NCBI RefSeq assembly: GCF_004125265.1
Contig: NZ_RDTE01000003.1
Location: forward strand, 4,960,001-5,024,000
DNA: 64,000 nt
DNA from: Streptomyces lydicus
GTDB lineage: Bacteria; Actinomycetota; Actinomycetes; Streptomycetales; Streptomycetaceae
Direction: 5' to 3'
A model generated the notes under the pieces. That model was given only the letters and a program-made list of their open reading frames with translations. It was not told the origin of the DNA and did no database searches. Below are positions 1 to 64,000 of this stretch, piece by piece (the first letter of the stretch is position 1; every line of letters starts with the position of its first letter). The position numbers and the translations under genes are program-made.

Positions 1-889
1 TGCGTCCGGTCCGGTAGTCGCGCAGCCGCCACCCCTGCTCGCGGGCGTGCTTGCGCAGCCGGCTGTCAGGATTGATCGCATAGGGGTGCCCGACGAGCGA
101 GAGCATCGGGATGTCGTTGGCGGAGTCGCTGTAGGCCGCGCAGTGCGAGAGGTCCAGGCCCTCCGCGGAGGCCAGGGCGCGGACGGCCTCGGCCTTGGCC
201 GGGCCGTGCAGCGGCTCGCCGACCAGTTTGCCCGTGTAAACGCCGCCGACGGACTCGGCGACGGTGCCCAGCGCGCCGGTCAGGCCGAGCCGGCGGGCGA
301 TGATCGTGGCGGTCTCGACCGGGGCCGCGGTCACCAGCCACACCTTCTGACCTGCGTCGAGGTGGGCCTGGGCGAGCGCGCGGGTGCCGGGCCAGACCCG
401 CTCGGCCATGTACTCGTCGTAGATCTCCTCGCCGATGGACATCAGCTCGGCGACGCGGTGGCCCTGGACGATGGACAGTGCGCTGTTGCGGACGTCCGCC
501 ATGTGCTCGGGGTTCTCCGAGCCGGCCAGCCGGAAGTAGATCTGCTGCCAGGCGAAGCGGGCCAGATCGCGCTTGTGGAAGAAGTGCCGCTTGTACAGGC
601 CGCGGCCGAAGTGGAACAGCGCGGCGCCCTGCATGACGGTGTTGTCCAGGTCGAAGAAGGCCGCGGCGGCCGTGTCCCCGACGACCGGGAAGTCGGGCTC
701 CGCCGGGGTCTCGGTCTCCTCGGCGGGCGGCGCTTCCTGGGAGGACTTGCGGGCGGCCTCGGCGGCGGCCTCGCCGGCCAGCACGCTGCGGGCCGTGGCG
801 GGCCGTCTGCGGCGGGTGAGCCAGCCCAGGGAGAAGAGTGCCCCGGTGGGGCTCCAGCGGGGGCGGTGAGCGGGCGACGGGCGGGCCAT
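1..889 (-). CDS. HAD-IB family phosphatase, C-terminus cut off by window edge
   Basis: The reading frame starts at ATG 889-887 and runs off the left edge without a stop. After a basic, low-complexity N-terminus of about 70 residues comes the HAD motif [12 protein letters not shown], with the two catalytic aspartates of the DxDx(T/V) signature. A cap region follows, then motif II ([10 protein letters not shown]) and the motif III/IV part with [10 protein letters not shown], which supplies the Mg-binding aspartates. This is the layout of the SerB-like HAD-IB family, annotated in actinomycetes as HAD-IB hydrolases; the substrate cannot be told from sequence. It is transcribed away from the rex-hem operon. 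The family call is secure, the exact phosphomonoester substrate unknown. Confidence 0.88.
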
Positions 890-934
890 GGCGCTAGCGT
901 AGCCAGTTTGTTCGGTGCAGCCGGTTACGGGCGC

Positions 935-1505
935 GTGTCAGAAGGGCCTGGAGAGGGGGAAGTGTGCATTACCGCCAGTTCTGGGGGGCCTCTGCGGGGC
1001 CTTAGGGGGCGGGCGAACACTTCCCGTAAGGGGAGGAGGAGCCCCCTGCGGGCCACAACGTGGCGAGGGGAGGGGGTATTCCGGGGGGTGGGGTACGGCG
1101 GGGCGGGGGCCTGGGAGGGCTGGGGCGCGGCGCGGGAGGGGGCGTCCCTGAGGGGGCTGCGGCGTGGCGGGGGCCGGGTGTTCCCGAAGGGGCTACGGCG
1201 CGGCGCGGGGGAGCGGTGTTTCGAGGGAGTTGCGACGCGGCAGGGGGGCGATGTCCCCAAGGGGGCTGCGGCTCGGTGGGGGAAAGGGGGCCGAGGGAGC
1301 TATGGCGCGGTAGGGGAAAGGGGCCGCGAGAGGGCTGCGGTGCGGCGGGGGGCCCGGGAAGGCTGGGGCGCGGCGCGGGAGGGGGGCGTTCCTGAGGGGA
1401 GCTGCGGGGCGGTGGGGGAAAGGGGTCCCGAGACAGCTGCGGCGCGGCGAGGGAAGGGGTGTTCCTGAGGGGGCTGCGGGGCGGCGGGTGGGGTGGTGTG
1501 GTTCG
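935..1505. repeat. G-rich degenerate repeat tract between HAD gene and glutaredoxin gene
   Basis: This gap of about 600 bases holds no convincing gene. It consists of imperfect copies of a unit like GGGGCTGCGGCGCGGCGGGG followed by variants of AAAGGG or GTTCCTGAG, spaced roughly 35-50 bases apart from about 1140 to 1490. Several ORFs run through it in different frames, all glycine/arginine-rich and without homology features, as expected from the composition. The plus strand carries many runs of four or more G and could form G-quadruplexes. Confidence 0.7.
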
Positions 1506-1508
1506 GGG

Positions 1509-1796
1509 TCAGGCGCCCAGGGCTGTGCGGAGGCGGTTGGGGTCGACGCGCCAGAAGTCGTGCTGGGCGCCGTCGACGAGGATGACCGGAATCTGCTCCC
1601 AGTACTTGTGGTGCAGTTCGGCGTCCTCGGTGATGTCCTTCTTCTCCCAGGACGCGCCGGTCTCCGCGCACACCTTCTCGATCACGGCCTGGGCGTCGTC
1701 GCAGAGGTGACAGCCCGGCTTGCCGACGAGGGTGACCATCCGGTCGGCGGGGTTCTTGCGGGGGCTGCGGCTGCGCGAGCTGAACAAGGGGGCCAT
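1509..1796 (-). CDS. glutaredoxin-family thiol oxidoreductase
   Basis: A 95-residue protein with a short basic extension and then a thioredoxin-fold core beginning MVTLVGKPGCHLCDDA. The CHLC motif is a CxxC redox pair at the usual place after the first beta strand, and the later IPVILVDG contains the cis-proline loop of glutaredoxins. It probably acts as a small cytosolic thiol-disulfide oxidoreductase; partner proteins are unknown. ATG 1796 is used; an internal ATG twenty residues later, directly before the core, is possible because no clear ribosome binding site precedes either. It lies upstream of, and divergent from, the redox sensor gene rex. Confidence 0.85.
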   Translation of the reverse strand: MAPLFSSRSRSPRKNPADRMVTLVGKPGCHLCDDAQAVIEKVCAETGASWEKKDITEDAELHHKYWEQIPVILVDGAQHDFWRVDPNRLRTALGA

Positions 1797-1984
1797 GGAG
1801 TCATTGTGCCGGGTTGTGGTGCGTGGGTGGGTGGGTGTGCGTGCCCGTAGCGGCCGGGCCGCCGGGCCTGCCGTCGGGCGGGCGTGTTGTGGCGGTCGGG
1901 GCCGTGCTGCCCCAGGGCCGTATCCCGGGCGGGTGTGTCATACGGGCCGGGCCGGCCAGCGCCGCCGGGCCGGCCAGCGCCGCC

Positions 1985-2150
1985 GGACCTCGGACCCCGG
2001 CCCCCCCCGGGCGGCCGGCCCCCGGCCCCGCGCCCCGCACCCCGGCCCCGCGCCCCGCGCCCCGGCCCCGCGCCCCGGCCCCGCACCCCGGTACCCGGCC
2101 GTCGCGCCCCGCCCCCGGCAGCCGGTCGCCGTGCCCCGCCCCCCCGGACA
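1985..2150. repeat. C-rich low-complexity tract upstream of rex
   Basis: Within the 680-base gap between the glutaredoxin gene and rex is a tract made almost entirely of variants of CCCCGGCCCCGCGCC. Long ORFs cross it on both strands but encode only Pro/Ala/Arg or Gly/Ala/Arg strings. The minus strand is rich in GGGG runs. Apart from this tract and the Rex operator at 2386, nothing recognisable was seen in the gap. Confidence 0.65.
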
Positions 2151-2385
2151 CCCGCAGCCCGGAATCGAGGCGCGCCTCCGGTTGTCCGGGTCGATTACCA
2201 TCGATGGGCGATTTGTAGGTTTCCGGGGGTATAGCGGTGAGGAGTGAGGGCGCGTGCTCCCGTGGGTGCTGCCGTGTTTCGCGGGTGGCGCGAGTGAACG
2301 GCGTGACGTGGGAGTTGGTTCCGCGGCGGCTTGTAATAGGCGCGTGAGCCCGGTCACTTTGGGCGGACAAACCGGACACCATCTT

Positions 2386-2401
2386 TGTGCACGCGTTCAC
2401 A
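2386..2401. promoter_or_regulatory. Rex operator (ROP site)
   Basis: TGTGCACGCGTTCACA is a near-perfect copy of the published Rex operator TGTGAACNNNTTCACA (one half-site base differs). It lies 78 bases before the rex start codon. Rex of Streptomyces is known to repress its own rex-hemACD operon through such a site when the NADH/NAD ratio is high, so autoregulation is expected here. Confidence 0.85.
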
Positions 2402-2478
2402 AAGACATAGCCTGCAGAAGACAGGGCGGTCGGGTTCCATGCGGTCGCCCGCAGCCCCGCTCTACCCGCAGGAGCACC

Positions 2479-3252
2479 GTGGCAACTGGCCGAACTCACC
2501 GACCGGCGACCCGCAGCCGAGGCATTCCCGAGGCCACCGTCGCCCGGCTTCCGCTGTATCTGCGTGCACTGACCGCGCTGTCCGAGCGCTCGGTCCCCAC
2601 GGTCTCCTCCGAGGAACTCGCCGCCGCCGCCGGGGTCAACTCCGCCAAGCTGCGCAAGGACTTCTCCTACCTCGGCTCCTACGGGACCCGCGGTGTCGGC
2701 TACGACGTGGAGTACCTCGTCTACCAGATCTCGCGCGAGCTGGGGCTGACGCAGGATTGGCCGGTTGTGATCGTCGGTATCGGTAACCTCGGCGCCGCGC
2801 TCGCCAACTACGGCGGCTTCGCCTCCCGTGGCTTCCGGGTCGCCGCGCTGATCGACGCCGATCCGGCCATGGCCGGCAAGCCCGTCGCGGGCATCGGGGT
2901 CCAGCACACCGACGAGCTGGAGCACATCATCGAGAGCAACGGTGTGTCGATCGGTGTCATCGCCACACCGGCCGGGGCCGCCCAGCAGGTCTGTGACCGG
3001 CTGGTCGCCGCCGGCGTCACCTCGATCCTCAACTTCGCGCCGACCGTGCTGACCGTCCCCGACGGGGTGGACGTGCGCAAGGTCGACCTGTCGATAGAGC
3101 TGCAGATCCTCGCCTTCCACGAGCAGCGCAAGGCGGGCGAGGAGACCGGGCCCGAGAGCGGCACCCCGGCCACGGCCGCCCGTGCCGCCGCAGCCGTGGC
3201 CGGCGACCGCAAGGGACCTGACGGGGACATGCCCGCCGTGATGCCGGCATGA
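2479..3252 (+). CDS. rex: redox-sensing transcriptional repressor Rex
   Basis: A 257-residue protein. GTG 2479 is chosen because GGAG lies six bases upstream and the N-terminus VATGRTHRPATRSRGIP matches Streptomyces Rex; the frame stays open further upstream but through non-conserved sequence. Residues about 15-85 form the winged helix (PLYLRALTALSER, SAKLRKDFSYLGSYGTRGVGY). The Rossmann domain begins with VVIVGIGNLG (GxGxxG at about 100-105), which binds NADH or NAD. The C-terminus carries the domain-swapping helix LSIELQILAFHEQR. Rex derepresses respiratory and heme genes when NADH rises. It overlaps hemA by four bases (ATGA), indicating translational coupling. Confidence 0.97.
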   Translation: MATGRTHRPATRSRGIPEATVARLPLYLRALTALSERSVPTVSSEELAAAAGVNSAKLRKDFSYLGSYGTRGVGYDVEYLVYQISRELGLTQDWPVVIVGIGNLGAALANYGGFASRGFRVAALIDADPAMAGKPVAGIGVQHTDELEHIIESNGVSIGVIATPAGAAQQVCDRLVAAGVTSILNFAPTVLTVPDGVDVRKVDLSIELQILAFHEQRKAGEETGPESGTPATAARAAAAVAGDRKGPDGDMPAVMPA

Positions 3253-4616
3253 CCCTCCTGGTCGTCGGACTGAGCCACCGCAGCGCGCCGGTGAGCGTGC
3301 TGGAGCGGGCCGCGCTCGCTCCCGAGGCGCGCGGCAAGCTGCTGCAGGACGCGGTGTCGGCCGAGCCGGTCACCGAGTCCGCGGTGCTGTCCACCTGCAA
3401 CCGCATCGAGCTCTACGCCGACGTGGACAAGTTCCACGCCGGTGTCGCCGAGCTCTCCACCCTCCTGGCCCGCCACAGCGGCGCCGGTCTGGAGGAGCTC
3501 ACCCCTTATCTCTACGTCCACTACGAGGACCGCGCCGTCCACCACCTCTTCTCGGTGGCCTGCGGCCTGGACTCGATGGTCGTCGGCGAGGGCCAGATCC
3601 TCGGGCAGATCAAGGACGCGCTGGCCGTCGCCCAGGAACTGCACACCGCGGGACGGCTGCTGAACGACCTGTTCCAGCAGGCGCTGCGGGTCGGCAAGCG
3701 GGCGCACAGCGAGACCGGTATCGACAAGGCCGGACAGTCGCTGGTCACCTTCGGGCTGGAGCAGCTCGCGGGCGACCGGGACGTCGAGGCCTGGGCGCGC
3801 GGCAAGCGGGCGCTGGTCATCGGCGCCGGATCGATGTCGTCGCTGGCCGCCACCACCCTCGTACGGGCCGGTGTCGGCGAACTGGCCGTCGCCAACCGCA
3901 CCGTCGAGCGCGCCGAACGGCTCGTGCGGATCCTCACCGAGCCGGGCGGCCCCGGTGCCGCGAACGGGCTCGCCGCCCGTGCGGCCGCCATGACCTCGGT
4001 TCCCCAGGAGCTGGCGCTCGCCGACATCGTGGTCTCCTGTACCGGCGCGACCGGTCTGGTCCTGGCCGGCGAGATGGTCGCGGCCGCGCGCCAGGGCAGC
4101 ACGGCTCCGCTGGCGCTGCTCGACCTCGCGATGCCGCGGGACATAGACGCCGCGGTCCACCGGATCGAGGGCGCGCACCTCGTCGACATCGAATCGCTGG
4201 CCGACGCGTCCGCGGACGCGCCGATGGCGGCCGACGTGGACAAGGTGCGCGGCATCGTCTCCGACGAGGTGGCCGCGTTCGGCGCCGCCCAGCGGGCCGC
4301 GCACATCACCCCCACCGTGGTCGCCCTGCGCACCATGGCGGCGGATGTCGTCGCCGGTGAGATCGCCCGGCTCGACGGCCGCCTTCCCGACCTGGACGAC
4401 AAGCAGCGCGCCGAGATCACCCAGACCGTGCGCCGCGTCGTCGACAAACTCCTGCACGCGCCCACCGTTCGGGTCAAGCAGCTGGCCAGCGAGCCCGGCG
4501 GCGCCGGGTACGCGGACGCCCTGCGGGAACTCTTCGACCTCGACCCCCAGACGGTCGCTGCCGTCAGCCGGGCCGACACGCGCGCCGACAGGCACGATGC
4601 ACGGGAGCGGGCATGA
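3249..4616 (+). CDS. hemA: glutamyl-tRNA reductase
   Basis: A 455-residue HemA, the first enzyme of the C5 route, which reduces glutamyl-tRNA(Glu) to glutamate-1-semialdehyde with NADPH. The catalytic cysteine is C50 in the signature STCNRIE. The central region GLDSMVVGEGQILGQIKDA and the NADPH-binding stretch ALVIGAGSMSSLAA are typical. The helical C-terminal dimerisation domain ends at about residue 430 (VVDKLLHAPTVRVKQLA). The start overlaps the rex stop and the stop overlaps the hemC start, both as ATGA, so rex-hemA-hemC are one coupled operon under the Rex operator. Its partner hemL is elsewhere in this window, at 40.8 kb. Confidence 0.97.
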   Translation: MTLLVVGLSHRSAPVSVLERAALAPEARGKLLQDAVSAEPVTESAVLSTCNRIELYADVDKFHAGVAELSTLLARHSGAGLEELTPYLYVHYEDRAVHHLFSVACGLDSMVVGEGQILGQIKDALAVAQELHTAGRLLNDLFQQALRVGKRAHSETGIDKAGQSLVTFGLEQLAGDRDVEAWARGKRALVIGAGSMSSLAATTLVRAGVGELAVANRTVERAERLVRILTEPGGPGAANGLAARAAAMTSVPQELALADIVVSCTGATGLVLAGEMVAAARQGSTAPLALLDLAMPRDIDAAVHRIEGAHLVDIESLADASADAPMAADVDKVRGIVSDEVAAFGAAQRAAHITPTVVALRTMAADVVAGEIARLDGRLPDLDDKQRAEITQTVRRVVDKLLHAPTVRVKQLASEPGGAGYADALRELFDLDPQTVAAVSRADTRADRHDARERA

Positions 4617-5641
4617 CCGACAGCACCACGAGAGCACTGCGGCTGGGCACGCGGCGCAGCAAGCTCGCCATGGCCCAGTCCGGGCAGATCGCCGAGGCGG
4701 TCCGCCGGCTGACGGGCCGTCCCGTCGAGCTGGTGGAGATCACCACCTACGGCGACACCTCCCGGGAACACCTCGCGCAGATCGGCGGCACCGGCGTCTT
4801 CGTCTCCGCGCTGCGTGACGCGCTGCTCGCCGGGGAGATCGACTTCGCCGTCCACTCCCTCAAGGACCTGCCGACCACCCAGCCCGAGACCCTGGTGCTG
4901 GCCGCGATACCCGTACGGGAAGACCCCCGGGACGCGCTGATCGCCAGGGACGGGCTCACTTTCGAGCAGCTGACCGCCGACGAGGACCGGGTGGCCCGTA
5001 TCGGCACCGGCTCCCCCAGGAGGATGGCGCAGCTCAACGCCTGGGCCAGGTCGCTGGACCGGCGTGTGGAGACCGTGCCGATACGCGGGAACATCGACAC
5101 CCGCATCGGCTTCGTCGAGAAGGGGGAACTGGACGCGGTCGTACTGGCCGCCGCCGGACTCACCCGGATCGGCCGGATCGACGAGGCGACGCAGCTGCTG
5201 TCGCCCGACATGGTTTTGCCCGCCCCCGGCCAGGGGGCACTGGCGATCGAGTGCGCTGCGGTCAACGTGGACCTCATCGCCCGGCTCGCCGAGCTCGACG
5301 ACCCGGACACCCGGGCCGCCGTGACCGCCGAGCGATCCCTGCTCGCCGCCCTGGAGGCCGGCTGTTCCGCACCCGTCGGAGCGCTGGCCGATCTTTCCCC
5401 GAGTGCTCGACTTCGTTCGAGCAGGGGAGGCCCCAAGGCCGACGAGCAGGCTGTCACCGAATTGCATCTGCGTGGTGTCGTCGGCACGACCGACGGCAGC
5501 ACGCTGGTGCAACTGTCCACCACCGGGCACGTACCCGCCTCTCCCGACGACGTGTCGACCCCGCTGAACATGGGTCGTGAACTCGCCGCCGAGATGCTCG
5601 CCAAGGGTGCGGCCGGTCTTATGGGGGAGCGAGCACTTTGA
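4613..5641 (+). CDS. hemC: porphobilinogen deaminase (hydroxymethylbilane synthase)
   Basis: A 342-residue enzyme joining four porphobilinogens into hydroxymethylbilane. Seen are the N-terminal LRLGTRRSKLAMAQ, the catalytic aspartate region DFAVHSLKDLPT, the arginine-rich substrate stretch GTGSPRRMAQL, and C251 in LEAGCSAPVGALAD, which carries the dipyrromethane cofactor. Immediately after LAD, residues 261-275 (LSPSARLRSSRGGPK) look foreign: they are encoded by a palindromic element inserted in frame, where related HemC proteins have a short loop. The rest of domain 3 continues normally. The enzyme is probably functional, since the insert is in a surface loop of the C-terminal domain. It is coupled to hemA and hemD by overlaps. 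Confidence 0.95.
   Translation: MTDSTTRALRLGTRRSKLAMAQSGQIAEAVRRLTGRPVELVEITTYGDTSREHLAQIGGTGVFVSALRDALLAGEIDFAVHSLKDLPTTQPETLVLAAIPVREDPRDALIARDGLTFEQLTADEDRVARIGTGSPRRMAQLNAWARSLDRRVETVPIRGNIDTRIGFVEKGELDAVVLAAAGLTRIGRIDEATQLLSPDMVLPAPGQGALAIECAAVNVDLIARLAELDDPDTRAAVTAERSLLAALEAGCSAPVGALADLSPSARLRSSRGGPKADEQAVTELHLRGVVGTTDGSTLVQLSTTGHVPASPDDVSTPLNMGRELAAEMLAKGAAGLMGERAL
5391..5436. repeat. short palindromic element inserted in frame into hemC
   Basis: A hairpin with arms TGCTCGA (5404-5410) and TCGAGCA (5417-5423) is flanked by CCCC and GGGG and followed by a second C-run (5431-5434). A related element with the same CCCC-GAG ... GAGCA-GGGG-CCCC order lies at 32514-32547 in the opposite orientation. 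Its length keeps the hemC frame open. It resembles the small mobile palindromes that recur in Streptomyces genomes; that identity is an inference. Confidence 0.6.
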
Positions 5642-7284
5642 ACCCCACCGCCCCAAACCACTCCGCCGGTCAGGTCACCTTCCTGGGTGCCGGGCCGGGT
5701 GACCCGGGTCTGCTGACGCTGCGTGCCGTGGAGGCGCTGGCCTCCGCGGACGTACTCATTGCCGACCCGCAGGTGCTGGACGTCGTGCGCGTGCATGCCC
5801 GCGCACAGGTGGACACACCACTGCAGGCATCAGCTGACGAGGCGTCAATCCCCGCCGACGTCCCTACCCTTAGGGACACCGCCAATCTTGTCATGACGGC
5901 CGCCCGTGCGGGCAAGCGGGTCGTGCGTGCCGTCACCGGGGACCCCGGCCTCGACGGCGATGTCGCCGAGGAGATGCTGGCGTGCGCCTCCGAGGGCATC
6001 GTCTTCGAGGTGGTGCCCGGTATCGCCGCGGCCGTCGGTGTACCCGCGTACGCCGGTGTCCCGCTGCGTGACGCCGAGGGCACCGACGTGCGTTTCGTCG
6101 ACGCCCGCAGCGCCGATGCGCGCTGCTGGTCCGAGGTCGGTGCCAGTGACGCCACCGCCGTCGTCTCCACCACCCTCGACTCGGTGGCCGCGGCCGCCGC
6201 TGAGCTGGTGTCCGGGGGCCGCAAGCCGGACACCCCGATGACCGTCACGGTCGCCGGCACCACCACCCGCCAGCGCACCTGGACGGCCACCCTCGGGTCG
6301 GTCGCGCAGGTGCTGAAGGCCGCAAAGGTGCTGCCGTCGGCGGACGGCGGCCAGCCGGTCATAGCCGTGGTCGGTGAGCGCAGTGCCGCGGCCCAGCGCG
6401 ACCGGCTGTCGTGGTTCGAGTCCAAGCCGCTGTTCGGCTGGCGGGTGCTCGTGCCGCGGACCAAGGAGCAGGCCGCTTCGCTCTCCGACCAGCTCGTCTC
6501 GTACGGCGCGGTGTCGCACGAGGTCCCGACCATCGCCGTCGAGCCGCCGCGTACCCCGCAGCAGATGGAGCGCGCGGTCAAGGGCCTGGTGACCGGCCGC
6601 TACGAGTGGATCGCCTTCACTTCGGTCAACGCCGTCAAGGCCGTCCGGGAGAAGTTCGAGGAGTACGGCCTCGACGCCCGCGCCTTCGCCGGGATCAAGG
6701 TCGCAGCGGTCGGCGAACAGACCGCCAAGGCGCTGGTCGCCTTCGGTGTGAAGCCCGACCTGGTGCCGAGCGGCGAGCAGTCGGCCGCCGGTCTGCTGGA
6801 GGACTGGCCGCCCTACGACGCGGTCTTCGACCCGATCGACCGGGTCTTCCTGCCACGCGCCGACATCGCCACCGAGACCCTGGTGGCCGGCCTGATCGAG
6901 CTGGGCTGGGAGGTCGACGACGTCACCGCCTACCGGACGGTGCGCGCCTCGCCGCCGCCGGCCGAGACGCGTGAGGCGATCAAGGGTGGCGGCTTCGACG
7001 CCGTGCTGTTCACGTCGTCGAGCACGGTGCGGAACCTGGTCGGTATCGCGGGCAAGCCGCACAACGTGACGGTCATCGCCTGTATCGGTCCGGCCACCGC
7101 CAAGACCGCCGAGGAGCACGGCCTGCGGGTGGACGTCATGTCGCCCGAGCCGTCGGTCCACAAGCTGGCCGAGGCGCTGGCGGACTTCGGCGCGGCGCGG
7201 CGCGATGCCGCCGTGGAGGCCGGGGACCCGGTCACCCGGCCGAGCGAGCGGCGGCCGGGGTCGCGTCGGCGGGCCCGTAGCTGA
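5638..7284 (+). CDS. hemD: bifunctional uroporphyrinogen-III C-methyltransferase / uroporphyrinogen-III synthase
   Basis: A 548-residue fusion. Residues about 12-255 are a SUMT (CobA/CysG-type) SAM-dependent methyltransferase, opening with TFLGAGPGDPGLLTLRA and containing GVPAYAGVPLR. Residues about 268-520 are uroporphyrinogen-III synthase (GWRVLVPRTKEQA, WIAFTSVNAVKA, ending near FDAVLFTSSSTVRN and IACIGPATAKTAEEHGL). The protein cyclises hydroxymethylbilane and can methylate uroporphyrinogen III towards siroheme and cobalamin. The start is TTG 5638, overlapping the hemC stop (TTGA); no better start fits. The SUMT domain looks less conserved at its substrate loop than stand-alone CobA, so that activity is less sure. 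A degraded copy of the 3' end lies at 9311-9444. Confidence 0.93.
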   Translation: MNPTAPNHSAGQVTFLGAGPGDPGLLTLRAVEALASADVLIADPQVLDVVRVHARAQVDTPLQASADEASIPADVPTLRDTANLVMTAARAGKRVVRAVTGDPGLDGDVAEEMLACASEGIVFEVVPGIAAAVGVPAYAGVPLRDAEGTDVRFVDARSADARCWSEVGASDATAVVSTTLDSVAAAAAELVSGGRKPDTPMTVTVAGTTTRQRTWTATLGSVAQVLKAAKVLPSADGGQPVIAVVGERSAAAQRDRLSWFESKPLFGWRVLVPRTKEQAASLSDQLVSYGAVSHEVPTIAVEPPRTPQQMERAVKGLVTGRYEWIAFTSVNAVKAVREKFEEYGLDARAFAGIKVAAVGEQTAKALVAFGVKPDLVPSGEQSAAGLLEDWPPYDAVFDPIDRVFLPRADIATETLVAGLIELGWEVDDVTAYRTVRASPPPAETREAIKGGGFDAVLFTSSSTVRNLVGIAGKPHNVTVIACIGPATAKTAEEHGLRVDVMSPEPSVHKLAEALADFGAARRDAAVEAGDPVTRPSERRPGSRRRARS

Positions 7285-7313
7285 GCGGAGCGGTAGCAGC
7301 GGGAACGGCTTGA

Positions 7314-7339
7314 GGGCGCCCCTTTGGGGGCGCCCTTTT
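7314..7339 (+). terminator. intrinsic terminator of the rex-hemACD operon
   Basis: GGGCGCCCC (7314-7322) and GGGGCGCCC (7327-7335) pair perfectly around a TTTG loop and are followed by TTTT. It starts 30 bases after the hemD stop. A diverged copy follows the hemD remnant at 9474. Confidence 0.85.
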
Positions 7340-7390
7340 GCGCGAGGGCGGGCGGCCGCCCGCCCTCGCCGAGCGGGACTACGCGGTCAC

Positions 7391-7446
7391 CCGCTGCCTT
7401 TCACCGGCTGCCTTTCACCGGCTGTCCTTCACCCGCTGCCCTTCAT
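7391..7446. repeat. four 14-base tandem repeats over the stop of the alpha/beta hydrolase gene
   Basis: Four consecutive 14-mers of the form CCGCTGCCTTTCAC (variants CGGCTGTCCTTCAC and CCGCTGCCCTTCAT) span the 3' end and stop codon of the minus-strand hydrolase gene. The C-terminal residues GQRVKDSR are encoded by the first units, so the repeat has reshaped the gene end. Confidence 0.7.
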
Positions 7447-8212
7447 CCGCGGCGGCCCGGAGCAGCACCCCGGTGAGCTCGTCCGGGACGGAGAGCATCG
7501 GCCAGTGCCCGGTGTCGAGTTCGAAGAAGCCCACATGAGGCTCGGCGAGCACCTGGAAGCGCGGATCCCCCGACCGCACCAGGGACTCGACCATGGCGAT
7601 GTTCATCCCCGTGCCGGTACAGAAGACGCCGCTGCTCGGCAGCTCGGCGGTGGCCCCCGACAGCCGGAGCGGCTGGGTGAGCGCACCCAGCGGCTGCGGC
7701 GAGGCCAGGCGGGCGAGCCGGGCCAGCGCGTCCGCGGGGACGTCTGCGACGCTGTTCCGGCCCCGCACGGCGTCGAGTGACGGCGGGGGGATCCGCCAGC
7801 CGTCCTCGGCCTGTTCGGCCCGTTGCCGCCACCCGTCGCGGACCGCGGGATCGGGCTCGAAGGTGTCCACCAGACTGCGCACCGAGAAGCCGTCCATCGG
7901 CAGGGGCGCCGACACGTACACGATCCGGGACACCCGTTCCGGGCGCCGGTCGGCGGCGCCCAGCGCCGGGAAGCTGCCGGAACAGTGGGCGACGAGCACC
8001 ACCTCGGGCGTGTCCAGGTGATCGATGAGCTGCACCAGATCCTCGATATGGGTCTCCAAGTCCGTTTCCGGGCCCGCCAGATGGCGGCGGTCGCCCATGC
8101 CCGTGAGCGTGGCCGCGCAGGCCTCGGCTCCCCGCTCCCGCAGCCGGTCCACCACGTCCTGCCACAGCCAGCCGCCCATGTGACCGCCCGCCACCAGCAC
8201 ATACGCCGTCAT
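7415..8212 (-). CDS. alpha/beta-hydrolase with cysteine at the nucleophile position
   Basis: A 265-residue single-domain alpha/beta hydrolase starting at ATG 8212 behind GAGGAGG. The N-terminus YVLVAGGHMGGWLWQDVVDRL contains the oxyanion-hole HGG-like loop. At the nucleophile elbow the sequence is VVLVAHCSGSFPA, so where MhpC/EstA-like relatives have GHSxG the residue is C77. A late His lies in LDTGHWPML. A cysteine nucleophile occurs in dienelactone hydrolases, so activity is plausible but substrate is unknown; S78 directly after it is an alternative nucleophile. The gene is divergent from a MerR regulator and has a MerR-type promoter with a 19-base spacer, so it is probably induced by a small molecule. 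Confidence 0.85.
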   Translation of the reverse strand: MTAYVLVAGGHMGGWLWQDVVDRLRERGAEACAATLTGMGDRRHLAGPETDLETHIEDLVQLIDHLDTPEVVLVAHCSGSFPALGAADRRPERVSRIVYVSAPLPMDGFSVRSLVDTFEPDPAVRDGWRQRAEQAEDGWRIPPPSLDAVRGRNSVADVPADALARLARLASPQPLGALTQPLRLSGATAELPSSGVFCTGTGMNIAMVESLVRSGDPRFQVLAEPHVGFFELDTGHWPMLSVPDELTGVLLRAAADEGQRVKDSR

Positions 8213-8277
8213 CAACGCCTCCTCGTACAGCTCGGCCGCGCGTCCGGACCCCCGATGACCCGGCCGCGCATGCCGTT

Positions 8278-8308
8278 ACGGTAGGAACTCCCCCTGAGGG
8301 AGGTTCAA
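8278..8308 (-). promoter_or_regulatory. MerR-type promoter and operator of the alpha/beta hydrolase gene
   Basis: Reading the minus strand, TTGAAC (8308-8303) and TACCGT (8283-8278) are separated by exactly 19 bases, and the spacer is filled by the imperfect dyad GAACCTCCC / GGGGGAGTTC. The overlong spacer with a central dyad is the hallmark of promoters that MerR proteins activate by DNA distortion. The same dyad overlaps the merR ribosome binding site, which would also allow autorepression. Confidence 0.75.
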
Positions 8309-8311
8309 GGC

Positions 8312-9259
8312 ATGGCCGTGTCCGCGTCCCCCGACGGCATGTGGAGCATCGGCGAACTCGCCGAGCAGGCAGGCGTCACCGTCAAGACCGTGCGCTTCTA
8401 CTCGGACCGCGGACTGCTGCCCGAGGCCACCCGCAGCGCCGGGGGCCACCGCCGGTACGGCCCCGAGGCCGTGGACCGGCTCCGCCTGATCCGTTCGCTG
8501 CGCACCCTCGACCTGCCGCTGCCGCAGGTCGACCGGATCCTCGCCCAGGAGGACGTACCGGGCGCGGCGGACGCCCTGGAGGGTGCCGTCGCGGGGCAGC
8601 TCCGCGAACTCGGCACGCAACTGTCCGCCCTGCGCTGGCGGGAGGCCGCCCTTCACCTTCTCCGTGACTGCGCCCCCGAGGAACGCGCCGACCGCCTGCG
8701 CCTGATCGGTGCCGTGGACATCCCGCCCAGCACGGACGCCCTGGCCCGCTTCTGGCGTCACGTGCTCCCCGCGCGGCTTCCGGCCCGCCTGCTCTCCACG
8801 GTGCTCGAAGCGGCGGTGCCGCAGCTCCCCGCCGACCCGACCCCGTCCCAGGTGCTGGTCTTCGCCCGGCTGCACGCCGTCGCCACCGACAGCCGCGTCC
8901 GCGACATCGGCATCCGCCGCCTCGCCTCCCGAACCCCTGACGAGGCCTGCCGTCCGGCCGTCCTCTACGAGGGGCTGGTCGAGGCGTGTGCGCTCGCCTC
9001 GGCGGACGTACGGGACCGACGGCCCCCGCACGCGGGCGAAGCCCTCGACTGTTTCGTCGCCGCCCACGCCGGCTTGCGCAACGCGCGGGACACCCCCGCC
9101 TTCCGCCGCCAACTCAGCGTCCAGCTACGCCGGATCGCACATCCCCTCATCGATCGCTACTGGCAACTCGTCGGCGAACTTCCCTCCGCTGACCGGCAGC
9201 CGACCATCGGCGCCATGGACGACTGGCTCCGGGCTGCGCTGGACGCGCAGGTCGCTTAG
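8312..9259 (+). CDS. MerR family transcriptional regulator
   Basis: A 315-residue regulator. Residues 11-80 are a classical MerR winged helix (MWSIGELAEQAGVTVKTVRFYSDRGLLPEA ... GHRRYGPEAVDRLRLI), followed by a dimerisation helix (LPLPQVDRILAQED). The remaining 200 residues are helical and do not resemble metal-binding MerR proteins: no cysteine-rich loop is present, so a small organic ligand is more likely. GGGAGG lies eight bases before ATG 8312, inside the shared operator. The divergent alpha/beta hydrolase is the obvious target. Both genes sit between the intact hemD end and a degraded copy of it. Confidence 0.9.
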   Translation: MAVSASPDGMWSIGELAEQAGVTVKTVRFYSDRGLLPEATRSAGGHRRYGPEAVDRLRLIRSLRTLDLPLPQVDRILAQEDVPGAADALEGAVAGQLRELGTQLSALRWREAALHLLRDCAPEERADRLRLIGAVDIPPSTDALARFWRHVLPARLPARLLSTVLEAAVPQLPADPTPSQVLVFARLHAVATDSRVRDIGIRRLASRTPDEACRPAVLYEGLVEACALASADVRDRRPPHAGEALDCFVAAHAGLRNARDTPAFRRQLSVQLRRIAHPLIDRYWQLVGELPSADRQPTIGAMDDWLRAALDAQVA

Positions 9260-9310
9260 GTGGTCTGTCCGGTGCCGTGCAAGGCCGGTGCCATGCGGGC
9301 TCGCCGACCG

Positions 9311-9444
9311 CGGTCGGCGAGCGGACCGCCAAGGCGCTGGCGGACTTCGGTGCGGCGCGGCGCGATGCCGCCGTCGAGGCCGGGGACCCGGTCGCCCGGC
9401 CCAGCGAGCGGCGGCCCGGGTCGCGGCGGCGGGCTCGTAGCTGA
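9311..9444 (+). pseudogene. degraded duplicate of the hemD 3' end
   Basis: Bases 9332-9444 align without gaps to 7172-7284, the last 37 codons of hemD including its stop, with only about eight substitutions. The 21 bases before that match 6707-6727, an earlier part of hemD (GVGEQTAKAL region), so the copy is joined at GGCGCTGG, a sequence present at both hemD sites; some 436 bases between them are missing. No start codon or ribosome binding site remains. The copy keeps a terminator like the one behind intact hemD. It marks the right border of the hydrolase-MerR insert. Confidence 0.85.
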
Positions 9445-9473
9445 GCGAAGCGGTAGCAGTAGCAGGAACGACT

Positions 9474-9502
9474 GAAGGGCGCCTCTTTGCAGGGCGCCCT
9501 TC
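9474..9502 (+). terminator. terminator behind the hemD remnant
   Basis: GAAGGGCGCC (9474-9483) pairs with GGGCGCCCTTC (9492-9502) around an eight-base loop. It corresponds in position and sequence to the terminator behind intact hemD. It also lies in a suitable place to terminate the minus-strand XRE gene. Confidence 0.7.
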
Positions 9503-9576
9503 TGGTTGTCTTCTGCTCGTGCGCCGTCAGTGCCTGGAGGCGTACGGGAAGACGTCGGTTCAGGTGGTGGGCTTGA

Positions 9577-10869
9577 TCAGGCGACGAGGGCTCCGGTGCG
9601 AATGGCGAACTCCCGCACTCCCTGCACGCGGGCAGGCCCATACAGCAGACTCGACGTCAGGGCCCGGAGCGCCGGCCGCCGTACCTCCTGCGGTGCCTCC
9701 CGCTCAACGTGGCGCAGTGCTGCGAAGGTCTGCGGCCCATTGCCCAGGGCGTGCCACATGCGGGCGGTGTCCGTCCATGCTCGAGCCTTGCGTTCCGCCG
9801 TCGCCATCTGGGAAATGTCAACCGCGACTGCGACCTTCACGCCCTCATCCGGCGTGCCGAGGGCGTTGTGCACGCCGATCCGGTAGATGTCCACCTGCGC
9901 CCGTGTGGCTTCTACCGTGAAGAGGCCAGGAACCTCGGGCAACCGCTCGACGTCCTCCTGCGCTTGGTCGAGGAGGCCTAGTGCCGCGGAGCGGTCGCCT
10001 CCCGTCGCTGCCGAGTACGCGGCAGTCAGGAGCAGTGTGGTCCGTACCGCACCGGTACGGTGCTTCCCGGCATCCAGGTCTGCCGCTTCACGGGTGAGCA
10101 GGTGTACCGCGGACGAACATTGTCCGGAGCGCCGCATCGTGATCGCAAGCACCCGGGAGGCCTCACCGATTACCACCGGCATGTTGCTGGCCCGGGCTGC
10201 AGACAGCGCACGGTCAGCGGCAACCCATGCCGCATCAGAGTGCTGCTTCGACGCAAGCTCGGCGGCCAGAACGTAAGCCCGGGCCAGCAACCCGCTCGCC
10301 TGTTGGCGGGCCAGGCCGCTGGAAACCTCCCGGGTCGCCTCGGCCGTTGCCAGCAGACCGGGTAGCGCATGCCCAAGATCGGTGTACCGGGCCGCCCGGA
10401 AGGCATGCCTCGCTGCCGCCGCCTGCTCCGCCAAGCGGGCCGGTGCCATCGGCTCGGCTGCTGGAAGGTGGAAGAGGACATCGTCCAGGCCGGCGGCCTG
10501 AACGTCCGGCGTAGCGGCGGCAGCCGGGCCAGCGCCCATGACAGCCGTCGCCCCGGCGGCAAGGGCCCCGGTCAGCAGTTCCCTACGACGCACCGCATCC
10601 TCCTCGTCCGACGGCCAGATCGTCACCGTAGCGATCTGTCGGGCGTCCGGCACAGAGGAATGGGTCAGCCTGTCGAGCGGGATGCCCAATACGCCGGCCA
10701 GACGCACAGCCACGGAGTAGTCCAGGCGCATCTGGTTGGACTCGATCCGCGAAATCGCCGACGCCGAATAGCCACACAGGGCGCCCAAAGCCTTCTGCGT
10801 GAGCCGGGCGGCGTTTCGGGCACCTCGGATGAGTGCACCGACGTCCACGAATCCCGGTCCATTGCCCAT
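9577..10869 (-). CDS. XRE-family regulator with TPR-like C-terminus
   Basis: A 430-residue protein from ATG 10869, with AGGAGG six bases upstream. Residues about 10-70 form a helix-turn-helix of the Cro/C1 type (VGALIRGARNAARLTQKALG, YSASAISRIESNQMRLDY). A short hydrophobic Ala/Gly stretch follows near residue 100 (LLTGALAAGATAVMG), then about 280 residues of helical repeats resembling tetratricopeptides (ARRHAFRAARYTDLGHALPGLL and later ALGLLDQAQEDVERLPE). This architecture is common in streptomycete regulators that precede accessory or conjugation-linked genes. It is divergent from the dehydratase cluster, with two matching palindromes between them, so it is the likely controller of that cluster. 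Confidence 0.88.
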   Translation of the reverse strand: MGNGPGFVDVGALIRGARNAARLTQKALGALCGYSASAISRIESNQMRLDYSVAVRLAGVLGIPLDRLTHSSVPDARQIATVTIWPSDEEDAVRRRELLTGALAAGATAVMGAGPAAAATPDVQAAGLDDVLFHLPAAEPMAPARLAEQAAAARHAFRAARYTDLGHALPGLLATAEATREVSSGLARQQASGLLARAYVLAAELASKQHSDAAWVAADRALSAARASNMPVVIGEASRVLAITMRRSGQCSSAVHLLTREAADLDAGKHRTGAVRTTLLLTAAYSAATGGDRSAALGLLDQAQEDVERLPEVPGLFTVEATRAQVDIYRIGVHNALGTPDEGVKVAVAVDISQMATAERKARAWTDTARMWHALGNGPQTFAALRHVEREAPQEVRRPALRALTSSLLYGPARVQGVREFAIRTGALVA

Positions 10870-10942
10870 AGGTACCTCCTGTGCACCGACGGGACGCACG
10901 ACGCTAGCGGCGATTCCTGAGGCCCGACAGGGCGCGCGGCAG

Positions 10943-10981
10943 GCACACGGTGTGCAGCTTCCGCACACGGAGTGCGGAAGC
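10943..10981. promoter_or_regulatory. paired palindromes, probable operators of the XRE regulator
   Basis: GCACACGGTGTGC (10943-10955) and GCACACGGAGTGC (10963-10975) are nearly identical dyads whose starts are exactly 20 bases apart, two helical turns. The second is embedded in a perfect 10-base inverted repeat GCTTCCGCAC / GTGCGGAAGC (10957-10981). They sit in the 214-base divergent gap between the XRE gene and the dehydratase gene. Binding by this XRE protein is inferred from position only. Confidence 0.6.
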
Positions 10982-11083
10982 GCCCCCGGCTGCTCTCACC
11001 TCAGTCGTCAGACCGACATGGTGGTGCAGCCGGCGGACGGCGAACCCAGCCGCCCGCGCATCGCACTTCCACTGGAGGCAACC

Positions 11084-12109
11084 ATGGACAAAGTGCTTGT
11101 CACAGGCGGGGCCGGGTTCATCGGCTCGCACTTCGTCAAGCGCATCTTGCGGTCCGACGACGTTAAAGAGGTCACCGTTCTCGACGCTCTCACGTACGCC
11201 GGCCACATCGAAAACCTCGGCGAGGCATTCCTCAGCCCGGAGCTGACGTTCGTACACGGCAACGTCCTCGACACCCAGTTGGTGAACGAACTCGTGTCGC
11301 GGCACACGGCTATCGTGCATTTCGCCGCGGAGTCCCACGTCGACCGGTCCTTCTTCGCCGCCGGCGCCTTCCTGACCACGAACGTACTCGGCACCCATAC
11401 CCTCGCGGACGCCGCTAAGACACACGGCATCGAGCGCTTCGTCCACGTCTCGACGGATGAGGTGTACGGGCCCCTGCCCGAAGGCTCCGCCACGGAGAAC
11501 GACCCGGTCAGCCCCACCGTCCCCTACGCGGCGTCGAAGACCGCCAGTGACCTTGTAGCCCTGAGCTACCACCACACCTACGACGTCCCGGTGTGTGTCA
11601 CCCGCAGCAGCAACAACTACGGCCCGTACCAGCATCCGGAAAAGATCATCCCCCTGTTCGTCACCCGGCTTCTGCAGGGCGAGAAGGTGACCCTGCACGA
11701 CCGGGGCCAACACATGCGGAACTGGCTGCACGTCGAAGACAACTGCGCCGGGATCGAACTGGTCCTGCGCGGCGGTGTCCCCGGCGAGGTCTACAACATC
11801 GGCGGGGGGACGGACCTGACCAACCGGGAGCTGACAGCCGAACTCCTGGGCCTGTGCGGCGCCGATTGGGACTCGGTCACCTACGTACCGGACCGGCGCG
11901 CGAACGACATCCGGTACTCAATGGTGTGGACGAAGATCGCCGATCAGCTTGGTTACAAGCCGTCCCGCCCGTTCAAGGACGGGCTCTCCCAGACCGTCGA
12001 CTGGTATCGCGACAACCCCGGCCGGTGGGCCCCGCTGCTGCGCAACCCGCACGCCGCCCGTGCCATGGTCGCGCTCGGCCCCGGCAAGGAGGAATCCCGT
12101 GCCCACTGA
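11084..12109 (+). CDS. dNDP-glucose 4,6-dehydratase (RmlB-like extended SDR)
   Basis: A 341-residue extended short-chain dehydrogenase. ATG 11084 follows GGAGG by five bases. It opens with KVLVTGGAGFIGSHFVK (NAD-binding GxxGxxG), has HFAAESHVDRSF, the dehydratase-specific STDEVYG with adjacent Asp-Glu, and the catalytic YAASK. RSSNNYGPYQHPEKIIPLF and RNWLHVEDN are sugar-nucleotide binding stretches typical of RmlB. It should convert a nucleoside diphosphate-glucose to its 4-keto-6-deoxy form. No rmlA, rmlC or rmlD neighbours are present, so the product probably feeds the aminotransferase two genes downstream. The end overlaps the ATP-grasp start by 11 bases. Confidence 0.92.
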   Translation: MDKVLVTGGAGFIGSHFVKRILRSDDVKEVTVLDALTYAGHIENLGEAFLSPELTFVHGNVLDTQLVNELVSRHTAIVHFAAESHVDRSFFAAGAFLTTNVLGTHTLADAAKTHGIERFVHVSTDEVYGPLPEGSATENDPVSPTVPYAASKTASDLVALSYHHTYDVPVCVTRSSNNYGPYQHPEKIIPLFVTRLLQGEKVTLHDRGQHMRNWLHVEDNCAGIELVLRGGVPGEVYNIGGGTDLTNRELTAELLGLCGADWDSVTYVPDRRANDIRYSMVWTKIADQLGYKPSRPFKDGLSQTVDWYRDNPGRWAPLLRNPHAARAMVALGPGKEESRAH

Positions 12110-13112
12110 CCAGCTCGCCCCGCGCAGAATCCTCGTCACCGGTGTCGGTGCCCACCCGGGCCTCGGGCTGACCCGGAGCCTCATGCGCCTGGGCCACAAG
12201 GTCATCGCCGCCGACGCCAGCTCTCTCGCCCCCGGATTACTGCTCCCCGAAGTCGTTCCCCAGGTAATCCCCCGCGCTGACGACCCCGGCTACGCCGGCA
12301 CCATGACCGGGCTGTGCCGGGACTTGGCGGTGGACGCGGTGGTGGCCGGCATTGAGAACGACGTTCCACCGCTGGTGGACATGGCGCCCCAGCTGGAAGC
12401 CCACGGCGTCCACCTGTGGCTCCCAGATGCCGAGTCGGTGCGGGCATGCATCGACAAGGCCGCCTTTCACCAGGTGCTGACCAAGCACGGCATCGCGACC
12501 CCCCGCACCTGGCGCCCCGAGGCGATCGACCGGATCCCTGCCGGAACGGAGTTGGTGGTCAAGCCTCGGCGCGGCCACGGAGCGCAGAGCGTCCACTTCG
12601 TCGACAGGCTGGAACAGGCTCGTGTCCTGTGCGAACTCGTCCCGGAACCCATGGTGCAGGAGCGGGTCCACGGCAGCGAGTTCACAGCGGACTGCCTGGT
12701 GGACCGCACCGGACGCGCCTCGGTGATCCTGCGCCGCCGGGATCTGGTGAAGGCCGGCCTCGCCGCGGTCTCCACCACATTCGATGACCCCACCGTCCGC
12801 GATCTCGTCGTGAAGACGCTGGATGCGATCCGCGCCCGCGGGCTCTGCTGTGTGCAGGGGTTCATCTCCGACGACGGTGCGGTCACGATCACCGAGCTGA
12901 ACGTCCGGGTCGCAGGTGGCTTCCTTCTGGCCGAAGCCGCAGGTGCGGAACTCGTCAGCCAGATGGTGAACGGTTTGTTCGGTCTTCCGGTCGACCACGA
13001 CCGCCTCACGTACCGGCCCGGCGTGTTCCTGACGAACTACGTCGAGACCCTGGTCGTCGGCGATATCGCCGAACTCGATTTCACGGCCGCTGAGAGGGGA
13101 GAACCGTCATGA
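12099..13112 (+). CDS. ATP-grasp family ligase (carbamoyl-phosphate synthase large-chain-like)
   Basis: A 337-residue protein. GTG 12099 is preceded by AAGGAGG within the end of the dehydratase gene. The N-terminal third is a Rossmann-like domain (RRILVTGVGAHPGLGLTRSLMRLGHKVIAAD ... VVAGIENDVPPLVDMA). The ATP-grasp fold follows: KAAFHQVLTKHGIATPRTW, the ATP-binding lysine in ELVVKPRRGHGAQSV, VQERVHGSEFTADCL, and the metal ligands in GFISDDGAVTITELNVRVAGG (Glu and Asn). Such enzymes activate a carboxylate as acyl-phosphate and join it to an amine or other nucleophile. In this cluster it could attach an amino or carboxylic acid to the amino sugar; that is inference. Confidence 0.88.
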   Translation: MPTDQLAPRRILVTGVGAHPGLGLTRSLMRLGHKVIAADASSLAPGLLLPEVVPQVIPRADDPGYAGTMTGLCRDLAVDAVVAGIENDVPPLVDMAPQLEAHGVHLWLPDAESVRACIDKAAFHQVLTKHGIATPRTWRPEAIDRIPAGTELVVKPRRGHGAQSVHFVDRLEQARVLCELVPEPMVQERVHGSEFTADCLVDRTGRASVILRRRDLVKAGLAAVSTTFDDPTVRDLVVKTLDAIRARGLCCVQGFISDDGAVTITELNVRVAGGFLLAEAAGAELVSQMVNGLFGLPVDHDRLTYRPGVFLTNYVETLVVGDIAELDFTAAERGEPS

Positions 13113-14239
13113 CCGCACCCGCAAGGCCGGACGCCGGACGCAACGCCAGCCCGTTCCTGTACGGGCAAGAGGCCGAGGCGGTCGCCCGGGTACTGGAGTC
13201 GGGACAGTACGGACACACCGACGTCACCGAGGAGTTCGAGCGTAGGATCGCCGGCTTACTCGGCGTACCCGACGCCGTGGCCGTTGCCTCTGGCACCGCT
13301 GCCCTCCACACCGCCCTGCTCGCCGCCGGGGTAGGTCCTGGTGACGAGGTCATCGTGCCGTCCCTGACGTTCTGTGCGACCGTGCAGGCGATCCTCGCCG
13401 TCGGCGCCGCCCCGCGCTTCGTCGACATCGACCCCGCCACACTGTGCGTGACCGATCAACTCGTCATGGAGGCGGTCGACGACACCACGGCCGCCGTCAT
13501 TCCGGTCCTGTTCGGGGGCAGGGCAGTCGATCTCACCCACCAAGAGGAGCTGACCGAGCGCGGGATCGCCGTCATCGAGGACGCAGCGCACGCCTTCGGT
13601 TCTCGCAGCGGCACTCGACGCGTGGGCACGACCGGGGCCATGACCTGCTTCTCGTTCGGTCCGATCAAGAACCTCACCTGCGGCCAGGGCGGCATGGTCA
13701 TCCCTCGCACGCCGGAGGAAGCCGACAGGATCCGCATGATGCGGCTCCTCGGTGTTGCCCGGCCTCAAGGCGAGCGTGCGAACTCGACCACCTACCGCGT
13801 GGGCTCCTTCGGCTTGCGCTACCAGCTCTCGGGCATCAACGCCGCCATTGGCTTGGCCCAGCTCGATCACTTCGACACGACCGAGCACACCCGCCGCCGT
13901 CTGTGGCGCACCTATCGGGACGCCCTCGCCCCACTGCGCGGCGTGACCCTCGTCGACGTTGATGTCGACCACACGGTGCCGCACCTGTGCCAGGTCCATG
14001 TCCCGCATCGAGATGACGTGTTCGTCGAGCTGCGGGCCCGGAATATCGGGGTGGCTGTCCACTACCCGCCCAACCACCTGCAGCCCGCCTTCGCCGCATG
14101 GCGGTGTTCCCTGCCGGCCACCGAGGACTGCGGCGAGGAGATCCTGAGCCTGCCCTTCCATCAGCACCTCACCGAGGCGGACGTCGACCACGTGGTGACC
14201 ACCCTCGGACAGGCCCTCAAGTCAGCGGGAGGATCCTGA
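13109..14239 (+). CDS. DegT/DnrJ/EryC1/StrS-type aminotransferase
   Basis: A 376-residue PLP enzyme of the sugar aminotransferase family, overlapping the ATP-grasp gene by ATGA. Visible are the N-terminal YGQEAEAVARVLESGQYGHT, the cofactor stretch VASGTAALHTALLAAGVGPGDEVIVPSLTFCAT, IEDAAHAFGS (the Asp that contacts the pyridine nitrogen) and CFSFGPIKNLTCGQGGMV with the PLP lysine. It should transaminate a keto sugar nucleotide, most simply the 4-keto product of the upstream dehydratase, with glutamate or glutamine as donor. The regiochemistry cannot be predicted from sequence. Confidence 0.92.
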   Translation: MTAPARPDAGRNASPFLYGQEAEAVARVLESGQYGHTDVTEEFERRIAGLLGVPDAVAVASGTAALHTALLAAGVGPGDEVIVPSLTFCATVQAILAVGAAPRFVDIDPATLCVTDQLVMEAVDDTTAAVIPVLFGGRAVDLTHQEELTERGIAVIEDAAHAFGSRSGTRRVGTTGAMTCFSFGPIKNLTCGQGGMVIPRTPEEADRIRMMRLLGVARPQGERANSTTYRVGSFGLRYQLSGINAAIGLAQLDHFDTTEHTRRRLWRTYRDALAPLRGVTLVDVDVDHTVPHLCQVHVPHRDDVFVELRARNIGVAVHYPPNHLQPAFAAWRCSLPATEDCGEEILSLPFHQHLTEADVDHVVTTLGQALKSAGGS

Positions 14240-14670
14240 TGCGCAAGCTGCTGACCGTGTGCCTGGGGAACCACTGCCGCTCCCCGTTCGCCCAGACTGC
14301 ACTCGCCCGCAGGGGCGGCGCGGCCGTCACACTCCGATCAGCTGGGCTGATCGGCAAGTGGCAGGACCAGCCCGCCCACCCGTCCATGACCAACGCCGCT
14401 CGGCGACTGGGATTCGACCTCACCGCGCACCGCGCGCAGCAGATCACCCTGGACATGCTGGACTGGGCCGACGAAGTCCTGGCGATGGACGCCGCCGTCC
14501 TCGAAACGCTCCGTGCGATCAGCGGTGAGCACAACGCCCACAAGCTCGGGCTCTACCTCCGTGACCGCGATGTCCCCGACCCGATGGGCCAGGGCGAGGC
14601 AGTGTTCAACGACTGCGCCGTGCTCATCGAGGCGGGCACCGCGCTCCACACCGGCGGACACCGCCGGTAA
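14239..14670 (+). CDS. low-molecular-weight protein-tyrosine-phosphatase-like protein
   Basis: A 143-residue protein starting at ATG 14239, which overlaps the aminotransferase stop (TGATG) behind GGGAGGATCC. The N-terminal LLTVCLGNHCRSPFAQTAL contains the CX5R(S/T) P-loop of LMW phosphatases with a His where most have Ile or Thr. RSAGLIGKWQDQPAHPSM follows, and VPDPMGQGEAVF near the end carries the general-acid DP aspartate. It may be a tyrosine phosphatase, as in exopolysaccharide clusters, or a sugar phosphatase recruited to this pathway. Coupled translation ties it to the three upstream genes. Confidence 0.88.
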   Translation: MRKLLTVCLGNHCRSPFAQTALARRGGAAVTLRSAGLIGKWQDQPAHPSMTNAARRLGFDLTAHRAQQITLDMLDWADEVLAMDAAVLETLRAISGEHNAHKLGLYLRDRDVPDPMGQGEAVFNDCAVLIEAGTALHTGGHRR

Positions 14671-14678
14671 CAGACTGG

Positions 14679-15851
14679 TCAGCCGGACGCGGCGGAAAGG
14701 ATCACGTCGACCAGCCTGTCCGCCGCGTCCGGGCGACCGTGGGTACGGGCTCTCTCCGCCATCAGGTCCCGGCGGGCCGGGTCCGACAGCAGGGGGCCGA
14801 CCGCGTTCCGCAGGGCGGCTGCGGTGACGTCACCGAGCAACGCAACTGCGGCGCCCGACTCTTCGAGGTGCCGCGCATTGTGTGCCTGCTCGTTCCCGGC
14901 CGAGGAGGCGAGCGGGATGAAGACGGCCGGCTTTCCGAGGGCGGTCAGCTCGGCGAGCGTGCCGGCGCCGCTGCGGGAGATCACGAGGTCGGCGAGCGCC
15001 AAGACGTCAGGGAGTTCCGGGCCGACGAAGCCGGTGAGGTGGTATCTGGCGGCGAGTTCCGCGGGGAGGGCTGCGGCGTGCTGCTGGAGACCGGCGAGGT
15101 TGGCCGGACCGCACTGATGCACCAGATTGGCCCGGCTCAGCAGCCACGGCAGCGCGTCCCGGACCACCTCGTTGATCTGCTGGGAGCCCTGGGCGCCACC
15201 GGTCACGTAGACCGTCGGGAGGCGCCGGTCGAAGCCGTCCAGCCCCAACGACCCGAAGGCCTTGTCCGGATGTCCCGCAAGCACCTCGGGCCGCACGGGG
15301 TTGCCGGTGACGACGGCGGCACTGCGCACGGATTCCGGCAGGAGAGGCACTGTCGATTCCGAGGACACCGCGATGCGCGTCGCCGAGCCGGCGAGCTTAC
15401 GGTTCGCCAGGCCCAAGCGGACGGTCTGCTCGTGCAGCACGAGCGGGCGGTGACACATGCGCGCGGCCAGGCCGGCGGGGACAGCGACGTACCCGCCGGT
15501 CGCAAGGACGACGTCCGGCCGGAAGTCGGACACGATTTTGCGGGCCTGCGCCACACCGAGCGGTACCCGGGCCATGTCCCGCAGATTGGCCGGTGAAGCC
15601 ATCTTGAGCGGGTTGCTCGAACGACGGATCTTGCCGGTGGCCACCGTTGTGAACGCGATGCCCTCGGCCGGAGCCACCCGGGCCTCAAGGCCATCGGGCG
15701 TGCCGATCCAGAGCACGTCCAGCGCCTCGCCGGTCGCCGCGAAGCGAGACTGCAAGGTGCGGACCACGGTGGCAGCCGGATAGGTATGGCCGCCTGTGCC
15801 TCCCCCCGTGACGATCAGACGGAAGGGACGCGGGACAGGAGAAGCGCTCAC
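14679..15851 (-). CDS. MurG-like UDP-GlcNAc glycosyltransferase paralogue
   Basis: A 390-residue GT28-family protein from GTG 15851. The N-terminal FRLIVTGGGTGGHTYPAATV matches the MurG G-loop (GGGTGGH, residues 16-22). ATGGYVAVPAG is the second G-loop, TGGAQGSQQIN the third, and ISRSGAGTLAELTALGKPAVFIP is the nucleotide-sugar donor site. In MurG the acceptor-side motif is usually HEQN; here it is LHEQTVRLGLANR. The gene lies outside any division/cell-wall cluster, convergent with the phosphatase gene eight bases away, and next to sugar-nucleotide genes. It is thus more likely a specialised transferase of this cluster than the housekeeping MurG, but a backup MurG role is possible. Confidence 0.88.
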   Translation of the reverse strand: MSASPVPRPFRLIVTGGGTGGHTYPAATVVRTLQSRFAATGEALDVLWIGTPDGLEARVAPAEGIAFTTVATGKIRRSSNPLKMASPANLRDMARVPLGVAQARKIVSDFRPDVVLATGGYVAVPAGLAARMCHRPLVLHEQTVRLGLANRKLAGSATRIAVSSESTVPLLPESVRSAAVVTGNPVRPEVLAGHPDKAFGSLGLDGFDRRLPTVYVTGGAQGSQQINEVVRDALPWLLSRANLVHQCGPANLAGLQQHAAALPAELAARYHLTGFVGPELPDVLALADLVISRSGAGTLAELTALGKPAVFIPLASSAGNEQAHNARHLEESGAAVALLGDVTAAALRNAVGPLLSDPARRDLMAERARTHGRPDAADRLVDVILSAASG

Positions 15852-16017
15852 CCGGCGCACCCTACGGGCTACCGGGAGCGGACGTTGTGTTTCCGGCCGG
15901 TGCCGCGCGAGCCCGCTGCGGCGGCCTGAACGGGGCGGCGGAGGGGCGGCGGAGGGGCCGTGACGGCCGACGATGCGTCGGCAAAGGCAGGGGCAAAGCG
16001 GGCGTAGCGTGGGCGGT

Positions 16018-17007
16018 ATGACGAAGTACGGAAGCTTCCCCGGTGCGCGGCCCCGGCGGCTGCGTACCACCCCCGCCATGCGGCGGATGGTGGCCGAACA
16101 CCGGCTGCACCCCGCTGACCTCATCCTTCCCGCGTTCGTACGGGAGGGGATCGCCGAGCCGGTGCCGATCTCCGCGATGCCGGGCGTCGTCCAGCACACC
16201 CGTGACACGCTCCGGAAGGCCGCCGTCGAAGCGGTCGACGCCGGGGTTGCCGGGATCATGCTGTTCGGGGTGCCCGAGGACGCGAAGAAGGACGGCGCCG
16301 GTACGGCGGGCACCGATCCCGACGGGATCTTGCAGGTCGCGATCCGTGATGTGAAGGCCGAGGTCGGCGACGATCTCGTCATCATGTCGGACCTGTGCCT
16401 GGACGAGTACACCGATCACGGGCACTGCGGTGTCCTGGATGCCGAGGGCCGGGTCGACAACGACGCGACCCTGGAGCGGTACGCCGAGATGGCGCAGGTG
16501 CAGGCCGACGCGGGCGTCCATGTCGTGGCCCCCAGCGGCATGATGGACGGGCAGGTCGGCGTCATCCGTGACGCGCTCGACCAGACCTCCCACGAGGACG
16601 TCTCGGTCCTCGCCTACACGGCGAAGTACTCCTCCGCCTTCTACGGGCCGTTCCGGGAGGCCGTCGGCTCCTCTCTCCAGGGCGACCGCAAGACCTACCA
16701 GCAGGACCCGGCCAACCTCCGTGAGTCGATGCGCGAGCTGGCCCTCGACCTGGAGGAGGGCGCCGACATGGTGATGGTCAAGCCGGCGCTGCCGTACCTC
16801 GATGTGCTGGCGAAGGTCGCGGACACGGTGGACGTGCCGGTGGCCGCGTACCAGATCTCCGGTGAGTACGCGATGATCGAGGCGGCCGCCGAGAAGGGCT
16901 GGATCGACCGGGACAAGGCGATCCTGGAGGCGTTGACCGGCATCAAGCGGGCCGGTGCCGACATGATCCTGACGTACTGGGCGACGGAGGTCGCGCGGGG
17001 GCTGTGA
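16018..17007 (+). CDS. hemB: delta-aminolevulinic acid dehydratase (porphobilinogen synthase)
   Basis: A 329-residue HemB that condenses two 5-aminolevulinates into porphobilinogen. ATG 16018 is used because the protein then begins [25 protein letters not shown] as in Streptomyces HemB; an upstream in-frame ATG at 15973 adds unconserved residues. [13 protein letters not shown] is the metal-binding region; [17 protein letters not shown] and [10 protein letters not shown] hold the two active-site lysines. It belongs with rex-hemACD, but here 8.7 kb of other genes separate it from hemD, so it has its own promoter in the 166-base gap shared with the MurG-like gene. Confidence 0.97.
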
Positions 17008-17059
17008 GCCCCGGGGGGCTGTGAGCCGCCCCGACCCGCTGCGCCCGCTGTGCCTGCCG

Positions 17060-17092
17060 AAGCTCCTGCCCCCGACCACGGGGCGGGAGCTT
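17060..17092 (+). terminator. intrinsic terminator of hemB
   Basis: AAGCTCCTGCCCC (17060-17072) pairs with GGGGCGGGAGCTT (17080-17092), with one G:U pair, around a seven-base loop, then TGTCG. It lies 53 bases after the hemB stop. Confidence 0.75.
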
Positions 17093-17179
17093 TGTCGTGG
17101 GCGCGACGTTTTGTCCGGCCCCTGCCGGGAACGCGCCGAGTGTCAGGGAAGGCCCCGACCGACCGAGGAGCGGGTAACC

Positions 17180-17365
17180 ATGACTGCCAAGCGCAAGATG
17201 CAGGCCAAGGGCGCGCAGGTCATAGGCGCCATGAAGGAAGTCGTCGGCCGGGCCACGCACAACCGCAAGCTGGAGGCCGAGGGCAAGGCCGAGAAGACCG
17301 CGGGGCACGGGCTGGACGCGGGCGAGAAGGCCAAGGACGCGGTACGCAGGCCCTGGCAGCACTGA
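17180..17365 (+). CDS. CsbD-family stress protein
   Basis: A 61-residue, highly charged, lysine-rich protein (KMQAKGAQVIGAMKEVVGRATHNRKLEAEGKAEKTAG). This GxxKExxGxxTxNxxLxAEGKxxQ-like pattern is the CsbD signature; such proteins belong to general stress regulons and have no known enzymatic role. ATG 17180 lies after GAGGAG. It is a single gene between the hemB terminator and the beta-lactamase pseudogene, and is probably helical or disordered alone. Confidence 0.85.
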   Translation: MTAKRKMQAKGAQVIGAMKEVVGRATHNRKLEAEGKAEKTAGHGLDAGEKAKDAVRRPWQH

Positions 17366-17482
17366 GGCGGCGTCGCTCCTGAAGCTCGGCCCTGAAGTGC
17401 GTCCTGAAGCGCGGCCCTGAAGCGCGGCCCTGAACCCGGGTCTCCGGCCCCGCCCCTTGAACCGCCCGGCCGCTCGGTCCGC

Positions 17483-18493
17483 TCAGCCCGTCACGGCCCG
17501 CGCGAGTACCTTCGTCACGTCCGCGATCAGCGCATCGTCGGCGTCCGCGGCCTGCTCCGGCTTGCCCGTCAGGACGGCCAGCACGACCGGGGTGCCGTCC
17601 GGGGTCCAGACGACGCCGACGTCGTTGCCGGTGCCCTACGAGCCCGTGCCCGTCTTGTCGGCGAGGGCCCAGTCCTTGGGCAGTGCGGCGCGAAAGCGGT
17701 TCGTGTTGGTCTCGTTGGCCTTCATCCATGCCGTCAGCCGGCCCCGGTCCGAGGGGGTGAGCGCGTCGCCCACGAGCAGCCGGGTGTAGGCGTGGGCGAT
17801 GGCGGCGGGGCTGGTGGTGTCCGTCCTGCGCCAGGGCTCGGCCGAGTTCAGTTCCGTCTCCCAGCGGTCGAGGCGGGTGATGCGGTCGCCGAGGGAGCGG
17901 GCGAAGGCGGTGACGGCGGTCGGTCCGCCGAGTTCGCGGAGCAGGAGGTTGGCGGCCGTGTTGTCGCTGCGCTGGAGGGCGGCGGCGCACAGGTCGGCGA
18001 CCGTCATGCCGGTGGTGACGTGCGCACCGGTGACGGGGGAATTGTCGACGAGGTCGGCGCGGGTGTAGTGGATGCGGCGGGCCAGCGTCTCGCCGTTGTG
18101 GTCGAGGTCGCGCAGCACCGCCCCTACGGCGAGGGTCTTGAAGACCGAGCAGAGGGGGACGCGGGTGTGGGCGCGGTAGGCGACCCTCGCGCCGGTGGCG
18201 AGGTTGTGGGCGAACGCGCCGACGCGGGACCGGTGTTGGTGTTCCAGGCGGCGCAGCGCTTCGTGCGGATCGGCGGCGGTGCGGGCCTGCGCGGCGGCCG
18301 ATGCCGGGCGCTTCCGGTCGGATGGGGTGGCGGACGCGGTCGGGGTGGCGGACGACAGGAGACCTGCCGCCAGCAGTCCGGCTCCGGCGCCCAGTGCGGC
18401 GCGCCGGGCCGGGGCGGCGGCGGGCGCGGGTGCGGGTGTGGGTGTGTGCGCGGGTGCGGCCGGTTGATCGGTCGTGCGTGGTCCGTGGTGCAT
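17483..18493 (-). pseudogene. class A beta-lactamase interrupted by a TAG codon
   Basis: From ATG 18493 (behind GGGAGGG) the frame encodes a Pro/Ala-rich leader with a Tat-like ARRAALG signal, then a class A serine beta-lactamase: CSVFK supplies the SxxK nucleophile and lysine, RSDNTAANLLL the SDN loop, and ADKTGTGS the KTG triad. Directly after KTGTGS codon 286 is TAG (17638-17636), where relatives have a tyrosine (TAC), so one C-to-G change. Beyond it the same frame continues for 50 codons with a good C-terminus (VGVVWTPDGTPVVLAVLTGK) to a normal TGA. The truncated protein would lack the last strand and helix. A sequencing error is the alternative. Confidence 0.88.
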
Positions 18494-18683
18494 TGCTGTT
18501 GCCCTCCCCTGGAGACCGGAACGGCCCCGTACACGACCTCTGGTACGGGTCGGGTACGGGGCCGCAGTGGCTGGAGAGTAAGCGATCACGGGTCCGCGCC
18601 GTCGGCCGGACGACGCGGGCCGCTCAGAACCGCTCGGGCGAGAACCGCTCGGGCCGGAGCCGCATGGATCAGAGCCGCATGGA

Positions 18684-20447
18684 TCAGAGCCGCTCGGGCG
18701 TCCGGATGCCGAGCAGCGCCATGCCCTGGTGGAGGGTGCGGGCGGTCAGCTCGCACAGGAACAGCCGGTTCGCGATCTGGTCCGGGCCGCCCTCGGCCTT
18801 CAGGACCGGGCACTGGTCGTAGAAGGTCGTGAAGAGCGAGGCGAGGCCGTAGAGGTACGCGGCGACCTTGTGCGGCTCGTAGGCCGCGGCGGCTTCGGCG
18901 ACGGTCTCGCCGAACTGGTCGAGGTGCAGACCCAGCGCCCGCTCCGCCGGGGCCAGCGCCAGCTCCGGGTGCGCCGCGGGGGCCGCGTCACCGGCCTTGC
19001 GGAAGATCGACCGGATCCGGGCGTAGGCGTACTGGAGGTACACCGAGGTGTCGCCGTTGAGCGAGACCATCTGGTCCAGGTCGAACTTGTAGTCGCGGCT
19101 CGGCGACGTCGACAGGTCCGCGTACTTCACCGCGCCGATGCCCACCTGCGCACCGTTCTCGGTGATCTCCTGCTCGGTCAGGCCGACCGCCGCGCCCTTC
19201 TCGCGCACCACCGTGGTCGCCCGCTCGGCCGCCTCGTCGAGCAGGTCCTCCAGGCGTACGGTCTCGCCCGCACGGGTCTTGAACGGCTTGCCGTCCGCAC
19301 CGAGGACCGTGCCGTAGCCCATGTTGTGCGCGGTGATGCCGTCGGTCAGCCAGCCCGCCCGGCGGGCCGTCTCGAAGACCATCTTGAAGTGCAGCGACTG
19401 GCGGACGTCGACGACGTACAGCAGCGTCGTCGCCTTCAGGTCGAGGACGCGGTTGCGGATCGCGGAGAGGTCGGAGGCCGCGTAGCCGAAGCCGCCGTCC
19501 GCCTTCTGCACGATCAGCGGCACCGGCTGGTCGTCCTTGCCGCGGATCTCGTCGAAGAAGACCACCAGCGCGCCCTCGGAGCGGACGGCGACGCCCGACT
19601 CCTCCAGCAGCCGCGCCGTCTCGGCCATCATGTCGTTGTACGCGGACTCGCCGACGATCTCGTCGTCGCGGATCTCCATGTCCAGCTTCTCGAAGACCGA
19701 GTAGAAGTAGACCTTCGACTCGTCCACGAACCGCTGCCACAGGTCGAGGGTCTCCGCGTCGCCGGACTGGAGCGCCACGACGCGCTTGCGGGCCCGCTCC
19801 TTGAACTGCTCGTCCGAGTCGAAGACGGCGCGCGAGGCCTTGTAGACGCGGTTGAGGTTGCTGATCGCCTGTTCGCCGTCGACGTCGGCCGCCGGGGCCA
19901 GCTCGCCGGGGTTCTCGATCAGGTACTGGATGAGCATGCCGAACTGGGTGCCCCAGTCGCCGATGTGGTGCCGGCCGATCGTCCGCTCGCCGGTGAAGTC
20001 CAGGATGTGGCGCAGGGCGTCGCCGATGACCGCCGAGCGCAGGTGCCCGACGTGCATCTCCTTGGCGACGTTCGGCTGGGCGTAGTCGATGACCGTGACG
20101 CCGGGCTGCTCCTTCAGCGGGACGCCGAGCCGGTCGTCGTCGGCGCGCGCGGCCAGCGTCTCGGTGATCGCCCGGTCGGTGATCGTGATGTTGAGGAAGC
20201 CGGGGCCGGAGACCTCGATCTCCTGGAGGAGGTCGTTGTCGCCGATCTCCGCGACGACCTTGGTCGCCAGCTCCCGCGGATTGCCCTTGAGCTTCTTGGC
20301 CAGCGCCAGCATGCCGTTGGCCTGGAAATCCGCCCGGTCGCTTCGGCGCAGCAGCGGGTCCGCGGCGCCGGCCTCCGGCAGGGCTGCCGAGAGGGCGTCC
20401 GCGACGCGCTGGTGAACCGAAGCTGCGAGGGAAGTGACCGAGGCCAT
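18684..20447 (-). CDS. argS: arginyl-tRNA synthetase
   Basis: A 587-residue class I synthetase charging tRNA(Arg). ATG 20447 is chosen because [19 protein letters not shown] is the usual beginning of the Arg-N additional domain; upstream in-frame codons are unconserved. HVGHLRS at 132-138 is the HIGH signature, after [15 protein letters not shown]. As usual for ArgRS no strict KMSK is present; the region [25 protein letters not shown] belongs to the conserved C-terminal part, and the anticodon-binding DALR domain ends the protein ([24 protein letters not shown]). It is divergent from lysS. Confidence 0.97.
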
Positions 20448-20641
20448 GGAGAAGAGCTCTCTTCCGGAGGGAGGTGAGGAGGTGTCGTCGGAGCGGAATG
20501 GGGCGGAAAGGGTTTGCCAACGAGTATCCCACGGCAGTACCACTGATTTTCCGTCTGGGACAATGGGCACCGTCAGGCATTTGTGCGTCGCACGCGCAAG
20601 ACGGCGCAATCAGGAAGCACCAGGAAGAGGAAGGGCCGATC

Positions 20642-22369
20642 GTGGCTCAGCAGAGCACCGAGACCGACTGGGTCTCCAGGTTCGCGGACGAGGTCATTGC
20701 CGAGGCGGAGCGCCGCGCCCCGGGCAAACCGGTCGTCTGCGCCTCGGGCCTGAGCCCGTCCGGCCCGATCCACCTCGGCAACCTCCGCGAGGTCATGACC
20801 CCGCACCTCGTCGCCGACGAGATCCGCCGCCGCGGGTACGAGGTCCGTCACCTCATCTCGTGGGACGACTACGACCGCTACCGCAAGGTTCCGGACGGCG
20901 TCGCGGGCGTCGACAAGGAGGCCTGGGCCGAGCACATCGGCAAGCCGCTGACCGCGGTGCCGGCCCCGGCCGGTTCGGCGTACCCGAACTGGGCGGAGCA
21001 CTTCAAGGCCGCCATGAGCGAGGCGCTGGCCGAGCTGGGCGTCGAGTACGACGGCATCAGCCAGACCGAGCAGTACACCGCCGGTGTCTACCGCGAGCAG
21101 ATCCTGCACGCGATGAAGCACCGCGCGGACATCGACGCGATCCTCGGCCAGTACCGCACCAAGAAGGCGCCGGCCAAGAAGTCGCAGAAGCCGGTCGACG
21201 AAGCCGAGCTGGAGGCCGCCGAGGGCTCGGGCGCGGCCGCCGAGGACGACGGCAGCGGCGGCTCGGCCGGCTACTTCCCGTACAAGCCCTACTGCGGGCA
21301 GTGCGAGAAGGACCTGACCACGGTCACCTCGTACGACGACGAGACCACCGAGCTGGCCTACACCTGCACCGAGTGCGGCTTCGGCGAAACGGTCCGGCTG
21401 AGCGAGTTCAACCGCGGCAAGCTGGTCTGGAAGGTCGACTGGCCGATGCGGTGGGCCTACGAGGGCGTGATCTTCGAGCCGTCCGGTGTCGACCACTCCT
21501 CGCCGGGCTCGTCCTTCGTCGTCGGCGGTCAGATCGTCCGGCAGATCTTCGACGGCGACCAGCCCATCGGCCCCATGTACGCCTTCGTCGGCATCAGCGG
21601 CATGGCCAAGATGTCGTCGTCGCGGGGCGGGGTGCCGACGCCGGGTGACGCGCTGAAGATCATGGAGGCGCCGCTGCTGCGCTGGCTGTACGCGCGCCGC
21701 AAGCCCAACCAGTCCTTCAAGATCGCCTTCGACCAGGAGATCCAGCGGCTCTACGACGAGTGGGACAAGCTGGAGGCCAAGGTCGCCGACGGCACCGCGC
21801 TGCCGGCCGACGCCGCCGCGTACGCCCGGGCGGCCCGTACCGCCGCCGGTGAGCTGCCCCGCACGCCGCGGCCGCTGCCGTACCGCACCCTCGCCTCGGT
21901 CGCGGACATCACCGCGGGCCACGACGAGCAGACGCTCCGGATCCTCGGCGAACTCGACCCGGACAACCCCGTCACCTCGCTGGACGAGACCCGGCCGCGG
22001 CTCGCCAGGGCCGAGTACTGGATCAACACCCAGGTCCCGGCCGAACAGCGCACCATCGTCCGCGACGAGCCCGACGCGGACCTGCTCGGCACGCTCGACG
22101 AGCAGTCCCGGGGCTCGCTGCGGCTGCTGCTCGACGGCCTGGACGAGCACTGGTCGCTGGACGGCCTGACCACCCTGGTCTACGGCGTTCCGAAGGTGCA
22201 GGCGGGCCTGGAGCCGGACGCCAAGCCGACGCCGGAGCTGAAGGTCGCCCAGCGTGCCTTCTTCGCGCTGCTCTACCAGCTGCTGGTCGGGCGGGACACC
22301 GGGCCGCGGCTTCCCACGCTGCTGCTGGCCGTGGGGGCGGACCGGGTGCGGAAGCTGCTGGGGGGCTGA
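20642..22369 (+). CDS. lysS: lysyl-tRNA synthetase, class I
   Basis: A 575-residue class I LysRS, the archaeal-type enzyme also used by streptomycetes, starting with GTG 20642. SGLSPSGPIHLGNLREV is the HIGH region and GISGMAKMSSSRGG the KMSKS loop. Between them, PYCGQCEKDLTTVTSY and YTCTECGFGE form a zinc-binding four-cysteine knob, preceded by a charged Lys/Glu/Ala linker. The C-terminal half is the helical anticodon-binding domain. Upstream GGAAGAGGAAGGG is a ribosome binding site, and the 194-base gap to argS is a divergent promoter region. Confidence 0.95.
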   Translation: MAQQSTETDWVSRFADEVIAEAERRAPGKPVVCASGLSPSGPIHLGNLREVMTPHLVADEIRRRGYEVRHLISWDDYDRYRKVPDGVAGVDKEAWAEHIGKPLTAVPAPAGSAYPNWAEHFKAAMSEALAELGVEYDGISQTEQYTAGVYREQILHAMKHRADIDAILGQYRTKKAPAKKSQKPVDEAELEAAEGSGAAAEDDGSGGSAGYFPYKPYCGQCEKDLTTVTSYDDETTELAYTCTECGFGETVRLSEFNRGKLVWKVDWPMRWAYEGVIFEPSGVDHSSPGSSFVVGGQIVRQIFDGDQPIGPMYAFVGISGMAKMSSSRGGVPTPGDALKIMEAPLLRWLYARRKPNQSFKIAFDQEIQRLYDEWDKLEAKVADGTALPADAAAYARAARTAAGELPRTPRPLPYRTLASVADITAGHDEQTLRILGELDPDNPVTSLDETRPRLARAEYWINTQVPAEQRTIVRDEPDADLLGTLDEQSRGSLRLLLDGLDEHWSLDGLTTLVYGVPKVQAGLEPDAKPTPELKVAQRAFFALLYQLLVGRDTGPRLPTLLLAVGADRVRKLLGG

Positions 22370-22536
22370 CCGGGCTTCGTGGCTGACGGGCGTCCGTTGG
22401 TGGCTGATGGGGCCGCCGGTGGCTCATGGGCTGGCGGTGGCTGACGGGTCGTCGGAGCGTCGACCTCGGGGAATCCTCGTCGGGGAGTCGTAGACACCTC
22501 GGGGTGGTCTCCGACCGACGGATGACAGCGGGATGA

Positions 22537-22582
22537 GAAGGGTTCGGCCCCGGGGACGAGGATTCCCGGGGCCGGACCCTTC
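22537..22582. terminator. strong 19-20 base-pair hairpin after lysS
   Basis: Bases 22537-22556 pair with 22564-22582 (arms beginning GAAGGGTTCGG and ending CCGGACCCTTC, one G:U pair) around a seven-base loop. There is no U-tract, as is common for streptomycete terminators. It ends only 11 bases before the start codon of the next small gene, so it may alternatively act in that gene's leader. Four copies of GTGGCTGACGGG-like sequence lie just before it (22379-22450). Confidence 0.6.
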
Positions 22583-22593
22583 ACGCTGGAGCC

Positions 22594-22821
22594 ATGAGGG
22601 GAATCTTAGGTTTCATCATCATGATCCAGGGCGTGATGGGATTCGTCGGGCAGGTCTTCTTCGACCGCGCCTGGGGGTTGCTGCCCCACTGGTTCGATCT
22701 GCCGTCGGCCGCCTATGTCGGCCTCTTCGCAGTCGGTGCGGCACTGGCCGCCTGGGGGGACGCGGACAGGAGGCGCAAGGCGAAGCGGCTGAGGGACCGG
22801 ACGGGGGCCGGGGCGGTCTAG
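22594..22821 (+). CDS. small two-helix membrane protein of unknown function
   Basis: A 75-residue protein. Two hydrophobic stretches (residues about 4-22, ILGFIIMIQGVMGFVGQVF, and about 39-55, AAYVGLFAVGAALAAWG) are followed by a basic tail DADRRRKAKRLRDR, predicting a cytoplasmic C-terminus. The start ATG 22594 has GGAG only three bases upstream and follows directly on a strong hairpin. Not recognised as a named family. It lies between lysS and the convergent DUF2637 gene. Confidence 0.65.
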   Translation: MRGILGFIIMIQGVMGFVGQVFFDRAWGLLPHWFDLPSAAYVGLFAVGAALAAWGDADRRRKAKRLRDRTGAGAV

Positions 22822-22884
22822 CGGTCCAGGAGCCCATTGCCGTGCGGCCCAGGAGCTCGTTGCCGTACGGATCCGGGCTGCGGG

Positions 22885-24255
22885 TCAGGCGATGTGCTCG
22901 TCCATCATTTCCGCGTTGAGGCGGTCGCTGAACCGGTCCATGTAGCGGTTCAGTTCCCGTGACCGCAGGCGGGTCCCGTACTGGGCCTCCAGGTTGGCCG
23001 CGAAGGCGCCCGGTGTGGGCATGCCTTCGCCCTCTATGGAGTGGCGGAACACCTGGTACAGGTCCTCGTCGGTCGGGGTTGCGGTGGGTGCCTGTGCCTG
23101 GGCCTGCGTCGTCTGTGCCTGTGCCTGTGCCTGGGGGGCCGGAGCGGGCTGCGGGGCGGCCTCCGGGGTGCCCATGCCGAGTGGGCGCGTTCCGCCCGCA
23201 CCGTTCGGCACCGGGAACTGCGGGTCGGGCTCCGGCGTGCGGGGCGGCGGTACGGGGGCCTGCTCGTGAGCTGGTGCCTGCTGGTGCTGCTCGTACGCGG
23301 GCTGCTGTGCGTCGTACGGGGGCTGGGGCCGGTGCTGCTGCTCAGGGGCGAACGTCGGGTCGTAGTCGCCCTGGTAGGTCACCTGCTGCGGCGCCGCGAA
23401 CCACTGGTTCGGCAGGTCCTCGGCCCCGGCCGGCTCGTGGGCCTCTGCCGGCTCGTGGGCCTCGACGGGCGCCTGGGCCTCTGCCGGCGTCTGGTTCCCG
23501 GCCGGCTCCTGGGCCTTCGGCTCCACGGCGGGTGCCGCGGACCGCGGGGGCGCCGGCAGCAGCTGCGGTTCGATGCCCGCGGCGGCCAGCCCCGCGGGAG
23601 CGGTCTGGGCCAGCGGCACCCCGAACCGGGCGAGCCGCAGCGGCATCAGGGACTCCACGGGAGCCTTACGACGCCAGCTCCGCCCGAACCGCGACCGCAG
23701 GCGTGCCTGATACACGAGCCGTTCCTGCTCCAGCTTGATCACCGCGTCGTACGACCGCAGCTCCCACAGCTTCATCCGCCGCCACAACAGGAACGTCGGG
23801 ACGGGCGCCAGCAGCCAGCGCGTGATCCGCACACCCTCCATGTGCTTGTCCGCCGTGATGTCGGCGATCCGCCCGACGGCGTGCCGGGCGGCCTCGACGG
23901 TGACGACGAACAGCACCGGGATGACGGCGTGCATGCCCATGCCCAGGGGGTCGGACGCCGCCGCGGCGTTGAACGCCACCGTGGCGACCGTCAGCAGCCA
24001 CGCCGTCTGCCGCAGCAGCGGGAACGGCATGCGGATCCAGGTCAGCAGCAGATCCAGCGCGAGCAGGACGCAGATGCCCGCGTCGATGCCGAGGGGGAAG
24101 AAGTAGGCGAAGGTGCCGAAGCCCTTCTTGAGGGCCAGCTCCCGCACGGCCGCGTAGGAGCCGGCGAAGCCGATGCCGGCGATCACCACCGCGCCGGCGA
24201 TGACCACTCCGATGAGTATCCGGTGTGTGCGTGTCAGCTTCAGTGGCGCGGCCAC
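22885..24255 (-). CDS. DUF2637 domain membrane protein
   Basis: A 456-residue protein from GTG 24255, behind GGGAGGGG. The first 180 residues hold four hydrophobic helices with the DUF2637 pattern (ILIGVVIAGAVVIAGIGFAGSYAAVRELA, YFFPLGIDAGICVLLALDLLL, VATVAFNAAAASDPLG). A basic segment (TFLLWRRMKLWELRSYDAVIKLEQERL) follows, then a long acidic, low-complexity region rich in Ala, Gln, Pro and Glu with EAHEPAEAHEPA and QAQAQAQ runs. The last 60 residues (EGMPTPGAFAANLEAQYGTRLRSRELNRYMDRF) look like a helical DNA-binding module common to streptomycete and plasmid Spd/Tra-associated proteins. Function is unknown; some relatives are linked to plasmid spreading. Confidence 0.82.
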   Translation of the reverse strand: MAAPLKLTRTHRILIGVVIAGAVVIAGIGFAGSYAAVRELALKKGFGTFAYFFPLGIDAGICVLLALDLLLTWIRMPFPLLRQTAWLLTVATVAFNAAAASDPLGMGMHAVIPVLFVVTVEAARHAVGRIADITADKHMEGVRITRWLLAPVPTFLLWRRMKLWELRSYDAVIKLEQERLVYQARLRSRFGRSWRRKAPVESLMPLRLARFGVPLAQTAPAGLAAAGIEPQLLPAPPRSAAPAVEPKAQEPAGNQTPAEAQAPVEAHEPAEAHEPAGAEDLPNQWFAAPQQVTYQGDYDPTFAPEQQHRPQPPYDAQQPAYEQHQQAPAHEQAPVPPPRTPEPDPQFPVPNGAGGTRPLGMGTPEAAPQPAPAPQAQAQAQTTQAQAQAPTATPTDEDLYQVFRHSIEGEGMPTPGAFAANLEAQYGTRLRSRELNRYMDRFSDRLNAEMMDEHIA

Positions 24256-24355
24256 CCGAGGACCCCTCCCAGTCGGTCTGTTGCGGGCGACAGCCTGGCA
24301 CATGCCTACCGGTGGGCGAAGTTCCGGTAGGGGCGGAGCGGTGGAGCCGGGCAAC

Positions 24356-24391
24356 GAGAGGGCCCGCACCGTACCTGGTGCGGGCCCTCTC
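24356..24391 (-). terminator. terminator of the first DUF3558 lipoprotein gene
   Basis: GAGAGGGCCCGCACC (24356-24370) and GGTGCGGGCCCTCTC (24377-24391) form a perfect 15-base stem with a six-base loop, 17 bases after the lipoprotein stop on the minus strand. No U-tract follows. Confidence 0.8.
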
Positions 24392-24408
24392 CGGGCGGCG
24401 TCGGTGGG

Positions 24409-25116
24409 TCAGCCGTTGGCCTTGGTGACGGCGGTGACCGCCTCCTTGGCGGCGGCCTGAGTCTGCTTGAGCAGGTCGGCGGTCTTGGGGGCGTCCGCGC
24501 CCGCCAGGCCCGCGCCGTTGTAGTTGATCGACACGACGACGTTGGAGACGCGGGCGACGAGGGTGGTGTTCTTGAAGTTGGTGCCGTCCCGCTTCACGTC
24601 GTAGGTGATCGCGGTGGCTTCGTCGCCGGTGCCGGAGGTCTGGACGGTCGCGAGCTTCTTGGCGTTCTTGGTGGCCTTCGCCTCGGATATCTGCTTGGTG
24701 TAGAAGTCCGTGGCGCGCTTTTCGCCGCTGCCGACGCCCGGGTCGGAGTCGTAGCGCTGCAGGTTGGTGTCCAGCCAGCGCCACTGGGTGCCGTCGACGC
24801 CCTTCTCGTCCGAGCTGGTCCAGGAGCAGGTGCCGTGGGAGGTGTTGTCCGAGGACTTGCCCCGGTCACCGGCGGCGTCCTTCGCCTTGGGCAGCATCTT
24901 CTTGACGCTGTCCTTGGAGAACAGCTCGCACGGGTTCGGCAGCGTCTTGTACTTGGCGGGCGCGACGCTCGGCGACGGCTTGGCCGCGCTCTTGGAGGCG
25001 GAGGAAGAGGCGTCACCGGAGCTGTCGCTGTCCGAGCCGGAGCAGCCGGCGACGAGCAGCACCGGTACTGCTGCGCAGGTGAGGAGGCTGGCGAGGCGCT
25101 TGGCTGAACGGTGCAT
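24409..25116 (-). CDS. DUF3558-type lipoprotein
   Basis: A 235-residue secreted lipoprotein. ATG 25116 lies after GAAGGAA. The signal peptide MHRSAKRLASLLTCAAVPVLLVAGC ends in the lipobox VAGC (Cys 25). After a Ser/Asp/Lys-rich linker comes a domain with LPNPCELFSKDSVKKMLP and later GTCSWTSSDEKG, whose two cysteines could pair; the pattern NPCxLxxxxxV...CxW fits the actinobacterial DUF3558 family of surface lipoproteins with unknown role. The next gene upstream encodes a second member with the same design, suggesting duplication. Confidence 0.8.
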   Translation of the reverse strand: MHRSAKRLASLLTCAAVPVLLVAGCSGSDSDSSGDASSSASKSAAKPSPSVAPAKYKTLPNPCELFSKDSVKKMLPKAKDAAGDRGKSSDNTSHGTCSWTSSDEKGVDGTQWRWLDTNLQRYDSDPGVGSGEKRATDFYTKQISEAKATKNAKKLATVQTSGTGDEATAITYDVKRDGTNFKNTTLVARVSNVVVSINYNGAGLAGADAPKTADLLKQTQAAAKEAVTAVTKANG

Positions 25117-25342
25117 GGTTCCTTCGCTGTTCGTCGTCGGGCCGGTCCGCCGGGTCGGCGGCCGGCGGGCGCGGCCGTGGTGGTGGCCGTGGGGCCCGCC
25201 CCGCCTCGCGTACGGGGCAGGGCTAGACGGCACGGTACGCGGCGCGGCGAGGTGGGTGACCGATTCATGTCGAAGAGCGCAACGCTTACATCGGGCGTTT
25301 CCGCTTCTTTCTCGGCGAATCGGTCAATGCGCCCGATCCGGA

Positions 25343-26296
25343 CTATTCGCTGAGGCTGTCGGAGAGCTCGGTGGCCAGGGAACGGGCCTTGTCCTGCAGT
25401 TCCTGGCTGTCCGGCAACATCGACTTGTCCGTGGACCACTGGTCGTAAGTGAGCTGCACGATGACGTTCGACGTGCGAAAGACCACAGTGACATCGCGGT
25501 GCACGCCGGAGTCCGCTGTGACCAATTTGTCGTTGAGGAACGCCGCGTCGCCGAGGTCGTCCAGGACGCGCGGGGCGGTGGAGCCGGTGGGGTTCGTGCT
25601 CGGGTCCGTGCTGGGGTCCGCACTCGGGTCGGATGCCTGCGAGGGGCTGCCGGACGGGGCCTTGCCCGCCTTCTGTGTGGCGCTCCCGCCCGGGGTGCTC
25701 TTGCCTGTGGCGCTCCCGCTCGTGGCGTCCTTTTCCCCCGAGCTGTTCGTGACGGTTCCTTCGCCCTTGTCCTTGCCCTTGGGGGCGGACGGGGACGGGG
25801 ACGGGGCGGCGGGCGAGGGGGAGCCGGCGCCGCCGGACGGTATCTGCGCGGCCAGCTTCTTCTTGTCGAAGATCCCCTGCGCCTTGTCCTCATCGCTGGT
25901 GGCGGCGTCGTACGAGACCACACGCTGGATGTCCAGGCCCAGGTGGCGGGTGCCCGCGGTGGTTTCGCGGGTCCAGCGGCAGCCGACGCGGCGGTCGGTG
26001 TCGTAGGTGATGTCGGCCACGCCGCCGTAAATCTTCCGAGCCTCGGCGTCCGACAGGTCCTGGCCGTCGCCGGGGAGCATGCTGCGGATGGCCTTGCGCG
26101 AGGGCAGCCCGCAGGCCTCCGGGAGGGTCTGGTAGCGGCCCGGCTCGGCGGCCTGGCTGGAGGAGGAGGCGTCGCCGCTCTTGGCGTCGGCGGCGCCGCC
26201 GTCGGGGCTGGAGCTGCCGCTGCAGCCGCTGAGGCCCGCGGCCAGCGCCGCGGCCACCACCAGTGCGGCACCGGGTACGAACGGTTTCCGTGGCAT
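25343..26296 (-). CDS. DUF3558-like lipoprotein with disordered insert
   Basis: A 317-residue relative of the neighbouring lipoprotein. The signal peptide MPRKPFVPGAALVVAAALAAGLSGC ends in lipobox LSGC. YQTLPEACGLPSRKAIRSMLPG and VGCRWTRET correspond to the conserved Cys-containing segments of the first protein. Between residues about 155 and 230 there is a Pro/Ser/Gly/Thr/Lys-rich segment with DPSADPSTDPSTNP repeats, absent from the paralogue; the domain resumes with DAAFLNDKLVT. The start has GGAAGGAG upstream. It is divergent from rtcB. The role is unknown. Confidence 0.8.
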   Translation of the reverse strand: MPRKPFVPGAALVVAAALAAGLSGCSGSSSPDGGAADAKSGDASSSSQAAEPGRYQTLPEACGLPSRKAIRSMLPGDGQDLSDAEARKIYGGVADITYDTDRRVGCRWTRETTAGTRHLGLDIQRVVSYDAATSDEDKAQGIFDKKKLAAQIPSGGAGSPSPAAPSPSPSAPKGKDKGEGTVTNSSGEKDATSGSATGKSTPGGSATQKAGKAPSGSPSQASDPSADPSTDPSTNPTGSTAPRVLDDLGDAAFLNDKLVTADSGVHRDVTVVFRTSNVIVQLTYDQWSTDKSMLPDSQELQDKARSLATELSDSLSE

Positions 26297-26458
26297 CGCT
26301 CGCGGCTCCTTCCCCTGCGAAATGCGGTTGCCGCCGGTCGGCGGCCGATGGACACAATGTCTACCGCACGTCTTGCCGCAAACGCCGGTTCACCGTCCAA
26401 GATCGGATAATTTGTCCGGCTTTTGCGTTTTTCACAAGTTCGGGGGAATGGGGAAGTT

Positions 26459-27652
26459 ATGTCGTACGTCGAGGTGCCCGGTGCCCAGGTACCGATCCGG
26501 ATGTGGACGGATCCGGCCACGGTCGAGGACGTCGCGATGCAGCAGCTGCGCAATGTCGCCACCCTGCCGTGGATCAAGGGCCTGGCCGTGATGCCGGATG
26601 TCCATTACGGCAAAGGCGCCACCGTCGGCTCGGTGATCGCCCTGCACGGCGCGGTCTGCCCGGCGGCGGTCGGCGTGGACATCGGCTGCGGGATGAGCGC
26701 GGTGAAGACCTCGCTCACCGCCAACGACCTCCCCGGTGATCTCTCCCGGCTCCGGTCGAAGATCGAGCAGGCGATTCCGGTGGGTCGCGGGATGCACGAG
26801 GATCCGGTCGACCCCGGGCGGCTGCACGGCTACCCGACGGCGGGATGGGGAGACTTCTGGTCGCGGTTCGACGGGGTGGCCGATGCGGTCAAGTTCCGCC
26901 AGGAACGCGCCACGAAGCAGATGGGTTCGCTGGGAAGCGGCAACCACTTCATCGAGTTCTGCCTCGACGACACCGGCGCGGTGTGGCTGATGCTGCACTC
27001 CGGCTCCCGGAACATCGGCAAGGAGCTCGCCGAGTTCCACATGGGGCAGGCGCAGAAGCTGCCGCACAACCAGGGCCTGGTCGACCGCGATCTCGCCGTC
27101 TTCATCGCGGACACCCCGCCGATGGCGGCGTACCGCAACGACCTGTTCTGGGCGCAGGAGTACGCGAAGCACAACCGGGCCGTGATGATGGCGCTCTTCC
27201 AGGACGTCGTCCGCAAGGAGTTCAAGAAGGCCAGGCCGACGTTCGAGCCGGTGATCTCCTGCCACCACAACTATGTGGCGGAGGAGCGGTACGACGGCAT
27301 GGATCTGCTGGTGACCCGTAAGGGGGCGATCCGGGCCGGCAGTGGCGAGTACGGCATCATTCCGGGCTCGATGGGCACCGGCTCGTACATCGTCAGGGGC
27401 CTCGGCAACGCCGCGTCCTTCAACTCCGCCTCCCACGGCGCCGGTCGCAAGATGAGCCGGAACGCCGCGAAGAAGCGGTTCTCCACCCAGGACCTGGAGG
27501 ACCAGACGCGGGGCGTGGAGTGCCGTAAGGACTCCGGTGTGGTGGACGAGATCCCGGGGGCCTACAAGCCGATCGAGAAGGTCATCGATCAGCAGCGGGA
27601 CCTGGTCGAGGTGGTCGCCAAGCTCAAGCAGGTGGTGTGTGTGAAGGGCTGA
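26459..27652 (+). CDS. rtcB: RtcB RNA-splicing ligase
   Basis: A 397-residue RtcB, a GTP- and Mn-dependent RNA ligase that joins 2',3'-cyclic phosphate or 3'-phosphate ends to 5'-OH ends. ATG 26459 follows GGGGAAG. Metal and active-site motifs are complete: DVHYGKGATVGSV, AVGVDIGCGMSA (metal Cys 77), GSLGSGNHFIEF, LHSGSRNIG, ISCHHNYVAEE and ASHGAGRKMSR, the last with the histidine that forms the GMP adduct. No archease or RtcA gene is beside it. Parts of its last 33 codons recur twice downstream as non-coding remnants (29714-29810 and 31505-31550). Confidence 0.95.
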   Translation: MSYVEVPGAQVPIRMWTDPATVEDVAMQQLRNVATLPWIKGLAVMPDVHYGKGATVGSVIALHGAVCPAAVGVDIGCGMSAVKTSLTANDLPGDLSRLRSKIEQAIPVGRGMHEDPVDPGRLHGYPTAGWGDFWSRFDGVADAVKFRQERATKQMGSLGSGNHFIEFCLDDTGAVWLMLHSGSRNIGKELAEFHMGQAQKLPHNQGLVDRDLAVFIADTPPMAAYRNDLFWAQEYAKHNRAVMMALFQDVVRKEFKKARPTFEPVISCHHNYVAEERYDGMDLLVTRKGAIRAGSGEYGIIPGSMGTGSYIVRGLGNAASFNSASHGAGRKMSRNAAKKRFSTQDLEDQTRGVECRKDSGVVDEIPGAYKPIEKVIDQQRDLVEVVAKLKQVVCVKG

Positions 27653-27957
27653 GTGCAGGAGTCCACGCGATCGGCAGGCTCCGGAGGGGGACAGGGGCCA
27701 GGGGACAGGGGACAGGGGCCAGAGGTAGGGGCCTCGCCAGGGGGAGGGGCCTCGCCGGGCCGTGAACGGCAGTGCGCGGATCGCCCCTCGTGGGCGTCAG
27801 GTGGCGCACGGCGCAGGTGTTCCGTGGTGGGGCGCGTGTACCGGAGCACGTTTTACTGCGCGCAGGGGCACCCCCTCCGGACACTCGCCTGCCTGCGCCG
27901 TCGCCACCATGCGCCTCAAACTGCCGGTGGAATACGGAAGTCGGCGGACGTCCCCGG
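27653..27957. other. gap after rtcB with G-rich repeat tract
   Basis: Between rtcB and the convergent serine hydrolase gene, bases 27682-27757 are variants of GGGGACAGGGGCCAGG followed by GGGGCCTCGCCAGG. The rest shows no gene or clear terminator. The remnants of rtcB further on suggest that this is the left junction of an insert. Confidence 0.55.
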
Positions 27958-29316
27958 TCAGCGACCCGGCGTCAGCGGAGCCAGCGGACGGGTGAGCGGG
28001 ACGGGCCGCTCTTCGAGAGCCTTCGGCGCGGCCGGCTGCGCGAACCGTCGCGGCTCGGCGGGCGCATCGCGGTCGCACATCGCCTTCGCCTCGAAGGCCC
28101 AGATCGCGGTGTCTATCGGGCCCGGCTTGATGTGACCCGTCGCGTCGAGCTGCTGGTACTTGGTCCGGTTGAGCCCGAACGTCATCTGGCGTTTGCCGTC
28201 GGGCGTCGAGTACGTCACCGTCTCGGCGCCCCACACCGAGCCGGTGTGTCCCCAGAAGCGCCCGCACACGGTGTCGATCGCCTCGATGCCGAGGCCGTAG
28301 CGCGTCAGTACATTGCCCTCTCCGTCCTTGGACTCGACGGTGGTCTGCATCTGGCGGAGTTCGGCGGGGGCGAGAAGTTCGCCGGTCAGCAGCGTCCGGT
28401 AGAAGTCGTTCACGTCCTCCATCGTCGAGACCAGCGCCCCGGCGGTACCGGCCCAGGACATGTCGTATGTGCTGTAGTCACGGGCCGGGTTGACCAGTCC
28501 GTAGAAGGATTCGTACATCTTGGAATGTGGCCCGGATATCCGTGCGGAGGTCGGGAAATAGGTGTGCTTCAGCCCGGCCTTGCGGATGACATGGCGGGTG
28601 ATGTACTCCTGCGGATCCTCGCCGGTGACCTTCTGCAGCAGCATTCCCGCGATGACGTAATTGGTGTTCGAGTAAGACCACTTCTCGCCGGGCTTTCCCG
28701 TCGGCGCTGCCTGCAGGCCTATGCGTGCGAGCTCCTCAGGGGCGAAGTGGCGGTAACGGTTGGCGTCGATGCTCTCGGTACTCCCCTTGAGGAGGGTGGG
28801 AAAGGCGCCAGGGATGTAGTCGGCTATGCCGCTGGTGTGGTTGAGCAGCATCCGGATGGTGATCTTCCGGCCGCGCTCACCGGGGGCGAGGTCGGGGAGG
28901 TAACGGGCCAGGGGGGCGTCCAGATCGATCCGGCCCGCGCTGACCTGCTGCAGCACGGCGACGGAGGTGAACGCCTTGGTGAGGCTGCCCACCCGGTGTT
29001 GCATCTGCGGCCCGACGGGGCGGTTGGTGGCGATGTCGGCGACACCGGCCGCACCCCGCCATTCGTCCCGGCCCTCCCGGACGGCCGCGTAGGCACCGTA
29101 CATACCCGCTTTGCGTAGTGCTGCCAGTCTCTCGTCCAGTGCTTTGTGGTCGAGACGGCCCGGGTGGGCCGTCGTTCCTGCGGCGGCATGGGCGCCGGGC
29201 GCGGGGGCCGTTGCGGCCTGGGCCGGTACCGCCGCTGCCACCAGTGAGAGCATCACGGCCGTGGTGGTGCCGGCGATTCGTAAACGACGGCGGCGGGCCG
29301 GGTGGGGCAGGGACAT
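27958..29316 (-). CDS. secreted serine hydrolase of the beta-lactamase/D-Ala-D-Ala carboxypeptidase (S12) family
   Basis: A 452-residue exported protein from ATG 29316, preceded by GGGAG. The signal peptide has an Arg-rich start (ARRRRLRIAGTTTAVML) and an AQAAT cleavage region. The S12 catalytic motifs are in order: VGSLTKAF (SxxK, Ser nucleophile), WSYSNTNYVIAG (YxN) and FWGHTGSVWG (HTG in place of KTG). The length and motifs fit DD-carboxypeptidases and esterases of this family rather than true class C beta-lactamases. It is the only protein gene between rtcB and the first rtcB remnant and points against rtcB. Confidence 0.88.
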   Translation of the reverse strand: MSLPHPARRRRLRIAGTTTAVMLSLVAAAVPAQAATAPAPGAHAAAGTTAHPGRLDHKALDERLAALRKAGMYGAYAAVREGRDEWRGAAGVADIATNRPVGPQMQHRVGSLTKAFTSVAVLQQVSAGRIDLDAPLARYLPDLAPGERGRKITIRMLLNHTSGIADYIPGAFPTLLKGSTESIDANRYRHFAPEELARIGLQAAPTGKPGEKWSYSNTNYVIAGMLLQKVTGEDPQEYITRHVIRKAGLKHTYFPTSARISGPHSKMYESFYGLVNPARDYSTYDMSWAGTAGALVSTMEDVNDFYRTLLTGELLAPAELRQMQTTVESKDGEGNVLTRYGLGIEAIDTVCGRFWGHTGSVWGAETVTYSTPDGKRQMTFGLNRTKYQQLDATGHIKPGPIDTAIWAFEAKAMCDRDAPAEPRRFAQPAAPKALEERPVPLTRPLAPLTPGR

Positions 29317-29511
29317 GTCTTCTCCCGTCACAACTTCCTGCTATTGCGGCCGATCACGCATGTGATCTCGGTCGCCTCGATTCTCTCGACCGGCCGTCGT
29401 CCCCAGAGTCCTCCCGCAGAACGATCTGTCTCATCAACACTCATGACATTTGTCAGGCGTCTACGAGCCCGAAGTGTGCATGCCTGCAGCGCAATTGACG
29501 GAACGGTGACT

Positions 29512-29586
29512 ACCGGAACTGCGGCCACCGGAACTGCGACCACCGGAACTATGACTACCGGGACTGTGATTCCCGGAACTGTGGCT
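29512..29586. repeat. five 15-base tandem repeats (ACCGGAACTGCGACC type)
   Basis: Five consecutive 15-mers of the form ACCGGAACTGYGRCY (29512, 29527, 29542, 29557, 29572). Two further units of the same type occur at 30504-30540, on the other side of the small membrane protein gene. They lie in the 770-base gap between the serine hydrolase and that gene, which otherwise holds only the rtcB remnant. Confidence 0.75.
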
Positions 29587-29713
29587 GCTGAACGGGGGGT
29601 TCAGGAATTGCGCGTGTCCGGAGTGTGCGTGGTGTCGAGCCGTGCTTGGTCCGCGTGGTGTGAGGGCAGCAGGAAGATGCCGAGGCCATGTGAGGACCGT
29701 CGAGCAGCGCCTG

Positions 29714-29810
29714 CGGGGGCCTGCAAGCCGATCGAGAGGTCGTCGATCAGCAGTGGGACCTGGTCGAGGTCGTCGCCGAGCTCACGCAGGTCGTCTGGGT
29801 GGAGGGCTGG
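29714..29810 (+). pseudogene. degraded copy of the rtcB 3' end (first)
   Basis: Aligned with 27555-27651, the codons for the last 33 residues of RtcB, this stretch has one deleted base (GAGAAG to GAGAG) and about a dozen substitutions in 97 bases. Blocks such as CAAGCCGATCGAGA and GGGACCTGGTCGAGGT are identical. The deletion breaks the frame and no start is present, so it is non-coding. It marks the right end of the segment holding the serine hydrolase. Confidence 0.85.
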
Positions 29811-30084
29811 TCTTCGGTGCTGCGCGTGATCGATGGTCCGTGCCGGCGGCGGCCGTTGGGGCTGAGGGGGTGGCGGCCCGGAGTGGCGGAGATTTCACCA
29901 GGGGCGGCACAGTCGCCTTAGCGGAAAGCGTCGCTTATGTGTCTTTCCTTGGAACCGAAAGCTGCGGAAGCAAGAGGCGAGGTGCGGCGGTGGGGATCGA
30001 TGCGTGATACAAGATCCGGAACCGATATGAAATCGCAGGTTTGAAAGAGGTTTCGGGTATCCGCGCGAGGCAAGCAAGGAGGGC

Positions 30085-30450
30085 ATGAGCAATCCCCATG
30101 AACCCATACCCGCACATGACACCTACCACCCCTATGGCCATAACGGGGGCGCCTATGGGCGTAACCAGGATGGCACCGGGGCAAACCGGGCAGCATTGAT
30201 CATCCATACGCTCGCGGACATCGCGGCAGGATTTCTGGGCCTCTGGATCCTGCTGTACCTGCTTGAGGCAAACCAGGGAAATGTCTTTGTCGGCTTTGTG
30301 CACGGTATGGCCGACTTCCTCGCCGGCTGGTCTCAGGACATCTTCACCATGAAGCTCGAAGGTCTGCGGGTTTTCCTCAATTACGGCCTGCCTGCCGTGA
30401 TTTACCTTCTGCTCGGTCATGGGATCGCTGCGCGGGTACGCCGCCTCTGA
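30085..30450 (+). CDS. small membrane protein of unknown function
   Basis: A 121-residue protein. AGGAGG lies six bases before ATG 30085. The N-terminal 33 residues are polar and His/Gly/Asn-rich (HEPIPAHDTYHPYGHNGG), then come hydrophobic helices at about 37-62 (ALIIHTLADIAAGFLGLWILLYLLEA) and 97-113 (FLNYGLPAVIYLLLGHGI) with an amphipathic stretch between. It ends in a basic tail RVRRL. GC content at third positions is lower than in neighbouring genes (many T- and A-ending codons), in line with recent transfer. Family not recognised. It lies between the two rtcB remnants, upstream of the double-glycine peptide gene. Confidence 0.7.
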   Translation: MSNPHEPIPAHDTYHPYGHNGGAYGRNQDGTGANRAALIIHTLADIAAGFLGLWILLYLLEANQGNVFVGFVHGMADFLAGWSQDIFTMKLEGLRVFLNYGLPAVIYLLLGHGIAARVRRL

Positions 30451-31128
30451 CCGCATTCGGACCGGATTTGAGAGGCGTGGCCGGTGTGCCCGCCGTCCCG
30501 GATACCGGGACTGTGACTGCCGGGACTGCGGTGCCGGGACGGTCCGCGAGCGCGTTGCGTAGGCCGGTGGTCGGCGAGGTCCGTGATCAGATCGTGCAGA
30601 GATATCGCGGATCTCGCGACACGGCGTCGCCGGCCGTGCCCGGCGCGTACCAGCTGTCTTTCGCTGTCACGCGGCTCAGCCACTGGTGGTGTCCAGTCAC
30701 TCGCCCGGCGCGGGTGGCGCGGTGCGGCGCAGCCCACCCTGCGCATTCTCTACGCAGAATGGGCACGTACTCGCTGCCGAATCCCGTTTCGCAGAGGGCA
30801 CGCCCGCTCCCGGGGTTGATATGTCCTTCGCGTGGCACTGTCGGTGCCTCTCCACAATCCCTGGTCGGCGAAAAGTACGTGAAGGAGTCGTCACCATCCC
30901 GTCGGAAATTCCGCCGGCCAACACCGTGCGATACCGGACCGTCTGCAGAAATGACCGACGGGTCGGGGTAGCCGGGCCGCCCGTGGGCGTGGTTTGATCT
31001 CGCGGCAATCGGAAGTTGCGCATCCGCTTCCGGGTGTCAGGGGTCGTAAAACCGGCAGGAGCAGCGTGTCGCCGGGCCGGCCGATACCACTCATTGATCG
31101 CCGCGAACCACCAAGGGAAGGGCCAGCC
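30451..31128. other. 680-base gap before the double-glycine peptide gene
   Basis: Contains two further 15-base repeat units (30504-30540) and a small inverted repeat CATTCT / AGAATG (30744-30761). Several ORFs cross it on both strands but none has a ribosome binding site with a sensible start, streptomycete codon use or recognisable motifs. Composition is lower in GC than flanking core genes. A promoter for the peptide gene should lie in the last 150 bases but no clear boxes were seen. Confidence 0.45.
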
Positions 31129-31377
31129 ATGCGTAAGGACTCCATGCCCCAGAACGAGGCTCACGAGATCGCCGACAGTGAACTGGACAATGTCTCCGGA
31201 GGAATTCTCGGGGCCGAAAACCTGCTGGGCGGCGGAGCCTCCTCCCTGCCTGCTCTGCCTGCTCTGCCTGCTCTGCCTGCGCTGCCCGCTCTGGGCGGTT
31301 CGGTTTCGGGCGGCGTGAGCGGTCAGCTCGGCCCCGTCTCGGGCCATGCAGGGATTTCCGGCGGCGCCGGCATCTGA
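31129..31377 (+). CDS. double-glycine leader peptide, possible RiPP or bacteriocin-like precursor
   Basis: An 82-residue small protein; ATG 31129 follows AAGGGAAGGG. Residues 1-25 end in IADSELDNVSGG, which matches the ELxxVSGG double-glycine leader of class II bacteriocin and lanthipeptide precursors, with cleavage expected after Gly25. The 57-residue remainder has no cysteine: it starts ILGAENLLGGGASS, contains five LPA units in a row (residues 40-54), and ends as a Gly/Ser/Val-rich tail. The LPA run is encoded by CTGCCTGCT repeats (about 31245-31288). No modification enzyme or peptidase-transporter is nearby, so the partner is unknown or encoded elsewhere. Confidence 0.7.
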   Translation: MRKDSMPQNEAHEIADSELDNVSGGILGAENLLGGGASSLPALPALPALPALPALGGSVSGGVSGQLGPVSGHAGISGGAGI

Positions 31378-31401
31378 CGTCATATTCAGCCAGTGAATCC
31401 T

Positions 31402-31469
31402 GGTCTGCCGCACTCACCCCACTGGTTCAGATTCATCCGCATTCCAGTGGGGTGATCATGGGGCAGACC
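31402..31469. terminator. large inverted repeat after the double-glycine peptide gene
   Basis: TCACCCCACTGG (31414-31425) and CCAGTGGGGTGA (31444-31455) are a perfect 12-base inverted repeat with an 18-base loop; outside it GGTCTGCC (31402-31409) and GGCAGACC (31462-31469) also pair. It begins 24 bases after the peptide stop and probably terminates transcription, although its long loop would also suit a mobile-element end. Confidence 0.6.
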
Positions 31470-31504
31470 CGGCGCGCCGGGCGGTCTCCAGGGATCGTTG
31501 GAAC

Positions 31505-31550
31505 GGTCGAGGTCGTCGCCATGCTCAAGCAGGTGGTGTGTGAAGGGCTG
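31505..31550 (+). pseudogene. degraded copy of the rtcB 3' end (second)
   Basis: This stretch reads GGTCGAGGTCGTCGCCATGC and continues CTCAAGCAGGTGGTGTGTG AAGGGCTG, matching the last 15 codons of rtcB (27604-27651) with two substitutions and loss of one GT. It shares the GTCGTCGCC variant with the first remnant, so the two copies may descend from one another. It is the right border of the segment holding the small membrane protein and the double-glycine peptide. Confidence 0.8.
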
Positions 31551-31733
31551 GGCGGCTGAGGGACGGAGAGGGCTGAGTGGCCTGTGAGGGCTCAGTCCCG
31601 GGGCGGCCCGGCGCAGTGTGCGCCGGGCCGCTCTTCGTATGCCGCCGGGCCGCCCATGTCTGCGTGCGGCGTGTCCTTTGTGGGGCCTGCCCCGGGTGGG
31701 GCGCGTGTCTTACATGGGGCAGGCCGACGTGTC

Positions 31734-32492
31734 TCAGGTGGTGCGGTGGACCTTGGAGTTGGAGGCCTGGGCGCGGGGGCGGACCACCAGCAGGTCGATG
31801 TTGACGTGGGCGGGGCGGGTGATCGCCCAGGTGATGGTGTCGGCGACATCGTCCGCGTTCAGCGGCTGGTCGACGCCCTCATAGACCTTGGCCGCCTTGG
31901 CGGCGTCGCCACGGAAGCGGGTGGTGGCGAACTCGTCGGTCTTGACCATGCCCGGGGCGACCTCGATGACGCGCACCGGCTCGCCGCACAGCTCCAGACG
32001 GAGCGTTTCCGCGATGACATGGGCGCCGTGCTTGGCGGCGACATAACCGCCGCCGCCCTCGTAGGTGCCGTGGCCGGCGGTGGAGGAGAGCACGACGACC
32101 GTGCCCTCGCCGGAGGCGGTGAGGGCGGGCAGCAGCGCCTGGGTCATGTGGAGCACGCCCAGCACATTGACCTCGTACATCGCGCGCCAGTCGGCGGGGT
32201 CGCCGGTGGCGACCGGCTCCGCGCCGTAGGCCCCGCCGGCGTTGTTGACCAGGACGTCGACGGAGGGGTAGCGGTCGAGGGCGGCCGCGAAGGCGTCGAC
32301 GGCGGCGCGGTCGGTGACGTCGAGGGCGTAGGCCTCGGCGTCCGGCAGCTCGGCGGCGAGCTCCTCGATGCGGTCCTTGCGGCGGGCGGTGAGCACCACG
32401 CGGTAGCCGGCAGCGGCCAGGGCGCGCGCGGTGGCGGCGCCGATGCCGCTGCTCGCTCCGGTGACGACGGCGGTACGGACCTCGGCGGTCAT
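31734..32492 (-). CDS. short-chain dehydrogenase/reductase
   Basis: A 252-residue classical SDR. TAVVTGASSGIGAATARAL is the TGxxxGIG NAD(P)-binding motif, LVNNAGGAYG the NNAG motif, VVLSSTAG the catalytic serine and YVAAKHGAHV the YxxxK. The arginine after the first strand (TARRKDR) suggests NADP(H) preference. Resembles YdfG/oxidoreductases acting on hydroxy acids, but the substrate is unknown. GAGGAGAG precedes ATG 32492. A short palindromic element lies 22 bases upstream, in the leader. Confidence 0.9.
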   Translation of the reverse strand: MTAEVRTAVVTGASSGIGAATARALAAAGYRVVLTARRKDRIEELAAELPDAEAYALDVTDRAAVDAFAAALDRYPSVDVLVNNAGGAYGAEPVATGDPADWRAMYEVNVLGVLHMTQALLPALTASGEGTVVVLSSTAGHGTYEGGGGYVAAKHGAHVIAETLRLELCGEPVRVIEVAPGMVKTDEFATTRFRGDAAKAAKVYEGVDQPLNADDVADTITWAITRPAHVNIDLLVVRPRAQASNSKVHRTT

Positions 32493-32513
32493 GGCACTCT
32501 CCTCGGGCTGTGT

Positions 32514-32547
32514 GGGGTCCCCCTGTTGCTCAAGAGCTCGGGGGAGG
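32514..32547. repeat. short palindromic element related to the one in hemC
   Basis: Read on the minus strand it is CCCTCCCCCGAGCTC followed by TTGAGCAACAGGGGGACCCC: a GCTC/GAGC hairpin enclosed by C5/G5 runs and a trailing CCCC. The order and several bases equal the element inside hemC (5391-5436). It separates the SDR gene from the ynfA-like gene. Confidence 0.6.
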
Positions 32548-32585
32548 GCGGTCTGCGGCCAGGATATGCAGGAGCCCCAGTGGCC

Positions 32586-32921
32586 TCAGCGGCCCCTGGG
32601 GGCATACATGATCACTGCCATTCCGGCCAGGCAGATCAGTGCGCCGGTCACATCCCAGCGGTCGGGGCGGTAGCCGTCGGCGATCGCGCCCCACGCCAGT
32701 GATCCGGCGACGAAGACGCCGCCGTACGCGGCGAGGATACGGCCGAAAGCGGCGTCCGGCTGGAACGTGGCCACCCAGCCGTACACCCCGAGCGCGATCA
32801 CTCCGGCGCCGATCCAGACCCAGCCCTTGTGTTCGCGCACGCCCTGCCAGACCAGCCAGGCGCCGCCGATTTCGAAGAGGGCGGCGACGAGGAAGAGGGC
32901 GGCGGAGCGGGCGAACAGCAT
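32586..32921 (-). CDS. YnfA/UPF0060 family membrane protein
   Basis: A 111-residue protein with four hydrophobic helices. The N-terminal helix [21 protein letters not shown] and the C-terminal [20 protein letters not shown] and [19 protein letters not shown] are hallmarks of the YnfA family, small multidrug-resistance-like exporters in the inner membrane. The acidic residue in FEIGG corresponds to the essential glutamate of SMR-type transporters. It is probably a stand-alone gene. Confidence 0.9.
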
Positions 32922-33083
32922 GCGTGAAGCCTACGGAACCGGGGACCTGGCGGGCTCCGGGTGAGGTCCGGCGGGGCGGGCAGGGGGTCTTTCAGCGCCG
33001 GGCGGGGATTCGTCTGGGGCGGGCAGGGGGTTTCGGGGTGCTGTGAGCGGCCGGCTGTCAGTGGGGTGTGAGAGTTTCGGGGC

Positions 33084-33824
33084 ATGCTGATCGAACGGGC
33101 TTACGTGGACGTTCCGGCGGGGGAGGGGGCGGCCGGGGACGGCTGGCCCTGGACGGTGCCGTGTGTGCGCCAGCTGGTCGACGAAGGGCTGGCCTTCCGT
33201 GCTCCGGTCACTTTCCTGGTGGGGGAGAACGGTTCGGGCAAGTCGACGCTGGCCGAGGCGCTGGCGGAAGGCTTCGGGCTGGATTCGTACGGCGGATCGG
33301 CGGGATACAAGTACGCGAGTTCGCGGGAAGCGTCGCTGCTCGGTGGGCTGATGCGGTTCGATCCGACGCGGGAGGGCCGCCGGATGGTGCGCGGACCACG
33401 GGTCCGCCGGCGGGGGTTCTTCCTACGGGCGGAGACGGCGCTGGAGGCGCTGAACGGGGAGCAGAGGTCGAACCGGCTGTCCCGGTCCCCGGACGAGATG
33501 AGCCACGGGGAGGGCTTTTTGATGGCCTTCCGGGAACGGTTCTCGCAGCAGGGCCTGTATGTGATGGACGAACCTGAGGCGGCCCTGTCCTTCTCCTCCT
33601 GTCTGGAACTGGTCGGGTTGATGGACGAGTTGGGGAGGGGCGGCGCGCAGATCATCTGCGCCACGCACTCACCGCTGCTGACGGCGCTGCCCGGCGCGGC
33701 GATCGTGGAGGTCGGCGAGCACGGGATGCGGAGCGTGGAGTGGGCGGAACTGGGGCTGGTCGACCACTGGCGGCGCTATCTCAACGATCCCCGGGCGTAT
33801 CTGCGGCATGTGCTGGAGGGGTGA
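33084..33824 (+). CDS. AAA-type/ABC-like ATPase, single domain
   Basis: A 246-residue P-loop ATPase. FLVGENGSGKSTLAEALAEG (about residues 45-64) is the Walker A, SPDEMSHGEGFLMAF is an ABC-signature-like helix and QGLYVMDEPEAALSF is Walker B with the catalytic glutamate; IICATHSPLL supplies the switch histidine. The family is the small SMC/RecF-like AAA_23 or AAA_21 ATPases found in many bacteria, with unclear function, sometimes in phage defence. No nuclease or transporter partner is adjacent. Its last 44 bases overlap the convergent flavin monooxygenase gene. Confidence 0.85.
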   Translation: MLIERAYVDVPAGEGAAGDGWPWTVPCVRQLVDEGLAFRAPVTFLVGENGSGKSTLAEALAEGFGLDSYGGSAGYKYASSREASLLGGLMRFDPTREGRRMVRGPRVRRRGFFLRAETALEALNGEQRSNRLSRSPDEMSHGEGFLMAFRERFSQQGLYVMDEPEAALSFSSCLELVGLMDELGRGGAQIICATHSPLLTALPGAAIVEVGEHGMRSVEWAELGLVDHWRRYLNDPRAYLRHVLEG

Positions 33825-35397
33825 GGGAGGCGGGCCGGCCGGTGGCTATGGAGCCGCCGTCCTCGGGCGGGGCGCCGGTCCAGTGGAGGAGGGCGGAGCG
33901 TAGCGCCGCGGCGCGTGCGGCGGGGGCTGTGGCATCGGTGGCCCAGGCGATATAGCCGTCGGGGCGGACGAGAAGCGCCGTGCGGCGGCCGCTGTGCCAG
34001 GAGGCGGTGACGAATCGGGTGGCGGCGGGCCCGGGGGAGTCCTCCTTGGGCGGGGGAGTGTGGGGGATGCCGGGCTCGTCGGAGGGGGCGAGGAGGACGA
34101 ACGTCCCCTGGCGCAGGAGGGCGTAGAGGCGGCCGCCGTCGGCCAGGCGGATATCGGGGGCGCGCCGGCCGGCGAGGGGGTGGGCGCCGGGCCCGGCCGG
34201 GTAGGCGATGCCGATGCCGGAGATGGCGCGGATCGCACGGCCGGACAGCGGCCGCAGATGGTTGACGAGCCGGGCGGCGAGCGTGCGGACGGCGCGGCCG
34301 GGGGCGGTGTGCAGCAGGGCGAGCCGGATGAGGGCGCCGCTGCTGCGCAGCACCTGCCTGCCCACCGGGTGGCGCTCGGTCTGATAGCTGTCCAGCAGGC
34401 TGTCGGGGGAGTGGCCCCGGAGCACCGCGGCGAGCTTCCAGCTGAGGTTGGCGGCGTCCTGGAGGCCGGTGTTCATGCCCTGGCCGCCGGCGGGGGAGTG
34501 CACATGCGCGGCATCGCCGGCCAGGAACACGCGGCCCACGCGGTATTGGGGGACCTGGCGCTCGTCGCTGTGGAAGCGGGAGACCCAGCGGACTTCGGGG
34601 ACGCCGTACTCACTGCCGAGGACGAGTCGGGTGAACTCGTGGACCTCGTCGAGACCGACGGGCGCGTCGTCGTCGGCCTGGCGATGGCGGTTCCAGCCGA
34701 TGATGCGGTACCAGCCGTCGCCGAACGAGCCGACCAGGGCGAAGGCGTCGTCGTTGGCGGTGACGGTGAAGGGGGACTCGGGCTCCCGGCTCAGCCGGAT
34801 GTCGGCGAGCACCAGGGAACGGATCACGGACTTGCCGGGGAACGGCAGGCCGAGGGCTTCGCGGACGGTGCTGCGGACGCCATCGGTGCCGACGGCGTAG
34901 GCGGCGCGGAGGCTGCCGAGGCCGTCGGCGGTACGGAAGCGCATGGTCACGCCGTCGGCGTCCTGATCGAGGCCGAGCACTTCGGAGTCGTGGCGGAAGA
35001 CGACCCCGGCCCGGCGGGCCCGCCGCTCCAGCAGCCGCTCCACCTCGAACTGCGGGGTGATCAGTACGAACGGGAAGCGGGAGCGGAGCCGGGTCGCATC
35101 GAAGGTGGTGTCCCCGAACAGGCGGATGGCGGGGACCCGATGGCCGCCGGCGACGAGCTCGTCGGCGAGGCCGCGGGCGTCCAGTTGCTCAAGGGTGCGG
35201 GCATGGACCGCCAGGGCTCGGGTGAGATTGCTGATCGTGGCGGGGCGGCGCTCCAGCAGCGTGACACCCAGGCCCGCCTCGGCGAGGTCCCCGGCGAGCA
35301 GCAGGCCGGTCGGGCCTGCGCCCACGACGATGACGTCCGTATCGCGGGGCGACCGGTCGTGGTCCGTCCGGTCGTGGTCGTGGTTCATGGCATCCAT
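33781..35397 (-). CDS. FAD-dependent aromatic monooxygenase (class A flavoprotein hydroxylase)
   Basis: A 538-residue enzyme. ATG 35397 follows AGGAGG by eight bases. DVIVVGAGPTGLLLAGDLAEAGLGVTLLERR is the FAD-binding GxGxxG and ribose-binding glutamate; AVGTDGVRSTVREALG is the DG motif; VFLAGDAAHVHSPAGGQGMNTGLQDAANLSWKLAAV is the GD motif. The C-terminal 150 residues form the thioredoxin-like domain seen in PgaE, RdmE and rifampicin monooxygenases. It should hydroxylate an aromatic or polyketide substrate with NAD(P)H and O2; it could serve antibiotic inactivation. The divergent tetR gene and the repeated operators between them indicate ligand-induced control. Confidence 0.92.
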   Translation of the reverse strand: MDAMNHDHDRTDHDRSPRDTDVIVVGAGPTGLLLAGDLAEAGLGVTLLERRPATISNLTRALAVHARTLEQLDARGLADELVAGGHRVPAIRLFGDTTFDATRLRSRFPFVLITPQFEVERLLERRARRAGVVFRHDSEVLGLDQDADGVTMRFRTADGLGSLRAAYAVGTDGVRSTVREALGLPFPGKSVIRSLVLADIRLSREPESPFTVTANDDAFALVGSFGDGWYRIIGWNRHRQADDDAPVGLDEVHEFTRLVLGSEYGVPEVRWVSRFHSDERQVPQYRVGRVFLAGDAAHVHSPAGGQGMNTGLQDAANLSWKLAAVLRGHSPDSLLDSYQTERHPVGRQVLRSSGALIRLALLHTAPGRAVRTLAARLVNHLRPLSGRAIRAISGIGIAYPAGPGAHPLAGRRAPDIRLADGGRLYALLRQGTFVLLAPSDEPGIPHTPPPKEDSPGPAATRFVTASWHSGRRTALLVRPDGYIAWATDATAPAARAAALRSALLHWTGAPPEDGGSIATGRPASLTPPAHAADTPGDR

Positions 35398-35497
35398 GGC
35401 TTCCGCCTCCTGTGCCTATGCCTATGTCTATGCCTGTGCCGGTTTCTGTGTCTGCGCCGTGCCTGTGTGGGTGTCGCTGCCTGTGCCTGCAGCACTG

Positions 35498-35567
35498 CCA
35501 ACGCTTGTTGGTCAACGCTTGTTGGCAAGCGTAAGGCGGGCGGATCTGGTGTGTCAACAGGTGTTGG
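35498..35567. promoter_or_regulatory. cluster of TetR operator half-sites between monooxygenase and tetR genes
   Basis: Two directly adjacent copies of CAACGCTTGTTGG (35499-35511 and 35513-35525) are followed 29 bases later by CAACAGGTGTTGG (35555-35567). All share CAAC..NTGTTGG with dyad symmetry. A weaker half (ACAGTTGTTGAC) lies directly before the tetR start. The position suits simultaneous repression of both genes by the TetR protein. Confidence 0.75.
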
Positions 35568-35582
35568 CCTACAGTTGTTGAC

Positions 35583-36242
35583 ATGGTCGAACACGCTCCC
35601 TCCGCCGCCGATGCCGCGTCTGCAGTGCCTGAGGTGCCCGCCGCGCCCGCCGCGCCCGCCGCGTCCGACGGCCCGGCGGACCCCGCCCGCCCCCGCCGCT
35701 CCGCCGCGACGCGCGCCGCGATCCTGGCCGCCGCACGGGACCGCTTCGCCGCGGACGGCTATGAGCGCGCCACCATTCGGGCCATCGCCAGGGACGCGGA
35801 CATCGACCCGTCGATGGTGATGCGCTACTACGGCAACAAGGCCGGTCTCTTCGCGGCCGCCTCCGAGATCGAGGTGCACGCCCCGGACCTCAGTCACGTA
35901 CCGCGCGACGAGGCCGGTGCCCGGCTCGTACGCCACTTCCTGGAGCGCTGGGAGTGCGATGAGACGCTGACCGGCATGATGCGCGTCGGCGTCACCAACG
36001 AGGCGGGTGCGCAGCGGATGCGAGGCGTGTTCGCCGAACAGATCAAGCCGGTCCTGGCCGCCGTCTGCCCGGTGCCCGACGAGGCGCCGACCCGTGCCGC
36101 GCTGATCGCCTCCCAGATACTCGGCATGGCACTGTGCCGCTATGTGCTGCACATCCCGCCGGCCGTGAACCTCAGCCACGACGAGCTCGTCGCCTGGCTG
36201 GCCCCCACCGTCCAGCGCTATCTGACGGCCGAACGGCCCTGA
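35583..36242 (+). CDS. TetR family transcriptional repressor
   Basis: A 219-residue regulator. After a 38-residue Ala/Pro-rich leader comes the TetR winged-helix domain: RSAATRAAILAAARDRFAADGYERATIRAIARDADIDPSMVMRYYGNKAGLFAAA. The rest is the helical ligand-binding domain (TetR_C, DUF-type ending in VLHIPPAVNLSHDELVAWLAPTVQRYL), similar to regulators of efflux or drug-modifying enzymes. No AGGAGG precedes ATG 35583, so the mRNA may be leaderless or nearly so. The flavin monooxygenase is the expected target. The last codons have been tandemly multiplied downstream (36226-36342). Confidence 0.92.
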   Translation: MVEHAPSAADAASAVPEVPAAPAAPAASDGPADPARPRRSAATRAAILAAARDRFAADGYERATIRAIARDADIDPSMVMRYYGNKAGLFAAASEIEVHAPDLSHVPRDEAGARLVRHFLERWECDETLTGMMRVGVTNEAGAQRMRGVFAEQIKPVLAAVCPVPDEAPTRAALIASQILGMALCRYVLHIPPAVNLSHDELVAWLAPTVQRYLTAERP

Positions 36243-36342
36243 TGCCCGAACGGCCCTGATGCCCGAACGGCTCTGATGCCCGAACGGCTCTGATGCCCGA
36301 ACGGCTCTGAGGGCCGAACGGCCCTGATGCCCGAACGGCTCT
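36226..36342. repeat. 17-base tandem repeat derived from the tetR stop region
   Basis: Six 17-mers of the form GATGCCCGAACGGCTCT (starting 36241, 36258, 36275, 36292, 36309, 36326) directly continue the final tetR codons, which read GACGGCCGAACGGCCCT before the TGA. Thus the stop codon and preceding bases look like the seed unit. The array ends 24 bases before the convergent AraC gene. Confidence 0.85.
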
Positions 36343-36365
36343 GAGGGCCCCGGCGGCGGCCGGAG

Positions 36366-37187
36366 TCAGCGGGCGTAGGCGGTGGGCGGGACCCCGACGG
36401 TGGCGCTGACCTCGCGGATCAGATGAGCCTGATCGCTGTAGCCCAGTTCGGCCGCGAGCGCGGCCCAGTCGACCTCCGCGTCGGACACGGCGCGCTCCAG
36501 TGCCTCGTGCACCCGGTAGCGCAGCAGTACCCACTTGGGGCTGACCCCGACATATCCGGCGAACAGCCGCTGCAGGGCCCGTACGGACATGCCCTCGGCC
36601 TGTGCGAAGTCCGTGACCCGGCGGATCGTACGGTCCGTGCGGATCCGGTCGGCCAGCCCCATGGCGAGGTCGGCCTGGGCGAGGATCCGGGGTCCGGCCC
36701 GCACGCGCGGGATCAAAAACGCGTCGAGCGCGGCCACCCGCGCGTCCTCGTCGTCCGGTTCCAGTACGGCGGCCGCGGCATCGGCGACCGTGACGCCGGT
36801 GGCCCCGAACACCGTCGCCAGCGGCAACCGGCGGTCCGTCCAGTCCGTGGCGGGCCGCTCCGGGGTGAACGGCCGGAACCCGCCGGGCCGGAACTGCACC
36901 CCGCACACCCGCCCGCGCCCCGTCAGCTGCTGCGCGAACAGCTCCAGCCCGACGCCCGCGACCTCACCGAAACCGGGCCGGTCGGCGTACCGCTGGAAGA
37001 CGAGGTTCACGCAGGGGTGCGGAACGACATGTGTGGCGTACGGCTCGGACAGGTCCCAGTCGATCAGCCAGTAGTGCTCGACATAGGGGCGCAGCGGCGC
37101 GGCGGGGGTGCGGCGGCTGAACTGCACCCGCGTGAAGAGTCCGGGGGCGTCGACGATGCCCCGGGTATCGCGCCGTGGAGCGGCCAT
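36366..37187 (-). CDS. AraC family transcriptional regulator
   Basis: A 273-residue AraC-type regulator. The N-terminal domain begins SRRTPAAPLRPYVEHYWLIDWDL and has FRPGGFRPF, the pattern of the DUF6597-type sensor. The C-terminal DNA-binding domain (about residues 170-265) shows VTDFAQAEGMSVRALQRLFAGYVGVSPKWVLLRYRVHEAL and WAALAAELGYSDQAHLIREV, the two helix-turn-helix motifs. Related proteins control oxidative or alkylation-related genes, but no Ada-type cysteine is present. It is divergent from the TIGR03086 protein gene, a probable target. Confidence 0.9.
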   Translation of the reverse strand: MAAPRRDTRGIVDAPGLFTRVQFSRRTPAAPLRPYVEHYWLIDWDLSEPYATHVVPHPCVNLVFQRYADRPGFGEVAGVGLELFAQQLTGRGRVCGVQFRPGGFRPFTPERPATDWTDRRLPLATVFGATGVTVADAAAAVLEPDDEDARVAALDAFLIPRVRAGPRILAQADLAMGLADRIRTDRTIRRVTDFAQAEGMSVRALQRLFAGYVGVSPKWVLLRYRVHEALERAVSDAEVDWAALAAELGYSDQAHLIREVSATVGVPPTAYAR

Positions 37188-37359
37188 GCCTGGATTTTAG
37201 GGGTGCCCGTGCCGCCCCGCCCGTGTCGTCCCGCCCACACCGTCCCGCCGGCCCGCGAGGGCGGGCCGCAGCGGTCGGGCGGGCTGCCGCGGGCCCGGTC
37301 GCGCGGGCTGTCGCATTTTTTCAAGCCACCCCCGGACGCGGCCCCGTAGCGTCGTCGCC

Positions 37360-38016
37360 ATGACCGATATGCAAGACATTCCGGACGAAATATCCGCGAA
37401 GGGGGCAGGGGCGGCCCCCGCGGCCTCACCCGCCCCCGCGCCCCCACCGATCAGTGCGCTGCTCGAAGCGGCGGCCGGCGCGGCGCTCCCCATACTGCGC
37501 GGGGTGCGTGACGACCAGCTGGAACTGCCCACCCCGTGTGCCGAGTACGACCTGCGGGCGCTGCTCAACCACCTCTTCCAGGTGGTCGTCGCGTTCCAGA
37601 CGTTGGCCGCCAAGAAGGACGTGGACTTCAGCACCACGCCCGACCGGCTCGGCGAATACGGCGCGCGGTGGCCCGACCGGTTCGCGGACGAGACGGCGCT
37701 GCTGGTCGAGGCGTGGGCGGCGCCGGGCGCGGAGGACGGCCTGACCGGCGGAATGAACCTGCCGGCACGGACCGTCGGCGCGATGGTGCTGCTGGATCTG
37801 ACGGTGCACGCCTGGGACGTGGCGCGGGCCACCGGCCGGCCGTACGCGCCGGCCGCCGGGTGCGTGGCCGAGCTGCGGACGCTGGTCGCACAGATGGCCC
37901 CGACGGCCCGGAAGATGAACGTCTTCAGTGACCCGCTCCCCGTCCCGTCCGGCGCGTCCGCTCTCGACGCCCTGCTGGCGGAGACCGGCCGCGACCCGTA
38001 TGGGACGGCCGGCTGA
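37360..38016 (+). CDS. TIGR03086 / mycothiol maleylpyruvate isomerase N-like (DinB fold) protein
   Basis: A 218-residue protein. After a Pro/Ala-rich leader of about 30 residues comes ISALLEAAAGAALPILRGVRDDQLELPTPCAEYDLRALLNHLFQVVVAF, which is the TIGR03086 signature: TPCxxWxVxxLxxHL with the metal-binding histidine. VLLDLTVHAWDVARATGRPY holds the second metal histidine and the Trp-Asp pair. Family members are metal-binding DinB-fold proteins related to mycothiol-dependent enzymes. The exact reaction is not known. It is divergent from the AraC gene. Confidence 0.88.
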   Translation: MTDMQDIPDEISAKGAGAAPAASPAPAPPPISALLEAAAGAALPILRGVRDDQLELPTPCAEYDLRALLNHLFQVVVAFQTLAAKKDVDFSTTPDRLGEYGARWPDRFADETALLVEAWAAPGAEDGLTGGMNLPARTVGAMVLLDLTVHAWDVARATGRPYAPAAGCVAELRTLVAQMAPTARKMNVFSDPLPVPSGASALDALLAETGRDPYGTAG

Positions 38017-38164
38017 CGGGCCGTCGGCCGCCGGGCGGCCCCTCCGCCCGCGCTCGGCCACCTGGCTCGAATGGGCCCGCACCGCATTGCCGTCGCCCCT
38101 AGCCTGGTCCACGACCCGGCAGTCGGTAGCCGGCAGCCGGTAGACCGAGGGGAGGCAGCCGCGG

Positions 38165-38737
38165 ATGGAAGAACAGCGGAGCAACGAGCGGCGGACGGAC
38201 GAGCAACGGACGGAAGATCAGCGGACGGACGAGCAGCCGATGCCCCCTGACCGGCTCCCCGCGGCGCTGATCGATTTCTACGGACTGGCGCCGCTGCCCC
38301 GTGAAGGCGGACGGTTCCGGCGTACCTGGGCGGGCCCCGAGCGTGCCGACGGACGGCCCGAGGGCTCGGCGATCGTGATGCTGCTGACCGCCGAGCCGGG
38401 CGACTTCTCCGCCCTGCACCGGCTGCCCACCGACGAGATCTGGCACTTCTACCGCGGTGATCCACTCGCCCTGTTCCTGCTCCCGGAAGACGGCGGTGCC
38501 CCGGCCCGCACGGTCATCCTCGGGCCGGACGTGCTCGGCGGGCAGCACGTCCAGTTCACGGTGCCGGCCGGTACGTGGATGGCCGCCGAGGTCGCCGACG
38601 GCGGCTCCTGGACGCTCTTCGGCTGCACGATGGCGCCGGGTTTCACCTTCGAGGACTACGAGCACGGGGTCGCCGCCGAACTCGCCGCGCGCTTCCCCCA
38701 GGAGGCAGCGCGGATCGCCGCCCTGAGCCGACCATGA
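38165..38737 (+). CDS. cupin superfamily protein (Cupin_5/DUF985)
   Basis: A 190-residue single-domain cupin. The N-terminal 25 residues repeat RTDEQ/RTEDQ and are low complexity; an internal ATG at residue 26 (MPPDRLPAALIDFYGLAPLPREGG) could be the real start of the fold. The core FRRTW, SALHRLPTDEIWHFYRGDPLALFLL and VQFTVPAGTWMAAEV, GCTMAPGFTFEDYEHG fits the YML079-like DUF985 cupins, which may act on small sugars; the second cupin motif retains Glu/Tyr but few histidines. The stop overlaps the next gene's start (ATGA). Confidence 0.85.
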   Translation: MEEQRSNERRTDEQRTEDQRTDEQPMPPDRLPAALIDFYGLAPLPREGGRFRRTWAGPERADGRPEGSAIVMLLTAEPGDFSALHRLPTDEIWHFYRGDPLALFLLPEDGGAPARTVILGPDVLGGQHVQFTVPAGTWMAAEVADGGSWTLFGCTMAPGFTFEDYEHGVAAELAARFPQEAARIAALSRP

Positions 38738-39759
38738 CCGAACGGTCCACGACGGACCCGATCGCGGCCGAACGGTCCACGACGGACCCGATCGCGGCCG
38801 AACGGTCCACGACGGACCCGACCGTCACCGACCCGTCCACGACGGACCCGCCCCCGACCGGCCCATCCACAACGGACCCGCCCACGACCGACCCGAACCC
38901 GAGGGGCCGACCGACCATGACCGAGACCACGCCGGACGCCCCCGCCCACTCCTCGCCGCCCAGCAGCTCCCCGCTCCCCACCCACCCCCCTCACCCCGGC
39001 CTCCCTGACCTCCGCGGCCAGGTCGCCCTCGTCACCGGTGCCGCCGGCGGCCTCGGCCGCGGTATCGCGCTGCGGTTCGCCGCCGCGGGAGCCGCCGTCG
39101 TGGCGCATTACCGTACGGGCGCCGAGGCGGCGCGGGACCTGGTCGAGCGGATCGAGGCGGACGGCGGGAGCGCGCTGGCGCTGGCCGCCGATCTGGCCGT
39201 CGAGGAGGAGTGCCACCGCCTGGTGACCGAGGCGGCCGGCTGGCGCGGGCGGCTGACCGCGCTGGTGAACAACGCGGGGGTGCAGCCGACGCAGGAGCTG
39301 GCCGGGATGTCGCTCGCCGACTGGCGGGCGGTGGCGGACGTGAATGTGCACAGCGTCTTCGCCTGCACCCAGGCCGCGGCGGCCGTGATGCGGGCGGGCG
39401 CCGGAGGGTCGGTGACCCATATCGCCTCCATCGAGGCGGACCGGCCGGCGCCGCGGCATGCCCACTACTGCGCGTCGAAGGCGGCGGTGGTGATGCACGC
39501 ACGCACGGCGGCGCTGGAGTACGGGGCGTCGGGCATCCGCGTCAACAGCGTCTCGCCCGGTCTGATCGACCGGCCCGGCCTGGAAGGGGACTGGCCGGAG
39601 GGGGTGCGCCGCTGGCAGGCGGCGGCACCCGCCGGGAGGCTGGGCACGCCTCAGGACGTGGGCGATGCCTGTGTGTTCCTCGCCTCGCCGATGGCGTCCT
39701 GGATCACCGGGCACGATCTGGTCGTCGACGGCGGTGTGTCGGCCCGCCCCACCTGGTGA
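38734..39759 (+). CDS. short-chain dehydrogenase/reductase with repeat-encoded N-terminus
   Basis: A 341-residue protein if ATG 38734 (overlapping the cupin stop) is used. Residues 1-60 are variants of ERSTTDPIAA and TDPSTTDPPP encoded by a DNA repeat. The SDR proper begins near residue 89: QVALVTGAAGGLGRGIALRF (NAD-binding), LVNNAGVQPTQ, HIASIEAD (Ser) and YCASKAAVV (YxxxK). GLIDRPGLEGDW and ITGHDLVVDGGVSARPTW are typical of FabG-like enzymes. ATG 38917, whose context ACCATGACCGAG resembles the repeat, is an alternative start giving 280 residues and is perhaps the original one. Confidence 0.85.
   Translation: MTERSTTDPIAAERSTTDPIAAERSTTDPTVTDPSTTDPPPTGPSTTDPPTTDPNPRGRPTMTETTPDAPAHSSPPSSSPLPTHPPHPGLPDLRGQVALVTGAAGGLGRGIALRFAAAGAAVVAHYRTGAEAARDLVERIEADGGSALALAADLAVEEECHRLVTEAAGWRGRLTALVNNAGVQPTQELAGMSLADWRAVADVNVHSVFACTQAAAAVMRAGAGGSVTHIASIEADRPAPRHAHYCASKAAVVMHARTAALEYGASGIRVNSVSPGLIDRPGLEGDWPEGVRRWQAAAPAGRLGTPQDVGDACVFLASPMASWITGHDLVVDGGVSARPTW
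38740..38880. repeat. 30-base tandem repeat at the 5' end of the SDR gene
   Basis: ACGGTCCACGACGGACCCGA followed by TCGCGGCCGA is repeated exactly at least twice and then degenerates into shorter CCACGACGGACCCG-type units. The period is a multiple of three and the frame stays open, so the repeat would be translated. Confidence 0.75.
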
Positions 39760-39802
39760 GGAGTGGCATGCGGCCCCGGGGCACGGCGGGCGCCCGGGCC
39801 GG

Positions 39803-39856
39803 GCACCGCGCCCCGCCCGTGCACCGCGCCCCGCCCGTGCACCGCGCCCCGTCCGG
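39803..39856. repeat. three 18-base tandem repeats
   Basis: GCACCGCGCCCCGCCCGT occurs three times head to tail (39803, 39821, 39839; the last unit ends CCGTCCGG). It fills most of the gap between the SDR gene and the convergent hypothetical gene and lies directly before the stop of the latter. Confidence 0.75.
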
Positions 39857-39867
39857 GCGCCGAACCG

Positions 39868-40305
39868 TTACGGCCAGACCAGGCAGTACGCCTGGTGCCC
39901 CGCCTCGTGCAGCCGGTGGCTGAAGTCCTGCCATTCGTGCAGCAGCTGGTAGACGGTGAAGGCGTCGCGCGGGCCGCCGCGGTCGGGGACGGTGGACCAG
40001 ATGAAGGCGGCCGCGCCGACCGACTCCTCGCCGACGCCCCGCAGCGGGTCGACCACGGTCATCGGGAGCTTGACGACGGCGTAGTCGGGGTGGAGGACGA
40101 CCAGTTCGAGCGGTGGAACCTTATGGAGGGGTATGCCCTCTATACCGGTGAGGACCATGGCGGCCATCGTCTCCGGCTTGATCTTGCTGAACATGCCGCC
40201 CATGCCGAGCTCGTCACCGCCGAGCTCCTCGGGGCGCATGGAGACGGGGACACGGGCCGCCGTCGCGCCGTTGGGCGCGCCGAAGTACCTGTACGTCACC
40301 CCCAT
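39868..40305 (-). CDS. conserved hypothetical protein
   Basis: A 145-residue protein from ATG 40305, or 221 residues from ATG 40533. The shorter form is preferred: the extra 76 residues are low complexity (HRREDTTGDRTTREETTGHEST), whereas the sequence from MGVTYRYFGAPNG on looks folded. It has FSKIKPETMAAMVLTGIEGIPLHKVPPLELVVLHPDYAVVKLP and a C-terminal YQLLHEWQDFSHRLHEAGHQAYCLVW with HExxD- and HExGH-like patterns, whose His/Glu residues could bind a metal, but this is not a known protease signature. No family name recognised. It is divergent from hemL. Confidence 0.6.
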   Translation of the reverse strand: MGVTYRYFGAPNGATAARVPVSMRPEELGGDELGMGGMFSKIKPETMAAMVLTGIEGIPLHKVPPLELVVLHPDYAVVKLPMTVVDPLRGVGEESVGAAAFIWSTVPDRGGPRDAFTVYQLLHEWQDFSHRLHEAGHQAYCLVWP

Positions 40306-40787
40306 GCGGCCGCCTCTGATCTCCCCGCCCGTGCTCTCGTGGCCCGTGGTTTCCTCGCGCGTGGTCCGGTCGCCCGTGGTGTCCTCGCGCCGGTGACGGC
40401 CGCGCTGGGCGCGCTCGGGACCCCGGTCATTGGTTCCCTCGCCCAGTTCGCCACCGCGATGCATATCTCCACCCGACCACTCGCAGCCCCAGCCGCGCAA
40501 CCCGATCATCGTCTCAGAGACCTCCCCCGTCACCGGCGCGTGAAACGCCCGGCCGCACGCCCCCGTGCGCCTCTGAGACCATTGCTTGCGTGACTTACTC
40601 GTACGTCGGCCCAGTTTCGCAGACGAGTGGGGGCTGACGCCCGGTCGAAGCGAGAGGAATCAAAAATGGGGCGAGGGTGAACCGAGCGGCGCCCACAGGC
40701 GTATCGCGAGGCAGATTCCCGCCTTCCTAGTCAGCAGGGCCGCGCCCGAGCGCCGCCCACCCGCCGTTTATGCAGGTCAGGATCACA
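40306..40787. other. gap before hemL
   Basis: Bases 40306-40533 can encode an N-terminal extension of the minus-strand hypothetical protein. The remainder should hold the hemL promoter. No convincing gene, Rex operator or terminator was found; ORFs present have no ribosome binding site. Confidence 0.4.
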
Positions 40788-42095
40788 GTGTCTTTTCCGT
40801 ATGAAGCCCCTGTTTCGCAGTCGCTCTTCGACCGTGCGTCCGCCGTGACGCCGGGCGGCGTCAACTCTCCGGTGCGGGCGTTCCGCGCCGTGGGTGGTAC
40901 GCCCCGGTTCATGGTGTCCGGTACCGGTCCGTACCTCACCGACGCCGATGGCCGTGAGTACGTCGACCTGGTGTGCTCCTGGGGGCCGATGATCCTCGGC
41001 CACGCGCACCCCGAGGTGATCGCCGCGGTCCAGGAGGCGGTCGCCCGCGGTACGTCCTTCGGCACGCCCGGTGCGGGCGAGGTCGAGCTGGCCGAGGAGA
41101 TCGTGGCCCGGATCGAGCCGGTCGAGCAGGTGCGGCTGGTCTCCAGCGGCACCGAGGCGACGATGTCGGCGATCCGGCTGGCGCGCGGGTTCACCGGCCG
41201 GCCGAAGGTGATCAAGTTCGCGGGCTGCTACCACGGGCACGTGGACGCGCTGCTGGCCGCGGCCGGTTCGGGCGTGGCGACCCTCGGGCTGCCCGACACG
41301 CCGGGCGTGACGGGCGCGCAGGCCGGCGACACGATCGTGCTGCCGTACAACGACCTGGAGGCGGTGCGGGCCGCGTTCGCCGCGCACCCGGGCGAGATCG
41401 CCTGTGTGATCACGGAGGCGGCGCCGGGCAACATGGGCGTGGTGCCGCCGCTGCCGGGCTTCAACCAGGGTCTCAAGGACCTGTGCGCGGGCAACGGGGC
41501 GCTCTACATCTCCGACGAGGTGATGACCGGCTTCCGCGTCAGCAAGTCCGGTTGGTACGGCATTGACGGGGTGCGTCCGGATCTGATGACCTTCGGCAAG
41601 GTCATGGGCGGCGGCTTCCCGGCCGCGGCCTTCGGCGGCCGCGCGGACGTCATGGCGCACCTCGCGCCGGTCGGCCCGGTCTACCAGGCGGGCACCCTGT
41701 CCGGGAACCCGATCGCCACCGCCGCGGGGGTCGCGCAGCTGCGGCTGCTGGACGACGCCGCGTACGAGAAGGTCGACGCGGTCTCCGCGGAGGTGCGGGG
41801 TCTGGTCACCGCCGCGCTGGCGAAGGAGGGCGTGGCGCACCGGCTCCAGGTCGCGGGGAACATGTTCACGGTCTTCTTCACGGACGCCGAGGTGACCGAC
41901 TACGACGCCGCCAAGGCGCAGGAGTCGTTCCGCTTCACCGCCTTCTTCCACTCGATGCTGGAGCAGGGCGTCTACCTCCCGCCGTCCGCCTTCGAGTCGT
42001 GGTTCGTCTCGACCGCGCACGACACGGCGGCCGTCGAGCGCATCGCCGCCGCCCTGCCGGCCGCCGCACGGGCCGCGGCCGCGGCGACGGCCTGA
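40788..42095 (+). CDS. hemL: glutamate-1-semialdehyde 2,1-aminomutase
   Basis: A 435-residue PLP enzyme that isomerises glutamate-1-semialdehyde, the product of HemA, to 5-aminolevulinate. GTG 40788 is used because the protein then starts [32 protein letters not shown] as in relatives and AGGA lies seven bases upstream; ATG 40770 is an alternative. [39 protein letters not shown] binds PLP phosphate, [11 protein letters not shown] carries the Asp for the pyridine nitrogen, and [19 protein letters not shown] has the catalytic lysine. Unlike the other early heme genes in the window it lies 24 kb away. Confidence 0.97.
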
Positions 42096-42144
42096 GGACA
42101 CTTCCGGCGCACGGGCCGGCGACTGCTTGCCGACGACTGAATGA

Positions 42145-42834
42145 ATGGGTGACATGAGCAGCGAAGACATCACCGTGGTGCATCTGATGCGGCACGGCGA
42201 GGTGCACAACCCCGACGGCGTGCTCTACGGGCGCCGGCCCGGCTACCACCTCTCCGAGCTGGGGCGGAAGATGGCCGACCGGGTGGCCGAGCACCTCGCG
42301 GGGCGGGACATCACACATGTCGTCGCCTCGCCGCTGGAGCGTGCGCAGGAGACCGCGACGCCGATCGCCGGGGCGCACGGCCTGGAGCTGGCCACCGACG
42401 AGCGGCTGATCGAGGCGGCCAACGTCTTCGAGGGGAAGACCTTCGGGGTCGGTGACGGTGCGCTGAAGAAGCCGGGGAACTGGAAGTACCTGACGAATCC
42501 GTTCCGGCCCTCCTGGGGCGAGCCGTACCTCGAACAGGTCGTGCGGATGATGGCGGCGCTGGGCGCGGCACGGGACGCGGCGCGCGGGCACGAGGCGGTG
42601 GCGGTCAGCCATCAGCTGCCGATCTGGATCGTGCGCAGCTTCGCGGAGCGGCGGCGGCTGTGGCACGACCCGCGGAAGCGGCAGTGCACGCTGGCCTCGC
42701 TGACGTCGTTCACCTTCCACGGCGACAAGATCGTTTCGGTGGGGTACAGCGAGCCCGCGCGCGACCTGGTTCCCTCCCATCTTCTGGCCGGCGCCAAACC
42801 GGTCAAGGGAAAGGCCAAGGCCTTTGGTGCCTGA
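42145..42834 (+). CDS. histidine phosphatase family protein
   Basis: A 229-residue protein of the phosphoglycerate-mutase-like superfamily. VVHLMRHGEVHNPDGVLYGRR is the RHGxxxx signature with the phosphorylated His; VVASPLERAQETATP supplies the conserved Arg; VAVSHQLPIW holds the second catalytic His. The family includes phosphatases of sugars, cofactors and RNases; the substrate is not known. It follows hemL by 49 bases in the same orientation, an arrangement typical of streptomycetes, and may share its transcript. The start could also be ATG 42154; neither has a strong ribosome binding site. Confidence 0.92.
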   Translation: MGDMSSEDITVVHLMRHGEVHNPDGVLYGRRPGYHLSELGRKMADRVAEHLAGRDITHVVASPLERAQETATPIAGAHGLELATDERLIEAANVFEGKTFGVGDGALKKPGNWKYLTNPFRPSWGEPYLEQVVRMMAALGAARDAARGHEAVAVSHQLPIWIVRSFAERRRLWHDPRKRQCTLASLTSFTFHGDKIVSVGYSEPARDLVPSHLLAGAKPVKGKAKAFGA

Positions 42835-42980
42835 CGGCGCATCATTTGGCGGAACGTCACCTGCAGGCGAAATGACCTGTCCAGGCGCATAACCCGTCAC
42901 CCCGACGCTCGACATGCCCTCCTCTCCATTGTCCGTTTATATGGATATTGAGTTGGGCGAGCACGGATGGGGACGAGGGT

Positions 42981-44210
42981 ATGCGCGCGATCAGCCGGCG
43001 AAAGCTGCTGGGCATGGGAGTCGGGGCAGCCGCTGCGCTGGGCCTCGCCGGCTGCTCGTCGACGGATTCGGCCGGCGCGGGGGCGGACAAGCCGCGGGCA
43101 AAGGGGGCGGTCCGGGCCCGGGCGAAACTCATCGGTGACGGTTCGACAGCATATTCCGGCGCGCAGCCCCATCAGCCCAAGGCGCCCGAACGGCTGGAGC
43201 CCGGCCAGACCCCGCCGCAGTTCGTGGTCTTTTCCTGGGACGGGGCCGGAGAGGTCGGCAACGGCCTCTTCCCCCGTTTCCTCCAGCTCGCCAGGGACCA
43301 CGGCGCGGCAATGACCTTTTTCCTCTCCGGTCTGTATCTCCTGCCCGAATCCCAGAAGCACCTCTACGACCCGCCGAACAACGAGCAGGGCGCCTCCGAC
43401 ATCCCGTACCTCAGCGACGTCCACATCAGGGAGACCCTGAGGTACGTGCGGGAGGCCTGGCTGGACGGCCACGAGGTCGGCACCCACTTCAACGGGCACT
43501 TCTGCGGCAACGCCCCGACCTCGGTCAAGTACTGGACACCCCGGCAGTGGCAGTCCGAAATCGACCAGGCGATGGACTTCGTCACGAGGTGGCGCACGAA
43601 CACCGGCTTCACCGACCTCGAACCGCTGCCCTTCGACTACCGCAAGGAACTGGTCGGCGGCCGCACGCCCTGCCTGCTGGGCCAGAAAAACCTGCTGCCC
43701 ACCGCCCGGGAACTCGGCTGGCGGTACGACGCCAGCTCGCCCGGCGGTATGCAGATGTGGCCGAAGAAGAAGCGGGGCCTGTGGGACTTCCCGCTCCAGC
43801 TGATTCCGTTCCCGGGGCACAGTTTCCAGGTGCTCTCGATGGACTACAACATGCTCTTCAATCAGTCGAAGCACTCCACGCAGGCCCCGCCGGCCAACTA
43901 TCCGGGCTGGCGGCAGCAGGCCACCGACGCATATATTTCCGGATTCCGCCGGGCCTACGAGACCAATCGTGCGCCGTTCTTCATCGGCAACCACTTCGAA
44001 CAGTGGAATGGCGGTATCTACATGGATGCCGTCGAGGAAGCCCTTAAACACATTGCCAATGAGCAGAACAAAGATGTCCGCCTGGTGTCGTTCCGGCAGT
44101 TCACCGACTGGCTCGACGCACAGGACCCCGAGGTGGTGAGCAAGCTCCAGGAGCTGCCCGTCGGAGCGCGGCCGGAAGGCGGCTGGAAGTCGTATTTGTC
44201 GGCGGCCTGA
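42981..44210 (+). CDS. Tat-exported lipoprotein of the polysaccharide-deacetylase (NodB) type
   Basis: A 409-residue protein. ATG 42981 gives MRAISRRKLLGMGVGAAAALGLAGC, a twin-arginine signal ending in a lipobox (LAGC). The mature part shows QFVVFSWDGAGEVGNGLFPRFLQLARDHGAAMTFFLSGLYLLP, like the TFDDG start of NodB deacetylases although the motif is altered, and DGHEVGTHFNGHFCG, matching the metal-binding HxxxH motif. NHFEQWNGGIYMDAVEEAL and VSFRQFTDWL close the barrel. Probable cell-wall or glycan modification outside the membrane; the altered first motif leaves catalysis uncertain. It precedes the cytochrome c maturation operon. Confidence 0.8.
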   Translation: MRAISRRKLLGMGVGAAAALGLAGCSSTDSAGAGADKPRAKGAVRARAKLIGDGSTAYSGAQPHQPKAPERLEPGQTPPQFVVFSWDGAGEVGNGLFPRFLQLARDHGAAMTFFLSGLYLLPESQKHLYDPPNNEQGASDIPYLSDVHIRETLRYVREAWLDGHEVGTHFNGHFCGNAPTSVKYWTPRQWQSEIDQAMDFVTRWRTNTGFTDLEPLPFDYRKELVGGRTPCLLGQKNLLPTARELGWRYDASSPGGMQMWPKKKRGLWDFPLQLIPFPGHSFQVLSMDYNMLFNQSKHSTQAPPANYPGWRQQATDAYISGFRRAYETNRAPFFIGNHFEQWNGGIYMDAVEEALKHIANEQNKDVRLVSFRQFTDWLDAQDPEVVSKLQELPVGARPEGGWKSYLSAA

Positions 44211-44287
44211 CAGATACCTCCGGGCGGCGGCGGGCCGTCGGAGGGGGGCGCGGAAGATCCGGAATGGGCCCATGCGAAACTTTTCAC

Positions 44288-44902
44288 ATGAGTGCTTGCC
44301 GCGCCCCACGCCGCCTCACGAGCCGCCGCCGCATCACCCTGCTCGCCGCAGGGGTGGCGGCCGCGTCGCTGACGCTCAGCGCCTGCGGCGACGGCGCCTC
44401 CGGCGGCTCGTCCCAGACCCGGTTCGTCCAGGGCAAGAACGGCATCGACACCGTCACGAAGGACGAGCGGCAGCCGGCCCCCGATCTTTCGGGTGAGACC
44501 ACCACCGGCAAGAAACTGGACGTCGCCGACTACAAGGGCAAGGTCGTCATCCTCAACGTCTGGGGATCATGGTGCGGGCCCTGCATCGCCGAGGCGCCGA
44601 ACTTCGCCAAGGTCGCAGGCGAGACCAAGACCAAGGGCGTCCAGTTCGTCGGGATCAACACCCGCGACTCCGAGAAGTCGCAGGCCGTCAGCTTCGAGGA
44701 AGAGCACAAGGTGCCCTACCCGAGCCTGTTCGACCCGACCGGCCGGCTGATGCTGCGCTTCCCCAAGGGCAGCCTCAACCCGCAGTCCATCCCCTCCACG
44801 ATCGCCATCGACCGGCACGGCAAGATCGCCGCCCGCTCGATCGGCCCGGTCACCGAGGACGACCTCCGCAAGATGATCACCCCGCTGATCGCCGAGAAGT
44901 GA
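44288..44902 (+). CDS. ResA/TlpA-like thiol-disulfide lipoprotein
   Basis: A 204-residue exported thioredoxin. The signal peptide has LTSRRRITLLAAGVAAASLTLSAC with lipobox LSAC. VVILNVWGSWCGPCIAEAPNFAKV contains the WCxxC redox pair; the cis-proline follows in SIPSTIAIDRHGKI. It probably keeps apocytochrome c cysteines reduced outside the membrane, receiving electrons from CcdA encoded next. ATG 44288 matches relatives but lacks a strong ribosome binding site; ATG 44264 in the same frame has GGAAGA upstream. The stop is five bases before the ccdA start. Confidence 0.92.
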   Translation: MSACRAPRRLTSRRRITLLAAGVAAASLTLSACGDGASGGSSQTRFVQGKNGIDTVTKDERQPAPDLSGETTTGKKLDVADYKGKVVILNVWGSWCGPCIAEAPNFAKVAGETKTKGVQFVGINTRDSEKSQAVSFEEEHKVPYPSLFDPTGRLMLRFPKGSLNPQSIPSTIAIDRHGKIAARSIGPVTEDDLRKMITPLIAEK

Positions 44903-44906
44903 TCAC

Positions 44907-45668
44907 GTGATCGCGCTCGCCGCCGCCGCGGAGAACCAGACCGTCCTCAACGGGACCCTGCTCGCCGCCGTCCCCCTCGCACTCGTCGCCGGACTCGTCT
45001 CCTTCTTCTCGCCCTGCGTCCTGCCGCTGGTGCCGGGCTATATGTCGTACGTCACCGGCGTCACCGGCACCGACCTCGGCGAGGCCCGGCGCGGCCGGAT
45101 GCTGGCCGGCGCCGCGCTCTTCGTCCTCGGCTTCACCGCCGTCTTCGTCTCCGGCGGCGCGCTCTTCGGGTTCGCCGGCCAGACCCTGCAGCAGTACAAG
45201 GACGTCGTCTCGCGGGTCCTCGGCGTGCTGATGATCCTGCTCGGGCTGGCGTTCGCCGGTTTCCTCAAGCGCTTCGGACAGCGCGAACTGCGCTTCCACA
45301 TGAAGCCCGCGATGGGACTGGCCGGCGCGCCGGTGCTCGGGGTGCTCTTCGGCGTCGGCTGGACGCCGTGCCTGGGCCCCACCTTCGCCGCCGTCAGCGC
45401 CCTCGCGTACTCCGGCGCCAGCGCCGGCCGCGGCGCCCTGCTCACCGTGGCGTACTGCCTCGGCCTGGGCGTGCCGTTCATCGTCGTCGCCCTCGCCTTC
45501 CGCCGGGCACTCGGCGCCTTCGGCTGGGTCAAGCGGCACTACCTGTGGGTGATGCGGATCGGCGGCGGGATGATGGTCGCCCTCGGCATCCTCCTCGTCA
45601 CCGGCATCTGGGACAGCCTGATGTCCGAGCTCCAGAGCTGGACGCAAAGCTCCACCGTTGGGATCTGA
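44907..45668 (+). CDS. ccdA: CcdA/DsbD-type cytochrome c biogenesis membrane protein
   Basis: A 253-residue protein with six membrane helices. SFFSPCVLPLVPGYMSYVTGV and FGVGWTPCLGPTFAAVSALA each hold one cysteine followed by proline-rich turns, the pair through which CcdA shuttles electrons from cytoplasmic thioredoxin to the extracytoplasmic ResA. Start GTG 44907 lies inside the GATCACGTGATCG palindrome, directly after the resA-like stop. Second gene of the operon. Confidence 0.93.
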   Translation: MIALAAAAENQTVLNGTLLAAVPLALVAGLVSFFSPCVLPLVPGYMSYVTGVTGTDLGEARRGRMLAGAALFVLGFTAVFVSGGALFGFAGQTLQQYKDVVSRVLGVLMILLGLAFAGFLKRFGQRELRFHMKPAMGLAGAPVLGVLFGVGWTPCLGPTFAAVSALAYSGASAGRGALLTVAYCLGLGVPFIVVALAFRRALGAFGWVKRHYLWVMRIGGGMMVALGILLVTGIWDSLMSELQSWTQSSTVGI

Positions 45669-45671
45669 TTG

Positions 45672-47495
45672 ATGTCCACCAAGACCGACACCCCCCGCGA
45701 CCCGGGCTCCGCGGCCGACGCGGGCAGTGATCTCGGCGCGGCCGGATCCCAGCTCTCCACCGCGCCCACGGAAGACGTCACCTTCCCCTCGCTCGGCCCG
45801 CTCGGCTGGGCGCGCTGGTTCTGGCGGCAGCTGACCTCGATGCGGGTCGCGCTGCTGCTGCTCTTCCTGCTGTCCATCGGCGCGATCCCCGGCTCGCTGA
45901 TCCCGCAGACCAGCGTCGACCCGGTCAAGGTCGACCAGTTCAAGGCCGACCACTCCACCCTCGCGGGCATCTACGACAAGCTCGGGATGTTCCACGTCTA
46001 CAGCTCGGTGTGGTTCTCCGCGATCTACCTGCTGCTGTTCATCTCGCTGATCGGCTGCATCGTGCCGCGCAGCTGGCAGTTCGTCGGGCAGCTCCGCGGC
46101 CGCCCGCCGGCCGCCCCCCGCCGGCTGACCCGGCTGCCCGCGTACACCACCTGGCGCACCGAGGCGGACCCCGAGGAGGTCCTCGACGCGGCACAGCGGC
46201 TGCTGAAGAAGCGCCGCTTCCGCGCCCACCGGGACGCCACCGCGGTCGCCGCCGAGAAGGGCTACCTGCGCGAGGTCGGCAACCTCGTCTTCCATGTCGC
46301 GCTGATCGTGATGCTGGTGGCGTTCGCCGTCGGCGGCCTGTGGAAGTCCGAGGGCAACAAGCTGATCACCGAGGGCGACGGCTTCGCCAACAGCCTCACG
46401 CAGTACGACGAGTTCAAGTCGGGACCGTTCTACGACACCGACGACATGGACCCGTTCGGCTTCAAGCTCGACCGCTTCGACGCGACGTACGAGCGGACCG
46501 GGCCGCAGCGCGGCACCCCGCGCACCTACCGCGCGCAGATCTCCTACTACCTGGGCGCGGACGGCAAGCAGCACCACACCGCGATCGAGGTGAACACGCC
46601 CCTCGACATCGCGGGCAACCGGGTCTACCTGCTCTCGCACGGCTATTCCCCCGTCGTCACCGTCAAGGACGGCCGCGGCAAGACGGTCTTCCACGGCGCC
46701 ACGGCCTTCCTGCCCGCCGACCCGAAGAACCTCACCTCGACCGGTGTGGTGAAGGTGCCCGGCGCGCAGACCAAGGACGGCAAGCGCAACCAGCTCGGCT
46801 TCCAGGCGATGTTCGTCCCGACGTTCGGCGGCCGCGGCACCGGCTCGATGTTCTCGCAGTTCCCGGCGCTGGACTTCCCCGTGCTCTCGGTCAACGCGTA
46901 CCACGGCGACCTGGGATTGGACTCCGGCCTGCCGCAGAGCGTCTACAAGCTGGACACCAAGCGCCTCAAGAAGTACCAGGACGGCAAGGGCGGCATCCTG
47001 AAGAAGATGCTGCTGCCCAAGGACCGCGTGGAGCAGCACGCGGGCTCCAAGAACAAGGCCGCCGTCCGCGCCGCCGAGGCACAGACCACGATGAAGCTGC
47101 CGAACGGCGAGGGCTCCATCACCTTCGAGGGCGTCAAGAGCTGGGCCAGCTTCAAGGTCTCCCACCAGCCCGGCAACGGCCTGGCGCTGACCGGTGCGGT
47201 CGCCGCCCTGCTGGGCCTGGCCGGATCGCTGTTCATCCAGCGCCGCCGGATGTGGGTCCGGGCGGAGAAGGGCGCCGACGGCGTCACCGTCGTCGAGATG
47301 GCCGGGCTCGGCCGCAGCGAGTCGGCCCGGCTGCCGGAGGAACTCGGCTCGCTCGCCGGGGACCTGTTCCCCCAGGCCCCGCCCGCCCCCGACGCCCCGC
47401 CAGCCCCCGATGCCCCTGCCCACGACACCGAAGACCCCGCGGAGCCCACTGACTCTGACGGACCTGCTGACCCCTCCGAAGGAGCGCGCGCGTGA
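45672..47495 (+). CDS. resB: ResB-like cytochrome c biogenesis protein
   Basis: A 607-residue membrane protein, part of the System II heme-lyase complex with CcsB. ATG 45672 follows the ccdA stop by three bases; a TTG just before it is unlikely. Membrane helices: WFWRQLTSMRVALLLLFLLSIGAIPGSLIPQ, VWFSAIYLLLFISLIGCIVPRSW, LVFHVALIVMLVAFAVGGLW and near the end ALTGAVAALLGLAGSLFIQRRRMW. Between the third and fourth is a large extracytoplasmic domain of about 330 residues. The C-terminus is Asp/Pro/Ala-rich. It overlaps ccsB by GTGA. Confidence 0.93.
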   Translation: MSTKTDTPRDPGSAADAGSDLGAAGSQLSTAPTEDVTFPSLGPLGWARWFWRQLTSMRVALLLLFLLSIGAIPGSLIPQTSVDPVKVDQFKADHSTLAGIYDKLGMFHVYSSVWFSAIYLLLFISLIGCIVPRSWQFVGQLRGRPPAAPRRLTRLPAYTTWRTEADPEEVLDAAQRLLKKRRFRAHRDATAVAAEKGYLREVGNLVFHVALIVMLVAFAVGGLWKSEGNKLITEGDGFANSLTQYDEFKSGPFYDTDDMDPFGFKLDRFDATYERTGPQRGTPRTYRAQISYYLGADGKQHHTAIEVNTPLDIAGNRVYLLSHGYSPVVTVKDGRGKTVFHGATAFLPADPKNLTSTGVVKVPGAQTKDGKRNQLGFQAMFVPTFGGRGTGSMFSQFPALDFPVLSVNAYHGDLGLDSGLPQSVYKLDTKRLKKYQDGKGGILKKMLLPKDRVEQHAGSKNKAAVRAAEAQTTMKLPNGEGSITFEGVKSWASFKVSHQPGNGLALTGAVAALLGLAGSLFIQRRRMWVRAEKGADGVTVVEMAGLGRSESARLPEELGSLAGDLFPQAPPAPDAPPAPDAPAHDTEDPAEPTDSDGPADPSEGARA

Positions 47496-48577
47496 ACATC
47501 GCGGCCGCAGCCAACGAGACACTGGCGCACAACAGCAACCTGCTGGTCTATTCCGCGATGGCGGTCTATACGCTCGCCTTCCTCGCGCACATGGCCGAGT
47601 GGGTGTTCGGCAGCCGCAGCAAGGTCGGCCGCACCGCCGCCGCCCTGACCGCACAGTCCACGGCGTCCGCGACGGTCTCCGTCAAGTCCCGGCAGGGCGG
47701 CGGAACCGCGGTACTGGAGCGGCCCGAGGTCGTCACCAAGTCCCTCGCCGGCAGCCGCGACGTCCCCGACGGGCCGGGCGCCGCGGGCGACACCGAGAAG
47801 GGCGACCTCTACGGGCGGATCGCCATCTCGCTGACCGTCCTGGCCTGGGCGCTGCACGTGGGCGGCGTCCTCACCCGCGCCCTGTCCGTACAGCGTGCCC
47901 CCTGGGGCAACATGTACGAGTTCTCCACGACCTTCGCCGCGGTCGCCGTGGGCCTCTACCTCCTGCTGCTGGTGCTCGGGAAGAAGGTCCGCTGGATCGG
48001 GCTGCCCCTGGTCACCACCGTCCTGCTCGACCTCGGGCTGGCCGTCTCGGTGCTCTACACCGCCAGTGACCAGTTGGTGCCCGCGCTGCACTCGTACTGG
48101 CTGTGGATCCACGTCAGCTGCGCGATCATCTCCGGCGCGGCGCTCTACCTCGGCGCCGTCTCCACCCTGCTGTTCCTGTTCCGCGACTCCTACGAGAGCA
48201 AGCTCGCCGACCCCGCGGGGAAGCAGCCCGGCGCCTTCGCCTCGTCCGTACTGGAGCGGCTGCCCTCGGCCGCCTCGCTCGACAAGTTCGCCTACCGCGT
48301 CAACGCCACCGTCTTCCCGCTGTGGACGTTCACCATCATCGCGGGCGCCATCTGGGCCGAGGCCGCATGGGGCCGCTACTGGGGCTGGGACCCCAAGGAG
48401 GTCTGGGCCTTCATCACCTGGGTCGCCTACGCCTGCTACCTGCACGCCCGCGCCACGGCCGGCTGGAAGGGCCGCAAGGCCGCCTACCTGGGCCTGATCG
48501 GTTTCGCCTGCTACCTGTTCAACTACTACGGCGTGAACATCTTCGTGACCGGCCTGCACTCCTACGCGGGAGTCTGA
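47492..48577 (+). CDS. ccsB: CcsB/ResC-type cytochrome c biogenesis protein
   Basis: A 361-residue polytopic protein from GTG 47492. GRYWGWDPKEVWAFITWVAYACYLHAR is the tryptophan-rich WWD domain that presents heme for attachment to apocytochrome c. Conserved histidines that ligate heme lie in LHVGGVL, LHSYWLWIHVSCA and LFNYYGVNIFVTGLHSYAGV. Together with ResB it exports heme and ligates it to CxxCH motifs. Last gene of the operon; a strong terminator follows. Confidence 0.95.
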   Translation: MNIAAAANETLAHNSNLLVYSAMAVYTLAFLAHMAEWVFGSRSKVGRTAAALTAQSTASATVSVKSRQGGGTAVLERPEVVTKSLAGSRDVPDGPGAAGDTEKGDLYGRIAISLTVLAWALHVGGVLTRALSVQRAPWGNMYEFSTTFAAVAVGLYLLLLVLGKKVRWIGLPLVTTVLLDLGLAVSVLYTASDQLVPALHSYWLWIHVSCAIISGAALYLGAVSTLLFLFRDSYESKLADPAGKQPGAFASSVLERLPSAASLDKFAYRVNATVFPLWTFTIIAGAIWAEAAWGRYWGWDPKEVWAFITWVAYACYLHARATAGWKGRKAAYLGLIGFACYLFNYYGVNIFVTGLHSYAGV

Positions 48578-48590
48578 CCCGCACGCCCCC

Positions 48591-48636
48591 GGTGCCGTAC
48601 GGGACGCCTCCACACGAGGCCGTCCCGTACGGCACC
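48591..48636 (+). terminator. terminator of the cytochrome c maturation operon
   Basis: GGTGCCGTACGGGACG (48591-48606) and CGTCCCGTACGGCACC (48621-48636) form a perfect 16-base stem around a 14-base loop, followed by GTCGTTT. It also faces the convergent phosphoesterase gene and may serve both. Confidence 0.85.
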
Positions 48637-48671
48637 GTCGTTTCCCGGGGAGAGAAGGGACATCCGGCCGG

Positions 48672-50099
48672 CTACCGCCGCCTGCGCCGCCCCCGCTCCT
48701 GGCGCGGCTGCTGCTGCCCCGCCCCCGGCAGCGTCGGCTTCGGCAGGTTCGCCACCTCCCACTGCGCCTCGACCAGCTGCTCGGCGGTGTCACGGGGCAG
48801 CCGTGGCGGGCGGGGCGCCCGGTGCCGGAAGCCGAACGCCGACGTCAGATCACCGAAGGCCGCCCGCCGCCAGTCGCTGATGTTCGGCTCTTCGACACCC
48901 GTCCAGCGCTCCAGGAACTGCAGCACCGAGGTGTGGTCGAAGGGGTCGCCGGCGGCCCAGCCGCCCACCGTCCACGGCGAGATGATCAGACACGGCACAC
49001 GGAACCCGCCGCCGATCGGCAGGCCCCGGACGAACTCGTCCTTGGTCCCGGCCGGCGGCACCGGCGGCGGCACATGATCGAAGAGTCCGTCGTTCTCGTC
49101 GTAGTTCAGGATGAAGACCGTCTTGGCCCACAGCCTCGGGTTGGACGCGATCGCCTCGATCTTCTTCGCGACATAGTCGGCGCCGGCGGCCGGCAGATAG
49201 TCCGGGTGCTCGGACTGGTGGCTGGTGGGGATCAGCCATGACACGGCCGGCAGCCGGCCGGCCCGGGCATCGTCCTCGAACGTCCCGGCCGGCTGCGCCC
49301 GCATCCCGCGCTCGTACAGCGGCTCACCCGGCTTGGCGTCCCGGAAGGTCTGGAACTGCTCCAGGAGGTTGCAGCCGTAGTCGTCCTCCTCCTGGTAGAC
49401 CTTCCAGCTGATCCCGGCCGCCTGCAGCCGCTCGGCGTAGGTCGTCCAGCGGTACGGCTTGGGCGCGGTGTTGTTCAGCACCGGACCGCCCAGGGTGCCG
49501 CCCGGATCGAGGGTGCCGGTCATCCAGTACAGCCGGTTGGGCCAGGTCGGACCGAAGACCGAACAGAAGTAGTTGTCGCACAGCGTGAACGCCTCGGCGA
49601 GCGCGAACTGGAAAGGGATGTCCGCACGCGTGTGATAGCCCATCACATACGGCCCGTTGACCCCGTCGGCCTTGCGGTGCGCGGGCAGCCAGCGGTCCAT
49701 CGTGCCGCCGTTCCACGCCTCGTGCTGCACCGACCAGGCATGGCTGGTGGAGGGGATGGCCTGGGCGCTGGTGGTGTGCGTGTTGAGGCGGAACGGCAGC
49801 AGATAGCCGTCCGGGTTCTCCGCGTCCGGCTGATGGAAGACGGACCGGCCGTCCGGCAGCGTCAGCGCGTCCGGGTCGGCGAAGCCACGGACGCCGCGCA
49901 GGGTGCCGAAGTAGTGGTCGAACGACCGGTTCTCCTGCATCAGCATCACGACGTGCTCGACGTCGTGCAGCGAGCCGTGACGCGCCGGTCCGGCGGCGAC
50001 GGCCTTTTGCACGCTGGGCGGCAGCAGCGACAGCGCGGCGGCGCCGCCGACCGCGCCGGCCGCCGAGCCGAGGAGTCTGCGTCGGGTCATGTCGGGCAT
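48672..50099 (-). CDS. Tat-exported phosphoesterase, phospholipase C / acid phosphatase family
   Basis: A 475-residue enzyme of the PF04185 phosphoesterase family. ATG 50099 follows GGGAGAG by eight bases; MTRRRLLGSAAGAVGGAAALSLLPPS is a twin-arginine signal. The mature N-terminus VEHVVMLMQENRSFDHYFGTLRGVRGF is the family's metal and nucleophile motif (ENRSFDHYFG). NGPYVMGYHTRADIPFQFALAEAFTLCDNYF and WPNRLYWMTGTLDPGG, and FILNYDENDGLFDHVPPP, complete the active site. Such enzymes hydrolyse phospholipids or other phosphomono/diesters outside the cell, often under phosphate starvation. The C-terminus is Arg-rich and lacks the extra domains of large hemolytic PLCs. Confidence 0.92.
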   Translation of the reverse strand: MPDMTRRRLLGSAAGAVGGAAALSLLPPSVQKAVAAGPARHGSLHDVEHVVMLMQENRSFDHYFGTLRGVRGFADPDALTLPDGRSVFHQPDAENPDGYLLPFRLNTHTTSAQAIPSTSHAWSVQHEAWNGGTMDRWLPAHRKADGVNGPYVMGYHTRADIPFQFALAEAFTLCDNYFCSVFGPTWPNRLYWMTGTLDPGGTLGGPVLNNTAPKPYRWTTYAERLQAAGISWKVYQEEDDYGCNLLEQFQTFRDAKPGEPLYERGMRAQPAGTFEDDARAGRLPAVSWLIPTSHQSEHPDYLPAAGADYVAKKIEAIASNPRLWAKTVFILNYDENDGLFDHVPPPVPPAGTKDEFVRGLPIGGGFRVPCLIISPWTVGGWAAGDPFDHTSVLQFLERWTGVEEPNISDWRRAAFGDLTSAFGFRHRAPRPPRLPRDTAEQLVEAQWEVANLPKPTLPGAGQQQPRQERGRRRRR

Positions 50100-50313
50100 A
50101 TGTGCCACTCTCCCTGAGTCGCGTGAGCCCTCAGTGGGCCGACATGACTGTGGCGGCGGGCGAGTTTCCCGGGCAGGGGGAGGTTGCTGAACGGTGCATC
50201 AATTGGCTGTGAACTGTCGAGAGTTGGCCGGGGACCCCTACGTCCCGTACGTCACACGCACCAGTGCCCGGCGGACCGTGCGGCGGCCGGATTTACGCGT
50301 CCGGGAAGGTGTA

Positions 50314-50991
50314 TCAGGACACGCTGCCGAGGCCCGGAGTTCCCCCGGGCGCCGGGTAGGGGCGCTCCTCGGGCAGCAGCGCGGCGGCCGCCGCCATCCC
50401 CCCGGCACGCACCAGCTCATGGATCTCCCGGGCCAGCGGCGTGACATCCGTGATCGCCACCGTCCACTCGTCGGCATACCGGCGTGACGCCTCCCCCGCC
50501 AGCCCCAGCTGCAGCGACCGGTGCGGCAGCGCCCGCAGCCGCAGATCCCGCTCCGGATCCCACTGCACCCGCGCCGGCGCCCGCTTCAACTCCCGCCGCC
50601 AGGAGGCGCGGTCGGCGTGCTCCCCCGAGTCGTAGTGCGACAGGCAGGCCTGCCCCAGCGCCCAATCGAACCCGCCCCGCTCGATCTCGATCGCCAGCAC
50701 GGTCTCCTGATCCGCCTTCTCCCCCCACCCGCAGCGGTACATCATCCACAGGAACGACGGCTTGATCCACGTCATCCGCTCCCGCTTCCACGCAGCGGGA
50801 AACCGCCCGTCCCGCGCCGCCGGCAGGCCCAGCGCGGGGGAGTACGCCTGATAGACGGTGACGGTCGACTCGGTGTACAGGGCGCGGATGCGGTGGGGTG
50901 GTTCGGTGGGGTGGGAGGAGGCGTGGACGGGGGCGTGGGCGGTCTCCACGGGGGCGGCAGGGGCGCCAGGGGCTTCGGGGGTGGTGCTCAT
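50314..50991 (-). CDS. DUF4291 family protein
   Basis: A 225-residue cytosolic protein. RIRALYTESTVTVYQAYSPALGLPA, RMTWIKPSFLWMMYRCGWGEKADQETVLAIEIERGGFDWALGQ and ALPHRSLQLGLAGEASRRYADEWTVAITDVTPL are the conserved blocks of DUF4291, found in many bacteria and fungi. The fold and the function are not established; a nucleic-acid or nucleotide-modifying role has been suggested for related families but nothing in the sequence proves it. The first 30 residues are Ala/Pro/His-rich and probably not part of the fold. It is divergent from the DUF6232 gene. Confidence 0.88.
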   Translation of the reverse strand: MSTTPEAPGAPAAPVETAHAPVHASSHPTEPPHRIRALYTESTVTVYQAYSPALGLPAARDGRFPAAWKRERMTWIKPSFLWMMYRCGWGEKADQETVLAIEIERGGFDWALGQACLSHYDSGEHADRASWRRELKRAPARVQWDPERDLRLRALPHRSLQLGLAGEASRRYADEWTVAITDVTPLAREIHELVRAGGMAAAAALLPEERPYPAPGGTPGLGSVS

Positions 50992-51265
50992 GGCTGATCA
51001 TCCTGACGGAGGGCGGGGCCGGCGGCCAGCGAATTGCGGGGCGGGGGAGCGCCGGGGCTTCCGGGCAACCCGCAAGGCCAACGCCTCCGAACCGGGCCTT
51101 CGTCGTGGCGCGGGTGAAGGCTGCACGGACGGTCGCGTAACTGCATGCGACGGATCATCAACACCCCGCTGTGGTAACACTTTTCCTGAGAGAAACGCTT
51201 GCGTCGGTGAGACGCGTCGAGGTGAACGGCCTTCACCCGGCACGGTGTGATCAAGGGGGAATCGC

Positions 51266-51985
51266 GTGACATCAGCAGACCCGGCGGGACAGGCGTGGGA
51301 CACGCCTGCCGGCGCCGCACCCACACCCGGAGGCTCGCCGCCGCCTCCCGTCCCGCCGCAGCCACCGGCTGCACCGCCGCCCCCTGCCGACATCTATCCC
51401 GATGTGCCGCCGGCGGGCTCGGCGCGGCCGGCCACGGGGGTCAGCCTGCGGGTCAGCAAGCGGCTGCTCTGGGTCGGTGAGGCCTACTACCCGCTGCACA
51501 ACATCGCCCGGGTGCACACGCTCACCATCCACCCCCGGCGCAAGGACGCCGTCCTGCTCTTCGTGAAGCGGCTGCTGATCATCGGGGTGGTGGTGACGCT
51601 CCTTGGCCTGCTCGCCGGTCTGATCGACTCGTCCAGCGGGTTCGGAAGCAGCGACAGCGGCGGTTCCCCCGGGCTCACCGCGCTCGTCGTGATCGTCGCG
51701 CTCGCGTCGCTGGTCTATTGCCTCGTGGAGATGCTGAAAGTGCTCGGCGCGCCGTCACACTACGTCCTGGCCGTCGAGACCTCCGGCCCCTCCACCGCCG
51801 TGGTGACCAGTCCGGACCAGGCCCAACTGAGGCGGCTCGCCCAGCAGATCGCGGACGCGATCGAGAACCCGCAGGCGGAGTTCGAGGTGCGGGTGGACAC
51901 CATCACGATCAGCCCCAAGCACTATTACTTCGGAGACAACGTCAACATGTACGGCGGCACGGGCAACGTAGGGATGGCGGGCTGA
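51266..51985 (+). CDS. DUF6232-type membrane protein ending in a shared Gly/Asn-rich motif
   Basis: A 239-residue protein from GTG 51266 behind AAGGGGG. Residues 1-55 are Pro-rich and disordered. Residues about 58-92 form a small domain (VSLRVSKRLLWVGEAYYPLHNIARVHTLTI). Two membrane helices follow (VKRLLIIGVVVTLLGLLAGLI and GLTALVVIVALASLVYCLVEML), so both ends face the cytoplasm. After a further beta-rich domain (HYVLAVETSGPSTAVV ... LRRLAQQIADAIENP) the protein ends in HYYFGDNVNMYGG-TGNVGMAG. This last motif recurs at the N-terminus of the next protein, a layout used by amyloid-type signalling pairs. Translation is coupled to the next gene by TGATG. Confidence 0.75.
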   Translation: MTSADPAGQAWDTPAGAAPTPGGSPPPPVPPQPPAAPPPPADIYPDVPPAGSARPATGVSLRVSKRLLWVGEAYYPLHNIARVHTLTIHPRRKDAVLLFVKRLLIIGVVVTLLGLLAGLIDSSSGFGSSDSGGSPGLTALVVIVALASLVYCLVEMLKVLGAPSHYVLAVETSGPSTAVVTSPDQAQLRRLAQQIADAIENPQAEFEVRVDTITISPKHYYFGDNVNMYGGTGNVGMAG

Positions 51986-52347
51986 TGCGCGGCGGAGACC
52001 AGCACTACTACTTCGGCAGCGGCGACCACGTCACCATGCACGGCGGCTCCGGCAACGTCGGCATCGACAAGCGCGTCACTCCGGCGCAAGAGCTGCCCCC
52101 GGCCGTCCAGGAGGCCCTTCGCGAGCTCCTTGTCCTGGCCCGGGAGCTGCGCGCGCAGGTCCCGCCGGCCAGCGCGGGCGCCCTCGACACCGCGCTGCCG
52201 GCGCTCCGCGTCGAGTCGGACGTCCCACCGCAGGAGCGGCACCGCGCCCTGCTCGCGGTCGCGGGCATCGCCGCGACCGCGGGCACGCTCGGCACGCCGA
52301 TCGTCGAGGCCATCAACAAGATCCTCGAACTCATGGGAGCGAAGTGA
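51985..52347 (+). CDS. small protein with N-terminal shared motif and helical C-terminus, putative effector
   Basis: A 120-residue protein whose ATG 51985 overlaps the upstream stop. Residues 7-27 read HYYFGSGDHVTMHGG-SGNVGI, matching the C-terminal motif of the preceding membrane protein at 14 of about 20 positions. Residues 35-60 are a charged helix (PAVQEALRELLVLARELRAQV) and residues 90-120 a hydrophobic, partly amphipathic helix (LLAVAGIAATAGTLGTPIVEAINKILELMG) that could insert into a membrane. No family name recognised. Order and coupling suggest a sensor-effector pair; that is inference. Confidence 0.7.
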   Translation: MRGGDQHYYFGSGDHVTMHGGSGNVGIDKRVTPAQELPPAVQEALRELLVLARELRAQVPPASAGALDTALPALRVESDVPPQERHRALLAVAGIAATAGTLGTPIVEAINKILELMGAK

Positions 52348-52473
52348 GTCACCGGGGGTAAGCCCGTCCCACACGACGCGAGCTCACCGGACAACACACC
52401 TGGGTCCGGTCTCGGGGGCGCGGGCCGCCGGATTGCAGGCCGATGGGGGCGGTGTGTGCCTGCCCTCGTCCGG

Positions 52474-53046
52474 TCACTCGCCCCCGATGTCCTCCTGCCA
52501 CAGCTCCGGCCGGTTCCCGATGAAGTCCCGCATCATGGCGGCGCATTCGGGGTCGTCCAGCAGCACGATGCGTACGCCGTGCCGGGCCAGCCAGTCGTGG
52601 CCGCCGTGGAAGGTGCGGGCCTCGCCGATGACGACGCGGGAGATGCCGAACTGGCGGACCAGGCCGCTGCAGTACCAGCAGGGGGAGAGGGTGGTGACCA
52701 TGGTCGTACCGCGGTACGTGGACCGGCGGCCGGCGGCGCGGAAGGCCGCGGTTTCGGCGTGCAGGGTGGGGTCGTCGTCCTGGACGCGGCGGTTGTGTCC
52801 GCGGCCGAGGAGGGTGCCGTCCGGGCCGTAGAGGGCCGCGCCGATCGGGATGCCGCCCTCGGCGAGACCGGTGCGGGCCTCGGCGAGCGCCGTCGCCAGC
52901 ATGGCGCGGGCCTGTTCCTGGACGTGGGTGGGGTGGCCGGCCGGGTCGCTGTGGCGGTCGGCGTGGCCGTCGATGCGGCCGTCTACGTGGCCGTGCGGGC
53001 GGAGATCGTCGCGGTCCCGGCCCTGGTCCTGCGTACGGTCGTCCAT
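52474..53046 (-). CDS. yeast-type cytosine deaminase-like nucleobase deaminase
   Basis: A 190-residue zinc deaminase. LHAETAAFRAAGR holds the HxE motif (metal His and catalytic Glu) and TTLSPCWYCSGLV the PCxxC cysteines. The surrounding sequence is closer to fungal cytosine deaminase than to bacterial tRNA-adenosine or guanine deaminases: EGGIPIGAALYGPDGTLLGRGHNRR near the start and the C-terminal NRPELWQEDIGGE, which in the yeast enzyme covers the active site. It should deaminate cytosine or a related base. The first 45 residues are Asp/His/Arg-rich and variable, so an internal start is possible. It is convergent with the putative effector gene. Confidence 0.88.
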   Translation of the reverse strand: MDDRTQDQGRDRDDLRPHGHVDGRIDGHADRHSDPAGHPTHVQEQARAMLATALAEARTGLAEGGIPIGAALYGPDGTLLGRGHNRRVQDDDPTLHAETAAFRAAGRRSTYRGTTMVTTLSPCWYCSGLVRQFGISRVVIGEARTFHGGHDWLARHGVRIVLLDDPECAAMMRDFIGNRPELWQEDIGGE

Positions 53047-53073
53047 GAACTCACCGTACGCCGGGCGGCACGC

Positions 53074-53526
53074 TCAGGGAGCTTCCTCGGGGCCGTTCGC
53101 CGTACCCCCGTTGGCGGTCCCGCCGTTCGCCGACCCGCCGTCCGAGGCACCACCGCTCTTGCGCCGCAGTTCCTCCTCGCGGCGGCGCAGGTCCGCCTCC
53201 CAGTCCTTGAGCAGCGCCTCGTCCTTCTTGTTCTCCTGCTGGAGGGAGCGCAGGAACTCGGGATTGTCGTCGGGCGCGACGAACTTGGTGCGGTGGTTGC
53301 GGTGCCAGGCGGAGGGCGTCGAGCCGCCGTCCGCCGCCGGCTGCCGCTGCTTGCCCGCCACCAGCCAGGCGACCGGGCCGACCAGCACCTCACCGAAGAG
53401 CAGGATGATGATCACCCAGATCACCTTGGGCAGTCCGCGCACCTGGGATTCGGGGGTGTTCAGGCAGTCGATGAACGCGTAGATCCACAGTGCGAGCACC
53501 AGGAGGAACGGCAGATACCTGAGCAT
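53074..53526 (-). CDS. PLDc_N (phospholipase D-nuclease N-terminal) domain protein
   Basis: A 150-residue protein from ATG 53526. The first 62 residues are two membrane helices with the PLDc_N pattern: LRYLPFLLVLALWIYAFIDCLNTP and GLPKVIWVIIILLFGEVLVGPVAWLVAG. The rest is cytoplasmic and charged, with a coiled-coil-like stretch (FLRSLQQENKKDEALLKDWEADLRRREEELRRK) and a Gly/Asn/Thr-rich tail (GGTANGGTANG). There is no catalytic HKD motif. Function unknown; it is divergent from mqnL as in other streptomycetes. Confidence 0.85.
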   Translation of the reverse strand: MLRYLPFLLVLALWIYAFIDCLNTPESQVRGLPKVIWVIIILLFGEVLVGPVAWLVAGKQRQPAADGGSTPSAWHRNHRTKFVAPDDNPEFLRSLQQENKKDEALLKDWEADLRRREEELRRKSGGASDGGSANGGTANGGTANGPEEAP

Positions 53527-53613
53527 TGCGGACGAGCCCCCTGCACGCGACGGCGGGCCCGCGGCGGGGCCCGGTGACCCGTCCAGGGTAGTGCGTACCC
53601 GATACTGGACGGC

Positions 53614-55068
53614 ATGGCTTACGACGATCTTCGCTCGTTCCTGCGCGCACTGGAGCGGGAGGGCGACCTGAGGCGCATCAAGGCCGAGGTCGACCCGTAT
53701 CTGGAAGTCGGCGAGATCGTGGACCGGGTGCAGAAGTCCGGCGGCCCGGCGCTGCTCTTCGAGAACGTCAAGGGCTCGGCGATGCCGCTCGCCATGAACG
53801 TCTACGGCACCGACCGGCGGCTGCTGAAGGCACTGGGCCTGAAGACGTACGAGGACATCAGCGCCAAGATCGGCGGGCTGCTCAAGCCGGAACTGCCGCA
53901 GGGCTTCGTCGGCGTGCGTGAGGCGTTCGGGAAGCTCGCGGGCATGACGCACGTGCCGCCCAAGAAGATCAAGGAAGCGCCCGTCCAGGAGGTCGTGCTC
54001 CAGGGCGACGACGTCGATCTCGACCAGCTCCCGGCGCTGTTCACCTGGCCCGAGGACGGCGGCTCCTTCTTCAACCTCGGGCTGACGCACACCAAGCACC
54101 CGGAGACCGGGGTGCGCAACCTCGGCCTCTACCGCCTCCAGCGCCACGACAAGCGCACCATCGGGATGCACTGGCAGATCCACAAGGACAGCCGCAACCA
54201 CTACCAGGTCGCCGCCAAGCGCGGGGAGAAGCTGCCGGTCGCCATCGCCTTCGGCTGCCCGCCGGCCGTCACGTACGCCTCGACCGCGCCGCTGCCCGGT
54301 GACATCGACGAGTACCTCTTCGCGGGCTTCCTCCAGGGCAAGCGGATCGAGATGGTCGACTGCAAGACCGTCCCGCTACAGGTCCCGGCCAACGCCGAGG
54401 TCGTCATCGAGGGCTGGCTGGAGCCCGGCGAGATGCTGCCCGAGGGCCCGTTCGGCGACCACACCGGCTTCTACACGCCGCAGGAGCCCTTCCCGGCGCT
54501 GACCATCGACTGTGTGACGATGCGCAAGCGGCCGCTGCTCCAGTCGATCGTGGTGGGGCGTCCGCCGACGGAGGACGGGCCGCTGGGACGGGCGACGGAG
54601 CGGTTCTTCCTGCCGCTGCTGAAGATCATCGTCCCGGACATCGTGGACTACCACCTGCCGGAGTCCGGCGGCTTCCACAACTGCGCGATCGTCTCGATCG
54701 ACAAGAAGTATCCCAAGCACGCGCAGAAGGTCATGCACGCCATCTGGGGCGCGCACATGATGTCGCTGACCAAGCTGATCGTGGTCGTGGACGCGGACTG
54801 CGATGTCCACAACCTCCACGAGGTCTCCTGGCGGGCGCTCGGCAACACCGACTACGCCCGCGACCTCACCGTCGTCGAAGGCCCCGTCGACCATCTCGAC
54901 CACGCCTCCTACCAGCAGTTCTGGGGCGGCAAGGCGGGGATCGACGCGACGGAGAAGTGGCCCGAGGAGGGCTATACACGCGACGGCGGCTGGCCGCACA
55001 TGGTCGAGTCCGACCCGCGGACGGCGGCGATGGTCGACCGCCGTTGGAAGGAGTACGGACTCTCATGA
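53614..55068 (+). CDS. mqnL: menaquinone biosynthesis decarboxylase, UbiD family
   Basis: A 484-residue UbiD-type decarboxylase. LRSFLRALEREGDLRRIKAEVDPYLEVGEI is the UbiD N-terminus; ITYKDSRNHY-like region IHKDSRNHYQVAAKRGEKLPVAIAFGCPP and EVVIEGWLEPGEMLPEGPFGDHTGFYTP (Glu-Asp-rich) bind prenylated FMN and manganese; FHNCAIVSIDKKYPKHAQKVMHAIWG completes the active site. In the futalosine route it removes the carboxylate of prenylated 6-hydroxy-2-naphthoate and needs the prenyl-FMN made by the UbiX-type partner (mqnM, 57.5 kb). It overlaps mqnP by ATGA. Confidence 0.93.
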   Translation: MAYDDLRSFLRALEREGDLRRIKAEVDPYLEVGEIVDRVQKSGGPALLFENVKGSAMPLAMNVYGTDRRLLKALGLKTYEDISAKIGGLLKPELPQGFVGVREAFGKLAGMTHVPPKKIKEAPVQEVVLQGDDVDLDQLPALFTWPEDGGSFFNLGLTHTKHPETGVRNLGLYRLQRHDKRTIGMHWQIHKDSRNHYQVAAKRGEKLPVAIAFGCPPAVTYASTAPLPGDIDEYLFAGFLQGKRIEMVDCKTVPLQVPANAEVVIEGWLEPGEMLPEGPFGDHTGFYTPQEPFPALTIDCVTMRKRPLLQSIVVGRPPTEDGPLGRATERFFLPLLKIIVPDIVDYHLPESGGFHNCAIVSIDKKYPKHAQKVMHAIWGAHMMSLTKLIVVVDADCDVHNLHEVSWRALGNTDYARDLTVVEGPVDHLDHASYQQFWGGKAGIDATEKWPEEGYTRDGGWPHMVESDPRTAAMVDRRWKEYGLS

Positions 55069-55967
55069 GCAGTGCATCCGCCGCGGTCCCGCAGCCGGGC
55101 CGCACCAAGGCCTTCCTGCGCCTGGTGATGATCGAGCACTCGGTCTTCGCGCTGCCCTTCGCCTATATCGCGTCGCTGACGGCGATGTACGAGTGGGACC
55201 GGCACGTCCACTGGGCCCGGCTGCTCCTCGTCACCCTCGCCATGGTCGGGCTGCGGACGTTCGCGATGGCGGCGAACCGGATCATCGACCGCGAGATCGA
55301 CGCCCGTAACCCGCGCACCGCACAGCGCGAACTGGTCACCGGCGCGGTGTCGGTGAAGTCGGCGTGGACGGGCGCGCTGATCGCGCTCGTCGTCTTCCTG
55401 GGCGCGGCGGCGCTGCTGAACCCGCTGTGCCTGGCGCTGGCGCCGCTCGCGGTGGTGCCGATGGTGGTCTATCCGTACGGCAAGCGGTTCACGAACTTCC
55501 CGCAGGCGATCCTCGGCCTGGCCCAGGCGATGGGCCCGATCGGCGCCTGGCTCGCGATCACCGGTTCCTGGTCCTGGGAGGCGGTGATCCTCGGCCTCGC
55601 GGTCGGCATCTGGATCGGCGGCTTCGACCTGATCTACGCCTGCCAGGACGTGGAGACGGACCGTGAGGTCGGCGTGAAGTCGGTGCCGGCCCGCTTCGGC
55701 ATCCCGGCCGCGATCCGGGGCGCGCGCGGCTGCCACCTCGTCACGACGGCGCTCTTCGTCTGGTACGCGCTGGCGACCGGCGCCGGTCTGTTCTTCTGGC
55801 TGGGCCTGGTGATCGTGGCGGCGGCCTTCCTGTACGAGCACACGATCGTGAAGCCGCATGACCTGACCCGGCTGAACCGGGCGTTCTTCCAGGTCAACGG
55901 CTTCATCGGGATTGCGCTCTTCGTGTGCGCGCTGCTGGATCTGCTGGTGCGGGGGCTGACGGTGTGA
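55065..55967 (+). CDS. mqnP: menaquinone biosynthesis prenyltransferase, UbiA family
   Basis: A 300-residue membrane prenyltransferase. MAANRIIDREIDARNPRT carries the first Asp-rich prenyl-diphosphate motif (NxxxDxxxD) and IYACQDVETDREVGVKSVP the second. Eight hydrophobic helices are apparent. It attaches the polyprenyl tail to 6-hydroxy-2-naphthoate in the futalosine pathway. ATG 55065 overlaps the mqnL stop, so the two proteins are made together. Confidence 0.93.
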   Translation: MSSASAAVPQPGRTKAFLRLVMIEHSVFALPFAYIASLTAMYEWDRHVHWARLLLVTLAMVGLRTFAMAANRIIDREIDARNPRTAQRELVTGAVSVKSAWTGALIALVVFLGAAALLNPLCLALAPLAVVPMVVYPYGKRFTNFPQAILGLAQAMGPIGAWLAITGSWSWEAVILGLAVGIWIGGFDLIYACQDVETDREVGVKSVPARFGIPAAIRGARGCHLVTTALFVWYALATGAGLFFWLGLVIVAAAFLYEHTIVKPHDLTRLNRAFFQVNGFIGIALFVCALLDLLVRGLTV

Positions 55968-56015
55968 CGGCTTGGGGCCGGCTGTCTCGGCCCTTGCCGA
56001 GCGGCGCCGGTTCTC

Positions 56016-56705
56016 TCAGCCCTTGCTGAGCGGCCAGGCAACCAGCCGCGGATAGGTCCACAGCTCACCGCGGGACGCCTTCACCGTGCCGATGACCGCG
56101 CAGATGATGCCGGACAGGGCGAAGCCGCCGAAGAGGACGATCACGGTCAGCAGCGGGACCGCCAGGCCGGAGCTGTTGCGCTGTGCCTCCGTGTGGGCGG
56201 CCGCGGCGAAGATGAGGGCGCTGGCGAAGTAGAGCACCGTGCCGAGCGCCGCCATGACGGCCTGGGTGATGCCGAAGTTCATGGCCTGGGTGGCGTGGTG
56301 GCGGACGTACGGATCGTGCTTGTGGCGGTCGTTGCCGCGGACGGACAGCGGGAAGATCCAGCCGAGCAGGGCGCCCAGCCCGCAGCACATCGTCGAGCCC
56401 ACGGTCACGGTCAGCAGCGCGCCGAGGTGGGCCCACATCGCGGGGCCGGTCGAGGGCGCGGGCGGCGGGGCGCCGGGGCCGTAACCGGGTCCTGGCGGCT
56501 GCTGGGCGCCGGGGTAGCCGTAGCTTCCTGGGCCGCCGTGCCAGCTCTGCTGCGATGCCCCGTACGGATCCTGCGGCGTTCCGTACCCCGGCTGCGATGC
56601 CCCGTACGGATCCTGCGGAGTTCCGTACCCCGGCTGTGGTGCCCCGTACGGCTGCTGTGGTCCGCCGGCCGGAGGGCCGTAGCTGGGCTGGTGGTAGTCG
56701 GACAT
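56016..56705 (-). CDS. DUF4870 domain membrane protein
   Basis: A 229-residue protein. Residues 1-85 are Pro/Gly/Tyr/Gln-rich with two copies of GYGTPQDPYGAS, encoded by a DNA repeat at about 56555-56640. The C-terminal half is the DUF4870 domain (MWAHLGALLTVTVGSTMCCGLGALLGWIFPLSVRG, DPYVRHHATQAMNFGITQAVMAALG, then IICAVIGTVKASRGELWTYPRLV) with three or four helices. Function is unknown. The gene stands on the opposite strand between mqnP and the rhomboid gene. Confidence 0.88.
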   Translation of the reverse strand: MSDYHQPSYGPPAGGPQQPYGAPQPGYGTPQDPYGASQPGYGTPQDPYGASQQSWHGGPGSYGYPGAQQPPGPGYGPGAPPPAPSTGPAMWAHLGALLTVTVGSTMCCGLGALLGWIFPLSVRGNDRHKHDPYVRHHATQAMNFGITQAVMAALGTVLYFASALIFAAAAHTEAQRNSSGLAVPLLTVIVLFGGFALSGIICAVIGTVKASRGELWTYPRLVAWPLSKG

Positions 56706-56822
56706 GGTCTGCTCCCCCGTATGTACTGCGTACCGCGGCCGCGTGCTGCGCACCCCGCCGTGCCCCGGCGCCGCGCGTGCTGCGAGGCAGTGCGCCGCCG
56801 TGGCTCCCGTTCACAGCCGAGG

Positions 56823-57419
56823 CTACGTGACGGGTCGGACACCGGCCCCGGCGAGGTCGTGGCCGCGCGGGCGCTCCCGGAAGACGAAGGCCGCCAGCAC
56901 CCCGCCGATCAGCCCGAACAGGTGCCCCTGCCAGCTGATCCCGTTGTCGGACGGCAGCGCGCCCCACAGGATCGAGCCGTAGAGCACGCCGATGACCAGG
57001 CCGATGCCGATGTCGAGGGCGCTGCGCTCGATGAAGCCGCGTACCAGCAGATAGCCGAAGAGGCCGAAGACGACGCCCGAGGCGCCGGCGGTGTTGCTGT
57101 CCGGTGCGGCGGTGAACCATACGCCCAGCCCGCTGGCGAGGATGATCAGCAGCACGACCGCGAGCAGGCGGCCGATCCCGCTGCGCAGCGCGGCGACGAA
57201 GCCGAGCAGCAGCAACGGCAGGGTGTTCGCGGCGAGATGGGCGAAGCCGAAGTGCAGGAACGCGGCGGGCACCACATCGAGCAGTTCGGCGGGCTCGCGC
57301 GGCTGGATGCCGAAGGTGTCCAGGCTGCCGCCGGTGGCGGCGTCGACGCCCTCCAGCAGCCACAGCAGCGCGACCCAGCCCAGCATCAGGCAGATCGCGG
57401 GCTTCGCGCGTGATCTCAT
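56823..57419 (-). CDS. rhomboid-family intramembrane serine protease
   Basis: A 198-residue protein with six membrane helices. FLHFGFAHLAANTLPLLLLGFV is the conserved HxxxN region of the second helix; TAGASGVVFGLFGYLLV carries the catalytic serine in GASG; and SWQGHLFGLIGGVLAAF the catalytic histidine. Rhomboids cleave membrane proteins within or near a helix; the substrate here is unknown. ATG 57419 is used with AAGGGACGG upstream. It is divergent from mqnM, separating it from mqnP. Confidence 0.92.
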   Translation of the reverse strand: MRSRAKPAICLMLGWVALLWLLEGVDAATGGSLDTFGIQPREPAELLDVVPAAFLHFGFAHLAANTLPLLLLGFVAALRSGIGRLLAVVLLIILASGLGVWFTAAPDSNTAGASGVVFGLFGYLLVRGFIERSALDIGIGLVIGVLYGSILWGALPSDNGISWQGHLFGLIGGVLAAFVFRERPRGHDLAGAGVRPVT

Positions 57420-57536
57420 CTTCGGCCGTCCCTTCTCGTCCCCCGGCGGGGCGGCCCTCGGCGGGGCCGCGCGCGGGGCGCCACAGGTAAGAACGGCCGT
57501 GGTGGGGTCCGCGGTTCCGCCGGATAGGCTCGATGC

Positions 57537-58265
57537 GTGGAGCCGCCGCACAACGACACCAGTAAGCAGGGCCCCGGCCGACGCCGTCCGTGGGTCGTGG
57601 GGATTTCCGGCGCGTCCGGGACGCCGTATGCGGCGTCCGTGTTGCGCGGGCTGCTCGCCGCCGGGGAGGCGGTGGATCTGATCGTCAGCCGGGCGTCGCG
57701 GCTGACCCTGCTGGACGAGACCGGGATCGCCTTCCGGGATGCCCACTGGCGCGCCGGCCTGCGGGAATGGCTGGCGCGCGGGGCGGACGGCAAACCGTCG
57801 ACGTTTCCGGTGACGGAGGCGGACCTGGCGGATGTGCGGTACTGGCCGGCCGGGGATCTGGCGGCCGGGCCCTCGTCGGGTTCGTATCCGGTGAAGGGGA
57901 TGCTGATCGTCCCGGCGAGCACGGCGTGTGTGGCCGGGGTGGCGCTCGGGCTCTCGAAGGATCTGCTGCAGCGGGTGGCGAGCGTGACGCTCAAGGAGCG
58001 GCGGCGGCTGGTGGTCGCGGTGCGCGAGACCCCGCTGAACGGTCCGACACTCAAGCACCTGGTGACGCTGGACGAGGCGGGCGCCGTGGTGCTGCCCGCC
58101 TCACCGGCGTTCTATGCGGGGGCGACGCACATCCAGGATCTGGTGGACTTCGTCGCCGGCCGGGCGCTCGATGCGGCCGAGGTGCCGCACGGGCTCTACC
58201 GGCGCTGGGAAGGGGAGCTGCGGGGCGGCTCCAAGGAAGCGGAGGAGGCCCCGGACGCCGGCTAG
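57537..58265 (+). CDS. mqnM: UbiX-type flavin prenyltransferase for menaquinone synthesis
   Basis: A 242-residue UbiX/PAD1-family enzyme from GTG 57537. VVGISGASGTPYAASVLRGLLAAG is the FMN-binding N-terminus; GSYPVKGMLIVPASTACVAGVALGLSKDLLQRVASVTLKERRRLVVAVRETPLN and ASPAFYAGATHIQDLVDFVAGRALD are signature blocks. It makes the prenylated FMN cofactor for MqnL. The stop codon overlaps the stop of the minus-strand 43-residue gene by three bases. Confidence 0.92.
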   Translation: MEPPHNDTSKQGPGRRRPWVVGISGASGTPYAASVLRGLLAAGEAVDLIVSRASRLTLLDETGIAFRDAHWRAGLREWLARGADGKPSTFPVTEADLADVRYWPAGDLAAGPSSGSYPVKGMLIVPASTACVAGVALGLSKDLLQRVASVTLKERRRLVVAVRETPLNGPTLKHLVTLDEAGAVVLPASPAFYAGATHIQDLVDFVAGRALDAAEVPHGLYRRWEGELRGGSKEAEEAPDAG

Positions 58266-58393
58266 CGCTTCTTCGCTGCGGCGGCGCGGCCGAAGAGGCG
58301 GGTCCGCGGTGCCGCGGCCCGGTGGGCACGTGAACGATTGGCCTGGTCCTGCAGCTCACGCATGCGGGCGTAGGCCATCTCGATCGAGTACAC
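58262..58393 (-). CDS. 43-residue basic conserved small protein
   Basis: GTG 58393 follows AGGAGT by seven bases on the minus strand and the frame runs 43 codons to TAG 58264-58262. The protein (MYSIEMAYARMRELQDQANR, then SRAHRAAAPRTRLFGRAAAAKKR) has a short helix with an AxxRMRELQxxAxR pattern and a strongly basic tail (pI above 11). Small proteins of this type are widespread in Streptomyces without known function. The ribosome binding site, codon bias and unusual tail-to-tail stop overlap with mqnM support a real gene. Nucleic-acid or membrane binding is possible from the charge. Confidence 0.7.
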   Translation of the reverse strand: MYSIEMAYARMRELQDQANRSRAHRAAAPRTRLFGRAAAAKKR

Positions 58394-58521
58394 GGTGACA
58401 ACTCCTGAGATCGTCTGTGATTGTCGTGATCGGCTGAAAGATTCACAGGGTCAAGGCCCTGTATGCCTTAGATTCTACATGCAGAACCCGAATATGCGTA
58501 AAGATTGGAAGGCTTGAGGGC

Positions 58522-58980
58522 ATGGACGCGGTGGATAGGCAGCTCATCCAGGCACTTCGCGAGAACGGCCGGGCCTCGTACGCGGAGCTCGGCCGGCTCG
58601 TCGGCCTCTCCGGGCCCAGCGTCACGGACCGGATCAACCGCCTCGAAGCGGCGGGTGTGATCACCGGATACCGCGCGACGGTGGACGCCGCCTCGCTCGG
58701 CCTCGGTGTCACGGCACTGGTGGGCATCTCGCTGTCGGACGCCACCGACCACGAGGACGTCGCGCAGCGGCTGCGCGACCTCGAAGAGATCGAGGACTGC
58801 TGGTTCATCGCCGGCGACGACTCGTACATGCTCAAGGTGCGCGTGGGGGACGTCGACGGGCTGGAGCGCACCATCCGGCGGCTCTCCGGCACCAAGGGTG
58901 TCTCCCGTACGCGCACCACGATCGTGCTCTCCACCAAGTGGGAGAACCGGGTCGGCCAGCTGCCCGAAGAGACCGAATAG
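58522..58980 (+). CDS. Lrp/AsnC family transcriptional regulator
   Basis: A 152-residue regulator. Residues 1-60 are the AsnC winged helix (MDAVDRQLIQALRENGRASYAELGRLVGLSGPSVTDRINRLEAAGVITGYRA); residues 65-145 are the RAM ligand-binding domain (ALVGISLSDA ... CWFIAGDDSYMLKVRV). It stands alone with its own A/T-rich promoter region (58440-58500), next to mqnE. Such regulators respond to amino acids; a link to the neighbouring menaquinone genes is suggested by location only. Confidence 0.93.
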   Translation: MDAVDRQLIQALRENGRASYAELGRLVGLSGPSVTDRINRLEAAGVITGYRATVDAASLGLGVTALVGISLSDATDHEDVAQRLRDLEEIEDCWFIAGDDSYMLKVRVGDVDGLERTIRRLSGTKGVSRTRTTIVLSTKWENRVGQLPEETE

Positions 58981-59160
58981 GGCGGGCGCGGAGGACGGGC
59001 AGGCCGATCGGGCTCCCGGCCGGCGCCCGGGAGCGGACGGGCGCGCCAAGGGGCCCCCGTCCGCTCCTGCCATGGGGGAGTAGGCTCGTCGGAGCCCGTT
59101 TCCGGCTCCGGACAGGCACCGGAACGGCACCGAATACGGCAGAGACTGGGAGGCGACCGG

Positions 59161-60336
59161 ATGGCTGCGTCGATGGATGTGGGCCTCAAGCGTGAGCTGG
59201 AGGCGAAGGTCCACGCCGGGGAGCGGCTGACCCGCGAGGACGGCATCGCCCTCTACGAGTCCGACGACCTGGCGTGGCTGGGCGGCCTCGCCCATGAGGT
59301 GCGTACGCGCAAGAACGGCGACGTCGTCCACTTCAACGTCAACCGCCACCTCAACATGACGAATGTGTGCACCGCGTCGTGCGCCTACTGCTCCTTCCAG
59401 CGCAAGCCGGGCGAGAAGGACGCGTACACGATGCGCATCGAGGAGGCCGTCCGCCTCGCCAAGGCGATGGAGAACGACAACCTCACCGAGCTGCACATCG
59501 TCAACGGGCTCCACCCCAACCTGCCGTGGCGCTACTACCCGCGCTCGCTCAGCGAGCTGAAGAAGGCCCTGCCGAACGTCTCCCTCAAGGCCTTCACCGC
59601 CACCGAGATCCACCACTTCGAGACCATCTCGGGTCTGTCCGCCTCCGAGATCCTCGACGAGCTGATCGAGGCCGGCCTGGAGTCGCTGACCGGCGGCGGC
59701 GCCGAGATCTTCGACTGGGAGGTCCGGCAGCACATCGTCGACCACCGCACCCACTGGGAGGACTGGTCGCGGATCCACCGCCTCGCCCACGAGAAGGGCC
59801 TCAAGACCCCCTCGACGATGCTCTACGGGCACATCGAGGAGCCGCGTCACCGCGTCGACCACGTCCTGCGGCTGCGTGAGCTCCAGGACGAGACCGGCGG
59901 CTTCCAGGTCTTCATCCCGCTGCGCTACCAGCACGACTTCGTGGACATGCAGGACGGCAAGGTCCGCAACAAGCTCCAGGCCCGTACGACCATGGCGACC
60001 GGCGCCGAGGCGCTGAAGACCTTCGCGGTCTCCCGCCTCCTCTTCGACAACGTCCCGCACGTGAAGTGCTTCTGGGTGATGCACGGCCTGCAGACCACCC
60101 AGCTCGCGCTGCAGCACGGCGCGGACGACATGGACGGCTCGGTCGTCGAGTACAAGATCACGCACGATGCGGACAACTACGGGACGCCCAACAAGCTGAC
60201 CCGTGAGGACCTGCTCGACCTGATCCGCGACGCCGGCTTCCGCCCCGTCGAGCGCAACACCCGCTACGAGGCCATCCGCGAGTACCCGGGCCCCGACCCG
60301 GACCGCCGCGAATCCCCCCAGCCGATGCGGGTCTGA
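59161..60336 (+). CDS. mqnE: aminofutalosine synthase (radical SAM)
   Basis: A 391-residue radical SAM enzyme. NMTNVCTASCAYCSFQRKPGEKDAYTM holds the CxxxCxxC cluster motif. ELHIVNGLHPNLPWRYY, FTATEIHHFE, LESLTGGGAEIFDWEVRQHI and TTMLYGHIEEPRHRVDH are shared with MqnE/MqnC/CofH-type enzymes; length and the HFNVNRHLNMTN lead-in favour MqnE. It joins the SAM adenosyl radical to 3-[(1-carboxyvinyl)oxy]benzoate, giving aminofutalosine, the first committed intermediate after MqnA. GGGAGGCGACCGG precedes the start. MqnA, MqnB, MqnC and MqnD are not in this window. Confidence 0.93.
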   Translation: MAASMDVGLKRELEAKVHAGERLTREDGIALYESDDLAWLGGLAHEVRTRKNGDVVHFNVNRHLNMTNVCTASCAYCSFQRKPGEKDAYTMRIEEAVRLAKAMENDNLTELHIVNGLHPNLPWRYYPRSLSELKKALPNVSLKAFTATEIHHFETISGLSASEILDELIEAGLESLTGGGAEIFDWEVRQHIVDHRTHWEDWSRIHRLAHEKGLKTPSTMLYGHIEEPRHRVDHVLRLRELQDETGGFQVFIPLRYQHDFVDMQDGKVRNKLQARTTMATGAEALKTFAVSRLLFDNVPHVKCFWVMHGLQTTQLALQHGADDMDGSVVEYKITHDADNYGTPNKLTREDLLDLIRDAGFRPVERNTRYEAIREYPGPDPDRRESPQPMRV

Positions 60337-60409
60337 CCTGCGCGGGGCGCTGTCGGCAGCGGCAGAGGCCGCGGCAGCGGCCCAGGCGGCGGAAGTTAGG
60401 GTCCGGGTC

Positions 60410-60934
60410 ATGGACGTGCGTTTCGACCTGGACCCTTCCGTCACCCCCGGACTCCGCGACGGGATATGCGCGTTGTGGGCCGATGTCTCCAACGCCGGGG
60501 GCGCGGTCGGCTTCGTCCCGCCGGTGTCGCCCGCCGAGGTCCGTCCCGATCTGCTCACCCATCTGACGGCCATGGCCGAGGGCCGTACCCGCCTGATGGT
60601 CGGCCGGGACGCGCGCGGCCGGGTGCTGGCCACGGCCTTCCTCACCTTCAACGGACACCGGCTGATGACGCACTGGGCGTGGGTCTACACGGTCATGGTC
60701 CACCCCTCCCTCCAGGGGCAGGGCGCAGGCCGCCGGCTGATGGCCGCGGTCGCCGAGGCCGCCCGCACCTTCGACGGCGTCACCGCGCTCCGTCTCACCT
60801 GCCGCGGCGGCACGGGCGTCCACCGCTTCTACGAGGCCTGCGGCTACCAGGAGGTCGGCCGCGTCCCCGGCGCGATCAAGCTGGCCGACGACGACTTCCG
60901 CGACGACATCACCATGTGGCTGGAGCTGGGCTGA
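60410..60934 (+). CDS. GNAT family N-acetyltransferase
   Basis: A 174-residue acyl-CoA-dependent acyltransferase. VYTVMVHPSLQGQGAGRRLMAAVAEAAR is the acetyl-CoA-binding motif A (V-x-P-x-x-Q/R-x-x-G-x-G/A), and GVHRFYEACGYQEVGRVPGAIKL motif B. The substrate is not predictable. It follows mqnE by 74 bases in the same direction, a gap rich in CGGCAG repeats. Confidence 0.9.
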   Translation: MDVRFDLDPSVTPGLRDGICALWADVSNAGGAVGFVPPVSPAEVRPDLLTHLTAMAEGRTRLMVGRDARGRVLATAFLTFNGHRLMTHWAWVYTVMVHPSLQGQGAGRRLMAAVAEAARTFDGVTALRLTCRGGTGVHRFYEACGYQEVGRVPGAIKLADDDFRDDITMWLELG

Positions 60935-61030
60935 ACCACGGGTCCGGCGGGGGTCACGAAGATCGCCCGAAGCGCTGTGCTTGACTGGATGCAGACCCTT
61001 TAGGTTGCCGTTGAGGAGAAGGTCCCATCC

Positions 61031-61321
61031 GTGAGTAGCCACAACTTCGCCACGCTCCGCTACACCGCCCTTCGCATCGGCCTCTTCGTCGCCTCGTTCG
61101 CCGTGGTGTGGGCGCTGGCGTACGTCCATGTCATCCCGATCGCCATCGGTGCCTCCAACGCCGTCTGGCTGCTGCTGCTCGCCATCGTGATCTCCGCGCC
61201 GCTCAGCTTTGTGCTGCTGCGCAAGCAGCGGGACGCGATGTCCGAGCAGATCGTCGCCAAGGTCGACCGCCAGCGCGAGCGCCTGATGGCGAACGCCGGC
61301 CAGGAGGACGGGGCGCAGTAG
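61031..61321 (+). CDS. DUF4229 domain small membrane protein
   Basis: A 96-residue protein from GTG 61031. Two hydrophobic helices (residues about 10-34, TALRIGLFVASFAVVWALAYVHVIP, and 41-66, NAVWLLLLAIVISAPLSFVLLRKQ) are followed by a charged tail (RDAMSEQIVAKVDRQRERLMANAG). The pattern LRYTALRIGLF ... LLLRKQRDAMS is the DUF4229 signature found next to menaquinone genes in actinobacteria. AAGGAGAAGG-like sequence lies upstream. Function unknown. Confidence 0.87.
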   Translation: MSSHNFATLRYTALRIGLFVASFAVVWALAYVHVIPIAIGASNAVWLLLLAIVISAPLSFVLLRKQRDAMSEQIVAKVDRQRERLMANAGQEDGAQ

Positions 61322-61424
61322 CCCGCAGTATCAGGCGGCAGTAACGGGCCGCGGCGGCGGTCCGCGGCGGCGGTCCGCGCCGAACGGCCTGGACCTTGTG
61401 TAAGACGCCTCACAGTCGCTTCTC

Positions 61425-61481
61425 CACCACAGGCGCCCGGCCATGGATTTCGCTCCATGGCCGGGCGCCTGTGGTGTTTTT
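61425..61481. terminator. perfect 23-base-pair terminator with T-tract
   Basis: Bases 61425-61447 pair without mismatch to 61454-61476, around the loop TTTCGC, and TTTTT follows (61477-61481). Arms start CACCACAGGCG and end CGCCTGTGGTG. It closes the mqnE-side transcript and isolates the leader-peptide promoter. Confidence 0.92.
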
Positions 61482-61522
61482 GACGGAGGGTCCGCTGCGC
61501 CCGCCGTACCGCCGGCCTCTCC

Positions 61523-61549
61523 GGAACCCAAAGATTTTCTTTGGGTTCC
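61523..61549. promoter_or_regulatory. perfect 12-base palindrome overlapping the promoter of the leader peptide
   Basis: GGAACCCAAAGA (61523-61534) and TCTTTGGGTTCC (61538-61549) flank TTT. The right arm contains TTGGGT (61541-61546), which lies exactly 17 bases before TTAATG (61564-61569), a plausible -35/-10 pair. Transcription would then start within a few bases of the leader ATG at 61578. A repressor bound to the palindrome would cover the -35 box. The A/T-rich composition stands out from the surroundings. Confidence 0.65.
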
Positions 61550-61577
61550 TCAAAGTTCAAGTGTTAATGTACGTGAC

Positions 61578-61682
61578 ATGAAGACAGCAGCCGCGCCCCC
61601 GTCCCCCAGGAGCACTCCGCTCGTGGCGCGCCTGCACGTCGATCTCTGCCGCTGTATGTCCGCGGCCTGTTGCCGCCGCTGA
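61578..61682 (+). CDS. cysteine-rich leader peptide upstream of a DAACS symporter
   Basis: A 34-residue ORF (MKTAAAPPSPRSTPLVARLH, then VDLCRCMSAACCRR). The segment LVARLHVDLCRxxSAxC is the pattern of actinobacterial 'putative leader peptides' that precede sulfur and cysteine genes; here four of the last eleven residues are cysteine, two of them adjacent. The transcript would be almost leaderless (promoter ends about seven bases before ATG). Ribosome stalling at the Cys codons under cysteine shortage could control the downstream symporter gene, 162 bases on. Function by attenuation is inferred; the peptide itself is short and probably has no other role. Confidence 0.72.
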   Translation: MKTAAAPPSPRSTPLVARLHVDLCRCMSAACCRR

Positions 61683-61844
61683 CCGCTTTCCCCAGCGGCC
61701 GGAGATCTTCTCCCCGACCCCTCCGGGCGGGAGAGGCCCCCTTCGCGCCTGCCCTGCAGCCGCGCTCCTCCCCGGCGCGCTTCTTTTCGCCGTCCCGCCG
61801 TCCTTGACGTCCCCGACGTCTCCCCTGTCCCCGGAGTGTGTCCG

Positions 61845-63200
61845 TTGTCCACGTCTGCCGAGACCGCCGAGCCCCCACAGGCTCCCCAGGCCCCCAAGTC
61901 CTCCCGCATACCCAAGGTCCCGTTCTGGGTGCAGATCCTGGCCGGCCTCGCCCTGGGCGTGCTGCTCGGCTGGATCGCCAAGAGCGGTGACCTCGGCTGG
62001 CTCACCACCACGCTCCAGCACATCGGCGATCTCTTCGTCCAGCTGCTGAAGCTCGCCGTGGCGCCGCTGGTCTTCTTCGCGATCCTGGTGTCGATCACCA
62101 ATCTGCGCCAGGTCAACAACGCGGCCCGGCTGGCCACCCGCACCCTGCTGTGGTTCATGGTCACCTCGCTGATCGCCGTCGCGATCGGCCTGGCGATCGG
62201 CCTGCTCACGAACCCGGGCGCGGGCACCGGCCTGACCCCCAAGGACGGCAAGCTCCCCGACCACGCGGGTTCCTGGATCGACTTCCTGACCGGCATCGTC
62301 CCCACCGACATCATCACGCCGTTCACCGAGCTCAACGTCCTGCAGATCGTCTTCATGGCCGCCGTGGCCGGCATCGCGGCCCTCCAGCTCGGCGAGAAGG
62401 CCGAGCCGGTCCTCACGATCAGCCGCTCGGTCCTCGAACTGCTCCAGAAGGCCCTGTGGTGGGTCATCCGCCTCGCCCCGATCGGCACCGTCGGCCTCAT
62501 CGGCAACGCCATCGCGACCTACGGCTGGAACCTGATCGGCAAGTACGCGACCTTCACCGTCGACATCTACGCCGGCTGCGCGCTGGTCCTCTTCGGCGTC
62601 TACCCGCTGCTGCTGTCGACCGTCGCCAAGGTCAACCCGCTGCAGTTCTTCCGCGGCGCCTGGCCCGCCATCCAGCTGGCCTTCGTCTCCCGCTCCTCCG
62701 TCGGCACCATGCCGGTCACCCAGCAGGTCACCGAACGTCTCGGTGTGCCGCGTGAGTACGCCTCCTTCGCGGTGCCGTTCGGCTCGACGACCAAGATGGA
62801 CGGCTGCGCCTCGATCTACCCGGCGATCGCCGCGATCTTCATCGCCCAGATCTTCGACGTCCCCCTCGGCATCGGCGACTACGTCCTGATCGCCTTCGTC
62901 TCCGTCATCGGCTCCGCCGCCACCGCCGGTCTGACCGGCGCGACGGTCATGCTGACGCTGACCCTCTCCACACTGGGCCTGCCCCTGGAGGGCGTCGGCC
63001 TGCTGATGGCCATCGACCCGATCCTGGACATGATGCGCACGGCCACCAATGTGGCCGGCCAATCAGTATGCACGTTGCTGGTGGCTGCGCGTGAGGGAAT
63101 CCTCGATCGGGAGGCGTTCAGCGGCCCGAAGAGCATCAACCTGGACACGGCTGCTGCTGGCGGCGCGGAGGAGAAGGTCTCCGTGCCGGCTGCTGCATAG
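61845..63200 (+). CDS. DAACS-family dicarboxylate/amino acid:cation symporter, possibly cystine
   Basis: A 451-residue transporter with about eight helices. The start is TTG 61845, eight bases after GGAG; GTG 61836 overlaps that GGAG. FWVQILAGLALGVLLGW, LKLAVAPLVFFAILVSITNL and the serine hairpin SRSSVGTMPVTQQV are typical, as is TTKMDGCASIYPAIAAIFIAQ, in which the cation-site motif NMDG of GltPh-type carriers reads KMDG. AGLTGATVMLTLTLSTLGLPLEGVGLLMAIDPILDMMRTATNVAGQSV is the C-terminal substrate site. TcyP, a cystine carrier, belongs to this family, and the Cys-rich leader peptide upstream supports cystine or a sulfur compound as substrate; dicarboxylate is the default alternative. Confidence 0.88.
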   Translation: MSTSAETAEPPQAPQAPKSSRIPKVPFWVQILAGLALGVLLGWIAKSGDLGWLTTTLQHIGDLFVQLLKLAVAPLVFFAILVSITNLRQVNNAARLATRTLLWFMVTSLIAVAIGLAIGLLTNPGAGTGLTPKDGKLPDHAGSWIDFLTGIVPTDIITPFTELNVLQIVFMAAVAGIAALQLGEKAEPVLTISRSVLELLQKALWWVIRLAPIGTVGLIGNAIATYGWNLIGKYATFTVDIYAGCALVLFGVYPLLLSTVAKVNPLQFFRGAWPAIQLAFVSRSSVGTMPVTQQVTERLGVPREYASFAVPFGSTTKMDGCASIYPAIAAIFIAQIFDVPLGIGDYVLIAFVSVIGSAATAGLTGATVMLTLTLSTLGLPLEGVGLLMAIDPILDMMRTATNVAGQSVCTLLVAAREGILDREAFSGPKSINLDTAAAGGAEEKVSVPAAA

Positions 63201-63215
63201 CTGAGCTGGTCCATC

Positions 63216-63251
63216 GACTGCGCCCTGACTCTCCCAAGTCGGGGCGCAGTC
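63216..63251 (+). terminator. terminator of the symporter gene
   Basis: GACTGCGCCC (63216-63225) pairs with GGGGCGCAGTC (63241-63251), with a further GACT/AGTC pair inside, 15 bases after the stop. No long T-run follows. Confidence 0.8.
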
Positions 63252-63597
63252 GTGCGTGCTTAGGCAGTGTCCGAAGGGACTTCCGCACTTGTGTCGACCA
63301 GTGGCACCAGTACCGCCACAACCGCAAGGGAACTCAGTACCAATGCGGTTGCGCACTCAGCACTAACGACTTACCGCCTGCCTTCAGCCTCGTCGGTGCC
63401 GCGCTGTGAGGTGTATCCGCCACATGTGCCACGTCAGCCCCCGCTGGTATTCAGCCACGCTGGGTCTCTCTGGCTGGCGTCTGGTGGCGCACTGCAGACC
63501 TATCGGGAGGAATCCCGCCATTGGCTCGTTCGGGCGCAGCGCGCTGAAGGCCCCATTGGGTAGCATGCCGGATGCTAATCGACTATGCGGGGGTGTC
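63252..63597. other. gap between symporter and WXG100-type gene
   Basis: About 350 bases of lower GC content. A 98-codon ORF (63267-63563) crosses it but has no ribosome binding site or recognisable pattern. A perfect inverted repeat TAGCAT / ATGCTA (63561-63577) lies 21 bases before the WXG100 start and may be regulatory. The low GC fits horizontally acquired DNA. Confidence 0.4.
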
Positions 63598-63914
63598 ATG
63601 GCTGGGGCCAGGGACGAATTTTCTGTCCATCCGGAAGACATGAAGAGCGTTGCGCCGACATTTTCCAGAGAAACTGCAAACCTGGAAAAGGCGCTCAATG
63701 CTTTGAAGCATTCCTTGAGCAGCCTGGGTGAACCCTGGGGGGCGATGAACAGGGAAAGAAGTTCGGGCACTCCTACACGCCGAAACGTGACGAAATTGTC
63801 AAGGCAATTGGCGTTCTAGTGAAGGGCCTCGACAGCATTCATGACGGTCTGAATGCGCACGCCGAGAACCACGCTCACGCTGATCATCACACTGCGAGTA
63901 CCTTCAAGCGCTGA
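63598..63914 (+). pseudogene. WXG100-type secreted protein gene with a frameshift in a G tract
   Basis: From ATG 63598 the frame encodes MAGARDEFSVHPEDMKSVAP and an amphipathic helix (TANLEKALNALKHSLSSLG), then EPWG. At the six-G run 63737-63742 the frame must change: with seven G the protein would continue GGDEQGKKFGHSYTPKRDEI, a proper W-G-G turn and second helix, to TGA 63912-63914, giving about 105 residues, the WXG100 length. As written the frame instead ends at 63819. WXG100 proteins are exported by type VII secretion as dimers. The lesion may be genuine, slipped-strand switching, or a sequencing error. Confidence 0.85.
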
Positions 63915-63941
63915 CCGACCACGAACACAGGGGGGATCCAC

Positions 63942-64000
63942 GTGGGTGAGTCTGCCGCAGCAGAAATCGTCCGCAAAACCACAGGCATGTAGTGGCCAGA
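63942..64000 (+). pseudogene. start of a second type VII-associated gene with early TAG, cut by window edge
   Basis: GTG 63942 follows GGGGGG by six bases. The codons read GESAAAEIVRKTTGM and then TAG at 63990-63992, followed by TGG CCA. In related streptomycete proteins, encoded directly behind WXG100 genes, this N-terminus continues GMWWP, so TAG stands where the first TGG is expected (one base change). The rest lies outside the window. Whether downstream frames are intact cannot be seen. Confidence 0.65.

Follow-up and report, generated by a model that had tools for sequence, protein, structure and literature searches.

A conserved leader ORF with cysteine codons probably makes a DAACS symporter gene of Streptomyces lydicus cysteine-responsive

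The stretch of Streptomyces lydicus DNA analysed here (64,000 nucleotides, called the window) carries a gene for a DAACS symporter (SDF family, PF00375, KMDGC subgroup; 61845–63200), and the locus raises the question of whether a short ORF in front of this gene places the carrier under the control of cysteine and, if so, what the carrier imports. Positions are those of the window, and features lie on the plus strand except for the two repeats of the operator region, to which no strand is assigned. An earlier note had described a 34-codon Cys-rich ORF with a near-leaderless promoter upstream of the carrier gene, and both are present. The codons of the leader occupy 61578–61679 and its TGA stop 61680–61682 (sequence MKTAAAPPSPRSTPLVARLHVDLCRCMSAACCRR; C-terminus RLHVDLCRCMSAACCRR), with four Cys residues laid out as CRC and CC and no contiguous run of Cys codons. 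The predicted −10 box, TAATGT (61565–61570; TAACGT in most relatives), ends 7 nt 5′ of the ATG, a distance kept in nearly all orthologous loci, and the leader mRNA is therefore probably leaderless. The probable −35 element is TTGGGT (61541–61546; TTGAGG in most relatives), assigned from its position relative to the −10 box (18-nt spacer) and from conservation; it is the best available candidate but a weak match, and a sigma-70 consensus scan of the leader promoter called no site. The leader-carrier unit is insulated by a strong intrinsic terminator at 61427–61474 (a 20-pair stem with a T-run), which belongs to the DUF4229 gene (PF14012) further upstream, and a search of 61300–62000 for known RNA families gave only chance-level microRNA matches on this terminator. 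We infer that the leader makes carrier expression cysteine-responsive and that its target is an importer of sulfur compounds, a reading that we consider probable.

The earlier note's reading depended on the leader being conserved upstream of orthologous symporters. With the carrier as bait, 110 Streptomyces loci including the window were collected, of which one (L086) was cut too short, leaving 109 readable. The leader was kept in 106 of these, 104 with R[LR]H[VI]DL and two as variants (L023, L078), and was lost or decayed in L025, L092 and L113. In the L023 leader HVDL is degenerate and the Cys-Arg stretch is enlarged (LCRCRCRRRCRSAACRR). Leaders also precede the orthologues in other Streptomycetaceae genera and in 14 of 18 loci from other families, where carrier identity is 58–67%, in forms such as PLVARLHVDLGRCATALCCG, RRHVDLCHCNGDLCKA, RLHVDLCRLNGDLCR and RLHVDLRRQASSACPA, and none was found at 21 DAACS paralogues (20 in other genomes plus the one of S. 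lydicus itself). Between start codon and motif the frame is intact in 103/103 orthologues, length changes being in-frame indels or compensating 1-nt changes between the −10 box and the start: the −10-to-motif distance is 68 nt, or 65, 71 or 74 nt, in 99 of the 103 loci, and in the other four it is 67 or 70 nt with a −10-to-start spacing one shorter, so that the frame is held. The third positions of H20, D22 and L23 vary synonymously (CAC/CAT 69/35, GAT/GAC 81/23; CTC, CTT, CTG or TTG for Leu) and the amino acids H, D and L are fixed in 104/104. This conservation exceeds chance.

Three kinds of exception were seen among the orthologous loci. In seven Streptomycetaceae loci (L132, L133, L137, L139, L143, L145, L147) the leader is absent and the carrier ATG sits at the place of the leader ATG, a natural leader deletion in which the operator-promoter is fused to the carrier ATG to give a leaderless carrier mRNA; since some lineages have lost the leader and retain the carrier, the leader is dispensable. 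One Streptomycetaceae genus (L155, L163–L165, L174–L176) has Cys codons in the leader before the carrier (CRC, SCRC), and HVDL is gone. The orthologous carrier gene of G443 (L200) contains one internal TGA.

We next consider the family to which the leader belongs. Against the NCBIfam model NF042934 (cis_reg_atten, "putative leader peptide") the window leader scored 23.1 bits (E 3.9e-5) and, in the genome scan, 21.9 bits, short of the cut-off of 27, which is passed by the leaders at orthologous carriers of two other genera (G372, 36.4 bits; G375, 34.8 bits). The leader family is class-wide (144 of 198 genomes, 0 of 14 control genomes) and includes the mycobacterial-type RRAVDLCRVAGCCCCCCSC leaders. 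Seven other such leaders occur in the S. lydicus genome, in front of genes for an SsuA-like binding protein, cysteine dioxygenase, a nitrite/sulfite-reductase-family protein, CysO-CysM, a rhodanese-type sulfurtransferase, SsuC and a flavin reductase. At least six of these seven targets belong to families of sulfur genes (nitrite reductases, too, are in the reductase family), and the flavin reductase behind the seventh leader may be a sulfur gene as well. A short ORF with RxHVDLxRx5C is likewise present at the carrier, whose own sulfur role we infer. The window leader is a member of this sulfur-associated family, which supports the earlier note's argument from Cys-leader peptides at sulfur genes.

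Comparison of codons across the leaders uncovered a rule concerning the distal Cys, C31 in the window (61668–61670). This Cys, nine codons downstream of the VDL Asp, is encoded by UGU in 63/63 leaders, a set made up of the window leader, the seven others in the S. lydicus genome, 29 class-wide leaders and 26 at orthologous carriers (the window, L004–L010, L157–L173 and L202–L247). The distal codon is UGU in 103/104 Streptomyces carrier leaders, and the first Cys of the leader is UGC in 102/103 of the Streptomyces set. Elsewhere UGU makes up 17 of 101 Cys codons (17%) in the genes of the window and 11 of 276 (4%) in the carriers. In the class-wide leaders the distal codon is UGU in 29/29, compared with 21 UGU to 57 UGC at the remaining Cys positions in these leaders (Fisher p 5e-13; kinship among leaders lowers the effective number, but the seven other S. 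lydicus leaders sit at different genes). A small hairpin in the leader with UGU as its loop was rejected as an explanation (0.20 versus 0.14 for shuffled flanks, p 0.91, 63 leaders). Rare control codons occur in other attenuators, such as CUA in the E. coli leu leader, and the invariant UGU, our proposed control codon, is for that reason likely to be a slow-codon control site. No mention of a UGU rule was found in the literature searched, in which Canestrari 2020 was covered through descriptions in other papers, and as far as that literature goes the rule is new for this kind of leader. A more far-reaching idea, which we offer as tentative and somewhat on the unlikely side, is that the [HA]VDLxR-x5-C leaders of Actinomycetes are a single nascent-peptide family that senses cysteine across the class, standing before many sulfur genes as well as before an ancient clade of DAACS importers. 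In this family a fixed exit-tunnel motif and an obligatory UGU nine codons after the Asp would set the pause, and the codon itself would be selected.

The region upstream of the leader carries a possible operator. The perfect 12-base palindrome that the earlier note placed over the −35 element is an exact 12-3-12 inverted repeat (GGAACCCAAAGA-TTT-TCTTTGGGTTCC, 61523–61549), unique in the 9.24-Mb genome in a search allowing up to 3 mismatches, but its full form is lineage-specific: the full 12-bp arms are common only to the nearest relatives, and the whole palindrome was rejected as the operator because its outer arms are not conserved. What is conserved is a putative three-half-site operator, CAAAG-n5-CTTTG-n7-CAAAG (61529–61555), which overlaps the −35 element and takes in the core of the palindrome as one of its parts; it is followed by GTGTTAACGT. 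It is present in 103/103 aligned loci, with the core half-site bases 94–100% conserved. The exact triple site occurs once per genome in 30 of 61 Streptomyces genomes, only at the carrier gene and with 0 control hits, and when the 61 scans were read against carrier positions no site lay in a genome lacking the carrier. The operator was not found in the other-family orthologue loci read, and was seen only in Streptomycetaceae. A CAAAG regulon was rejected, the triple site being at the carrier gene only, and the Lrp/AsnC gene at 58522–58980 was considered as the cognate regulator, for which there was no evidence. The seven leaderless loci retain the operator-promoter, and by this comparison of loci operator and leader are separable modules.

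Between the leader stop and the carrier start lie 162 nt in the window and 68–260 nt among orthologues. The leader strand of the predicted P1 helix, GAUCUCUGCCGCUG (61641–61654, codons D22–C26), pairs with element A, CAGCGGCCGGAGAUC (61693–61707), 10 nt past the stop, in both the MFE and the centroid structure of the window, as it does in the consensus structure for 31 relatives. A copy of the Shine-Dalgarno (SD) sequence, CCGGAG, lies within element A, the pairing partner of the Cys codons in the leader; the carrier SD itself, GGAG, is at 61833–61836 within conserved GGAGTGTG. The corresponding helix in most other Streptomyces forms between UGCCGCUGUAUG and CAUGCAGCGGCG at a similar distance, and in a clade whose second Cys is replaced by Arg (CRR leaders) the partner ACAGCAGCGG pairs with the C-terminal Cys run instead. 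Element B, CCCUCCGGG (61719–61727), has two possible pairing partners, A and the SD. In the 31 relatives, which belong to the window clade, mean predicted pairing of P1 was 0.90, and that of A with B rose from 0.09 to 0.44 when the leader was occupied; the two pairings are mutually exclusive, as are the alternative partners of a ribosome-mediated attenuator. With gapless helices, about 80 of 104 loci had the leader-interval helix at a single site, and this approach did better than free duplex energies of leader plus interval, which were not discriminating against shuffles (mean z −0.8). The P1 helix is nearly invariant, so that covariation gave it little support, and it is missing in L103, L116 and L117, where the interval is deleted. 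Simple folding showed no consistent rise in SD accessibility on leader occupancy (means 0.19 and 0.19), and unmasking of the SD by a stalled ribosome was rejected on this account; B:SD pairing was predicted in every state for S. lydicus. No intrinsic terminator with a strong U-run was found in the interval. SD exposure, with which a classical switch would end, is unsupported by the folding, and a Rho-dependent version is possible, the interval being rich in C and poor in G.

The model that we favor is as follows. The leader ORF would be translated from its dedicated promoter on a leaderless mRNA, as a regulatory peptide of the actinobacterial [H/A]VDL-x-R-x5-C family, and would tie carrier expression to the supply of cysteinyl-tRNA. 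When cysteine is scarce, the ribosome would slow at the Cys codons, chiefly at the invariant rare UGU of C31, and the slowed ribosome would alter the fold or accessibility of the C-rich interval and allow more carrier to be made. When cysteine is ample, the ribosome would complete the leader, the Cys-codon stretch would pair with element A, and the carrier would stay low. What the carrier imports would be a sulfur amino acid, with cystine or a related sulfur compound bearing an anionic side chain as the likeliest candidate, and a separate transcription factor would act at the CAAAG/CTTTG/CAAAG operator over the −35 element.

Several parts of this model could be otherwise. Leaders of the form RRQASSACPA in other families (L210–L217) have a single Cys codon, and because one Cys codon is too few, simple counting of Cys codons is doubtful there. 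Single-Cys leaders (RLHVDLRRQASSACPA) would suit a peptide-specific arrest, in which the nascent H/A-V-D-L-x-R contacts the exit tunnel, the ribosome pauses at the fixed UGU, and cysteine is sensed through the arrest, not through the number of Cys codons. Unrelated targets and families share the [HA]VDLxR motif and the 9-codon distance from it to UGU, with synonymous third positions free, which also speaks for arrest, but the Streptomycetaceae genus whose Cys-containing leaders lack HVDL (L155, L163, L174–L176) speaks against it, and we regard this version as rather unlikely. Rho-dependent attenuation, which has been proposed for cys leaders (PMC1262725), strikes us as equally doubtful. Here the C-rich, G-poor interval would serve as a rut-like site, with Rho blocked by a ribosome that is held close to the end of the leader; the interval is 50% C and 25% G, in the top 1% of the 150-nt stretches of the window (means of 44% C and 27% G over 104 orthologues), and is without an intrinsic terminator with a strong U-run. 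However, it is short and variable, it contains conserved hairpins, and composition alone is weak evidence. Control could also lie mainly with the CAAAG operator, the leader being a translational enhancer or a relic. Such a view accords with the presence of the operator in all 103 aligned loci and with the leader-loss lineages, which retain it and have the carrier ATG at the former position of the leader ATG; yet the leader peptide and its UGU are conserved in families in which no operator was detected, and leaders of the same family stand at other sulfur genes without a CAAAG operator. We consider dominance of the operator quite improbable.

The substrate has to be judged from the carrier itself, which matches PF00375 with an E-value of 9e-106 (354.6 bits; gathering threshold 27.9) and most likely starts at the TTG at 61845, preceded by the GGAG at 61833–61836. 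The earlier note's observation of KMDG in place of the family's usual NMDG is correct: KMDG occupies residues 316–319 (translation starting at 61848), and KMDGC is found in 139/139 Streptomycetaceae orthologues read and in 18/18 other-family loci. The change from NxDGT to KMDGC is accompanied in the same 139 orthologues by replacement of a Na+-ligand Asp with Gln. Because Lys and Gln align with the Asn and Asp by which GltPh binds Na+, cation coupling is likely to be changed. Kinship with the cystine carrier TcyP, also put forward in the note, holds at the level of the superfamily, a short TM7 signature being the closer link, but whole-sequence identity does not place the carrier closer to TcyP than to GltP or DctA (30.3%, 28.5% and 26.3%, with BLAST bits of 151, 165 and 159, respectively; E. 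coli TcyP from the MG1655 record was the one reference sequence). In alignment with that protein, the TcyP signatures GCAxxYPA (TM7), SRSS (HP1) and DMxRTAxNVxG (TM8) were all found in the carrier, and the GCA insertion is absent from DctA, GltP and SstT. Retention of the TM8 arginine points to a substrate whose side chain is anionic, such as cystine, S-sulfocysteine, cysteate or cysteine thiolate; a cystine-type substrate has about an even chance of being correct. The same arginine is kept in carriers of acidic substrates, and in NCBIfam the carrier matches DctA and GltP best, each with a score well short of the cut-off, as one would expect of an ordinary glutamate/aspartate or C4-dicarboxylate symporter whose Cys codons have nothing to do with its substrate. 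Against that stand the restriction of the leader to the KMDGC clade, its absence at DctA-like paralogues, and the altered motif and Na+-ligand position in every orthologue read, and we think it unlikely that the carrier is of this ordinary kind. In the literature searched, no demonstration of a cysteine response or cystine transport was found for the carrier gene. Downstream of it, the segment 63598–63911 has a WXG100-like start (weak PF06013 match, E 0.027) and seems to continue in another frame past a G run near 63737, so that it seems to be a frameshifted gene or an assembly error.

If the favored model holds, a large and so far unassigned actinobacterial DAACS clade gains a probable role in the import of sulfur compounds, where homology alone would have indicated a glutamate or dicarboxylate transporter. 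The Cys-leader family extends beyond mycobacteria, and a synonymous-codon rule points to its control codon.

Comparison with known systems places the locus as follows. With NF042934 and NF042936 (Ms4527A Cys-rich leader) the window leader shares R-x-[HA]-[VIL]-D-L-x-R-x5-C at the end of a short ORF, which in those families lies before sulfur genes and here before a carrier of probable sulfur role; it differs in scoring below the NF042934 cut-off, in its four Cys (CRC plus CC) and in having a DAACS carrier as its target. The carrier has the DAACS fold and the three signatures in common with E. coli TcyP (YdjN), a cystine/sulfocysteine symporter, and the equivalents of Asn310 and Asp405 are replaced in both (GQNGCAGLYPA in TcyP, KMDGCASIYPA in the carrier; DMGRTALNVSGS and DMMRTATNVAGQ, respectively), whereas overall identity is 30%, KMDGC stands in place of GQNGC, and the HP2 tip is different. 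We know of no Cys leader upstream of E. coli tcyP. The uORFC-8-2 motif before cysS of Rhodobacterales, for which ribosome-mediated attenuation has been proposed (PMC8632094), likewise consists of a Cys-codon uORF that pairs into a stem, but its Cys codons are tandem and predominantly UGC, it has an intrinsic terminator with a U-run, and it belongs to alphaproteobacteria. The polycysteine leaderless sORFs of mycobacteria reportedly act as attenuators that respond to cysteine (Canestrari 2020, PMID 32181921, cited here from the accounts in PMC9031893 and PMC9094748). Those at cysA2 and nirA (PMID 32181921, PMC4633059) are leaderless short ORFs with terminal Cys codons and sulfur-gene targets; the window leader resembles them in its terminal Cys codons and probably also in being leaderless and in the sulfur role of its target, and in the mycobacterial leaders L218–L225 the [HA]VDLCR motif and the UGU position match those of the Streptomyces leader. 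The window leader differs from the mycobacterial sORFs in lacking a Cys run, in its symporter target, in the leader-complementary element A and in the additional operator. The leader-symporter pair is ancient and conserved, and appears to join a kind of regulation that is already known.
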